DNA of 37,430 bases from IMG/VR virus record IMGVR_UViG_3300022934_000064, positions 1 through 37,430 of that record; one strand, 5' to 3'. Position numbers and translations under genes: made by a program. Of this stretch, positions 1 through 37,430 are shown piece after piece. How positions within the stretch are numbered: position 1 is the stretch's first letter; each line of letters begins with the position of its first letter. Source of the stretch: a virus. The notes below the pieces were generated by a model, which worked only from the letters and a program-made list of their open reading frames with translations, did no database searches and had not been told where the DNA came from.

Positions 1-127
1 TCATTCCACCTCAACCTTACGCTAGTTGGACATTGAATGACGACACTTGTCTATGGGAATCTCCAGTAGCAATGCCTGATGATGGTGAAATATACAAATG
101 GAATGAAGAAACAACAACTTGGGATTT
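1..127. repeat. 127-bp exact repeat, copy 1
   Basis: Bases 1-127 are identical to 35447-35573; the first mismatch is at 128. A terminal repeat of exactly this length is what a de Bruijn assembler with k=127 leaves at a branch point, so it probably marks a graph junction rather than a biological duplication. Confidence 0.9.
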
Positions 128-152
128 GGTGACCTTGCCAGATGCGGAATAA
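1..152 (+). CDS. Tail-fibre-associated protein, C-terminal fragment (5' end missing)
   Basis: The frame is open from the window edge (codons from base 3) to TAA at 150-152 and encodes about 49 residues of a Trp- and Asp-rich C-terminus. Its first 127 bases are identical to 35447-35573 inside the complete 116-residue gene at 35236-35586. After that point the ends diverge: this copy ends LVTLPDAE, the other LVTE. It is therefore either the true end of the 35236 gene in a circular genome or of a close paralogue. Function is unknown; its place next to fibre genes suggests a small tail-fibre or fibre-assembly protein. Confidence 0.75.
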   Translation, partial: IPPQPYASWTLNDDTCLWESPVAMPDDGEIYKWNEETTTWDLVTLPDAE

Positions 153-171
153 ATAACCATAAGGGGGAGAG

Positions 172-270
172 ATGGGTTGGATAAACGGACTAAGAGATAA
201 AAAAGGAAGATATGTTAAAAAAACTAAAACCAATGCTGTAAAGAACTGGTTTAAGAGGTTATTCAAATGA
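172..270 (+). CDS. Small basic protein (32 aa)
   Basis: Begins MGWINGLRDKKGRYVKK and has a Lys/Arg-rich C-terminus (KNWFKRLFK). A strong AGGGGGAGAG ribosome site sits just upstream. The stop overlaps the next start as ATGA, which implies translational coupling to the holin candidate at 267. There is no membrane segment. The family is not recognised; a short amphipathic basic peptide beside a holin could affect lysis, but that is a guess from context. Confidence 0.6.
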   Translation: MGWINGLRDKKGRYVKKTKTNAVKNWFKRLFK

Positions 271-692
271 TGACACTTCTCACAAATGTTTTACCGATTC
301 TAAGTGGTTTCTTAATGAAACTATTTGCTATGAATCAACAAGCAAAACAAGATGCACAAAAGATGCAACTTGAAGCATTGACTGCAAGGTCTGTTGAGAT
401 AGATAAAGCAAGAGAACAAGCAAACAAAGAAAGTCCTATGGCGGCAATGAATAGAAGGATTATTATTCTTACTATTCTAGGTCTAATTATCTTTACACAG
501 ATAGCACCGCCACTAATGGATATAAATACGACTATTCCAGTTATCGAAAAATCAAATGGTTTTCTTGGTTTTGGTGGTGGCGAAACAACTACATTTATTG
601 AAGTTGCTGGTTTAGTGAAGTATGCAGAAGTCTTTGAGTGGGCATCACTTATTATTGAGTTTTATTTCGGTGCTCAGTTAGCAAAAAGATAA
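267..692 (+). CDS. Putative holin (GTA_holin_3TM-like)
   Basis: A 141-residue membrane protein. Hydrophobic segments lie at about residues 4-22, 66-84 (IIILTILGLIIFTQIAPPL) and 120-137, with a charged amphipathic stretch (residues 23-62, Lys/Gln/Glu-rich) between the first two. The size and three-segment layout resemble the GTA_holin_3TM group of holins that open the inner membrane at the end of infection. It is coupled by overlap to the peptide upstream and by TAATG to the gene downstream. The holin call rests on topology and size; no endolysin is recognised next to it. Confidence 0.55.
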   Translation: MMTLLTNVLPILSGFLMKLFAMNQQAKQDAQKMQLEALTARSVEIDKAREQANKESPMAAMNRRIIILTILGLIIFTQIAPPLMDINTTIPVIEKSNGFLGFGGGETTTFIEVAGLVKYAEVFEWASLIIEFYFGAQLAKR

Positions 693-970
693 TGCCAAAA
701 GACCCAAGATTAGCAAGAGTAGGTGTATCTGGTTTTAATAAACCTAAAAGAACACCTAACCACCCTAAGAAATCTCATGTAGTGGTTGCTAAAGAAGGCG
801 ATAAAGTTAAGACTATACGCTTTGGACAACAAGGTGTAAGTGGTGCAGGTAAAAATCCTAAATCTGCAAGTGAGAAAGCAAGAAGAAAATCATTTAAGGC
901 AAGACACGCTAAAAATATTGCCAAAGGTAAAATGAGTGCTGCATATTGGGCAGATAAAGTTAAATGGTAG
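692..970 (+). CDS. DUF6321-like small basic phage protein
   Basis: A 92-residue, very basic protein beginning MPKDPRLARVGVSGFNKPKR, with a Gly/Lys/Arg-rich centre (TIRFGQQGVSGAGKNPKSA) and C-terminus KGKMSAAYWADKVKW. The pattern matches what I remember of DUF6321, a small family common in marine phages and of unknown role. There is no signal peptide or membrane segment. It starts in TAATG overlap with the holin candidate. High Arg/Lys content suggests nucleic-acid or envelope binding, but nothing in the sequence decides this. Confidence 0.7.
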   Translation: MPKDPRLARVGVSGFNKPKRTPNHPKKSHVVVAKEGDKVKTIRFGQQGVSGAGKNPKSASEKARRKSFKARHAKNIAKGKMSAAYWADKVKW

Positions 971-979
971 GAGAAAATA

Positions 980-1159
980 ATGGCAAAAGGTAGTTATTCC
1001 GACGAAGAAGGCAGATATTATCAAGAGCAAGATGTAGGTTTTGAACCTTGTGAAATATGTGAATCACCTAAAATTTGTGCAAAGATGGGTTGTATGAAAG
1101 AAAAAATGCAAGAAAGATTTATGGGTGATAAGTTTGAAGATAGAAAGAAAAACCAGTAA
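980..1159 (+). CDS. Small four-cysteine protein (59 aa), possible metal-binding knuckle
   Basis: Residues 24-38 carry four cysteines in the pattern C-x2-C-x5-C-x4-C (CEICESPKICAKMGC), followed by a charged C-terminus. Preceded by a TAGGAG ribosome site; the stop overlaps the next start as TAATG. The cysteine spacing could bind zinc or an Fe-S cluster, but the family is not recognised. No signal peptide, so a cytoplasmic location is likely. Confidence 0.6.
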   Translation: MAKGSYSDEEGRYYQEQDVGFEPCEICESPKICAKMGCMKEKMQERFMGDKFEDRKKNQ

Positions 1160-1881
1160 TGATTCCAAAAGACCTAGATGATGTTAAAAATGCTATCTGT
1201 GATTTACAGAAAGATATAGAACATCTTAAAACTAGGACTGATGAAAAATTTATTGGTATAGATGGTCGTTTAAAGGGAACAGATATAAGAATATCCGAAC
1301 TCGATAAGTTCCACGATAGAAAATTGTGGCAATTTCTTATGACTGGTTTTGCAGGTCTGATAACATTAATAGCAGTTATGTTGTCTATGGAATCTAAAGC
1401 AGAACCAATAGAAACTATATCAACTACAACACAGACTGTACAGACCAATGGCAACATGACTACTACAGTCAAGCAACCACCACCTAGTGCAATCTCACCA
1501 CAATTTAGTGCAGGTAATGGTAATGATTTATGCACTATAGGTATAGCAGGTGCAGTTCAAACTCAAATACTAGGCATATCAGCAGGTGGCACTATTACAG
1601 AGGAAAACTGTATTAGACTTAAAAATGCCAAGTTCTTATACGATTCTGGTATGAAAGTAGCATCAGTAAGTCTGATGTGTCAAGATAAAAGAGTGTTTGA
1701 TGCTATGATGATGGCAGGAACACCTTGTCCTTATAATGGTCTTATTGGTGATGATGCTAAGATAGGTTGGCAAAATCACGAAGAAAAACCTTATGAAATT
1801 GAACAAGCAGAGAAGATTACTAATGAAGAAGCAATTACTTATAGCGGTATTGGTGCTTTGGGTTGGTTACTCCTACTCTAG
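1159..1881 (+). CDS. Single-span membrane protein with coiled coil and external Cys-containing domain
   Basis: A 240-residue protein. Residues 1-53 are charged and coiled-coil-like, 57-76 form a transmembrane segment (FLMTGFAGLITLIAVMLSM), 80-110 are a Thr/Gln/Pro-rich linker and about 120-205 a compact domain with four cysteines (DLC, ENC, LMC, TPC) that could form disulfides outside the cytoplasm. A second hydrophobic stretch ends the protein (GIGALGWLLLL). I remember similar proteins in marine T4-like phages, unnamed. It opens the secreted/membrane cassette, and the next gene starts inside its 3' end. Function unknown. Confidence 0.7.
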   Translation: MIPKDLDDVKNAICDLQKDIEHLKTRTDEKFIGIDGRLKGTDIRISELDKFHDRKLWQFLMTGFAGLITLIAVMLSMESKAEPIETISTTTQTVQTNGNMTTTVKQPPPSAISPQFSAGNGNDLCTIGIAGAVQTQILGISAGGTITEENCIRLKNAKFLYDSGMKVASVSLMCQDKRVFDAMMMAGTPCPYNGLIGDDAKIGWQNHEEKPYEIEQAEKITNEEAITYSGIGALGWLLLL

Positions 1882-2686
1882 TTATTATTTTGGTTCTTCG
1901 AATAATGCCGTAAATAACGCATATTCTTGGTCTATGGATAATATCCTACCAGATTACTATAATCTCGCTGTAAATGGCGTTTATTACACTTACACACCTA
2001 TAAAGAATAGAGAAGATGCTATGAAGGTGTATGTCCAGAATGAAAATCCTAATGGCGGTTATATTTTTAAAGAAACAGATGATTGGTCTGGTAAATCTGG
2101 TGGTATCCCTATTCGTAAAGTAATAGGTTTAGAATATATACCTAGAGAACTGTGGGGTGATGGTTCTATAGAAATAGAGGGAACTGGTAGTATTAAAGAT
2201 GCACAAGTCGTTTATTCTTATAGATATGAAGATGGATGTGCTACCCCACTAGACAATCCAACTTGTCCTGGTTATTCAGATGCAGTCTTAGATTTATTAC
2301 CAGACACTACGATTACAGAAATATATGATGCTTTAGAAGATGAAAACATTAATCGAGAAGAAACTGAGGTGGATAACAAAAAAGAAGAACAAGAGCAAGA
2401 GGATGTCAAAGAAGATGACAGACTTGAAAGAGCGTTGGCAATTAATGAAGAAACCTTAGAGTTAGGCAACAGCATTGCACAAAATCAAATGTTAGATTCA
2501 ATGAATAATGCAATACAAATGAATAACTATTATATTAAAACAATAGATGGTGGTGTATATAAAGAAACAGTTACTTTAAAAGATAGCAACTTACCCGACA
2601 ATAAATATAGTGCTATCTTAAATCTGTCAGAAGACATAAAACATAATAAAATGGTAAACTTACAATATGAGGGGAATAAATTATGA
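1823..2686 (+). CDS. Secreted protein with C-terminal coiled coil, unknown function
   Basis: I chose the ATG at 1823 (MKKQLLIAVLVLWVGYSYS) because it gives a clean signal peptide and has AGAGAAG upstream; an in-frame ATG at 1793 would add ten residues. The 287-residue product has a signal peptide (1-19), a region rich in Tyr, Asn and Gly, a cysteine pair near 142-150, and a strongly charged Glu/Asp/Lys coiled coil around 175-215. The start lies inside the preceding gene (overlap about 59 nt), and the stop overlaps the next start. Probably exported to the periplasm or cell surface. Not recognised as a named family. Confidence 0.65.
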   Translation: MKKQLLIAVLVLWVGYSYSSYYFGSSNNAVNNAYSWSMDNILPDYYNLAVNGVYYTYTPIKNREDAMKVYVQNENPNGGYIFKETDDWSGKSGGIPIRKVIGLEYIPRELWGDGSIEIEGTGSIKDAQVVYSYRYEDGCATPLDNPTCPGYSDAVLDLLPDTTITEIYDALEDENINREETEVDNKKEEQEQEDVKEDDRLERALAINEETLELGNSIAQNQMLDSMNNAIQMNNYYIKTIDGGVYKETVTLKDSNLPDNKYSAILNLSEDIKHNKMVNLQYEGNKL

Positions 2687-3201
2687 TTAAAGAAATAGCA
2701 CTTATAGGCATAGTTGGAATAATTAGTTATGGTGGAAGTAAATCTGCTTTTGCTTTAGATATTCCTATTACTGCTTCTGTTACTGGTAGTTGTATTATCT
2801 CTACCGAAACAAACGGAACTTATGCACAACCACAAGCATATACATTAACTACAGCACCTGCTAGTGGTGGACAAATGCCAATCACAAGGGTAGATGTAAC
2901 ACTTGCTAGTGCATATAAAGTTAAATTTACTGTTCCAGATTCTTTTAGTTCTAGTCCGCAACTTAATGATGTGGTTACTTTTACTGGTGATACCGAAGTT
3001 AGTGCAGTATCAGATGCAACTGGTATGGCAGATTATGAAACTGATAAAGTTGAAGTTAATGATTATATTGATGAATATGATTTATCTGCAACTGGTTCTA
3101 CTTGGTTTAAACACACATCTGTAGCAAACAATGGTGGTTCTAGGGCATTTCCTAGCGGAAACTATACTGCTTATGTAACGGCAGAATGTATCGCTTTATA
3201 A
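2683..3201 (+). CDS. Secreted pilin-like beta-sandwich protein
   Basis: A 172-residue protein with an N-terminal signal peptide (about 1-24, ending SAFA), then a Thr/Ser-rich beta domain. The mature start (DIPITASVTGSCIIS) and the end (NYTAYVTAECIAL) each hold one cysteine, which could bridge first and last strands. The alternating hydrophobic strands and C-terminal strand resemble fimbrial or spore-coat-U-type subunits. That resemblance is by eye and weak. Next to the chaperone-like gene at 3186, with which it overlaps by 16 nt, it suggests an exported, chaperoned subunit. Confidence 0.6.
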   Translation: MIKEIALIGIVGIISYGGSKSAFALDIPITASVTGSCIISTETNGTYAQPQAYTLTTAPASGGQMPITRVDVTLASAYKVKFTVPDSFSSSPQLNDVVTFTGDTEVSAVSDATGMADYETDKVEVNDYIDEYDLSATGSTWFKHTSVANNGGSRAFPSGNYTAYVTAECIAL

Positions 3202-3542
3202 TTCTTTTTTTGGCATTTGGTGTTCACGCTCATCAAATGTCGCCAACTTATCCAGAATGGGAATCTAGTTATTTAGACGGATTATCTGTCACTAGGGTTC
3301 GAGTATTCAATAAGAGAAAAGATGTCGAATACTACGAAATTGGTGTCTTTGATAAAGATATGAAACCAATCCCTTTTGTGAGTCAGTTCGATTTAAGAGG
3401 AATTAAATATAACAACTATGCAATGTTTGATATTTACATTAATGATAAATACAAAAAAGACGCCGTTTATATTTGTTCTACTTCAATGCTACAAGATATT
3501 AAAGTCGCAGTATCATCTAAAATCTGCTCAAAATTAAAATAA
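3186..3542 (+). CDS. Small secreted chaperone-like (PapD N-domain-like) protein
   Basis: A 118-residue protein with a short signal peptide (MYRFIILFLAFGVHA) and a mature domain of about 100 residues. It starts HQMSPTYPEW and contains LSVTRVRVFNKRKDVEYYEIGV followed by a DxxxxPIPFV motif. The order conserved N-terminal strand, V-R-V-x-N, then Y-x-I-x-V-x-D and P-I resembles the N-terminal Ig domain of periplasmic pilus chaperones, but only one domain is present. Two cysteines lie near the C-terminus. I remember near relatives in marine myoviruses. Partner inferred from position: the pilin-like protein encoded just upstream. Confidence 0.55.
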   Translation: MYRFIILFLAFGVHAHQMSPTYPEWESSYLDGLSVTRVRVFNKRKDVEYYEIGVFDKDMKPIPFVSQFDLRGIKYNNYAMFDIYINDKYKKDAVYICSTSMLQDIKVAVSSKICSKLK

Positions 3543-3976
3543 TGAAGCCGAAATTTTCGATTTTAGCGACATTTCTTATATTAGGAATAGTAGCACAAGG
3601 GGTAAATGCCAACAATTCCTTGAATCTACAGTTACCAACTTCCTACAATAATTATTCTTATGACGAAGTAAGAACATCTGATAACTTCTCTTGTAAGAAC
3701 GCTATATCTGGAACTACAAATTTTGAAATCGGTATGACTGGTATTGTTAATAACGCAGTTAGTCCGTTTGGTAGTGAAGACCCAAACAACCCAACAACCA
3801 AAGATGTAGGTTTATATGCTCGTATTACAATGCCTATTGGCAAAATACCAGAACGAGTGAACTGTAATGCACTTTATAAGTTAGAATTACACAAGAAACG
3901 CTTAGAGGTAATGAAACTAGAGCAAGAACTAAAACGCTTAAAGAATCTAAAGTTTGATAATGGCAAAAAAGATTGA
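3542..3976 (+). CDS. Secreted protein with C-terminal coiled coil
   Basis: A 144-residue protein with a signal peptide (MKPKFSILATFLILGIVAQGVNA), a beta-rich Asn/Tyr/Ser mature part with two cysteines (about residues 51 and 107), and a charged helical tail (LYKLELHKKRLEVMKLEQEL) predicted to form a coiled coil. It begins in TAATG overlap with the chaperone-like gene and ends inside the next gene. The mature part (residues 50-100) reads like beta strands that could line a membrane or trimer. Not recognised by name; similar sequences are remembered from marine phages next to the same neighbours. Confidence 0.6.
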   Translation: MKPKFSILATFLILGIVAQGVNANNSLNLQLPTSYNNYSYDEVRTSDNFSCKNAISGTTNFEIGMTGIVNNAVSPFGSEDPNNPTTKDVGLYARITMPIGKIPERVNCNALYKLELHKKRLEVMKLEQELKRLKNLKFDNGKKD

Positions 3977-4388
3977 TATAGAAGCAACTCAGGAAAAAAT
4001 AGCAAATGCCAAACTCTCGCTTTTTGGTTGGTCTTTTTCTCCAACTCAACTTGGACTTGGTTTCGGTATATTATCTTCTGTTATCGCTACTCTCTATGGT
4101 GGTTTTGTTATGTATCAAAAAGTAGAAGCAGTAGCAGGGTTAGACATAGAAGCGTTTGAAAATAGAATGAACCAGATAGAAGATAAAGCAAAATCTATTG
4201 ACGATAATATTTATGCAATTAAGGAAGATTTAAAGAATGACATTAGAAGAATCAGTGATATTGTTGATGATATTGAGCGAGATACTAAAGACGATTTAAG
4301 AAGTTTTAGACTAGATATAAAAGAGGTAGAGGACAGACTTAATGATAAAATGCAAAAGTTCTTGGATAATCCTCTAAGTGGTAAGTGA
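3960..4388 (+). CDS. Membrane-anchored coiled-coil protein
   Basis: The start at 3960 (MAKKIDIEATQEK) is preferred over an upstream TTG. The 142-residue product has a short cytoplasmic N-terminus, one transmembrane segment near 28-52 (LGLGFGILSSVIATLYGGFV), then a long charged heptad-like helix from about residue 60 to the end (many Asp, Arg, Lys and Ile at a/d spacing). The form recalls spanin-like or scaffolding membrane proteins, but there is no lipobox or paired second gene. The stop overlaps the next start as GTGA. Confidence 0.65.
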   Translation: MAKKIDIEATQEKIANAKLSLFGWSFSPTQLGLGFGILSSVIATLYGGFVMYQKVEAVAGLDIEAFENRMNQIEDKAKSIDDNIYAIKEDLKNDIRRISDIVDDIERDTKDDLRSFRLDIKEVEDRLNDKMQKFLDNPLSGK

Positions 4389-4717
4389 AATACGATAGAG
4401 GTAATTTAGATAATTTTATGAGCGATACTGAATTAGAAATTAAAAAGATAGAAGAAGAATCAATGGAGAACTCTTGGAAAGATGAGTTAATAGTGATTGT
4501 ATTCTCTTTACCAGTCGTTATAAATTTCGTTCTCCCACTATTTAGTGAGATGACTATGAAAGATGCTTGGTTAAATTTAAAAGAAGCACCAGAGTGGTAC
4601 ACAACGATTCTAACTATCTTAGTATTAGTGGTATTTGGTATGAGAAACCTAGTATATAAGTTAGCAGATAAATTATTTGATACTGGCGGCAAAAATGATT
4701 GCCCATGTAAAAAATAA
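4385..4717 (+). CDS. Two-span membrane protein, second holin candidate
   Basis: A GTG start overlapping the previous stop gives 110 residues; an in-frame ATG at 4418 is a possible alternative start. After an acidic N-terminus there are two hydrophobic segments, about residues 36-54 (LIVIVFSLPVVINFVLPLF) and 71-90 (YTTILTILVLVVFGMRNLVY), and a basic, Cys-containing tail (NDCPCKK). Two spans, small size and last place in the late operon fit a holin or antiholin. The evidence is topology only. Confidence 0.55.
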   Translation: MKYDRGNLDNFMSDTELEIKKIEEESMENSWKDELIVIVFSLPVVINFVLPLFSEMTMKDAWLNLKEAPEWYTTILTILVLVVFGMRNLVYKLADKLFDTGGKNDCPCKK

Positions 4718-4802
4718 CTGGTATCTTATCTATCGGGCAGTTTCAATAATCTCTCTCTAGTAATTCCTCAAATTACTCTCCTTGTTTACTGCCCACCAGT
4801 TA
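4715..4802 (+). ncRNA. Nested triple inverted repeat (candidate structured RNA)
   Basis: Three 7-bp stems nest inside each other: TAACTGG (4715-4721) with CCAGTTA (4796-4802), GGGCAGT (4735-4741) with ACTGCCC (4788-4794), and AGTAATT (4759-4765) with AATTACT (4771-4777) around a CCTCA loop. The first stem includes the stop codon of the gene before it. The 5' internal loop between stems one and two is 13 nt, the 3' side 1 nt. It has the size and 7-bp closing stem of a tRNA but lacks a T-arm and anticodon arm. It may be a 3'-UTR structure, RNA-processing site or trans-acting RNA. Confidence 0.5.
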
Positions 4803-4830
4803 AGTCCGTTTCTGCAGTAGAATTTTTTTA

Positions 4831-4870
4831 ACCATATATGGTGTATTTAAGTTTAGTAAACTACTGTAGT
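4831..4870. promoter_or_regulatory. Cluster of palindromes, candidate operator
   Basis: Three palindromes lie within 40 bp upstream of the early promoter: ACCATATATGGT (4831-4842), AGTTTA-G-TAAACT (4850-4862) and ACTAC-T-GTAGT (4860-4870). The middle one carries the TAGTTTA/TAAACTA motif that recurs at 7672-7722 and over the -35 of the promoter at 6541. A binding site for the phage XRE regulator is plausible; no binding evidence exists. Confidence 0.45.
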
Positions 4871-4890
4871 TATGGACACTAATCAGCAAT

Positions 4891-4915
4891 ACCAACAATA
4901 TGAGTGTTGGTTTTA
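4891..4915 (+). terminator. Rho-independent terminator
   Basis: A 7-bp stem ACCAACA / TGTTGGT (4891-4897 and 4905-4911) around a 7-nt loop is followed by TTTATT. It would end the late transcript through the lysis/secretion cassette just before the early promoter at 4919. Confidence 0.7.
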
Positions 4916-4918
4916 TTC

Positions 4919-4947
4919 TTTACTTATATGAATAAAGGGCGTATAAT
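4919..4947 (+). promoter_or_regulatory. Early promoter P1
   Basis: TTTACT (4919-4924), 17-nt spacer, TATAAT (4942-4947). It is one of four copies of a shared promoter with core ATGAAyAAArGnCGTATAATGG. It drives the gene at 5074 through a leader of about 120 nt. Confidence 0.8.
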
Positions 4948-5073
4948 GGAACCATTAAAACTAAATAGACAGGGTTTAGTTGCTCTCTAAAAATCTAAGA
5001 AATAGAAATCTTGTAAAGATGAATCTTCAAGTATCTTATTATTTTATGTAACTAAATATAAGGAGAACAACTT
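4948..5073 (+). promoter_or_regulatory. Leader of the first early gene
   Basis: This non-coding leader contains ACTAAA (4960-4965) and TTTAGT (4975-4980), able to pair around 9 nt, a small AAGAT/ATCTT hairpin near 5015, and an AAGGAG ribosome site before the ATG at 5074. It is much longer than the leaders of the other early promoters, so leader-based control is possible. Confidence 0.4.
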
Positions 5074-5481
5074 ATGAGAATATTCGGTTATGAATATAAT
5101 GACGGTGGTCGTTCTAAATACTTTAAAGGTAAAGCAGGAGACTGTGCAGTTAGAGCAATGGCAATAGCGTTAGAACTTGACTATAAAGATTGCTATAACG
5201 AATTAGCAAAACAAAATCAGGTTAGCACGGGACAAAAATCAGCAAGAAACGGAATCTGGAAAAAAGATTTTGAGTTGGTTTTAAAACGCTATGGTTGGGT
5301 CTGGCATAAAGCACCTAAGTTCGATGGACGGAAAGCATACTGCCACGATATGCCGAAAGGTAAAGTAATAGGTAGAATGTCCAGACACTATGTTGCTATC
5401 ATTGATGGAGTTTGTAATGATAGTTGGAATAGTGGTCAAAAAATGGTATATGGTTACTGGGCAAAACCAGATACTAAATAA
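5074..5481 (+). CDS. Predicted papain-like cysteine-protease-fold protein
   Basis: A 135-residue protein, first gene of the early region, with an AAGGAG site. GDCAVRAMAIAL (Cys24 at the start of a helix), RHYVAIIDG (His105 at the start of a strand) and NDSW (Asp116) give the Cys-His-Asp order and spacing of papain-like enzymes. I remember similar uncharacterised proteins with GDCxxRA and HxVAxxDG motifs in other phages. There is no signal peptide, so it acts in the cytoplasm. Early placement favours action on host proteins (shut-off, counter-defence) over cell-wall lysis. Fold and activity are inferred. Confidence 0.5.
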   Translation: MRIFGYEYNDGGRSKYFKGKAGDCAVRAMAIALELDYKDCYNELAKQNQVSTGQKSARNGIWKKDFELVLKRYGWVWHKAPKFDGRKAYCHDMPKGKVIGRMSRHYVAIIDGVCNDSWNSGQKMVYGYWAKPDTK

Positions 5482-5487
5482 ACCAAA

Positions 5488-5517
5488 GAGGGGTGGCGAA
5501 AGTCATCCCTTTTTTTT
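5488..5517 (+). terminator. Rho-independent terminator
   Basis: An 8-bp stem GGGGTGGC / GTCATCCC (5490-5497, 5502-5509; two G-U pairs) with a GAAA tetraloop is followed by eight T. It ends the single-gene early transcript and separates it from the convergent minus-strand unit. Confidence 0.9.
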
Positions 5518-5518
5518 G

Positions 5519-5863
5519 TTATTTGATTTTCCAATCTTCTAGTAATTGATAAACATCATCAACAGAATAAGCAACGCCTACTTTACCACCTGCTTTTTCT
5601 ATTTGTTGTATTCTGACACGCTGTATCGGAGATAGATAACCTTTTGGAGTTTGAGTTTTAGGTTTCTTGATTTCAATACCATAATACTTACCATCATGGA
5701 TTATTGTTATATCTGGAACTCCCGCTTTTACACCTTCTGCTTTCATTTTTTTAGCAACAGATAACTTCCTATGCCCACCATTAGGAACTGCCCAGTAACA
5801 GATTCTCCTTATTTCTAAATACTCAACTATTGCCTTTTGAAGTTTATGTTCAACTTCTTGCAT
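5519..5863 (-). CDS. VRR-NUC domain nuclease
   Basis: A 114-residue protein on the minus strand that is the whole VRR-NUC domain. It has an N-terminal helix with Glu, VPNGGHR (about residues 26-32), the GVKAGVPDI motif with catalytic Asp, GIEIKK (catalytic Glu and Lys), then LSPIQ and a GGKVGVAYS strand. This is the PD-(D/E)xK pattern of phage and FAN1-type VRR-NUC enzymes, which cut branched or Holliday-junction DNA. It is translationally coupled to the small gene at 5850-6008. With its partner it forms the only minus-strand unit in the window. Confidence 0.9.
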   Translation of the reverse strand: MQEVEHKLQKAIVEYLEIRRICYWAVPNGGHRKLSVAKKMKAEGVKAGVPDITIIHDGKYYGIEIKKPKTQTPKGYLSPIQRVRIQQIEKAGGKVGVAYSVDDVYQLLEDWKIK

Positions 5864-6008
5864 CTAGTATCTTTAGAATCTCCTCGCTTAGGTCTTCAAT
5901 GTATTCGCAAAGATTATCTCTCATACTTTTATCATTAGATCTTGATATTTGAGCAATAACTAACTTAATATCTAGCACTCTACTGATAACTTCTTGTTTA
6001 TTATCCAT
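5850..6008 (-). CDS. Small helical protein (52 aa) upstream of VRR-NUC
   Basis: Starts MDNKQEVISRVLDIKLVIAQ on the minus strand and is predicted almost entirely helical with regular hydrophobic spacing, so a dimer or coiled coil is likely. Its stop lies inside the first codons of the VRR-NUC gene, so the two are co-translated. It may be a partner or inhibitor of the nuclease; that is inferred only from position. The ribosome site is weak. Confidence 0.6.
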   Translation of the reverse strand: MDNKQEVISRVLDIKLVIAQISRSNDKSMRDNLCEYIEDLSEEILKILDARS

Positions 6009-6051
6009 TGCAGTATCTTAAAGGTAAATGAAAATAAAATGTAAATATTTC

Positions 6052-6079
6052 TTTACTTTATGAACAAAAGGCGTATAAT
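6052..6079 (+). promoter_or_regulatory. Early promoter P2
   Basis: TTTACT (6052-6057), 16-nt spacer, TATAAT (6074-6079), with the shared core ATGAACAAAAGGCGTATAATGG. GTAAA-6 nt-TTTAC forms an inverted repeat across the -35. It drives the gene at 6112 and lies back to back with the minus-strand VRR-NUC unit. Confidence 0.8.
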
Positions 6080-6111
6080 GGCACATGTAATCAAATAAAA
6101 AGGAGAAAAAA

Positions 6112-6501
6112 ATGACTACAACAACTAAACCTTCAATATTAGATATTAAATATAACTTTGGTGAGGACTTTCACACTAAGTGTTTTGTTATTCACTTGCA
6201 ATGGTTAGAGAACTATGGCGATAGCGATAATCCTTCTTTTAGATGGAAAGGTGGCGAATCTTTGGTTTTCTGGGATGACAACTTAGCAAACATATATGCT
6301 AGGGTAGCAGACTTTTGTGCAAACTATAACACTCAGTATAGCGGTGCTAAATATCTTTTAAGTGATGATGAAAGTATGGACGACTTTATCTATAGACACG
6401 AGAAAGAATCAGAAGTGTCTTATCCAGAACTTTATACTCTTAGCAAAGATAATAAAGAAATGGTATCTATCAGGGAAGCAGACCCGTTTCCAGAGTTCTA
6501 A
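6112..6501 (+). CDS. Hypothetical early protein (129 aa)
   Basis: An acidic, aromatic-rich soluble protein beginning MTTTTKPSILDIKYNFGEDF, with many Trp, Tyr, Phe and Asp residues and no membrane segment. It has its own P2 promoter, a strong AAAAGGAG site and its own terminator, so it is a monocistronic, presumably highly expressed early gene. A small acidic protein with such a dedicated unit could be a host-takeover or DNA-mimic protein; this is a guess. No family recognised. Confidence 0.7.
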   Translation: MTTTTKPSILDIKYNFGEDFHTKCFVIHLQWLENYGDSDNPSFRWKGGESLVFWDDNLANIYARVADFCANYNTQYSGAKYLLSDDESMDDFIYRHEKESEVSYPELYTLSKDNKEMVSIREADPFPEF

Positions 6502-6506
6502 TTACT

Positions 6507-6530
6507 AGGGGGGTAATACCCCCTATATTT
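6507..6530 (+). terminator. Rho-independent terminator
   Basis: AGGGGG (6507-6512) pairs with CCCCCT (6519-6524) around GTAATA, followed by ATATTTTT. It lies directly after the 6112 gene and ends 10 nt before promoter P3. Confidence 0.8.
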
Positions 6531-6540
6531 TTATAAATAG

Positions 6541-6570
6541 TTTACATTATATGAACAAAAGGCGTATAAT
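6541..6570 (+). promoter_or_regulatory. Early promoter P3
   Basis: TTTACA or TTACAT, 17-18 nt spacer, TATAAT (6565-6570), same core as P1, P2 and P4. TAGTTTA (6538-6544) overlaps the -35, matching the putative operator motif. It drives the operon 6603-7445. Confidence 0.8.
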
Positions 6571-6602
6571 TGGATTATCAACCAAATAATAAGGAGATAA
6601 AA

Positions 6603-6770
6603 ATGAAAAATCATGTTTCACAAGTTTTAAAAGATAAAGTTAATAACTATATCGACAACGGCAAAAATGCTAGATATATCGTTACTCAATTAATACAAGA
6701 GGGTTACGATTTCTTTGATTCACAAGAAGCAGTTACAGAAGTTTTATGGGAAAGAGAGGAGAGAGTTTAA
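6603..6770 (+). CDS. Small early protein (55 aa)
   Basis: Start at 6603 because AAGGAGAT lies 7 nt upstream; an upstream in-frame ATG at 6570 would overlap the promoter -10 and is rejected. Predicted helical (MKNHVSQVLKDKVNNYIDNG), ending in EVLWEREERV. The pattern could be a small helical DNA- or protein-binding domain, but no family is recognised. First gene of a coupled four-gene operon. Confidence 0.65.
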   Translation: MKNHVSQVLKDKVNNYIDNGKNARYIVTQLIQEGYDFFDSQEAVTEVLWEREERV

Positions 6771-7084
6771 TGATAGTAGAATCTTTAAATATGACTGAGG
6801 TTATTGACAGATTAATGCAAGATATATATTCAGATTGGACTTACGAACAAGCAGAAGCACTAGCAGATTATTATGAACAACAATATGGTGGCGAAAAATA
6901 TCATTGGGAATTTAGTAAACTTGAAGTGCGTTTAGAATGGTCAGCATATAAAACAAAACAACATCTTTTTAACCGCTATAGATTTCTATTTGATGAAGAT
7001 GAAGTAGGCAATATAGAAACTATAGAAAACGAAACACTCGTAATTAAGTGTAGAGATAATACATATTTAGTGAGGGCATTCTAA
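6770..7084 (+). CDS. Hypothetical early protein (104 aa)
   Basis: The TAATG start at 6770 is chosen over the ATG at 6746 because GAGGAGAGAG lies just before it. An acidic soluble protein, rich in Tyr, Trp and Glu (for example LADYYEQQYGGEKYHWEF) with a C-terminal beta-like segment. No recognisable motif. Coupled by overlap to both neighbours. Confidence 0.65.
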   Translation: MIVESLNMTEVIDRLMQDIYSDWTYEQAEALADYYEQQYGGEKYHWEFSKLEVRLEWSAYKTKQHLFNRYRFLFDEDEVGNIETIENETLVIKCRDNTYLVRAF

Positions 7085-7281
7085 TGGCAAAGTGGAGAGT
7101 AAGAAAATGGGAAACTGTGAGAGTTATGAGTGCTATCACAGTTGAAGCAGATAGTGAGTTTGAAGCAATAGCAGAAGCACAAGATGATGAGTTAAATATG
7201 AAATGGGACGGGAAGTTAGAATACCCTGAAACCTTAGATGATGAAGATGAGTGGTTTGCTAGTGAAGTAGAGGAAGAATAA
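7084..7281 (+). CDS. Small acidic protein (65 aa)
   Basis: N-terminal strand-rich part (MAKWRVRKWETVRVMSAITV) followed by EADSEFEAIAEAQ and a strongly acidic tail (DDEDEWFASEVEEE). The W-x-V-x-x-x-x-x-V then 'A-x-S-x-x-E-A' pattern is common in small phage beta-alpha proteins of unknown role. Overlaps both neighbours by TAATG. Confidence 0.65.
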   Translation: MAKWRVRKWETVRVMSAITVEADSEFEAIAEAQDDELNMKWDGKLEYPETLDDEDEWFASEVEEE

Positions 7282-7445
7282 TGAATTTAAAAGATAGTGA
7301 AAAAGTTGCACAAGACATCATAGATAACTTACCAAGACGAATGGCAATACAATGGATTGGCACTATTATTTGGCGATTCTCAGAGCAAGATAATGAATTT
7401 AATAAAGCAGTTAAGAATCATTTAAGAAATATAAAAAATAAATAA
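7281..7445 (+). CDS. Small protein (54 aa)
   Basis: Encoded from the ATG overlapping the previous stop (TAATG); begins MNLKDSEKVAQDIIDNLPRR and is helical and mildly basic at the C-terminus. Last gene of the P3 operon, ending 18 nt before the XRE gene. Not recognised. Confidence 0.6.
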   Translation: MNLKDSEKVAQDIIDNLPRRMAIQWIGTIIWRFSEQDNEFNKAVKNHLRNIKNK

Positions 7446-7456
7446 ATAGATATAAT
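7428..7456 (+). promoter_or_regulatory. Possible promoter giving a leaderless XRE transcript
   Basis: A perfect TATAAT at 7451-7456 lies 6 nt before the ATG at 7463. There is no Shine-Dalgarno for that ATG and only a weak -35. If used, transcription would start at or near the start codon, as in leaderless repressor mRNAs such as lambda cI. Confidence 0.4.
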
Positions 7457-7462
7457 AGAATT

Positions 7463-7642
7463 ATGAAAAGAAGCACATTAACTGGTGAAGAAATAAAAAC
7501 TCTAAGACACCAATTAAAACTTAAACAGAGAGAGTGTGCCGATATTATCGGTGTAGGTATTCGCCAATGGCAAAAGTATGAAGCAGGAGACCAACCCTGC
7601 AAACAACTTTACATAGATGTTTTAAAGGCGAGAGCAAATTAG
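7463..7642 (+). CDS. XRE-family helix-turn-helix regulator (59 aa)
   Basis: MKRSTLTGEEIKTLRHQLKL is followed by KQRECADIIGVGIRQWQKYE and a short last helix. This is the compact Cro/C1-type HTH pattern: L-x2-R at helix 1, Q-x3-A at helix 2, and a recognition helix containing R-x-W-x-K-Y-E. There is no effector domain, so it is Cro-sized and would bind as a dimer. Candidate operators are the TAAACTA/TAGTTTA repeats just downstream and near 4850. No integrase is visible, so it more likely times early genes than maintains lysogeny. Confidence 0.85.
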   Translation: MKRSTLTGEEIKTLRHQLKLKQRECADIIGVGIRQWQKYEAGDQPCKQLYIDVLKARAN

Positions 7643-7650
7643 TATATAAT
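7622..7650 (+). promoter_or_regulatory. Possible promoter for the replication genes
   Basis: TATAAT at 7645-7650, overlapping the end of the XRE gene; the -35 (TTAAAG at 7622-7627) is poor. Downstream GTAATCACC resembles the start regions of the other early promoters. It would drive 7745 onward and may be activator- or repressor-controlled. Confidence 0.4.
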
Positions 7651-7671
7651 GTAATCACCTCATAAGAGTTG

Positions 7672-7722
7672 TAAACTAAGAGGGGGAGTAATTACCCCCT
7701 CGAACTCTAAGAGGTTAGTTTA
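7672..7722. promoter_or_regulatory. Inverted-repeat element before the replication genes (operator or attenuator)
   Basis: Outer arms TAAACTAA (7672-7679) and TTAGTTTA (7715-7722) flank an inner hairpin GAGGGGG (7680-7686) / CCCCCTC (7695-7701). A CTCT-A-AGAG hairpin sits in the 3' gap, and CTAAGAGG occurs twice as a direct repeat. ATAAATTTTTA follows, so it could end transcription partially. The arms match the palindrome at 4850-4862. Confidence 0.5.
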
Positions 7723-7744
7723 TAAATTTTTATAGGGGGTATAT

Positions 7745-8461
7745 ATGAGCAACTCTGCTCAAGAAAAACAATCATTTCTTATTTATAAGTCATTCTACGA
7801 ACCAATTAAACATCTTACAGATGAAGAACTTGGTAAACTTTTTAGAGCAATCTATCAATATCAACTAACTGGTGAAATACCAGAACAATCTTCAATCTTA
7901 ATGGCATTTATGTTCTTTAAGAATCAGTTTGACTTAGACAATGTAAAGTATGACAAGAAAGTAGAAATACTTAGAGAGAACGGCAAGAAAGGTGGTAGAC
8001 CTAAGAAACCAAAAGAAAGCAAAGAAAACCATTTGGTTTTTGAAAAAGCAAAAAAACCAGTTAAAGTAAAAGATAAAGTTAAAGATAAAGATATTAAATA
8101 TAACTTAGAAACAAAAGATGGTTACTTTGCAGTTAGTGAAACCTACTTTGGTGAATTACAACATACATACCAATTTGTAGATTGCCACGAAGAATTTAGA
8201 AAAATGGTAATGTGGTTAAAGTCCAACACAAGTAAACAAAAAACTAATAGAGGTATGCCTAGATTTATTAATAGTTGGTTGTCAAGACAAGCAGATAAAA
8301 TACCACAAAAAAATGACATGTCTTATGCAGAAATTGGTAATATGGTAAGACAAAAGCAACAAGATACAACTGTAACCAAAGTTCTATCATTGGAAGATAT
8401 TAAGAAGATGAGACAAGAACAATTAATAAGGAGAGAGAAAGATGTACACACCAAGCATTGA
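7745..8461 (+). CDS. Replication initiation-like protein (DUF6291-like)
   Basis: A 238-residue protein. Residues 10-80 (FLIYKSFYEPIKHLTDEELG, then RAIYQYQLTG) match the DUF6291 pattern found in phage replisome-organiser proteins. A basic linker (GGRPKKPKES, then repeated VKDK) follows, and a C-terminal helical domain about 125-190 with a FRKMVMWLKSN and GMPRFINSWLS core as in phage replication proteins. Likely role: bind the phage origin and recruit host replication proteins, since no phage polymerase is present. Its 3' end overlaps the next gene by 20 nt. Confidence 0.7.
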   Translation: MSNSAQEKQSFLIYKSFYEPIKHLTDEELGKLFRAIYQYQLTGEIPEQSSILMAFMFFKNQFDLDNVKYDKKVEILRENGKKGGRPKKPKESKENHLVFEKAKKPVKVKDKVKDKDIKYNLETKDGYFAVSETYFGELQHTYQFVDCHEEFRKMVMWLKSNTSKQKTNRGMPRFINSWLSRQADKIPQKNDMSYAEIGNMVRQKQQDTTVTKVLSLEDIKKMRQEQLIRREKDVHTKH

Positions 8462-9026
8462 TTATTTAGAAACAGCACAAAACATTCTTGCTAGATTAGA
8501 AATGGAATACAAATACGCTTCTGCAAGAGGCGTAGATAAACCAGAAATGATTAAGTTTCTAGCAGAACAGTTAGAAAGACTACACGACCATGAAGTCTTA
8601 TGTTGGCAAGAAGCACTAAATAAAATAGCAGAAGAAGGCAGACAACACCCACCTACTGTTCCAGAAATCATAAAAGTAATTAAAGATATTGCAAAACTTA
8701 CAAGACCTGCATTACCAGTTCCAGAGAAAGAAGAAAATATAGACTGGATGAGAAAGTGGGAAATGGCAGACGATAAGTCAAAGTTTAAGTTCTACATTAC
8801 TAATAGATTTATAGATGTTGCACCTTTTATAGAGAATCTATTTCACGAATACAATATAAAACATAGAGGTTGGAAGCGTTGGGAATCTAAATATATGATG
8901 TCATTTCACTACTGTCCACAATACATTACACCTAGTGAAGATAATCCACAAGAAGCATATAAAAAGATGAGAGAACTTACAGAAGAAAGACAAAACAAGA
9001 TTATTAAATACTTTCAAACAAGATGA
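8442..9026 (+). CDS. Putative helicase-loader-like replication protein
   Basis: A 194-residue soluble protein. It starts at 8442 with AAGGAGAGAG upstream, inside the end of the DUF6291-like gene. It is helical, with MIKFLAEQLERLHDHEVLCW and a TVPEIIKVIKDI segment (about 72-84) that recall the 'PPxPxEI' region of lambda P-type helicase loaders. It ends in a Trp/Tyr-rich domain. The pairing of an O-like gene with an overlapping second gene supports the call; sequence evidence alone is weak. Confidence 0.45.
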   Translation: MYTPSIDYLETAQNILARLEMEYKYASARGVDKPEMIKFLAEQLERLHDHEVLCWQEALNKIAEEGRQHPPTVPEIIKVIKDIAKLTRPALPVPEKEENIDWMRKWEMADDKSKFKFYITNRFIDVAPFIENLFHEYNIKHRGWKRWESKYMMSFHYCPQYITPSEDNPQEAYKKMRELTEERQNKIIKYFQTR

Positions 9027-9487
9027 TTAATCTAAGAAAAGTTGGAGTAGGAACAATCATTCCTGCTGATGAAGAAAGTTCTAATTTTGTAGATAAACTA
9101 AAACTAAACGAAGTTATCTCTGCTGATTTTAAGAAACCTAGAAACTATAAATTTCATAAGAAGTATTTTGCATTAGTAAACTTTGCATACGAGAATTGGG
9201 AACCAGAAGCATTTGAAGATTCTAAATGGAAAGATATAGTTCCAGAAAAGTCTTTAGAACGCTTTAGAAAGGATTTAATCATTTTAAGTGGGCATTATGA
9301 TGCAGTCTATAGAGTAGATGGTTCGGTAAGAATCGAAGCAAAATCCATAAGTTTTGCGAGTATGAACGAAGAAACATTTGCAGAACTATATGATGCTACA
9401 ATAAATGTAATCTTAAAAAAGATTCTTAAAAACTACACTAGAGAAGATTTAGATGTAGTGTTAGCACAATTAGAGGAGTTTTACTAA
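9023..9487 (+). CDS. DUF1367-family phage protein
   Basis: A 154-residue protein matching the DUF1367 pattern: an N-terminal strand with acidic turn, ISADFKKPRNYKFHKKYFAL, then RFRKDLIILSGHYDAVYRVD and IEAKSISFASMNEETFAELY, and a final helical part. DUF1367 proteins are common in phage early/recombination regions near Nin-type genes; their reaction is unknown. Coupled by ATGA and TAATG overlaps to its neighbours. Confidence 0.85.
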   Translation: MINLRKVGVGTIIPADEESSNFVDKLKLNEVISADFKKPRNYKFHKKYFALVNFAYENWEPEAFEDSKWKDIVPEKSLERFRKDLIILSGHYDAVYRVDGSVRIEAKSISFASMNEETFAELYDATINVILKKILKNYTREDLDVVLAQLEEFY

Positions 9488-9669
9488 TGGCAACAATCGA
9501 AGAAAAATACGAGTTAGCACTACAGATGCTAAGTGATATTACAAATAACATAGCAGAAACACAACACGCTACGCCTTCTAACTTTGACGAGCATATAGAA
9601 ACTATTATTGATAATCCTAATATCTTTATAGAAGATGATTTAGAGGAAGAAGAAATCACATTACAATGA
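9487..9669 (+). CDS. Small acidic protein (60 aa)
   Basis: An acidic protein with an N-terminal helix (MATIEEKYELALQMLSDITN) and a Glu/Asp-rich C-terminus (DDLEEEEITLQ). It overlaps both DUF1367 and the Ref-like gene. Not recognised. Confidence 0.65.
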   Translation: MATIEEKYELALQMLSDITNNIAETQHATPSNFDEHIETIIDNPNIFIEDDLEEEEITLQ

Positions 9670-9959
9670 CAAAGAAAGAGAGAAAGCAAAGATTTGATTT
9701 AATATCGCAAATGGGTTGTTGTATATGTCAAAGACCTGCTGAGATACACCACCTTATAGGGCATAAATATAAGGGAATGGGAATGAAAGCAGACGATATA
9801 TATACTATTGGTTTATGTCCAGAACATCATAGGGGAAATCAGGGGATTCACCACTTAGGTATGAGAATATGGGAAGATATTTATGGTAGTCAAGATTATC
9901 ACTTAACTAGGGTAGAAAAATTTATTGAAAAAAACTTTACTTATGAACAAAAGTCGTAG
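9666..9959 (+). CDS. Ref-like HNH nuclease
   Basis: A 97-residue protein. CCIC (residues 18-21) and the first His pair (EIHHL), a G-x-G-M-K-A-D segment, then LCPEHHRGNQGIHHLG give the HNH/zinc pattern of the Ref (recombination enhancement) family first described in phage P1. In P1, Ref is a RecA-dependent nuclease; here it is a compact domain without the long N-terminus. It sits in the recombination/replication block. Promoter P4 lies inside its last codons. Confidence 0.85.
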   Translation: MTKKERKQRFDLISQMGCCICQRPAEIHHLIGHKYKGMGMKADDIYTIGLCPEHHRGNQGIHHLGMRIWEDIYGSQDYHLTRVEKFIEKNFTYEQKS

Positions 9960-9965
9960 TATAAT
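9936..9965 (+). promoter_or_regulatory. Early promoter P4
   Basis: TTTACT (9936-9941), TATAAT (9960-9965), core ATGAACAAAAGTCG as in P1-P3 but with two extra bases (AG) before the -10. It overlaps the 3' end of the Ref-like gene and drives 10022 onward. Confidence 0.75.
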
Positions 9966-9971
9966 GGCACC

Positions 9972-9991
9972 ATAAGTTAATAAAAACTTAT
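9972..9991 (+). promoter_or_regulatory. Hairpin in the P4 leader
   Basis: ATAAGTT (9972-9978) pairs with AACTTAT (9985-9991), followed by ATTTTA. It lies between P4 and the first gene, so it could attenuate transcription or protect the 5' end of the mRNA. Confidence 0.45.
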
Positions 9992-10021
9992 ATTTTAACC
10001 AAATAAAAAGAGAGAAAAAAA

Positions 10022-10354
10022 ATGGAAAATACTTCAAGAACAGATAGCATAGACTATATCAGACATCCAGAGTTTAACTCACCAGATGTTAATTACAAGA
10101 AAGATAAAGAGTTGTTATTAGACTTTATCGAAACAGTTTCATTAACATTCGAGCATAACATTCCTAAAGACTACAATGGCGATTACGAAACTATTAGTAA
10201 TTACGATTTCTGCCAAACAAGTATCAGAACTATTTATATCTACTCAGATACTTTCGGTTGGTCAGACTTTAAAAAGTTAGTAGATAAAACACTTATCAAT
10301 AAGTTCTCAGAGCAAGTGTTAAACGATTTAGACTTTTACCCAGAGGGAGAATAA
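10022..10354 (+). CDS. Hypothetical early protein (110 aa)
   Basis: An acidic, Tyr- and Asp-rich soluble protein starting MENTSRTDSIDYIRHPEFNS, with no membrane segment or clear motif. It is the first gene after P4. Its acidic composition resembles the 6112 product, but there is no obvious alignment. Unknown function. Confidence 0.65.
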   Translation: MENTSRTDSIDYIRHPEFNSPDVNYKKDKELLLDFIETVSLTFEHNIPKDYNGDYETISNYDFCQTSIRTIYIYSDTFGWSDFKKLVDKTLINKFSEQVLNDLDFYPEGE

Positions 10355-10356
10355 TC

Positions 10357-10545
10357 ATGGAATTTATAAGCATCACAACACCTAGAGGAGATTTTGCAAG
10401 TTCATTAGCAGAAGATATTGGCAGAGGTTACATCAGCGTAGAAGATGCCAACGCTTTACTTAATGGTAATAAAACTTATGCAGAGATTCAATACTCTAAA
10501 TCAGAAGTCCAACAAGAAATTAATGATTGGTTGGATAATGGATAA
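10357..10545 (+). CDS. Small protein (62 aa)
   Basis: Begins MEFISITTPRGDFASSLAED, includes a helical 'GYISVEDANALLNG' turn and ends in an acidic amphipathic helix (EVQQEINDWLDNG). GGGAGAATAATC precedes the start. Not recognised. Confidence 0.6.
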   Translation: MEFISITTPRGDFASSLAEDIGRGYISVEDANALLNGNKTYAEIQYSKSEVQQEINDWLDNG

Positions 10546-10708
10546 ACACTTTAAGGCATTCGTTCAAGATATGTTTATGAAACACAAAGACGAGTGCCAA
10601 TGGTGGAAGATAAAGTGTAAATATGGTAGTTATATTAACTACTACAAGAAAAATAGAGATTTCTTAAAAACCAAATACAAGGAGAAATATAGTGAGCAAG
10701 AAAGATAG
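10538..10708 (+). CDS. Small basic protein (56 aa)
   Basis: Starts at the ATG at 10538 that overlaps the previous gene's end. Basic and aromatic (MDKHFKAFVQDMFMKHKDEC, then WWKIKCKYGSYINYYKKNRD). Two cysteines, no signal peptide. Could bind nucleic acid; not recognised. Confidence 0.55.
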   Translation: MDKHFKAFVQDMFMKHKDECQWWKIKCKYGSYINYYKKNRDFLKTKYKEKYSEQER

Positions 10709-10799
10709 AGAATACATAATCGAAGAATTTATTTACCCAGTCATAGTTATGACAGCATTTGTAATACTAATGTTATTTTTAACGGGAGCAATACAATGA
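10692..10799 (+). CDS. Small single-span membrane protein (35 aa, GTG start)
   Basis: GTG at 10692 follows a good AAGGAG site. The product has a charged N-terminus (VSKKDREYIIEEF) and one hydrophobic helix (VIVMTAFVILMLFLTGAI). It overlaps both neighbours. The form fits a small inner-membrane peptide; function unknown. Confidence 0.5.
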   Translation: MSKKDREYIIEEFIYPVIVMTAFVILMLFLTGAIQ

Positions 10800-10861
10800 T
10801 GGATTTAGCGTATTTAGATATGGCAGTCAGAATTGCTATAGAGATTATTAACTTTTTCTAA
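10796..10861 (+). CDS. Possible 21-aa peptide
   Basis: MMDLAYLDMAVRIAIEIINF is read from an ATG overlapping the previous stop (ATGA), ending 10 nt before the next start. It is a short amphipathic helix. Very short, so only the coupled position supports it. Confidence 0.3.
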   Translation: MMDLAYLDMAVRIAIEIINFF

Positions 10862-10871
10862 GGGGGAGAGT

Positions 10872-11069
10872 ATGAGCATAACTTGGAAAGATGTAGTAGA
10901 TGTAGAGATAGGCGGTATAGATAAGAGCGACTATCCAGATTTTTGTGATGGTTATATAGAGAGTGCTTATAACATTAAAGCAGATAGACCATGTACAGAG
11001 GAAGAACTAGAGCAACTGGAAGCAGATAGCGATAGTATGTATGAAGCGAAATACGATACATTATTTTAG
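10872..11069 (+). CDS. Small acidic protein (65 aa)
   Basis: Preceded by AGGGGGAGAG. Acidic, with two cysteines (DFCDG and DRPCTEEELE). The PCTEEELEQLEAD segment is a typical small phage helix. Not recognised. Confidence 0.65.
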   Translation: MSITWKDVVDVEIGGIDKSDYPDFCDGYIESAYNIKADRPCTEEELEQLEADSDSMYEAKYDTLF

Positions 11070-11080
11070 GAGAGAGAGAT

Positions 11081-11293
11081 ATGTCACAAGAACTAGAAAT
11101 TATTAGAGCAATTAAAGAGTTTGGATATGTTGATAGAAAAATGGGAATCAACGAATTAGGTATATGGAATCTTACAGCAGTTATTACTAAGATGAGGCAG
11201 AAAGGTTACGATATAGTTAGTATCGAGCATAAAGGCGTTAATAGATACGGCAGAAAAGTTAAATGGTGTAGTTATAAACTGGGGGAAGAATGA
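11081..11293 (+). CDS. Winged-helix protein (HTH_39-like, 70 aa)
   Basis: ELEIIRAIKEFGYVDRKMGINEL is followed by LTAVITKMRQKGYDIVSIEH and a basic wing (GVNRYGRKVKWCSYKL). The order helix, helix, recognition helix with R-x-K-G-Y-x-I, then wing fits small phage winged-helix proteins. It may regulate transcription or bind the origin. The start has a GGAGAGAG site. Confidence 0.65.
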   Translation: MSQELEIIRAIKEFGYVDRKMGINELGIWNLTAVITKMRQKGYDIVSIEHKGVNRYGRKVKWCSYKLGEE

Positions 11294-11391
11294 AAGATTT
11301 ACCTAAGAAACTATCATACTTAAATAAGTCATTAGAGAGATTTATTCAAGAACTTAAAGACTATAAAAAAACGAAAAAAAGTCATAAGTAG
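11290..11391 (+). CDS. Small basic peptide (33 aa)
   Basis: Overlaps the previous stop as ATGA; MKDLPKKLSYLNKSLERFIQ followed by a Lys-rich tail. A helical basic peptide of unknown role. Confidence 0.5.
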   Translation: MKDLPKKLSYLNKSLERFIQELKDYKKTKKSHK

Positions 11392-11392
11392 T

Positions 11393-11536
11393 ATGAATGT
11401 TAGTATAATAGAAATATTGTTTGCAGGGGTAGTATTGTGGACAATGTGGGAGTTCTTTCAACTATTGGAAGATACTAAAAAACAAGAGAGAGAATATAAA
11501 CTAAATAACAAGGAGAAATCTCATGGAAACAATTAA
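11393..11536 (+). CDS. Small single-span membrane protein (47 aa)
   Basis: Starts one base after the preceding stop. Residues 4-24 are hydrophobic (SIIEILFAGVVLWTMWEFF), followed by a charged tail. It ends within the next gene (14-nt overlap). Unknown function. Confidence 0.45.
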   Translation: MNVSIIEILFAGVVLWTMWEFFQLLEDTKKQEREYKLNNKEKSHGNN

Positions 11537-12077
11537 TATCAAAGGTAAAGAATATGTTACTGTTGATGAAAGATTAAAGTTCTTTAGAAAAAATGTACCA
11601 AATGCTTCACTAATAAGTGAAATGATAAGTAATCAAGATGGCGTTTGTATCTTTAAAGCAAGTATCTTTATAGATGGAACTATAGTCGCTACTGGTCATG
11701 CTTACGAGAAAGAAGGAAGCACTTTTATTAACAAGACAAGTTATATCGAGAACTGTGAAACAAGTGCGTGGGGTAGAGCATTGGCAAACCTTGGTATAGG
11801 ATTAACGGGTTCAGTTGCATCAGCAGATGAAGTGCAAAATGCAATACTTAACCAAGAACCAAGACACCTTAGTAAACAGCAAATTAACGAATCACTAGAT
11901 ATTATTGCTAAGTGTGTTGAAGATAGTAAAGATGAGAGAAAAGAAGAGGCAGCGAGAAGGAAAGCGAGGTCAGTATTCCAAAGAGCAAATGACCCGTCTA
12001 TCGCAGAGGAGAGCAGAAGCATAATTTTAAATACAATAACAAAACACTATCCTGAATGGGTAAAGGATATTAAGTAA
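11523..12077 (+). CDS. Erf/Rad52-like single-strand annealing protein (putative)
   Basis: A 184-residue protein with KGKEYVTVDERLKFFRKNVP at the start, then beta strands and YIENCETSAWGRALANLGI (about 75-93) and SVASADEVQNAI. The pattern 'V-x-x-R-x-x-x-F-R', 'E-x-x-E-T-S-A-x-G-R-A-L' and 'A-S-A-x-E' is that of phage annealing/recombination proteins often labelled Erf-like. The C-terminal helical part is charged. It would anneal single strands during recombination and concatemer formation. Neighbours (SSB-tail protein, Ref-like, VRR-NUC) support this. Confidence 0.6.
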   Translation: METINIKGKEYVTVDERLKFFRKNVPNASLISEMISNQDGVCIFKASIFIDGTIVATGHAYEKEGSTFINKTSYIENCETSAWGRALANLGIGLTGSVASADEVQNAILNQEPRHLSKQQINESLDIIAKCVEDSKDERKEEAARRKARSVFQRANDPSIAEESRSIILNTITKHYPEWVKDIK

Positions 12078-12225
12078 TTAGCAGGGTTCACTACCAATGC
12101 TAGTCGGGGGCGGTTCCATACTAAGTTCAAGAATCTTTCGTATCTCCCCGTCCTCGTTAGGTTACAAGAATAGTGCGAGTGGTTGCCGTAAGCAACTCCA
12201 TTAATTAAATAATAAGGAGAAGATA
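12078..12225. other. Non-coding region with raised G+C
   Basis: 148 bp without a supported gene. Bases 12081-12200 hold 60 G or C by direct count (50%), against about a third around it. GTTGC-CGTAA-GCAAC (12182-12196) forms a hairpin, and CGGGG (12105-12109) can pair with CCCCG (12146-12150) enclosing ATAC/GTAT. It ends in AATAAGGAG before the 12226 gene. Candidate small RNA, origin or control site. Confidence 0.4.
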
Positions 12226-12504
12226 ATGGAAGAGAAAAAATTTATAGATGGTCTAAGAGTGAAACAACCTCACCCTAACGCACCAGAATTTATAAAAGCA
12301 AAAATTAGTATTAACAAGCAATCTTTATTACAATGGTTATCACAACAACCAGATGAATGGATTAATGTAGATGTTAAAGAGTCTAAGACTGGTAATTGGT
12401 ATGCAGAGATAGATACTTGGAAACCAGAAGCATCAACAGAAAATCCTAGATATGCTACACAACCAGATACTAAAGAGGAATTTAACGACCAAGTTCCATT
12501 CTAA
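12226..12504 (+). CDS. Small protein with SSB-like acidic C-terminal tip
   Basis: A 92-residue protein. Beta-rich core (KISINKQSLLQWLSQQPDEW, then INVDVKESKTGNWYAEIDTW) with a flexible linker, ending NDQVPF. The acidic linker with a terminal -PF resembles the D-D-x-I-P-F tip of single-stranded DNA-binding proteins. That tip recruits replication and repair enzymes. Core and tail together suggest a reduced SSB working with the annealing protein upstream. No classical OB-fold signature is provable by eye. Confidence 0.5.
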   Translation: MEEKKFIDGLRVKQPHPNAPEFIKAKISINKQSLLQWLSQQPDEWINVDVKESKTGNWYAEIDTWKPEASTENPRYATQPDTKEEFNDQVPF

Positions 12505-12506
12505 TT

Positions 12507-13253
12507 ATGAATACAATTAAAGTCGATATAAACGAAGTATTTGAAAACGACACTAACCCAAGGGAAATAACATCTGATAAGTTTGCTAAATTAGTAAATA
12601 GCATTAAAGATGCCCCTTGGATGTTAGATATAAGACCAATCGTAGTTAATGACGATATGGTAGTTCTTGGTGGTAATATGCGATTAAAAGCGTGTCGCCA
12701 AGCAGGTCTTAAAGAAGTTCCTATAGTTAAAGTATCTGATTTAACGGAAGAACAACAAAAAGAATTTATTATTAAAGATAATGTTGGTTTCGGTCAATGG
12801 GACTGGGATATTCTAGGTAATGATTGGGACTTAGAGAAGTTGGAAGAGTGGGGTTTAGAATTAGAGATTACTGACCCAGAATACGACTCTTTTGCTGATG
12901 ACAGTTACACTAAGAAAATAGATGCACCAGAATATGAACCATCTGATGAGAAACCAGAACTAACTGACTTAGTAAATACAACTAAATCTAATGAACTTGT
13001 AAATAAGATACAAGCAAGTGAAATAGATAATAACATTAAGAATTTCTTAATAATGGCAGCACAACGACATCTGGAATTTGACTATTCAAAGATTGCAGAT
13101 TTTTATGCACACGCTGAACCAGAAGTCCAAGAACTTATGGAAGAATCAGCATTAATTATTATTGACTTTCAACAAGCGATAGCAGGTGGTTATGTCAAAC
13201 TTAATCAAGAAATCACAGATAGGTATTTAGAAGAATATGGCGATGAAGCATAA
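12507..13253 (+). CDS. ParB-like N-terminal domain protein
   Basis: A 248-residue protein. Residues 1-80 carry the ParB/Srx pattern: VDINEVFENDTNPREIT, 'SIKDAPWMLDIRPIVVNDDM', then VVLGGNMRLKACRQAGL (the GG-N-x-R box) and a 'VPIVKV' strand. The C-terminal part is acidic and helical and lacks a methyltransferase domain, which often follows ParB-like domains in phages. The enzyme class is unclear: phage ParB-like proteins can be DNA-binding, nuclease or nucleotide-modifying. It overlaps the glycosyltransferase-like gene by about 11 nt, so a joint role in DNA modification is possible. Confidence 0.8.
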   Translation: MNTIKVDINEVFENDTNPREITSDKFAKLVNSIKDAPWMLDIRPIVVNDDMVVLGGNMRLKACRQAGLKEVPIVKVSDLTEEQQKEFIIKDNVGFGQWDWDILGNDWDLEKLEEWGLELEITDPEYDSFADDSYTKKIDAPEYEPSDEKPELTDLVNTTKSNELVNKIQASEIDNNIKNFLIMAAQRHLEFDYSKIADFYAHAEPEVQELMEESALIIIDFQQAIAGGYVKLNQEITDRYLEEYGDEA

Positions 13254-14118
13254 AGACTTTGCAATATTTATTCTTACTTACGGAAGAAGTGAAAAGATTT
13301 ATACACTAGAAACTTTAAGAAAGCAGGGATATACTGGAAAGATATATTTAGTTTGCTCTGTAGATGACAAAGAGTTAGAGAACTATAAGAATCTCCATAA
13401 GAATGTCATAGAGTTTGATAAGAATGACTATAAAGGCACTTTTGATATTGGTGATAACTTTAATGACGATAGAGTGGTTGTGTATGCTAGGAATGCCGTT
13501 TTCGACATAGCAGAAGAATTAGGTTATACATACTTTCTAGTTCTTGATGACGACTATACACAGTTCAGATATACAAGAGATGACTTAAACGACTATCTGA
13601 CTAAAGCAAGAAATATTAAAGATTTAGACAAGATTATGGACATCTTGTTAGATTATTACATTCAAACCAATGCTAAAACGCTCTGTATTGCTCAGGGTGG
13701 CGACTTTATTGGTGGAGAAGGTAGTAGGGTATTTAAAAAGAAATTAACCCGTAAAGCAATGAATTTCTTTATCTGTTCTACAGAAAGAAGATTCCAGTTT
13801 ATCGGTAGAATTAATGAAGATGTAAATACCTATGTTAGGTTTGGAACTGTAGGAGATATATTCTTAACTATAGCAGACTTACGACTTGAGCAACTAGATA
13901 CACAAAGCAATTCAGGTGGTCTTACTGAGTTCTATTTAGATGGTGGAACTTATGTGAAATCTTTTTATACTGTTTTGTTTGCACCTTCTAGTGCTAAAAT
14001 AAATTTAATGGGCAATAAAAATATGAGATTGCACCATAGCGTAAAGTGGAACAATACAACACCCGTTCTTTTACCTGAGAAATATCAGAAAAGGAGAGTG
14101 ACAGAATATGACACATAA
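13243..14118 (+). CDS. TAGT-like glycosyltransferase (TET/JBP-associated type)
   Basis: Read from the ATG at 13243 (MKHKDFAIFILTYGRSEK); an ATG at 13237 adds two residues. A GT-A-like fold is indicated by an N-terminal strand with T-Y-G-R, YLVCSVDDKELENY, RVVVYARNAVF (about 77-87) and VLDDDYTQF with the metal-binding DxD (LDDDY at 101-105), then DVNTY and TYVKSFYT. I recognise the family described as TET/JBP-associated glycosyltransferases, which decorate modified bases. No TET/JBP oxygenase is seen in the window, so the substrate is unclear. The gene sits between ParB-like and small terminase. Confidence 0.7.
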   Translation: MKHKDFAIFILTYGRSEKIYTLETLRKQGYTGKIYLVCSVDDKELENYKNLHKNVIEFDKNDYKGTFDIGDNFNDDRVVVYARNAVFDIAEELGYTYFLVLDDDYTQFRYTRDDLNDYLTKARNIKDLDKIMDILLDYYIQTNAKTLCIAQGGDFIGGEGSRVFKKKLTRKAMNFFICSTERRFQFIGRINEDVNTYVRFGTVGDIFLTIADLRLEQLDTQSNSGGLTEFYLDGGTYVKSFYTVLFAPSSAKINLMGNKNMRLHHSVKWNNTTPVLLPEKYQKRRVTEYDT

Positions 14119-14479
14119 AAAAGATACAAATATTAAAAAGAAAGCAATGATAAAAGCACTAGAAAAATCACTTGGAGTTGTTACTCCTGCTTGTAAGACA
14201 GCAGAGATTTCTAGGGAAACACATTATCGTTGGATGAGAGAAGATGAAGAATATGCTTTAGCAGTAGATGAGTTATCTAATGTAGCACTTGATTTTGCAG
14301 AAAGTCAATTACATAAACAGATTAACTCTGGCAATTCAACATCTACTATTTTTTACTTAAAGACAAAAGGTAAGAGCAGAGGATATATAGAGAAGCAAGA
14401 GTTCGATTTATCTTCTAGCGATGGAACTATGCAACCTCAAATAATTGAGATAGTTGGTGTAGCACCGCAACCGAAGTGA
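14108..14479 (+). CDS. terS: Terminase small subunit
   Basis: A 123-residue protein with an N-terminal helix-turn-helix: KKKAMIKALEKSLGVVTPAC, ETHYRWMREDEEYAL (DNA-contacting second part) and LDFAESQLHKQINSGN as oligomerisation helix, then TIFYLKTKGKSRGY. This layout is that of phage small terminases which recognise the packaging start. The end overlaps the GTG of the large subunit by 4 nt (GTGA). The start overlaps the gene upstream. Confidence 0.85.
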   Translation: MTHKKDTNIKKKAMIKALEKSLGVVTPACKTAEISRETHYRWMREDEEYALAVDELSNVALDFAESQLHKQINSGNSTSTIFYLKTKGKSRGYIEKQEFDLSSSDGTMQPQIIEIVGVAPQPK

Positions 14480-15759
14480 AAGTAAAACAACAAATTTCTA
14501 TACCCGAAAAGTTAAGACCATTATTCGAGGGGGAAGCAAGATACAGATGTGCTTATGGTGGTAGAGGAAGTGCTAAGACTACTACCTTTGCATTAATGAC
14601 TGCTATATGGGGTTACAACTGGGGTAAGCAAGGTAAACACGGACAGATAGTCTGTGGTCGTGAGTTTATGAACTCTCTTAATGATTCTTCACTAGAAGAA
14701 ATCAAAGCAGCGATTAGAGGTATCCCTTGGTTAGAATCTTACTATGATGTGGGAGAGAAGTTTATAAAGTCGAGAGATGGTAATATCTCTTATACTTTTG
14801 TTGGTCTTAGAAGGTCTTTAGATTCTATAAAGTCTAAATCAAGAATATTGTTAGCGTGGGTAGATGAGGCAGAGCAAGTTTCAGATACAGCGTGGACTAA
14901 ATTAATACCTACAGTTCGAGAGCAAGACTCAGAAATATGGGTTACATGGAATCCAGAATCTAAATACTCTGCAACACACGAACGCTTTAGAGTAAACCCA
15001 CCAGCAGGTGCAAAGATTGTCGAGATGAACTATACAGATAATTTTTGGTTTCCAGATGTCCTAGAAAAAGAAAGATTAGAAGATAAAGAAAAAAGACCAG
15101 ATATGTATGAGCATATTTGGGAAGGTGGATTCTTAACATTCTCAGAAGGTGCTTATTATGGTAGAGAAATGAGAGTGATTAGAGAAGAAGAAAGAATAGC
15201 AAATGTTGTATACGATACAAGCACAGCAGTTGTTACAGCGTGGGATTTAGGAGTTGGTGATTCTACTGCTATCTGGTTTGCACAATTTGTAGGAGCAGAA
15301 GTTCACCTTATTGACTACTATGAGGGTTCTGGTGTAGGATTAGAGCATTATGTAAAAGTGTTACAAGAAAAGGGTTATGTTTACGACAAGCATATACTAC
15401 CGCATGATGTTAGAGTAAGAGAACTTGGAACTGGAATGAGTAGATTAGAAACACTTGATAGTTTAGGTCTTAAAAATGTTGAAATAGCACCTATGTTAAA
15501 TATAGATGATGGTATTCAAGCAGTTAGGTCTTTACTCGGTAAGTGTTGGTTTGATAAAGAAAAAACTGAATTCGGTGTTGATTGTTTGGTAAACTATAGT
15601 CGAGATTGGGACGAAAACGGCAAAACTTGGCGCCTAAGACCTCGGCATGATTTATATTCGCATGGTGCAGATGCGTTTAGATATTTAGCAATAGGTTATC
15701 GCCCGAACTCAACAAACTGGGGTGAGCCTATAAAACGAAACTTACAAGGTGTAGTTTAA
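14476..15759 (+). CDS. terL: Terminase large subunit
   Basis: A 427-residue protein with a GTG start coupled to terS. ATPase: Walker A GGRGSAKTT (28-36), Walker B ILLAWVDEA (124-132, D130 and E131), and the TWNP coupling motif (about 156-159). Nuclease: RNase H-like core starting AWDLGVGDS (about residue 254), then HLIDYY and ILPHDVRVREL, and DLYSHGADAFRYLAIGY near the end with the last metal ligand (Asp). It is a Terminase_3-like (PBSX type) motor. It pumps DNA into the prohead and cuts it; the mechanism (pac or cos) is not visible. Confidence 0.97.
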   Translation: MKVKQQISIPEKLRPLFEGEARYRCAYGGRGSAKTTTFALMTAIWGYNWGKQGKHGQIVCGREFMNSLNDSSLEEIKAAIRGIPWLESYYDVGEKFIKSRDGNISYTFVGLRRSLDSIKSKSRILLAWVDEAEQVSDTAWTKLIPTVREQDSEIWVTWNPESKYSATHERFRVNPPAGAKIVEMNYTDNFWFPDVLEKERLEDKEKRPDMYEHIWEGGFLTFSEGAYYGREMRVIREEERIANVVYDTSTAVVTAWDLGVGDSTAIWFAQFVGAEVHLIDYYEGSGVGLEHYVKVLQEKGYVYDKHILPHDVRVRELGTGMSRLETLDSLGLKNVEIAPMLNIDDGIQAVRSLLGKCWFDKEKTEFGVDCLVNYSRDWDENGKTWRLRPRHDLYSHGADAFRYLAIGYRPNSTNWGEPIKRNLQGVV

Positions 15760-15760
15760 T

Positions 15761-16390
15761 ATGGCAATAACAACATATACAGAATTAAAAACGGCAATCG
15801 CCAATTTCTTAGACAGAGATGATTTAACTTCTGTCATACCAGATTTTATTTCACTAGCAGAAGCACAACTTAATCGTGATATTAGACATTGGAAGATGGA
15901 AAAGAGAGCGAGTGGACAACAGTCTGCAGGTGATGAATGGATGCAAATACCAAATGATTGGTTAGAAACCATTAGGTTAAATATTAGTGATGGTGGAACT
16001 AGAGCGGTAGATTTAATTAGTAGAGCAAGTATGCAGGATAAAAGAGCAGGTAATTTAGATACCTCTGGAACACCTATGTATTATGCCCATTCTGATAGTC
16101 AGTTTGAGTTATATCCAACACCTAACGCTACAACAAATTTAGAACTACTTTACTATGCAAAGACAGATGCTTTATCAGGCAGTAATGCTAGTAATTGGTT
16201 ACTGGAAGATGCACCAGATGTGTATTTATATGGAAGTTTAATGCACTCTGCACCGTATCTTGCAGAAGATGAGCGAGTTGCAGTTTGGTCGCAAATGTAT
16301 TTTGCGGCAGTAGGGCAACTTAATAAAATATCCGAAGATGCTCGTATGAGTGGGTCGGGTTTAACACTTAAAATAAGGGGAATGGGATAA
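15761..16390 (+). CDS. Head-tail connector / adaptor protein
   Basis: A 209-residue protein. MAITTYTELKTAIANFLDRD followed by FISLAEAQLNRDI and MQIPNDWLETIRL is the pattern of phage adaptor proteins that ring the portal (head-completion type). TPMYYAHSDSQFELYPTPN and a C-terminal helical YLYGSLMHSAPYL complete it. It follows terL by one base and is co-expressed with the tail genes. It would connect portal to tail tube or hub, like P22 gp4; that comparison is structural, not sequence-proven. Confidence 0.8.
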   Translation: MAITTYTELKTAIANFLDRDDLTSVIPDFISLAEAQLNRDIRHWKMEKRASGQQSAGDEWMQIPNDWLETIRLNISDGGTRAVDLISRASMQDKRAGNLDTSGTPMYYAHSDSQFELYPTPNATTNLELLYYAKTDALSGSNASNWLLEDAPDVYLYGSLMHSAPYLAEDERVAVWSQMYFAAVGQLNKISEDARMSGSGLTLKIRGMG

Positions 16391-16770
16391 TGAGTTTTTC
16401 AAATTATTTAGAAACAAAAGTTTTAGACCATGTATTCGGTGGTACTGCTTATACAGCACCTACTACATTATATGTGGCACTATTTACAACTGACAACACA
16501 GATTCTGGTGGTGGTACTGAAGTATCTGGCGGTGCTTATGCAAGACAGACAGTAACATTTACAACTTCTGGTGCTACTACATCAAATGATTCTGATATTG
16601 AATTTCCAACAGCAACAGCAAACTACGGAACAGTAATCGCTGTAGCAGTTATGGACGCATTAACTGGTGGTAATCAACTAGCGTATGCAGGTCTTACTAC
16701 AGATAAAACTATCGAAACTGGTGATGTATTTAGAATCCCTGCTGGTGATTTAGATATTACACTAGACTAA
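16390..16770 (+). CDS. Phage structural protein (tail-fibre/decoration type, 126 aa)
   Basis: MSFSNYLETKVLDHVFGGTA then TTLYVALFTTDN, GGAYARQTVTF and IEFPTATANYGTVIAVAVMD match a common phage structural protein often listed as a tail-fibre or 'phage_T7-like' minor protein. It is entirely beta-rich and Thr/Ala-rich and has no membrane segment. TAATG overlap with the connector gene. Its precise location in the virion is not known to me. Confidence 0.7.
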   Translation: MSFSNYLETKVLDHVFGGTAYTAPTTLYVALFTTDNTDSGGGTEVSGGAYARQTVTFTTSGATTSNDSDIEFPTATANYGTVIAVAVMDALTGGNQLAYAGLTTDKTIETGDVFRIPAGDLDITLD

Positions 16771-16773
16771 TAA

Positions 16774-17613
16774 ATGTCAGTTTACGGCAGTTGGTATTAT
16801 GGTCGTCTAGCATACAGCGATGGCGAACTAGCAGATGGTTCTGCTACAGTATCAGCAAGTTCAACTACTTCTTCTAATTCTACTGCTAATGGTAGTAGGA
16901 TAAGAGAGAGTGATGCTTCTGTTACAAATAATGCTACGATAACTGCTAATGCAAATATTATTGTAAATGCTACGCCAAATACAATAAGTGCAAGTGCTAC
17001 TGTTTCATCAGATTGCGAAAGAGCAAGGTTTGGTGAATCAGCAGTATCAACTAATTCTACATTTAGTTCAAATGGCGAAAGAGTTAGAGAAAGTGCAAGT
17101 ACAGGAACTGCAACTGCCGTTGCTACCATTCAAGCAACGAGAATCAGAGAAAGTGATGCTTCCCTTACATCAACTGCAACAACTACTTGTGATGCTGAAA
17201 CAGTAATAGATACTAATCCAGATACGATTAGTGCTACATCTACTACTACAGCAAACTCTACTGCCAACGGAACTAGAATTAGAACATCTGGTGCAATAGT
17301 ATCATCTACCACTACTACCGCAACACTAGGTCAAAGAGTAGGTGAATCAAGTGCAACAATAGTATCTACAACAACAGTATCTACAACTCTATCTGCAATA
17401 AGAGTAAGAGAAACAGACTCTGCTGTAAGTTCTACTTCTACATTAAGTCCTGCTACTACAATAGAAAGAGTTAGAGAGAGTGGTAGTGTAGTATCAGTAA
17501 CGACAACTAATGCGTTTAGTGGTAGAGAGAAATGGGAAGTAATAGATAGAGCATCAGACACTTGGACATTAATAGCAGAATCAAGTGATACATGGACGGA
17601 GATAGCGGCATGA
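16774..17613 (+). CDS. Ser/Thr/Ala-rich repeat structural protein
   Basis: A 279-residue protein made of about eight repeats of roughly 20 residues that start R-[IV]-R-E-[ST]-x-[AS] (near residues 42, 83, 103, 123, 168, 188, 210 and 232) and continue in Thr/Ser/Ala beta-type sequence. It begins MSVYGSWYYGRLAYSDGELA and ends with two DTWT motifs, DTWTLIAES and DTWTEIAA. The repeats look like short beta-strand solenoid units. It lies between two virion genes, so it is probably a fibre or spike. Function unknown. Confidence 0.65.
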   Translation: MSVYGSWYYGRLAYSDGELADGSATVSASSTTSSNSTANGSRIRESDASVTNNATITANANIIVNATPNTISASATVSSDCERARFGESAVSTNSTFSSNGERVRESASTGTATAVATIQATRIRESDASLTSTATTTCDAETVIDTNPDTISATSTTTANSTANGTRIRTSGAIVSSTTTTATLGQRVGESSATIVSTTTVSTTLSAIRVRETDSAVSSTSTLSPATTIERVRESGSVVSVTTTNAFSGREKWEVIDRASDTWTLIAESSDTWTEIAA

Positions 17614-19094
17614 GTTTAATACCATTACAAATACCACCAGGTTTTCATAGAAACGGAACTGATTACGAAAGTGCTAATAGATGGCGAGATGGTAATTTTG
17701 TTCGTTGGCATCAGAACTCTTTAAGACCAGTAGGCGGTTGGACAGATAAAACGACAACTAATGATACTATTACTGGTAAAGCAAGAGGTATGTTTGGTTG
17801 GAGAGATAATGACCTAGATGGTTATATTGCTATTGGAACAGAATCTAATTTATATTACATGACACCAGGCGGTGCTGTTTACGATATTACACCAAGTGGT
17901 TTTACTTCTGGTAATGCTAGTGCAGTAGTTATTACTGGTTATGGTGGTTCTTACTATGGAACTGGTTATTATGGAACTAAAAGAGCAGATGCAGGTGTTT
18001 ATTCACTAGCAACTACTTGGGCATTAGATAACTGGGGTGAGAATTTACTAGGTTGCACAGCAGATGATGGCAAGATATATGAGTGGACTTTAGACACAGC
18101 AGTTTTACCTACAGCACTTACTAATGCACCAGTCGATAATAGAAGTATGCTTGTTACCGAAGAAAGATTTGTTTTTGCTTTAGGGGCAGGTGGTAATCCA
18201 AGAAAAATACAATGGTCTGACCAAGAAGATAATACAACTTGGACTGCAAGTGCTACCAATCAAGCAGGTGATATAGAACTACAAACAACTGGTTCTGTAA
18301 TGTGCGGTGTTAAAGTTAGAGGTAGAACATTAATCTTAACTGATGCAGATGCTCATATAGCAACTTATCAAGGTGCACCATTTGTTTATGGTTTTGAAAG
18401 AGTAGGTACATCTTGTGGTATTGCATCTCAAAAAGGTGTAATTGCAGTAGATGAGGGTGCATACTGGATTGGTGAAAAATCGTTTTTCTACTTTAATGGT
18501 TCAGTAGCAACAGAATTGCCTTGCGAAGTATCAGACTATGTATTTGCTGATGTTAACTCAGACCAAATAAGTAAATCGTATGCAGTTCATAATAGTGAAT
18601 TTAATGAAATATGGTGGTTCTTTCCTGCCGCAGCATCTAATGAGAACTCTAAATATGTTGCTTATGACTATGTAGAAAGAAACTGGTCTATTGGAACTAT
18701 AGAAAGAACAGCAGGTATTGATGTTGGTGTTTACACATCACCACTATGGATTGATGCTAGTAATGACCTATATAATCACGAAACTGGTTGGACACATGGC
18801 ACAGAAACACCTTATGTAGAAACAGCACCTATTAGTCTTGGTGTTGGCGACCAATTAATGAGAGTTAATAAATTAATACCAGATGAAGGCACACAAGGTG
18901 AAGTGCAAGTTAAGTTTAAGACTAGAAACTATCCCAATGCAAGTGAAACCACGCATGGTGCTTTTACTATGGCAAATCCTACTAATGTAAGATTTCAAGG
19001 TAGGCAAATTAGAATGAGAATAGAAGGTGTTGCTAATGCAGACTGGAGAGCAGGTATTATGCGGATAGATGCAAGACCAGGCAGTCGTAGATGA
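17610..19094 (+). CDS. Tail hub/propeller protein (P22 gp10-like position)
   Basis: The start at 17610 (ATGA overlap) is chosen: MSLIPLQIPPGFHRNGTDYE. 494 residues, beta-rich throughout, with repeated blades such as WRDNDLDGYIAIGTESNLYY, WSDQEDNTTWTAS and VDEGAYWIGEKSFFYFNGS. The pattern is that of the multi-blade tail accessory proteins that seal the portal in podoviruses, comparable in position to P22 gp10. Similar proteins are common in marine phages. No enzymatic motif. Confidence 0.65.
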   Translation: MSLIPLQIPPGFHRNGTDYESANRWRDGNFVRWHQNSLRPVGGWTDKTTTNDTITGKARGMFGWRDNDLDGYIAIGTESNLYYMTPGGAVYDITPSGFTSGNASAVVITGYGGSYYGTGYYGTKRADAGVYSLATTWALDNWGENLLGCTADDGKIYEWTLDTAVLPTALTNAPVDNRSMLVTEERFVFALGAGGNPRKIQWSDQEDNTTWTASATNQAGDIELQTTGSVMCGVKVRGRTLILTDADAHIATYQGAPFVYGFERVGTSCGIASQKGVIAVDEGAYWIGEKSFFYFNGSVATELPCEVSDYVFADVNSDQISKSYAVHNSEFNEIWWFFPAAASNENSKYVAYDYVERNWSIGTIERTAGIDVGVYTSPLWIDASNDLYNHETGWTHGTETPYVETAPISLGVGDQLMRVNKLIPDEGTQGEVQVKFKTRNYPNASETTHGAFTMANPTNVRFQGRQIRMRIEGVANADWRAGIMRIDARPGSRR

Positions 19095-19765
19095 GCGGAC
19101 AAATACCACCACCACCATTTGGAACATTCCAACAATGGGGTGAAAGACTTAATTCGTTTATTACTTCTACAAAAGACTTATTAACATTCTTTACAAGTAA
19201 TGCTTCTGCATATCGTAATGGTGTTTTATTATGGGACGATAGTAATAAATATCCAGTAGTGTCAAAAGATGGAGTATGGACACCTCTCGGACTTGGCGGT
19301 GGAACTAACTCTGGTAGTTATGGTATGTTTTATGATACAACTAACCAAACTGCTACGGATGTTGATACTCCGTATGGAATTACTTGGAACAGCACAGCGT
19401 ATAGCAATAATATCTCTATAGATGGAACAGATGCTTCTAAATTAAACTTTACTAAAAGTGGTACTTACCAAGTTTTATTCTCTGCAACTATACATAGTGA
19501 AAATGCTAGTGCTAAACATATTTATTTCTTTCCAAGAATAGACGGAACAGATATTGATGGTTCTACAATGATGCACTCTTTAGATACTAACAATAATCGT
19601 AAAGTGGTAACTAGAGGTGGTATATTTCAAATAGATGCAGGTAGTTATCTACAAGCAATGTGGGCAACAGATGATACAGATTTAGATATGCACCCAGTAA
19701 CTGGATTAAGTTTTGCACCAGATATACCAAGTGCTACAATAACAATAACAGAAGTATCTACATGA
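19091..19765 (+). CDS. Virion protein with C1q/TNF-like jelly-roll domain
   Basis: A 224-residue protein. Residues 1-35 form an attachment segment (SGQIPPPPFGTFQQWGERL), 60-75 a short linker and about 75-224 a jelly-roll: SYGMFYDTTNQTA, YGITWNSTAYSNNISID, LNFTKSGTYQVLFSATIH, YFFPRIDGTDIDGS, and a final ITITEV strand. The order matches trimeric C1q/TNF-like heads of phage appendages. It likely decorates the capsid or tail and may contact the host. The start overlaps the propeller gene's stop. Confidence 0.65.
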   Translation: MSGQIPPPPFGTFQQWGERLNSFITSTKDLLTFFTSNASAYRNGVLLWDDSNKYPVVSKDGVWTPLGLGGGTNSGSYGMFYDTTNQTATDVDTPYGITWNSTAYSNNISIDGTDASKLNFTKSGTYQVLFSATIHSENASAKHIYFFPRIDGTDIDGSTMMHSLDTNNNRKVVTRGGIFQIDAGSYLQAMWATDDTDLDMHPVTGLSFAPDIPSATITITEVST

Positions 19766-20127
19766 ATATAACAGAAGAACTACTTAGGTGTAAGAAGTGG
19801 ATAGAGGCAGCACTTAGTAAGGGTGGTGATACTCATTCTTTTGTTGATATATGTGATAGTGTTATTAAAGGCACTATGCAACTATGGGTAGGTGAGAAGG
19901 GATGTGCAGTAACAGAGATTGTTGTATATCCTAACAAGAAAGTTTTGCATGTATTCCTTGCTGGTGGTAAGATGGAACAAATTACCGATATGCATGATGA
20001 TGCTGTAAAATGGGCAAAAGAGCAAGGTTGCGTTGGAATGACTATTTCTGGACGCAAAGGTTGGCAAAAAGTTTTAAGCGAGAAGGGGTGGAAACCTCAA
20101 CAATTAGTATTAGGTAAGGAGTTTTAG
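19762..20127 (+). CDS. GNAT acetyltransferase-like protein
   Basis: A 121-residue protein: MNITEELLRCKKWIEAALSK, then LWVGEKGCAVTEIVVYPNKK, LHVFLAGGKMEQI, WAKEQGCVGMTISGRKGWQK and VLSEKGWKP. The last two elements fit the end of a GNAT domain (R-x-G-W-x-K-x-L then G-W). Such genes recur in structural clusters of marine podoviruses. The canonical Q/R-x-x-G-x-G/A acetyl-CoA loop is not clear, so it may be a degenerate or non-catalytic member. Coupled by ATGA overlap. Confidence 0.6.
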   Translation: MNITEELLRCKKWIEAALSKGGDTHSFVDICDSVIKGTMQLWVGEKGCAVTEIVVYPNKKVLHVFLAGGKMEQITDMHDDAVKWAKEQGCVGMTISGRKGWQKVLSEKGWKPQQLVLGKEF

Positions 20128-20128
20128 T

Positions 20129-20500
20129 ATGAGTGGCGGTAAAGGTGGCGGTAGTTCTTCAAGCACAGAAATACCTGCTTGGATTAAAGAACCTGCTCAA
20201 AGAAACATTCAAAGAGCAGAAGATATACAAAAGATAGGTTACATGCCTTATTATGGTCCAGATGTTGCGGCATTAACACCAATGCAACAAATGGGTATGC
20301 AACAAAATGTAGGTGCGGCACAAGCATTTGGTTTAGCACCACAAGGTAATATTGATGTTATGGCAGGTATGCCTAAAGCAGAAACATATCAAGGTGGAGT
20401 GCAAGGTTACTCTGCAGCACCATTATATGAACAAGCGTTAAGCGAAGTAAGTCAAAGACAACCTACATTTATGGAACGCTATAACAAACTATACGAGTAG
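20129..20500 (+). CDS. Small virion-associated protein (123 aa)
   Basis: Begins MSGGKGGGSSSSTEIPAWIK, then a helical region (RNIQRAEDIQKIGYMPYY) and a Met/Gln/Ala-rich segment (LTPMQQMGMQQNVGAAQAFG). Gly-Ser start and Ala/Gln-rich composition are usual in phage internal or ejection proteins, and the following gene is of similar type. No enzymatic motif. Confidence 0.6.
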   Translation: MSGGKGGGSSSSTEIPAWIKEPAQRNIQRAEDIQKIGYMPYYGPDVAALTPMQQMGMQQNVGAAQAFGLAPQGNIDVMAGMPKAETYQGGVQGYSAAPLYEQALSEVSQRQPTFMERYNKLYE

Positions 20501-20509
20501 GAGTAGAGT

Positions 20510-21628
20510 ATGTCAGGACCAGGAAATATACAGACTATACCCGCAAATGCACCTTCACCAATACAAGCAGTTGGACAAGCAACACAAAATTTAGCGACCA
20601 ATATTACAAAACCAGGATACAATCCAACATTTAGTAATATAACACCTATGCCTACTATAGGTGCAGGTGGTGGTAAGGGCGGACAACCAACAGTCCAACC
20701 TATAGCACAAGGTCAAACACTAAATACTAATCAATTAATTACTCCAAATGGACAACCAGCACCAACTGGTGGTGTAGTAGCAAAACCTTACATACCTACA
20801 CCATTTCAAGGTGGTGTTCCAACAAATATAAATCAAGCGGCAGCACAATCTGTTAGAGGTGCTATGCAAGGAACTTCAGAGGCAATGGGTTACCAACCAC
20901 AGATGGTTGGAACTTCTGCATTAACACCTATGGTAGGAACTAATACACTAGCAAGAACTAATATGGCGGCATATATGAATCCGTATGAAAGTCAAGTTGT
21001 TGGTTCCGCACTTGGTGATATTGAAAGACAAAGAAAATTACAAGAACAGCAAACTTCTACTGCTGCACAAAGAGCAGGTGCATTTGGTGGTTCAAGACAT
21101 GGTGTTGCACAAGCAGAAACTAATAGAGCATTTGCAGAACAAGCGGCACAAACAGCGGCAGGTTTAAGACAAGCAGGTTATACACAAGCACAAGGTATGG
21201 CACAAGCAGACTTGTCAAGACAACTACAAGCACAAGGTATGAACCAGAGTGCTGCACAGCAAACTGCACAAAGAATGTTAAATGCACAAATAGCAAACCA
21301 ACAAGCAGGACTTGCAGGTATGCAACAAAGATTAGGTGCATCAAACCAATTAGGTCAATTAGGAAATCTTGGTTTTGGTATGGGTCAAACTATATCTCAA
21401 AATATGCTACAGCAAGGTTTAATGCAACAGCAAATGAATCAAGCACTAATAGATGCAGCACAACAAAGATATGGTCAATATACTGGTTATCCTACTCAAG
21501 GTATTGGTTTACTATCAAGTGCGATTGGACAATCTCCAACTCCACAAACTACTACAACTAATAACCAGAAGGGTTTATTCGACTATGCTACATTGGCAGC
21601 AATGACTTATGCAGGAATGAATAGATAA
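20510..21628 (+). CDS. Gln/Ala-rich internal (ejection) protein
   Basis: A 372-residue protein with a low-complexity Pro/Gly/Thr N-terminal half. The C-terminal half contains YMNPYESQVVGSALGDIERQ, AGAFGGSRHGVAQAETNRAF, then a long Ala/Gln helix (QAQGMAQADLSRQLQAQG). The motifs N-P-Y-E, D-I-x-R-Q-R and A-G-A-F-G-G-S-R-x-G-V-A-x-A-E recur in ejection or tail-tube proteins of marine podoviruses. It likely leaves the head with the DNA. Confidence 0.65.
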   Translation: MSGPGNIQTIPANAPSPIQAVGQATQNLATNITKPGYNPTFSNITPMPTIGAGGGKGGQPTVQPIAQGQTLNTNQLITPNGQPAPTGGVVAKPYIPTPFQGGVPTNINQAAAQSVRGAMQGTSEAMGYQPQMVGTSALTPMVGTNTLARTNMAAYMNPYESQVVGSALGDIERQRKLQEQQTSTAAQRAGAFGGSRHGVAQAETNRAFAEQAAQTAAGLRQAGYTQAQGMAQADLSRQLQAQGMNQSAAQQTAQRMLNAQIANQQAGLAGMQQRLGASNQLGQLGNLGFGMGQTISQNMLQQGLMQQQMNQALIDAAQQRYGQYTGYPTQGIGLLSSAIGQSPTPQTTTTNNQKGLFDYATLAAMTYAGMNR

Positions 21629-22920
21629 TGGCACAATACAGCACACCTTTTTATGGCGGTTTTAGTGATGTTACTGCATTTGACCCATTAGAGTGGTTAA
21701 GAAGAAGAAACTTACAAAAACCTACTACACCAACTACACCTATAACTCCAACAGCACCTCAACCTTCTACAAGTGGTGATGATAGTTTCCCAGATGTAGG
21801 TAATGTTAGTGGTGATGGTTTATTAGGTTACAACCAAGCACAAGCAACTCAAGACTACTTAAAAGCGAGAGAGGATTACCCTACTGCATATAAATTAGCA
21901 ACTATGGCAGTTCCTGGTGTTGGTCTTTTAGATAACATAGCACAAGTTGGAATGGGTATTAATCCACTTGGTGATTTAACTGGTGTGGGTAATCAAACAT
22001 TTAGTAATTATCAAGGTTCTACTACATCAAGAGGCGACCCGTTTAGTGATAGAACTTTAACAAGAGACCAGTATAGTGCAGCATTAGCATCTTATAATCA
22101 AGATAAACAAGCAGGTATGCTAGACCCTAATCAAGACTGGGCAAGTTATTACAACGAATATACTGGTAAAGAACAAGCAAAAACTACGCCTACTCCATTA
22201 GGATATACATTTCCTTCTTGGTCGCCAGATAAAGTTCCTGCTTGGAGAAATAATTTAGAACCTTCTACTGCTAACCCACCTAGAACACAACCATTAGGTT
22301 TAGTAGATAAAGCAATAGGTTTAGCAAGTAATTGGTCTAACCCTGCTGCATCAACAGATACCTCTACATTGTCTGGTTCTACTGGAACTACAAATGCAAG
22401 TATTACAACTAATCAAGATGGTAGTTTAACATTCTCTAGTGATGAAACTGGTGATGTATCTGGAACAGACTATGGTGGTGGATACTCTGGTTGGGATTCA
22501 GGTTATGAAGGTGGTTATACTGGTGGCGGTGATGTTAATGGCGGTGAAATCGGTTATGAATCTCCAGATGGTGGTGATTCTGGTGGCGACTCTGGTGGTG
22601 GCGGTGGTTCTTATATCGCAACTGCTACAACTCAAGCATTAGGCGAAAATGGTCTGAAAGTTTTTGAAGATTGGAGAGATTATATGTTTAACGCTTTACC
22701 AACCTTTACGGCAACATTTGGGCGTTATAGAGCAACAGCACCTAAGATAGTAGAAGAAATTAATAAAAAAGATAACTCTAAAGAACTTTATAAAGAAATC
22801 TGGTCTAAACATTTAAAACCTATATACGATTTAATTAAAGTTGATAAAGATAGTAAGAAAGCACTAAAAGATTACAAAGTTATGGTGCGTGAACTAACTA
22901 ATAAATATTTAAAAGGGTAA
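21628..22920 (+). CDS. Virion protein with C-terminal CFI-box-like domain
   Basis: A 430-residue protein. Its N-terminal 60 residues are Pro/Thr-rich (KPTTPTTPITPTAP), the middle is Tyr/Asn/Trp-rich, then come a Gly/Asp spacer and from about residue 327 SYIATATTQALGENGLKVFE with FGRYRATAPKIVEEI. This end matches the CFI-box-CTERM type domain (FRD..., A-P-K-I), but the usual Cys-[FY]-I is Ser-Tyr-Ile here, so the cysteine is missing. It is next to ejection proteins and probably virion-associated. Confidence 0.6.
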   Translation: MAQYSTPFYGGFSDVTAFDPLEWLRRRNLQKPTTPTTPITPTAPQPSTSGDDSFPDVGNVSGDGLLGYNQAQATQDYLKAREDYPTAYKLATMAVPGVGLLDNIAQVGMGINPLGDLTGVGNQTFSNYQGSTTSRGDPFSDRTLTRDQYSAALASYNQDKQAGMLDPNQDWASYYNEYTGKEQAKTTPTPLGYTFPSWSPDKVPAWRNNLEPSTANPPRTQPLGLVDKAIGLASNWSNPAASTDTSTLSGSTGTTNASITTNQDGSLTFSSDETGDVSGTDYGGGYSGWDSGYEGGYTGGGDVNGGEIGYESPDGGDSGGDSGGGGGSYIATATTQALGENGLKVFEDWRDYMFNALPTFTATFGRYRATAPKIVEEINKKDNSKELYKEIWSKHLKPIYDLIKVDKDSKKALKDYKVMVRELTNKYLKG

Positions 22921-22923
22921 GTT

Positions 22924-24633
22924 ATGGCGAACTACTTTGAAAGAATACTAAGTGAACTTAGCAACTTGGGTCAAGATTCTAAGTCCACAGTCAGGGACAG
23001 TCAAATGCTACAAGGTTTGCTAGGTATGATGACTACCGATAATCAACCACCAGTCTATGATAAGTCAAGATACGCTACTACAGAAAGCGTGGTAAGTAAT
23101 AGAGCACCTTTAGATGTTGTATCACAAAGGGGTTTCCAAGAATATGTAGTTCCTAATAATGGAAAAATAGTAGAAATGTCCCCTCTTGCTGAACAATATA
23201 CTGATAAAAATTTAGTAGTGCCTGGTTATACACCAAGAATGCCTGCAATAGATGAAGACCAAGCAAAAGATGAAATGGAAGCAGGTCTTATAGATAACAC
23301 TATGAAAAACCTAGCGAATATTCCAGAAGAAGGAACAGCAGAAGGTTATGCACAACATATCTTAAATAATATGAGTGATGTAGGTAGTGCTATTAGAGGT
23401 TTAAGTCCATTTGGTTTTACTAGCGACAGACAAGAAAGAACAAATGCACAACAAAATACTGTTAAAGATATTGAAGCAAGTGAAGAAACTAAATTAAGTA
23501 ATGAAGGACAAGTGCCAGAGTTACCAGTTGAAGCAATTAAAGATTCTGCCAATAAAGTAGTTCAAACATCAGCAGATGTAGAGAAAGGTTTAGAAGAAGC
23601 ACTAACCAATGCCGATAATCAAAGAATCCAGATGGAGAAAGAATTTGATAAGGCAGAAAAAGAAGAAATGAATATTGCTGATGCCGAAGAAGAAGGATTA
23701 CTTGGTAGTTTTGGAACAGCGGCAAAGAACTATCTAAATGATAGAGAAAATATGCTTAATCTTGCAATGGCATTTAATAGTATGCGAGATAAACCAGATG
23801 CTGCATTAACAAGTCATTTAAGTAAGCAAATTGAAAAGATAAGAGAGCGTAAAGGTGGTAGTGCTACAGTAGCACACCTAAGAGATTTAGCACTTAAAAC
23901 AGATAATCCTAGATTAAAAGCAAAATATACTCAAGCGGCAGATATGGCAGAAAAAATGCCTACTATGGCGAAAGATATTTATAAAAATGTTCTTAAAGAT
24001 ACTAACGAATTTAGTGATAAGCAGTTTGATAAAACACAGAAACTAAGAAAAGAGTTTACTGGTAATAAATCAATTAAAGACTTTAAAGACCAAGATGCTG
24101 CATTTGGGCGTATTGTAAGTTCTGCTAAACCTAGAGAAATAAATGGCAAGGTTTATTACTCTGGTGCATCAGACTTAGCACTTATCTTTAACTATATGAA
24201 AGTTCTCGATCCTGGTTCTGTTGTAAGAGAATCAGAATTTAGAAGTGCTGAACAAGCAAAAGCATGGTTAAGAGATACAGAAGCAGAAGGCGTTTTTAGT
24301 GTACCACCAGAAGTTAAAAGACAAATTGATAAAGCAACAACGGGTGCATTCTTAACACCTACACAAAGAAATGAGTTTGTATCTAAAGCGGCAGACTTAT
24401 ACGAGGGTGCTTTAAAGGGTTATGATGATGCTATTAAAGATTACACTAGAATTGCAGAATATAGTGATTTACCAGTAGATATAGTATTACCACAATCTGG
24501 TGCTGTTAATAGAAACTTTGTTCAGATGAGTAATGTTACTAAAGATTTATCACCAGAAGCAAAAGCACAGTTTGAAAAATTACCTTATGTTGAAAAATTA
24601 ATGGCAATTAGGCAAGCAGGATTATCACGATAG
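22924..24633 (+). CDS. Large internal virion (ejection) protein
   Basis: A 569-residue helical, acidic protein. The N-terminus (MANYFERILSELSNLGQDSK) and acidic middle (VEKGLEEALTNADNQRIQME) precede a C-terminal domain (about 400-500) with VYYSGASDLALIFNYMKVLD and SVVRESEFRSAEQAKAW, a pattern recurring in phage DNA-transfer proteins. It probably sits inside the head and crosses the envelope during infection. Confidence 0.65.
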   Translation: MANYFERILSELSNLGQDSKSTVRDSQMLQGLLGMMTTDNQPPVYDKSRYATTESVVSNRAPLDVVSQRGFQEYVVPNNGKIVEMSPLAEQYTDKNLVVPGYTPRMPAIDEDQAKDEMEAGLIDNTMKNLANIPEEGTAEGYAQHILNNMSDVGSAIRGLSPFGFTSDRQERTNAQQNTVKDIEASEETKLSNEGQVPELPVEAIKDSANKVVQTSADVEKGLEEALTNADNQRIQMEKEFDKAEKEEMNIADAEEEGLLGSFGTAAKNYLNDRENMLNLAMAFNSMRDKPDAALTSHLSKQIEKIRERKGGSATVAHLRDLALKTDNPRLKAKYTQAADMAEKMPTMAKDIYKNVLKDTNEFSDKQFDKTQKLRKEFTGNKSIKDFKDQDAAFGRIVSSAKPREINGKVYYSGASDLALIFNYMKVLDPGSVVRESEFRSAEQAKAWLRDTEAEGVFSVPPEVKRQIDKATTGAFLTPTQRNEFVSKAADLYEGALKGYDDAIKDYTRIAEYSDLPVDIVLPQSGAVNRNFVQMSNVTKDLSPEAKAQFEKLPYVEKLMAIRQAGLSR

Positions 24634-24641
24634 GAAAGACT

Positions 24642-26219
24642 ATGCCAACACTAGAAGAAATACTACAAGCACAGATTGCAAGTCAAGCACCAACAACATC
24701 ACCTATTCCAACAGAAGGTGATACAGATATACCACAACCACAAACTGAGTTCTATCAAGAGCAACAGCAGTTAGCAGAAACCAACCCATTCAGACAAATG
24801 GGTGAAAGTGCAGCAGAAGATGATGTATTAGGTGTTTCTACAGCAGGTCTTACTACTTTTAATGATGCAGGACAAGATGAGTTAAGAGGTCAATTCTTTC
24901 AAGGTTTAACATTTGGTCTATCTGATGAAATAGAAGCGGCAAAGAACTCTGTATTTAGTGGTAATAGTTACGATTCAGAATTAAATAGTATTCGTGCTAG
25001 TGCAGAAAGTTTTAAGAAAAACGAACCAATATCTGCCACAGTAGCAGAATTAACTGGTGCTATTTCTAACCCTGCTTATATGGCAAAAGTGCCACAAGCA
25101 TTGAGTAAGTTATCTCCAGTATCACAAGCAATGATTAAAGGTGGAACTGGTGGATTTCTTTATGGTGCAGGAACAAGTGAAGGTAATGTAGTTGAAAGAT
25201 TACAAGATGGTGCTGTAATGGCAATACCAAGTGCTTTATTTGCAGGTGGTGTTACCAAGATTGTTAATAAACTAGGTAATAAGACTGTCGATAATGCTTT
25301 ACAAGCAACAGATAGTGCTACTACAGTTCAGACTTTAAAGACTGCACAAGATAAAGCATATAAAGTATTAGATGAAAGCACTACTCTATTTACACCGAAA
25401 GATATGAATAGAGTTAGACAAATGGCAAATGCACAAGCACAAGAAATCGGTTATGTTGGAACAGTAGATAACCCTCTTAAAGCAATGACACACCCTATTC
25501 TTGCTAAATCTTTTTCATACCTTAATACTTTAAAGAAACAAACATTATCTCTTAAGCAAACTGAAAATATTAGACGAGTGCTAAAAGACAATGCAAGTCA
25601 AGCATATAGAAGTGGTGCTAAAGATGAATATCGTGCTATTAAAGGTATGATTGATGACTTAGATGATATGGTGAATACTAAATTAGCACAAGAAGGTAGT
25701 GATTCTATTGCCGCTGCAAGATTAGCACACCAAAGATACGCTAAAGTTAGAGATTTAGATGAAGCATTACAACAAGCAAAGACTAGAGCAACAACTACTG
25801 GTACTGGCGGTAATGTAGAAAATCAAATGCGACAAGCAGTTGCTAGAATTTTAAGAAAGAAAAACATTAATCAGTTATACTCACCGAAAGAGCAAGAAAT
25901 GATGCGTAAATTCGCAGAGGGTGGATTGAAAAGAGATGCTTATAGATTAATTGGTAAGTTATCTCCCACAGATAATGGTTTAATGACTGCTTTACAGATT
26001 GGTGCTGCAGCATACGACCCTACATTTATGCTTACAGCAGGTATGGGTTGGGCAGCAAAATACTTTGGTAAAAAAGTAACTGCAAAAGATGCAGATAAAC
26101 TATTAATGAATATCGGTGGAATCAATCAACCAGTTAGACAAGCAGTCCAAACAACTAATAGAACTGCTACAGTAACACCAAGTGGTATAGAAGGTTTACT
26201 TAACTTCGTTGGACAATAG
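24642..26219 (+). CDS. Internal virion protein with hydrophobic segments
   Basis: A 525-residue protein. It starts with a Pro/Gln/Thr-rich disordered region (residues 1-60), then FFQGLTFGLSDEIEA, Gly-rich hydrophobic stretches (AMIKGGTGGFLYGAGTSEG; AVMAIPSALFAGG; about 160-205), a basic coiled coil (LKQTENIRRVLKDNASQAYR), and a second hydrophobic stretch (GLMTALQIGAAAYDPTFM). Such Ala/Gly membrane-active pieces fit ejection proteins that make a channel. No lysozyme-type motif found, so it does not explain cell-wall lysis. Confidence 0.55.
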   Translation: MPTLEEILQAQIASQAPTTSPIPTEGDTDIPQPQTEFYQEQQQLAETNPFRQMGESAAEDDVLGVSTAGLTTFNDAGQDELRGQFFQGLTFGLSDEIEAAKNSVFSGNSYDSELNSIRASAESFKKNEPISATVAELTGAISNPAYMAKVPQALSKLSPVSQAMIKGGTGGFLYGAGTSEGNVVERLQDGAVMAIPSALFAGGVTKIVNKLGNKTVDNALQATDSATTVQTLKTAQDKAYKVLDESTTLFTPKDMNRVRQMANAQAQEIGYVGTVDNPLKAMTHPILAKSFSYLNTLKKQTLSLKQTENIRRVLKDNASQAYRSGAKDEYRAIKGMIDDLDDMVNTKLAQEGSDSIAAARLAHQRYAKVRDLDEALQQAKTRATTTGTGGNVENQMRQAVARILRKKNINQLYSPKEQEMMRKFAEGGLKRDAYRLIGKLSPTDNGLMTALQIGAAAYDPTFMLTAGMGWAAKYFGKKVTAKDADKLLMNIGGINQPVRQAVQTTNRTATVTPSGIEGLLNFVGQ

Positions 26220-26227
26220 GAATAGAT

Positions 26228-28333
26228 ATGGCAAAACCAGAAAAGATGGATGAAGGGCAGATTCAAAATATTGCTAGTAATGCAGTTGCAGATGCTATTG
26301 ATTTTGTAGAATCTGAGATTGTTTCTAATCGTCTTAAATCACAAAGATACTTTGATGGTGAAACTGATATTGGTGAAGAAGAAGGTCGCTCTAAGATTGT
26401 AGCAACTAAAGTAAGAGATACAGTTAGAGCAATTAAACCCTCTTTAATGAGAGTGTTCTTAACTAGCGAGAATCCAGTAGAGTATGTTCCTAGAGGTATT
26501 GAAGATGTTGCTATGGCAGAACAAGCAACTAAGTTTGCACATTATAAGTTCCAAGAAGTAAACGGATACAGATTACTAAATGATGCTTTTCATGATGCTT
26601 TAGTTAAAAAAACTGGCATATTGAAAGTTTATTGGGAAAACTATTCTGATGCTGAGGTCTATGATTATGACAATCTAACCGAAGAAGAATATCAAATGCT
26701 TAAAAGCGAAGATGATATTGAAATCGTAGAAGAAACTAAAGAAACATCTATTGAGATTGACGAATTTGGACTAGAAGTCGAAAAAGGCAGAAGAACTTGT
26801 AAAGTTGTTAGAAGAACAGAAAAAGGCAAATTATGTGTCGAATCTGTCCCACCAGAAGAATTTTATGTCGATAGAAGTGCTAAATCTATAGAAGATGCCT
26901 ATGTAGTAGCACATAAAAGAGAAATGACTGTCGCTGAACTGGTAAATATGGGTTATGACTTTGACTTTATATCTAATCTATCTGGTTCTAGTATTGACGA
27001 TACTTTCTCAGAAGCAGAGCAATTTGAAAGAACGGGTTATGCAGAGATTGACGAAGAAGAAAGATTTGACCCGTCTATGAAACTAATAGAGGTTACAGAA
27101 GCATATATGAAAATAGATGTATATGGAACTGGCGAACCTCTTATGCACAGAATCTTAATGGGTGGTGGTAGAAGCACTATTATTGACTATGAACCTTATA
27201 GCGAAATTCCGTTTGCTGTATTTGAAGTAGACCCAGAACCACATACATTCTTTGGTCGCTCTGTTGCTGATTTAATTATGAATGACCAAGATTCTTCTAC
27301 AGCAATGCTTAGAGGTGTTTTAGATAATGTCGCTTTAGTTAATAACCCTGCTATAGATGTAGTAGAAGGTCAAGCAAACATAGACGATATTCTAAATAAC
27401 GAGATTGGTGCTATTCGTAGAGTTAAGACACAAGGTGCTATACAAGCAAATCCGATTCCGTTTGTAGCAGGTCAAACATTATCTGCTATTCAATATATGG
27501 ACTTACAAACAGAAGCAAAGACTGGCGTTACAAAAGCATCAGTAGGATTAGACCCAGATGCTTTAGCAAATCAAACTGCAACTGGTGCACAGATAACAGC
27601 ACAAGCAGGGGCAGGACAAATTGAGGTAATGGCAAGAAATCTTGCAGAGGGTGGCATGAAGCGTTTATTTAAACTACTTCTTAAACTATTTGTAGAAAAT
27701 AGTGATGAACAAGAAATAATGCGTTTAAATGGACAATATGTGCCAATAGACCCTCGTTCTTGGCATACAGATATGGATGTTAGTGTTAATGTCGGTATCG
27801 GTATGGGTAAAGATGAGATGAAACAAATGGCATTAAATCAAGCATTACAAATGCAAATGCAAATATTTCAAGGATATGGACCACAAAATGGTTTGGTTAC
27901 ATTAACTGGTATTAGAAATACTTTAGGTGATTTATTAGCGTTAGCAGGTGTTAAGAACACAGATAGATACTTTAACCCAATGACACCAGAGCAAGAGCAA
28001 ATGCTACTACAACAGCAACAACAAATGGCGGCACAAAATCCACCAGTTGACCCGAATCAAGCATTAGCACAAGCACAAGTTGAAGTAGAAAATATAAGAG
28101 CGCAATCTAGGGCACAGACAGATATGCTTAAAGCACAAATAGATGCACAGAAAGCAATCGCACAAGATGATAGAGAGCGTGATAAGATGGACCAAGAATT
28201 ACTAATCAAGGCAGCAGAAGTCGTAGGTAAATACGGAACTGCTGTAGATGTAGAAAAGATTAAGCAGATGCAAGAAGAACCAAGATACCCTGATTTATCA
28301 CCGACACAAGCGGTGCAACAAGGTGGTTTCTAA
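26228..28333 (+). CDS. Portal protein (P22-like)
   Basis: A 701-residue protein, close to the length of the P22 portal. The first part has FDGETDIGEEEGRSKIVATK and VRDTVRAIKPSLMRVFL, then FEVDPEPHTFFGRSVADLIM, NDQDSSTAMLRGVLDNVALV, and QTEAKTGVTKASVGLDPDAL, with a Gln-rich coiled C-terminal barrel (QEQMLLQQQQQMAAQ). This matches P22-type portal family PF16510. The dodecameric ring would sit at one capsid vertex. In this genome it follows the ejection genes instead of terL, an unusual order. Confidence 0.93.
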   Translation: MAKPEKMDEGQIQNIASNAVADAIDFVESEIVSNRLKSQRYFDGETDIGEEEGRSKIVATKVRDTVRAIKPSLMRVFLTSENPVEYVPRGIEDVAMAEQATKFAHYKFQEVNGYRLLNDAFHDALVKKTGILKVYWENYSDAEVYDYDNLTEEEYQMLKSEDDIEIVEETKETSIEIDEFGLEVEKGRRTCKVVRRTEKGKLCVESVPPEEFYVDRSAKSIEDAYVVAHKREMTVAELVNMGYDFDFISNLSGSSIDDTFSEAEQFERTGYAEIDEEERFDPSMKLIEVTEAYMKIDVYGTGEPLMHRILMGGGRSTIIDYEPYSEIPFAVFEVDPEPHTFFGRSVADLIMNDQDSSTAMLRGVLDNVALVNNPAIDVVEGQANIDDILNNEIGAIRRVKTQGAIQANPIPFVAGQTLSAIQYMDLQTEAKTGVTKASVGLDPDALANQTATGAQITAQAGAGQIEVMARNLAEGGMKRLFKLLLKLFVENSDEQEIMRLNGQYVPIDPRSWHTDMDVSVNVGIGMGKDEMKQMALNQALQMQMQIFQGYGPQNGLVTLTGIRNTLGDLLALAGVKNTDRYFNPMTPEQEQMLLQQQQQMAAQNPPVDPNQALAQAQVEVENIRAQSRAQTDMLKAQIDAQKAIAQDDRERDKMDQELLIKAAEVVGKYGTAVDVEKIKQMQEEPRYPDLSPTQAVQQGGF

Positions 28334-28564
28334 ATGAATAAAAAAGATAAAGCAAATGCTTATAAGAGATTACTTAATGACGATACTTTTAAATTAGTAT
28401 TAGAAGAAGTAAGGGAAGGGCAAGTTGGTGTCTTTCTTAATCCTAACTCCATAGGAGAGGATAGAGAAAAAGCACATAACATAGTAATTGCTCTACAGAG
28501 TGTTGTTGATTATATGGACGGTGTTATCGCTAGTGATATAATTGACGACAGAAAAAAACAATAA
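28334..28564 (+). CDS. Small protein downstream of portal (76 aa)
   Basis: Charged, helical protein (MNKKDKANAYKRLLNDDTFK, then IVIALQSVVDYMDGVI). It starts immediately after the portal stop and ends 18 nt before the scaffold gene, so it belongs to the head module. May assist prohead assembly; no family recognised. Confidence 0.6.
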   Translation: MNKKDKANAYKRLLNDDTFKLVLEEVREGQVGVFLNPNSIGEDREKAHNIVIALQSVVDYMDGVIASDIIDDRKKQ

Positions 28565-28582
28565 TAGGGGGACAGCACCGAT

Positions 28583-29593
28583 ATGGAATCGACTGAAACT
28601 ACAAACCAATCTTTAAGTATTGAAGATGCGGTGCAAGGTTTAATTGCACCAACCGAAGAAGCAATAGAAAATATTGAGGAAGAAACTCAGGCAACAGAAG
28701 TAGAAACTGAAGAAGTAGAAGCAACTGCTGAGTCTGATATAGAGGATATTGCCGATTCAGACGAAACTGATGAAGAAGTCGAGGAGATTGAAGCATCAGC
28801 AGAGGACGAAATAGATAACGACTATGAAGAAGATGCCGTTCAAGACAGTAACGAGGAACTTATCGCTGTAAAAGTAGATGGGCAAATCCGTGAAGTTACC
28901 TTAGATGAACTAAAGCAAGGATATAGTGGTCAAGAATATGTCCAGAAAGGTATGCAAGATGCAGCAAATCAGCGTAAAGAAGCAGAAGCGGTGTATCAAG
29001 CATTATTGGCGGATAGACAGCAAGTCGGTCAACTGCTACAGCAAATGCAAGAAGGTAATTTTGCTAAAGCACCAGAAGAACCAAGTAAAGAACTTTTTGA
29101 TACTGACCCAATAGGGTATATGGAAGAAAAGATGAAATACGAGGAGAAACTTAAAGAATATAATGCACAAATGCAACAAGTTGAGCAAGTGATGAAACAA
29201 CAAACACAAGCACAACAAACTGCAAAACAAGCATATATGAAATCTGAAATGGAAGAACTAACTAAGGTAATCCCAGAATTTGGCGACCCTAAGAAAGCAG
29301 AAACCATTAAGAATAAGTTATTAACAAGTGGTGCTAAATACTATGGGTATCAGGCGAATGAGATAGGTCAAGTGATGGACCATAGAGCAATAAGAGTCTT
29401 AAATGATGCTATTAAATATAGAGAAATCATGGAAGGCAAAAACAAAGCGGCAACTAAAACCACTGGTAAGCGTGTCGTTAAAGCAGGTGCTAAGAAAGTT
29501 GATGATTCTGTTAAAAAAGCCCGTCAAAAGCAAATGGCAAAACTTAAACAAACTGGCAGCATAAATGATGCTATAAGTTTAATGTTCAAATAG
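28583..29593 (+). CDS. Capsid scaffolding protein
   Basis: A 336-residue protein. Residues 10-95 are very acidic (long Glu/Asp runs), 95-130 hold a folded DELKQGYSGQEYVQKGMQDA segment, 140-215 a Gln/Lys coiled coil (QQVGQLLQQMQEGNFAKAPE), and the end is basic (KRVVKAGAKKVDDSVKKARQ). Acidic N-terminus, coiled-coil centre and basic C-terminal capsid-binding part, located directly before the major capsid gene, fit a scaffold. Confidence 0.85.
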   Translation: MESTETTNQSLSIEDAVQGLIAPTEEAIENIEEETQATEVETEEVEATAESDIEDIADSDETDEEVEEIEASAEDEIDNDYEEDAVQDSNEELIAVKVDGQIREVTLDELKQGYSGQEYVQKGMQDAANQRKEAEAVYQALLADRQQVGQLLQQMQEGNFAKAPEEPSKELFDTDPIGYMEEKMKYEEKLKEYNAQMQQVEQVMKQQTQAQQTAKQAYMKSEMEELTKVIPEFGDPKKAETIKNKLLTSGAKYYGYQANEIGQVMDHRAIRVLNDAIKYREIMEGKNKAATKTTGKRVVKAGAKKVDDSVKKARQKQMAKLKQTGSINDAISLMFK

Positions 29594-29617
29594 TTAAATT
29601 TTTTAGGAGAAGTCAAA

Positions 29618-30598
29618 ATGGCACAACCAAGTAATACTTTCGATTCTTATGATGCGGAAGGAATTAGGGAAGACCTAGAGAATGTTATCTACAACATCTC
29701 TCCAGAAGAAACTCCCTTTTATTCTAATACACAAAAAGTAAAAGCAACTAACACATTCCACGAATGGCAGACAGATACTCTAAGAGCATCTACTACTAAC
29801 GCTCATATCGAGGGTGATGATACAACTGCAGAAGCAAGAACTGCAACTACAAGATTAGGTAACTATACTCAAATCTTTAAAAACGCAGTAGTTATTCCTG
29901 ATACTGATTCAGGTCTTGATAAAGCAGGTCGTTCTACAGAAATTGCATATCAAACACTAAAGATTGCTAAAGAGCAAAAACTAGATATTGAGAAAGCACT
30001 TTTCGATAACAATGCTATGGTAGCAGGTGATGGTTCAACTGCTAGAGAACTAGGTGGTGCACCTTGTTTCTTAATTACTAATACTGATTTTGAAACTGGT
30101 GGAACTACAGCAGGTGCTAACCCTACTACAAACAAAGGTGATACTGCAAGAACTGACTCATCAGCAGATGGTCAAACTGCATTCTCACAAACTAAGTTTG
30201 ATACAGTAATGCAATCAATTTGGGAAGAAGGTGGAAACCCAGATAGAGTATATCTTTCTGCATTCCAAATGAATAAAGCACTTTCTTTTACTGGTATGAA
30301 CAATCAGCGTTCTACTATTGGTACTTCTGTTGGTGGTACAAACGCAGTAGTTAATGCTATTGATGTTTATGTTACTCCTTGGGGTACAGTAGAATTCAAT
30401 CCTACTCGTGAAAACAGAAGTAGAGATGTATTCATTATGCAAGATGATATGTGGGCAATCGGTGTTCTTAGACCTACTAAGAATGTTGCACTTGCTAAAA
30501 CTGGTGATTCAGAGAAGCGTCAAATCACAACTGAATTGACTCTTGTTTGTAAGAACGAGAAAGCAAACGGTATCATTGCTGATAACACAACTTCATAA
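29618..30598 (+). CDS. Major capsid protein (SU10/DUF5309-like)
   Basis: A 326-residue protein with the HK97-fold SU10-like pattern: MAQPSNTFDSYDAEGIREDL, VIYNISPEETPFYSNTQKVK, FHEWQTDTLRAST, AVVIPDTDSGLDKAGRST and the C-terminal VTPWGTVEFNPTRENRSRDV, MQDDMWAIGVLRPTKN. The TAGGAG site is strong and the gene is followed by a hairpin (30610-30649), consistent with high expression and stable mRNA. It belongs to the DUF5309 / SU10 major capsid family. Confidence 0.9.
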   Translation: MAQPSNTFDSYDAEGIREDLENVIYNISPEETPFYSNTQKVKATNTFHEWQTDTLRASTTNAHIEGDDTTAEARTATTRLGNYTQIFKNAVVIPDTDSGLDKAGRSTEIAYQTLKIAKEQKLDIEKALFDNNAMVAGDGSTARELGGAPCFLITNTDFETGGTTAGANPTTNKGDTARTDSSADGQTAFSQTKFDTVMQSIWEEGGNPDRVYLSAFQMNKALSFTGMNNQRSTIGTSVGGTNAVVNAIDVYVTPWGTVEFNPTRENRSRDVFIMQDDMWAIGVLRPTKNVALAKTGDSEKRQITTELTLVCKNEKANGIIADNTTS

Positions 30599-30609
30599 TA
30601 GAGGTTAAA

Positions 30610-30649
30610 TAGTGAGAGGGGGGTTTGTGAACAACTTACCCTCTCATTA
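30610..30649 (+). terminator. Strong hairpin after the major capsid gene
   Basis: TAGTGAGAGGG (30610-30620) pairs with CCCTCTCATTA (30639-30649) with one G-U pair, around an 18-nt loop. No T-run follows, so it may be a Rho-aided terminator, an RNA-processing or mRNA-stability hairpin. The next gene starts 11 nt later. Confidence 0.6.
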
Positions 30650-30659
30650 CTAAAAAGAT

Positions 30660-30950
30660 ATGGCAGATAAAGAAATTTGGCACAAAGATTATAAGAACGA
30701 TAGAATCATTATCGAAAAGCAATGGGATAACAATCCACATTTAGATAGAGTAGATAAGATTAGAAAAAGTGGTTTAGGAGATGGTAAGGACTATAAGTTC
30801 GCAGGTTCTATTCCAGTTGGACTTCTAAAGCAAATATGTGATAAACTAGGTGTAAATTGGAACGATATAGATGCCAGAAAAGAAGTTATTAAAAAGATGA
30901 TGTTAAGTGGCGACTTTGACAAATTAAGAGTTTGGAAAGGTAAATTTTAA
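30660..30950 (+). CDS. Small virion-region protein (96 aa)
   Basis: A basic, charged protein starting MADKEIWHKDYKNDRIIIEK, then DGKDYKFAGSIPVGLLKQIC and a helical 'KEVIKKMMLSGDFDKLRVWK' end. I remember this small protein next to SU10-like capsid genes in marine phages. No ribosome site is clear; the hairpin just upstream may regulate it. Confidence 0.65.
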   Translation: MADKEIWHKDYKNDRIIIEKQWDNNPHLDRVDKIRKSGLGDGKDYKFAGSIPVGLLKQICDKLGVNWNDIDARKEVIKKMMLSGDFDKLRVWKGKF

Positions 30951-31069
30951 TGCCAGTATATAAAGTAGGCAATAAATACAAGATAGGCAAAAAAGGTAAA
31001 GCGATTTATAAGACTAAAGCATCCGCAAATAAAGCATATAAGGGATATTTAGCAAGTAAAAGGAAATAA
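30950..31069 (+). CDS. Small basic protein (39 aa)
   Basis: MPVYKVGNKYKIGKKGKAIY then KASANKAYKGYLASKRK, very rich in Lys and Tyr. Overlaps the previous stop as TAATG and ends before the first fibre gene. The repetitive basic sequence could bind DNA or coat protein; function unknown. Confidence 0.6.
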   Translation: MPVYKVGNKYKIGKKGKAIYKTKASANKAYKGYLASKRK

Positions 31070-31071
31070 TT

Positions 31072-31815
31072 ATGGCAGATACTACAACAACTAATTATTC
31101 ATTGACAAAACCAGAAGTCGGTGCATCTGCCGATACTTGGGGTACTAAACTAAATACAAATTTAGACACATTAGATACAACTATTAAATCAATATCTGAT
31201 GTATCAGATGCAGCACTACCTAAAGCAGGTGGTAGCGTAACTGGTGATATAACCACTACAGCAAATATTAATCTAGGTGATAACGACAAAGTACAGTTTG
31301 GTGCATCTAATGACCTACAGATTTATCACGATGGGACTAGTAGTTATATAAAAGATGCGGGTGCAGGATATTTATTAATTGATGGAAGTAACCAAATTCG
31401 TATTAGAACATCTGACGGAACAGAAGACCATATAATTTGTGTAACAGACGGTGGAGTAAGTTTTTACTACGACAACGATAAAAAACTAGAAACTACAGCA
31501 GATGGTGTAGATATAACTGGTACTGGTGCATTAAAACTACCAGTAGGTACAACAGCACAACAACCTTCATCACCAACAGCAGGTGATTTAAGATGGAACT
31601 CAGACGATACTTCAGCAGAGATTTATGATGGTTCTGCTTGGGGTTCAGTAGGTGGTGGCAATACAACCGATAAAGGTCTGTATGAACACGCACATACAAT
31701 TAGTGAAAATTACAGTATAACAAGTGGAAATAATGCAATAGGTGCAGGACCAATAACGATTGATACAGGTTACTCAGTAACAGTACCTAGCGGTAGTGTT
31801 TGGACAATAGTATAG
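31072..31815 (+). CDS. Tail-fibre protein
   Basis: A 247-residue protein. TTTTNYSLTKPEVGASADTW (residues 4-23) is a fibre N-terminal pattern attached to virions, then a beta-helix part with VQFGASNDLQIYHDGTSSYI, LKLPVGTTAQQPSSPTAGDL and a C-terminal strand set with GYSVTVPSGSVWTIV. The last part is duplicated in the gene at 35590. Probably a trimeric fibre that binds the cell surface. Confidence 0.8.
   Translation: MADTTTTNYSLTKPEVGASADTWGTKLNTNLDTLDTTIKSISDVSDAALPKAGGSVTGDITTTANINLGDNDKVQFGASNDLQIYHDGTSSYIKDAGAGYLLIDGSNQIRIRTSDGTEDHIICVTDGGVSFYYDNDKKLETTADGVDITGTGALKLPVGTTAQQPSSPTAGDLRWNSDDTSAEIYDGSAWGSVGGGNTTDKGLYEHAHTISENYSITSGNNAIGAGPITIDTGYSVTVPSGSVWTIV
31672..31814 (+). repeat. Tail-fibre 3'-end repeat, copy 1
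   Basis: 143 bp matching 36049-36191; I count 12 mismatches, mostly in the first half. It encodes the same C-terminal fibre domain (GLYEHAHTIS to SGSVWTIV). Shuffled fibre tips by recombination are the likely origin. Confidence 0.85.
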
Positions 31816-31824
31816 GAATAGATT

Positions 31825-32583
31825 ATGGCAGTAGTAATTAACGGAAACGGAACAGTAACTGGAGTTACAGCACAAGACGAACTTAATGTAGATTCTAATA
31901 CTCTTGTTGTAGATTCTACTAATGATAGAGTTGGTGTTGGTGCAGGTAGTCCTTCACATAAATTAAGTGTTAGCGGTGCAGGTAGTTCAGGTACATTAGG
32001 TCTTTATTCTACTGGAACATCTAACGAACTTAGAGTAGAACACGATGGTGGAAGTAATTGGGTTATAAATTCTGTATCTGCTAATGGTATAAGATTTAAA
32101 ACAAATAATGTAGAAGAAATGCGTATTTTATCTGGTGGGGGTATTACCTTCAACGGAGATACAGCAACAGCAAACGCACTAGATGATTATGAGGAAGGTA
32201 CGTTTACTCCAGATTTACAATTTAATACTGGTAATTCTGGAATGACCTATAGTAATAGAGCAGGATATTATACAAAAATAGGTAATGTAGTAACAATTTG
32301 GGGTTTTTGTGTATTATCAAATAAAGGTACAGTATCTGGTTCTGCAAATATAGCAAATCTACCTTTTACTCCTCATAATGCAGGTTCAAATCATATGTTT
32401 GGAACTTTCACAACTGCCAATGGTATGTCAAGTATGCCACAGACAAATAATTGGGTAATGCCTTATTATAGTGGAAGAATGTATTTTAGATACCAAACCT
32501 CTACTGGTGAAGGAAATATAACTAACTCACATTTTACAAATAGTTCTAATTTTGGATTTACTGCAACTTATAAAATAAATTAA
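31825..32583 (+). CDS. Tail-fibre protein with beta-helix
   Basis: A 252-residue protein beginning MAVVINGNGTVTGVTAQDEL, the same N-terminal type as the 36683 gene. It continues with TNDRVGVGAGSPSHKLSVSG (a fibre motif also in the 32881 gene) and EEGTFTPDLQFNTG, YSNRAGYYTKIGNVVTIWG. The last 100 residues form a jelly-roll-like tip. The virion location is tail fibre; the receptor is unknown. Confidence 0.75.
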   Translation: MAVVINGNGTVTGVTAQDELNVDSNTLVVDSTNDRVGVGAGSPSHKLSVSGAGSSGTLGLYSTGTSNELRVEHDGGSNWVINSVSANGIRFKTNNVEEMRILSGGGITFNGDTATANALDDYEEGTFTPDLQFNTGNSGMTYSNRAGYYTKIGNVVTIWGFCVLSNKGTVSGSANIANLPFTPHNAGSNHMFGTFTTANGMSSMPQTNNWVMPYYSGRMYFRYQTSTGEGNITNSHFTNSSNFGFTATYKIN

Positions 32584-32626
32584 TATCTAGTATGGATTTA
32601 CTAGACGGACAATAAAGGAGAATATA

Positions 32627-32881
32627 ATGGCATTAACAAAAGAAACAATCGAAGATAAAATTGAAATCGTAGGCGAGTACAAAGCAGTACAAGTTAGAAC
32701 TGCAACAGTAGTCAAAGAAGATGGCGTAGAGTTATCTAGGTCTTTTCATAGACACATTGTACAACCTACTGATGATATTACTGGTGAGTCTGCTGAAGTA
32801 CAAGCAATATGTAATGCAGTACATACACAAGAAATTAAAGACGCTTATCAAGCAATGTTGGATGCACAAGAGGAAGTCTAA
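32627..32881 (+). CDS. Small tail-associated protein (84 aa)
   Basis: MALTKETIEDKIEIVGEYKA, VQVRTATVVKEDGVELSRS and FHRHIVQPTDDITGESAEVQ are a pattern widely found among phage fibre genes, function not defined. AAGGAG before the start. It overlaps the next gene as TAATG, so it is expressed with the S74 fibre gene. Confidence 0.65.
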   Translation: MALTKETIEDKIEIVGEYKAVQVRTATVVKEDGVELSRSFHRHIVQPTDDITGESAEVQAICNAVHTQEIKDAYQAMLDAQEEV

Positions 32882-33909
32882 TGTCAAAGGTTAAGATTGA
32901 AGGCAATGCAAGTGGTACTGGTACTTTAACCATATCAGCACCTAATACAAATACAGATAGAAGTCTAACGCTACCAGATACAGCAGGTGAAGTATTAGTT
33001 ACAGATGGTACTATTACTATTGACGATACTAATGATAGAGTTGGTATTGGTACGAGTAGTCCTGATAATAAATTACACATTTTTAACGCAGATTCAGGTG
33101 GAAGTTCTTTTACTGATACTTATCTTACTATAGAAAATAGCGGTAATACTCGTTTACAAATGCTATCTGGCACATCTAGTAGTTGTGAAATCCTTATGGG
33201 AGATAGTGGTTCAAATAGACAAGGAAGGATTCAATACGACAATTCATCAGATGCTTTAATATTGCAAACTACAAACGCAGAACGAATGCGTCTAGACTCC
33301 AATGGTAACTTGTTGGTGGGTACTAATAGTCAAGTAAGTGGTGAAACAATTTCTATTCTGAAACCAGGGGCTAATAGTGCGGCTATATTAAGTAAACCTT
33401 CATCAAACACGGCTTATTATGCCTATGTAATAAGAAATTACAGTAACGCTACTGTTGGCTCTATTTACACCAACGGCAGCACAACAGCCTTCAACACCTC
33501 ATCAGACTACCGCCTCAAAGAAAATGTAGTTGATATGACTGGTGCTATTGATAGAGTCAAAGCATTACAACCAAAAAGATTTAACTTTATTGCAGATGCA
33601 GATACAACTGTAGATGGTTTCTTAGCACACGAAGTATCTGATGTTATTCCAGAAGCAATCTCTGGTGAAAAAGATGCTACTAGAGAAGAAGAATATGAAG
33701 TAACACCTGCTGTATTAGATGATGATGGTAATGTAGTTACAGAAGCAGTAATGGGAACTAGAACTGTTCCTGACTATCAAGGCATTGACCAATCTAAATT
33801 AGTGCCATTATTAACTGGTGCATTACAAGAAGCAATCGCTAAGATTGAAGCACTAGAAACTACAGTAGCAGATTTGACTACAAGAATTGAAGCATTGGAG
33901 AACGCATAA
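32881..33909 (+). CDS. Tail-fibre/spike protein with Peptidase_S74 chaperone
   Basis: A 342-residue protein. The N-terminal half has TNDRVGIGTSSPDNKLHIF-type repeats and AERMRLDSNGNLLVGT. From about residue 207 the intramolecular chaperone SSDYRLKENVVDMTGAIDRV, KRFNFIADADTTVDGFLAHE and DYQGIDQSKLVPLLTGALQE with a C-terminal coiled coil is Peptidase_S74. It folds the trimeric fibre and then cuts itself off at the Ser before Asp. The bases just before the cleavage point are richer in G+C than the rest. Confidence 0.93.
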   Translation: MSKVKIEGNASGTGTLTISAPNTNTDRSLTLPDTAGEVLVTDGTITIDDTNDRVGIGTSSPDNKLHIFNADSGGSSFTDTYLTIENSGNTRLQMLSGTSSSCEILMGDSGSNRQGRIQYDNSSDALILQTTNAERMRLDSNGNLLVGTNSQVSGETISILKPGANSAAILSKPSSNTAYYAYVIRNYSNATVGSIYTNGSTTAFNTSSDYRLKENVVDMTGAIDRVKALQPKRFNFIADADTTVDGFLAHEVSDVIPEAISGEKDATREEEYEVTPAVLDDDGNVVTEAVMGTRTVPDYQGIDQSKLVPLLTGALQEAIAKIEALETTVADLTTRIEALENA

Positions 33910-35222
33910 TGAGTAAGTTAAAAGTCTCAGCAATACACGACCCAGATAACGATAACGAAGCACTCACTATTGATACTTCTGGTAATGTATCTTTTAGTGG
34001 AACTGAATCACTTAAATTACCAGTAGGTACTACTGCACAAAGACCAAGCAGTCCTTCAATTGGTTATACTAGAATGAATTCAACTACTGGTTCTATTGAG
34101 TTTTATGATGGAACAGCATGGCTTACAACAAACTTGATTCCTACAGTTGATTCTGTTTCTGGAAACATTTATGCTGGTGCAGCATCTGATTTGACACTTT
34201 CATTATCGAATGCATCGGATACTGTTAGTGTACTGTTTAAGGAATCTGGTTCAACAATTGCAACAGTTACTGGTGTTTCAGTATCATCTGGTTCTGCAAC
34301 TGTAACTGTTCCTAGTGCTGTTTATGGACAGACTGTCGGAGACACTATTACTATTCATGTATCTAATTCTGATGGAACACCTTCTTCTAATTCACAATCT
34401 AAAACAGTTATGTCACTTCCTACTGGTGGAACAATCACAACTTCTGGCGGTTATCGTTATCATGCCTTTACTTCATCTGGAACATTCACAGTTCCATCTG
34501 GATTTAGTGCCACGGCAGAATATTTAATTGTTGCAGGCGGTGGCGGTGGTGGTGGACAAAACGGCGGCGGTATGGGCGGCGGTGGCGGCGGTGGAGTTCT
34601 TAACTCTACTACCTCAATCTCTGCAAACTCATACAGTATTACTGTCGGTGCTGGTGGTTCAGGTGGTAATGATGCAAATAGAGGTGGAACAAGTTCTGCA
34701 CTTTCAATAAGTGCTACTGGCGGTGGTGGTGGAATGTCCAGAAATGGTTATTCATCTAGCAGACACGATGGTGGTTCTGGTGGTGGTGGTTCAGAATATC
34801 CTTCTCCCTCAACTGTTGGACAAGGAACTACTGGACAAGGTAACAATGGCGGTCAAGGTATTGCTAATACCACTGGTGGCGGTGGTGGCGGAAAAGGTTC
34901 TGTCGGTGGTAATGGTGGTGGTTCTAATGGTGGTCATGGCGGTTCTGGTTCATATTTTGCTAACTTTTCCTCTTTTGGTAAGAGTGGTTATGTAGGCGGT
35001 GGCGCAGGCGGATGCAAAAACTATGCTGCGGGAGGTAATGGTGGCGCAGGCGGTGGTGGTATTGGCGGTGCTGGTTATCAAGGTTCTAATGGTTCATCAA
35101 CTACATATAGTTCTACAACAATAAATGGACAAACAAACACTGGTGGTGGTGGTGGTGGTAATTACTCCAGTTCCCCAGGCAATGGCGGTTCTGGTGTCGT
35201 TGTTATTAGGTATGCACTTTAG
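33909..35222 (+). CDS. Glycine-rich tail-fibre adhesin
   Basis: A 437-residue protein. The start (MSKLKVSAIHDPDNDNEALT) and LKLPVGTTAQRPSSPSIGYT copy motifs from neighbouring fibres. The middle has two beta domains. From about residue 195 a glycine-rich domain runs to the end (YLIVAGGGGGGGQNGGG, GGGGMSRNG, GGAGGCKNYAAGGNGG, SGVVVIRYAL) as in PPII-sandwich adhesins (Gly_rich). Such domains bind host surface receptors. This is the best candidate for receptor-binding protein. Confidence 0.8.
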   Translation: MSKLKVSAIHDPDNDNEALTIDTSGNVSFSGTESLKLPVGTTAQRPSSPSIGYTRMNSTTGSIEFYDGTAWLTTNLIPTVDSVSGNIYAGAASDLTLSLSNASDTVSVLFKESGSTIATVTGVSVSSGSATVTVPSAVYGQTVGDTITIHVSNSDGTPSSNSQSKTVMSLPTGGTITTSGGYRYHAFTSSGTFTVPSGFSATAEYLIVAGGGGGGGQNGGGMGGGGGGGVLNSTTSISANSYSITVGAGGSGGNDANRGGTSSALSISATGGGGGMSRNGYSSSRHDGGSGGGGSEYPSPSTVGQGTTGQGNNGGQGIANTTGGGGGGKGSVGGNGGGSNGGHGGSGSYFANFSSFGKSGYVGGGAGGCKNYAAGGNGGAGGGGIGGAGYQGSNGSSTTYSSTTINGQTNTGGGGGGNYSSSPGNGGSGVVVIRYAL

Positions 35223-35235
35223 GGAGATTATGTAA

Positions 35236-35586
35236 ATGGGACATTACGCAAAAGTAGAAAATAATATAGTTACCAATGTCATTGTAGCAGATGAAGAATT
35301 TTTTGACACATTTATAGATACCTCTCCAGGCAATTGGATTCAAACTTCATATAATACAAAAGGTGGAGTTCATTTGAATGGTGGAACTCCACTAAGAAAG
35401 AACTTTGCTGGTATTGGATACACCTATGACTCTGAAAAAGACGCATTCATTCCACCTCAACCTTACGCTAGTTGGACATTGAATGACGACACTTGTCTAT
35501 GGGAATCTCCAGTAGCAATGCCTGATGATGGTGAAATATACAAATGGAATGAAGAAACAACAACTTGGGATTTAGTAACGGAGTAA
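35236..35586 (+). CDS. Small tail-fibre-associated protein (116 aa)
   Basis: MGHYAKVENNIVTNVIVADE with FIDTSPGNWIQTSYNTKGGV, then YASWTLNDDTCLWESPVAMP. This common phage fibre-linked protein has an N-terminal small beta domain and a Trp-rich C-terminus. Bases 35447-35573 match 1-127. In the closed-circle reading this gene ends at 152 instead of 35586, changing the last residues from TE to TLPDAE. Confidence 0.75.
   Translation: MGHYAKVENNIVTNVIVADEEFFDTFIDTSPGNWIQTSYNTKGGVHLNGGTPLRKNFAGIGYTYDSEKDAFIPPQPYASWTLNDDTCLWESPVAMPDDGEIYKWNEETTTWDLVTE
35447..35573. repeat. 127-bp exact repeat, copy 2
   Basis: Identical to 1-127, with divergence at 35574 (A instead of G). Lies inside the tail-fibre-associated gene. 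It marks the junction where the main genome and the variable tail-fibre region separate. Confidence 0.9.
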
Positions 35587-35589
35587 ATT

Positions 35590-36192
35590 ATGGCAGGATA
35601 TATAGGAAATACTCCAATACCAGAAGCTACGCAGACTAGAGATAACTTTACTGCAACCTCTGGTCAAACTACCTTTGCAACATCTGGGTATACTCCTGGG
35701 TATCTTGATGTATATCTTAATGGTGTTCACTTAGAACCCTCGGATTACACAGCAACAAATGGTAGTGATGTAGTATTAAACACAGGGGCTACTACAGGGG
35801 ATAACTTAACAGTAGTAGCTTGGACAACATTTAACGTAACAACTATTTATGCAAATGATTTAGTTGATGTTGATACAAGTGGAATTACAAATGGTCAAAC
35901 ATTATTGTATAATTCAACATCTAGTCAATTTGAAGCAGGTGATGTAGATGCACTACCTTCACAAACAGGTGAATCTGGTAACTATTTAACTACTGATGGT
36001 TCTACAGCATCTTGGGCAGCTTTAGATACAGATGCTAATACAACTACAAAAGGTTTGTATGAACACGCACATACAATTAGTGCTAACTACACAATTACAA
36101 GTGGTAATAATGCAATGAGTGCAGGACCAGTAACGATTGATACAGGTTACTCAGTAACAGTACCTAGCGGTAGCGTTTGGACAATAGTATAA
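35590..36192 (+). CDS. Tail-fibre protein with duplicated tip
   Basis: A 200-residue protein. N-terminus: MAGYIGNTPIPEATQTRDNF then GYTPGYLDVYLNGVHLEPSD, a fibre attachment pattern. The centre is LYNSTSSQFEAGDVDALPSQ and the C-terminal 48 residues repeat the tip of the 31072 gene (GLYEHAHTIS to SGSVWTIV). The stop overlaps the GIY-YIG gene's start (TAATG). Exchange between fibre genes is likely. Confidence 0.75.
   Translation: MAGYIGNTPIPEATQTRDNFTATSGQTTFATSGYTPGYLDVYLNGVHLEPSDYTATNGSDVVLNTGATTGDNLTVVAWTTFNVTTIYANDLVDVDTSGITNGQTLLYNSTSSQFEAGDVDALPSQTGESGNYLTTDGSTASWAALDTDANTTTKGLYEHAHTISANYTITSGNNAMSAGPVTIDTGYSVTVPSGSVWTIV
36049..36191 (+). repeat. Tail-fibre 3'-end repeat, copy 2
   Basis: The match to 31672-31814; the last roughly 55 bases are almost identical. 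In copy 1 the next gene begins MAVVINGNGTVTG; after copy 2 the equivalent gene (MAITINGSGTITG at 36683) is separated by the homing-endonuclease gene. Confidence 0.85.
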
Positions 36193-36620
36193 TGAAAACA
36201 TACGGAGCATACCTTCATTGTAAACCAGACGGAACTCCATTCTATGTAGGCAAGGGTGATGTTAAGCGTATGAGAGATTTATATACAGGTAGAAACAAAC
36301 ATCATAAACATATTACTAAAAAGTATGGTAATGCAAATATACTTAAAGGTTTTATGGAATGTTCTTCAGAAGAAATTGCTTTTGATTTAGAGATAGGTTT
36401 AATTAAATGTCTTAAAAGAATGCACGTAAAACTAGCCAACTATACAGATGGTGGTGATGTTGGTGCTAAAGGTTATAGACATACAGGAGAATCTAAAGAA
36501 AAAAATAGACAAGCAAAATTAGGTAAAAAGTTTTCAGAAGAAACTAAAAATAAAATGTCATTAGCAAAATTAAACAAACCCCAACCTAATATTAAAGGTC
36601 GTGTTTGGGTAAATAACTGA
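36192..36620 (+). CDS. GIY-YIG homing endonuclease with NUMOD3-like C-terminus
   Basis: Starts at 36192 in TAATG overlap. 142 residues: YGAYLH (4-9) and FYVGKG (17-22) are the GIY and YIG elements, followed by the Arg of KRMRDL (26) and the EEIAFDLEIGLIK helix. The C-terminal GYRHTGESKEKNRQAKLGKK and FSEETKNKMSLAKLNK is the NUMOD3 DNA-binding repeat type. The product ends WVNN at TGA 36618-36620, but frame and sequence continue past it (GVETK-like), so the C-terminus appears cut by a nonsense mutation. Selfish mobile gene between fibre genes. Confidence 0.85.
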   Translation: MKTYGAYLHCKPDGTPFYVGKGDVKRMRDLYTGRNKHHKHITKKYGNANILKGFMECSSEEIAFDLEIGLIKCLKRMHVKLANYTDGGDVGAKGYRHTGESKEKNRQAKLGKKFSEETKNKMSLAKLNKPQPNIKGRVWVNN

Positions 36621-36692
36621 GTAGAAACTAAAATGGTTTATAAAGATAATATCCCAGATGGATTTAAGTTAGGGAGAAAGATATGGCTATAA
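36621..36692 (+). pseudogene. Lost C-terminal tail of the homing endonuclease
   Basis: In frame after the TGA at 36618: VETKMVYKDNIPDGFKLGRK, then IWL and TAA. This resembles the usual end of such endonucleases, in which W-x-N-N-G-V-x-x-K is followed by a P-x-G-[FWY] motif. One base change (GGA to TGA) would account for the stop. It overlaps the start of the fibre gene at 36683. Confidence 0.6.
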
Positions 36693-37246
36693 CGATAAAT
36701 GGTTCAGGAACAATAACTGGTGTATCAGCAGGTGGATTGCCAGATGGTTCAGTAACAGCAGATGACTTAGCGACATCACTAGACCTAACTGGTAAGACTG
36801 TAACTCTACCTAGTGGTACTGGTGGTAAAGTATTACAAGTTGTTCAAAACTCATATAACACAGACACACAAAACACTACTACAAGTAGTGCTGATACTGG
36901 TCTATCAGCGACAATAACACCATCATCAACCTCAAGTAAAATACTAGTAAATGTTAGTCAATTAATTGGTGGTGGATGTGGAAGTTCAAATAATTTAGTA
37001 GTTTATTTATCAATATGGAGAGGTGGAACAGAGGTTAAAGAATTTACTGGTTCTAGAAGTGATAATGTTAGTGCTTTATTTGTTTCATATAATAATTCAT
37101 TTATATACTTAGATTCACCATCTACTACTTCTGCAACTACATATAAAACTACTTTTAGATTAGATACTTCTGGAGATGGTAGATATGCAAAAGCACAATG
37201 GGCAAATAATTGGTCATTTATTACATTAATGGAGATAGCAGGATGA
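36683..37246 (+). CDS. Tail-fibre protein (187 aa)
   Basis: MAITINGSGTITGVSAGGLP, then LTGKTVTLPSGTGGKVLQVV and a beta-sandwich tip (ITPSSTSSKILVNVSQLIGG to the end AQWANNWSFITLMEIAG). It is a typical fibre with a compact tip domain. GGGAGAAAG precedes the start. The N-terminus is a paralogue of the 31825 gene. Four-base overlap with the last gene. Confidence 0.75.
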   Translation: MAITINGSGTITGVSAGGLPDGSVTADDLATSLDLTGKTVTLPSGTGGKVLQVVQNSYNTDTQNTTTSSADTGLSATITPSSTSSKILVNVSQLIGGGCGSSNNLVVYLSIWRGGTEVKEFTGSRSDNVSALFVSYNNSFIYLDSPSTTSATTYKTTFRLDTSGDGRYAKAQWANNWSFITLMEIAG

Positions 37247-37430
37247 TTACAAAAGGACAAGCAATACTATCTCTAATACCTGACGCACTATTTATTTTAC
37301 GAGGTGATGAATTAGAGTGGTTAGATACAGAACATACTAAACCCACAGAAGCAGAAATTATTGCAGAACAAACAAGATTACAATACACAGAAGATAGACA
37401 ATACCCTAGCATTCAAGATCAACTAGATAT
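37243..37430 (+). CDS. Small tail-fibre-associated protein, 3' end missing
   Basis: 62 residues from the ATG at 37243 (MITKGQAILSLIPDALFILR, then EAEIIAEQTRLQYTEDRQYP and SIQDQLDI) are open to the window end. The pattern 'A-x-x-x-L-x-P then E-x-E-W... E-I' and QYPSIQDQLD is common at the end of phage fibre modules. The C-terminus is cut; further genes must follow unless this is the end of a branch. Confidence 0.75.
   Translation, partial: MITKGQAILSLIPDALFILRGDELEWLDTEHTKPTEAEIIAEQTRLQYTEDRQYPSIQDQLD

Follow-up and report, generated by a model that had tools for sequence, protein, structure and literature searches.

The DNA analysed here, referred to as the window, is a virus record of 37,430 bases that encodes a SU10-type major capsid protein (PF17236), a phrog_1216 portal, a terminase and a tail fibre; its source phage is podovirus-like. 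Between positions 1159 and 4717, seven open reading frames (ORFs) follow each other on the plus strand, with overlaps of 1–59 nt between neighbours. The genes were named in the order of their starts as A (1159), B1 (1823), B2 (2683), B3 (3186), B4 (3542), B5 (3960) and C (4385), and are listed in Table 1 together with further features of the region. Comparison with three related loci gave dN/dS values of 0.03–0.37 for all seven ORFs, indicating that they are real genes under purifying selection. PHROG and Pfam searches with the cassette genes returned little. The hairpin found downstream of the operon is a weak indication of a terminator, since four terminator-like sites were found versus 2.1 expected by chance.

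Table 1. Genes and further features of the region around the operon, with positions in the window.
Feature	Position	Strand	Description	Basis
h0	267..692	+	Small protein with two transmembrane (TM) segments; weak holin-family match (phrog_3427 holin, E=0.089)	
Gene A	1159..1881	+	Predicted exported; Ser/Thr-rich linker, conserved 4-Cys domain, short hydrophobic C-terminus; homologues in pelagi- and roseophages	
Gene B1	1823..2686	+	Predicted exported, ~290 aa; N-terminal part apparently rich in beta strands, then an acidic linker and a conserved C-terminus	
Gene B2	2683..3201	+	Predicted exported pilin-like subunit; Cys37, Cys169; N-terminus flexible before C37	AF2, Foldseek
Gene B3	3186..3542	+	Predicted exported single-domain PapD-like chaperone; Cys97, Cys114-x-Lys116	AF2, Foldseek, invariant columns
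B2 end/B3 start overlap	3186..3201	+	16 nt	Present in 47/90 loci and in Vibrio phages
Gene B4	3542..3976	+	Predicted exported; two Cys; two amphipathic strands, then C-terminal helix	Alignment, by eye
Gene B5	3960..4388	+	Predicted inner-membrane protein; one TM segment, then charged coiled coil; N-in/C-out; C-terminal NPL(A/S)	
Gene C	4385..4717	+	Accessory membrane protein with two TM segments, phrog_2524	
Intrinsic-terminator-like hairpin	4891..4911	+	Downstream of operon	

Relatives of the cassette genes were searched in IMG/VR, where alignment scans confirmed at least 592 relatives of B3 and at least 591 of B4. Viral loci (L001-L035, L046-L193) were obtained from scans with B2, B3 and B1 and from scans with alignments of B3 and of B4, and 96 non-redundant loci remained after near-identical B4 (or B3) proteins had been dropped. 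All six genes were present on one strand in the order A-B1-B2-B3-B4-B5 in 78 of these 96 loci, while in the other 18 the absent genes fall beyond the contig end; as the loci were picked for having at least one cassette gene, these counts inform about completeness and order and not about frequency among phages. The original prediction had described a cassette of seven genes as a possibly conserved module, with parts of it in marine T4-like phages. The seven overlapping ORFs do exist and joint conservation was confirmed, but the conserved unit comprises six genes, as the main cluster of gene C occurs near the cassette in only 8/96 loci. The conserved operon is therefore A-B1-B2-B3-B4-B5, and gene C is accessory. 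The small protein h0 is often encoded nearby, its main cluster occurring in 38/96 loci. Four viral contigs carrying the operon encode a T4-type portal (Portal_T4, PF07230) and eight the phrog_1216 portal, so that the operon is present in myovirus-like (T4-like) as well as podovirus-like phages. A B3 scan of about 85,000 bacterial and archaeal species genomes yielded three loci, all of them in one Rhodobacteraceae bin. Since the same bin gave nine T4 portal matches, these loci are probably viral contigs binned there, i.e. viral contamination.

The distribution of A and B5 on the one hand and of B2, B3 and B4 on the other leads us to infer that the operon consists of two modules. Isolates of pelagi- and roseophages encode the A domain, next to it another exported protein and then a B5-like one; B3 was absent throughout nine isolate or reference records of these phages. 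A scan for pelagiphage-type A gave 80 loci, 41 of them with at least 3.5 kb of downstream sequence. In these 41 loci, B2, B3 and B4 were never found, whereas B5 was present in all, with the restriction that B5 is a short coiled coil and its distant matches are therefore the least certain of the six genes. Using tblastn against phage records, B4 was detected in 181, B3 in 179 and B2 in 179 records, all from Vibrio phages, and gene A was absent from all six Vibrio phage records tested. The operon of the window thus looks like a B2-B3-B4 trio inserted between B1 and B5.

Secreted or membrane-bound products had been predicted for the cassette, and this agrees with the signal-like N-termini of A, B1, B2, B3 and B4 and with B5 and C being membrane proteins. 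Export signals were scored by a simple heuristic in a strict and a lenient version, and 747 flanking genes served as control. In the strict version, signals were accepted for 68/75 homologues of A, 67/88 of B2, 67/91 of B3 and 80/94 of B4, compared to 75/747 (10%) of the flanking genes. Homologues of B1 mostly failed the strict version, and 80/81 passed the lenient version (216/747 flanking genes). In protein A of the window, the signal comes after a fused N-terminal coiled coil and TM segment. A lipobox is mostly absent from the cassette proteins. Cysteines are mostly present in even numbers: four in 70/75 A proteins, mostly two each in B1–B4 (B1 61/81, B4 91/94) and none in 89/93 B5 proteins. 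Such even counts fit disulfides of oxidised periplasmic proteins. The conserved C-terminus of B1 reads GG.Y.E.V.L.D..LPDN...LH..MV..QY. The single TM segment of B5 is preceded by positive and followed by negative charges, which predicts an N-in/C-out orientation in 91/93 homologues, and the coiled coil beyond it has a median length of 113 residues. For B4, single-sequence Pfam searches gave weak matches to OEP (0.065) and OMP_b-brl_3 (0.064); a TolC-like or other outer-membrane pore was rejected on the basis of hhalign (0.3%).

The protein B3 has 118 aa and forms one domain in the AF2 model (pLDDT 84.6). The best PDB match of this model in Foldseek was the chaperone SfaE (E=8.1e-5), followed by FaeE, Caf1M and FimC, and 10 of the 13 matches at E<=1e-3 were entries of chaperone-usher chaperones; antibody and other immunoglobulin (Ig) folds ranked lower. 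The model best fits the Ig-like domain 1 of these chaperones and the second Ig-like domain is absent, which upholds the description of this product as half of a PapD chaperone. The disulfide of Caf1M, a chaperone of the FGL type, is formed by C98 and C137. In B3, the two invariant cysteines C97 and C114 are located in strands F and G of the model, forming a putative disulfide, and the nearly invariant K116 follows two residues past the second one. In FGL chaperones, a disulfide links strands F1 and G1, and a lysine in G1 (K139 in Caf1M) helps subunit binding (PMC4133393). B3 thus carries the FGL-type F1-G1 cysteine pair together with the G1 lysine. It differs from FGL chaperones by its single domain, by an F-G loop of 8 instead of about 24 residues in the model, and by the absence of the conserved arginine in the first strand. 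In hhalign, B3 and PapD_N (24 sequences) were co-linear over 72 columns, though with a probability of just 1.2%, i.e. without profile homology. A BFVD search with B3 gave only unnamed or generic matches, and PDB sequence searches with B2, B3 and B4 profiles returned no credible match. Judged by its model, B3 has the fold of the first domain of chaperone-usher chaperones and may act like one of them; we refrain from assigning it to this family.

In the AF2 model of B2 (pLDDT 83.7), the only two cysteines, C37 and C169, are placed in the first and the last strand, respectively, in agreement with the one cysteine at each end of a beta sandwich that had been read from the sequence. The pilin-like character proposed for this protein is likewise reflected in the model: its eight best PDB matches in Foldseek were all chaperone-usher pilus subunit entries, with E-values of 1.5e-3 and weaker and TM-scores of about 0.4–0.5. 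Leading matches were the PapGII pilin domain, CfaB and the type 1 pilus tip complex FimDHGFC, with Caf1 and CsuA/B lower. The 36 residues ahead of C37 comprise the signal and a stretch outside any strand of the model. Across the fold matches of B2 and B3, query TM-scores were about 0.4–0.65. Comparison of B2 with SCPU pilins by hhalign gave a probability of 0.4%. With no profile homology to PapD_N or SCPU, the chaperone/pilin reading is based on the predicted folds. With regard to the gene pair, an in-frame start of B3 at the place of the 16-nt overlap was found in 47/90 loci, and the same overlap was present in those Vibrio phages for which gene coordinates were inspected. Its occurrence in such distant phages suggests that B2 and B3 are made together, and the sequence arrangement itself suggests translational coupling. 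In the predicted fold of B3, which is that of chaperone domain 1, the predicted pilin-like fold of B2 and the adjacency of their genes, the pair resembles Caf1M-Caf1, while unlike that pathway the cassette is phage-coded, lacks an usher and shows no profile homology.

No usher had been noticed in the first reading of the DNA, and profile searches gave the same picture. The outer-membrane usher (PF00577) was found neither in the window record nor in a set of 19 records; several of the 19 are fragments, but the set includes Vibrio isolates, which are complete or almost so. CsgG (PF03783) was also found in 0/19 records. A curli (type VIII secretion) identity of the cassette was rejected on the basis of the missing CsgG. 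The large gene just upstream of the trio in Vibrio phages was considered as an usher candidate and rejected as it had no Pfam Usher match; it belongs to phrog_10818, which has no annotated function, in 5/5 cases tested. Having neither usher nor CsgG favours a usher-independent pair, whose product would remain within the envelope or on its surface, together with A, B1, B4 and B5.

Based on these results, we propose with a probability of about 0.4 that the cassette is a late operon specific to phages, which encodes an exported envelope assembly with a usher-less chaperone-subunit module. After Sec export, B3 would fold B2 and cap it by strand donation, as Caf1M does for Caf1, and coupled translation would help the two proteins to pair. 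Without an usher, B2 or the B2-B3 complex would pass to A, B1 and B4, and anchoring to the inner-membrane coiled coil B5 would result in an envelope-spanning structure. Less certainly, this structure would act at the end of infection by weakening the outer envelope or aiding release. A more specific version is a hitherto undescribed phage export system in which the one-domain chaperone complements the pilin-like subunit for good rather than passing it on to an usher; this version, whose product would be a phage-only envelope-spanning machine of late infection, appears somewhat unlikely.

For the function of such an assembly, the genomic neighbourhood was inspected. In marine loci with enough flanking sequence, h0 was located at most 3 kb downstream of the cassette in 29/70 and a lysozyme or Hydrolase_2 cluster at most 6 kb downstream in 16/70, and a tail-fibre cluster at most 8 kb upstream in 16/53 loci, all of these being raw cluster-based counts, and thus lower bounds, without a random background. 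In the Vibrio phage pVp-1, genes for a T holin (PF11031) and an M15 endolysin come after the trio, 252E42.2 has an endolysin 2.3 kb past it, and in HTVC023P an M15 peptidase follows the B5-like gene. Among Vibrio phages, only some have lysis genes beside the trio, and in K251 g3 the trio precedes head-tail genes. B5 resembles phage spanins in having the topology of an i-spanin, with an N-terminal TM segment and a coiled coil outside, but it has no Pfam Rz match, and an o-spanin-like lipoprotein as its partner was found nearby in just 4/73 loci. The topology of B5 and the lysis-type neighbours fit a role in envelope breakdown or egress, whereas the arrangement in K251 g3 and the lack of an o-spanin-like lipoprotein near B5 in all but 4/73 loci count against it. 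Overall, we consider envelope breakdown or egress a more likely function than superinfection exclusion.

Superinfection exclusion or receptor masking is the least unlikely of the alternatives, although we consider it unlikely. B2-B3 and B4 with their partners would block outer-membrane receptors as Llp does for T5, thereby shielding the cell and preventing progeny from binding to debris. Known exclusion genes adjoin the gene for receptor binding, and Llp is the superinfection exclusion lipoprotein of T5 (PMC9586334). Comparable features of the cassette are the small exported phage proteins, the small lipoprotein-like gene after B4 in Vibrio phages, the upstream tail-fibre clusters, and the position of the Vibrio trio directly downstream of the large and maybe virion-related phrog_10818 gene, which would fit if this gene were receptor-binding; phrog_10818 itself has no known function. 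Six conserved proteins, however, exceed the needs of a plug and, unlike Llp, they are mostly not lipoproteins. Their good conservation across phage types (mean column identity of 64% for B2), unlike that of receptor-matched blockers, also argues somewhat against exclusion.

A thin surface fibre, formed on the infected cell by polymerisation of B2 via donor-strand exchange and used for clumping or for the capture of new hosts, would be a counterpart of curli and is quite unlikely. The pilin-like fold of B2, in whose model the flexible N-terminus before C37 is a candidate donor strand, is in line with a fibre, but the chaperone lacks domain 2 and neither usher nor CsgG was found in the 19 records. 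Phage-coded curli operons do exist in pelagiphages (PMC9599517), and the cassette is similar to them as a conserved multi-gene export module in marine phages of different families, but it differs in its proteins and folds and by the missing CsgG.

That B2 and B3 are just small Ig-like exported proteins without a chaperone-pilin relationship, with a generic fold resemblance, would be in line with the hhalign probabilities, the modest TM-scores and the other Ig folds lower in the B3 list. We regard this as improbable, as chaperones head the list of B3 and pilins separately that of B2, the two genes adjoin and overlap each other, and the FGL-type cysteines and the C-x-K motif are present in B3.

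A search of the open-access literature, by which a subscription paper could be missed, gave no description of a phage-coded chaperone-usher or pilin-chaperone pair. To our knowledge, B3 and B2 would be the first phage-coded chaperone-pilin-like pair. The at least 590 relatives of B3 in viral contigs, with almost none in cellular genomes, suggest that numerous marine phages assemble an exported structure in the cells they infect, and cultured Vibrio phages carrying the B2-B3-B4 core make the system open to testing. The Vibrio phage records with the trio have sizes of about 59 to 129 kb among the matches listed.

The six-gene cassette begins with gene A, which in most other loci starts with a plain signal peptide. 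In the window phage, a coiled coil and a transmembrane segment precede the signal of A, and this N-terminal part was judged by eye to be XhlA-like. The model of B5, the inner-membrane coiled-coil protein of the cassette, was matched by the roseophage proteins CRP-810 gp51 and CRP-207 gp73 (L041, 8216-8638; L044, 3292-3873). Both carry a lysozyme annotation, probably in error; their sequences read as membrane coiled coils.

Of the window proteins that were scanned, none could be recognised as an endolysin. The small protein listed below could, from its sequence pattern, be a cysteine protease or lysin, and a role of the listed gene pair in DNA modification is possible.

Features of the window phage
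Feature	Positions
Coiled coil and transmembrane segment of A	1159-1400
Small phrog_3754 protein (phrog function unknown), GDC...H pattern	5074-5481
ParB-like/DNA methyltransferase-family protein beside beta-glucosyl-HMC-alpha-glucosyltransferase-family protein	12507-14118

The Rhodobacteraceae bin Water_Bin34 appears to be contaminated by viral contigs, since it holds nine T4 portal matches besides three cassette loci (L194, L195 and L196). A fold similar to that of the PapD-like B3 was found in BFVD for A0A7R8R9D0, an uncharacterised protein of 116 aa from Klebsiella phage vB_KvM-Eowyn (E 2.1e-4). In Vibrio phage D81, a gene for the lipid A acylation protein PagP is given by the record annotation only (L280, 1134-1571).
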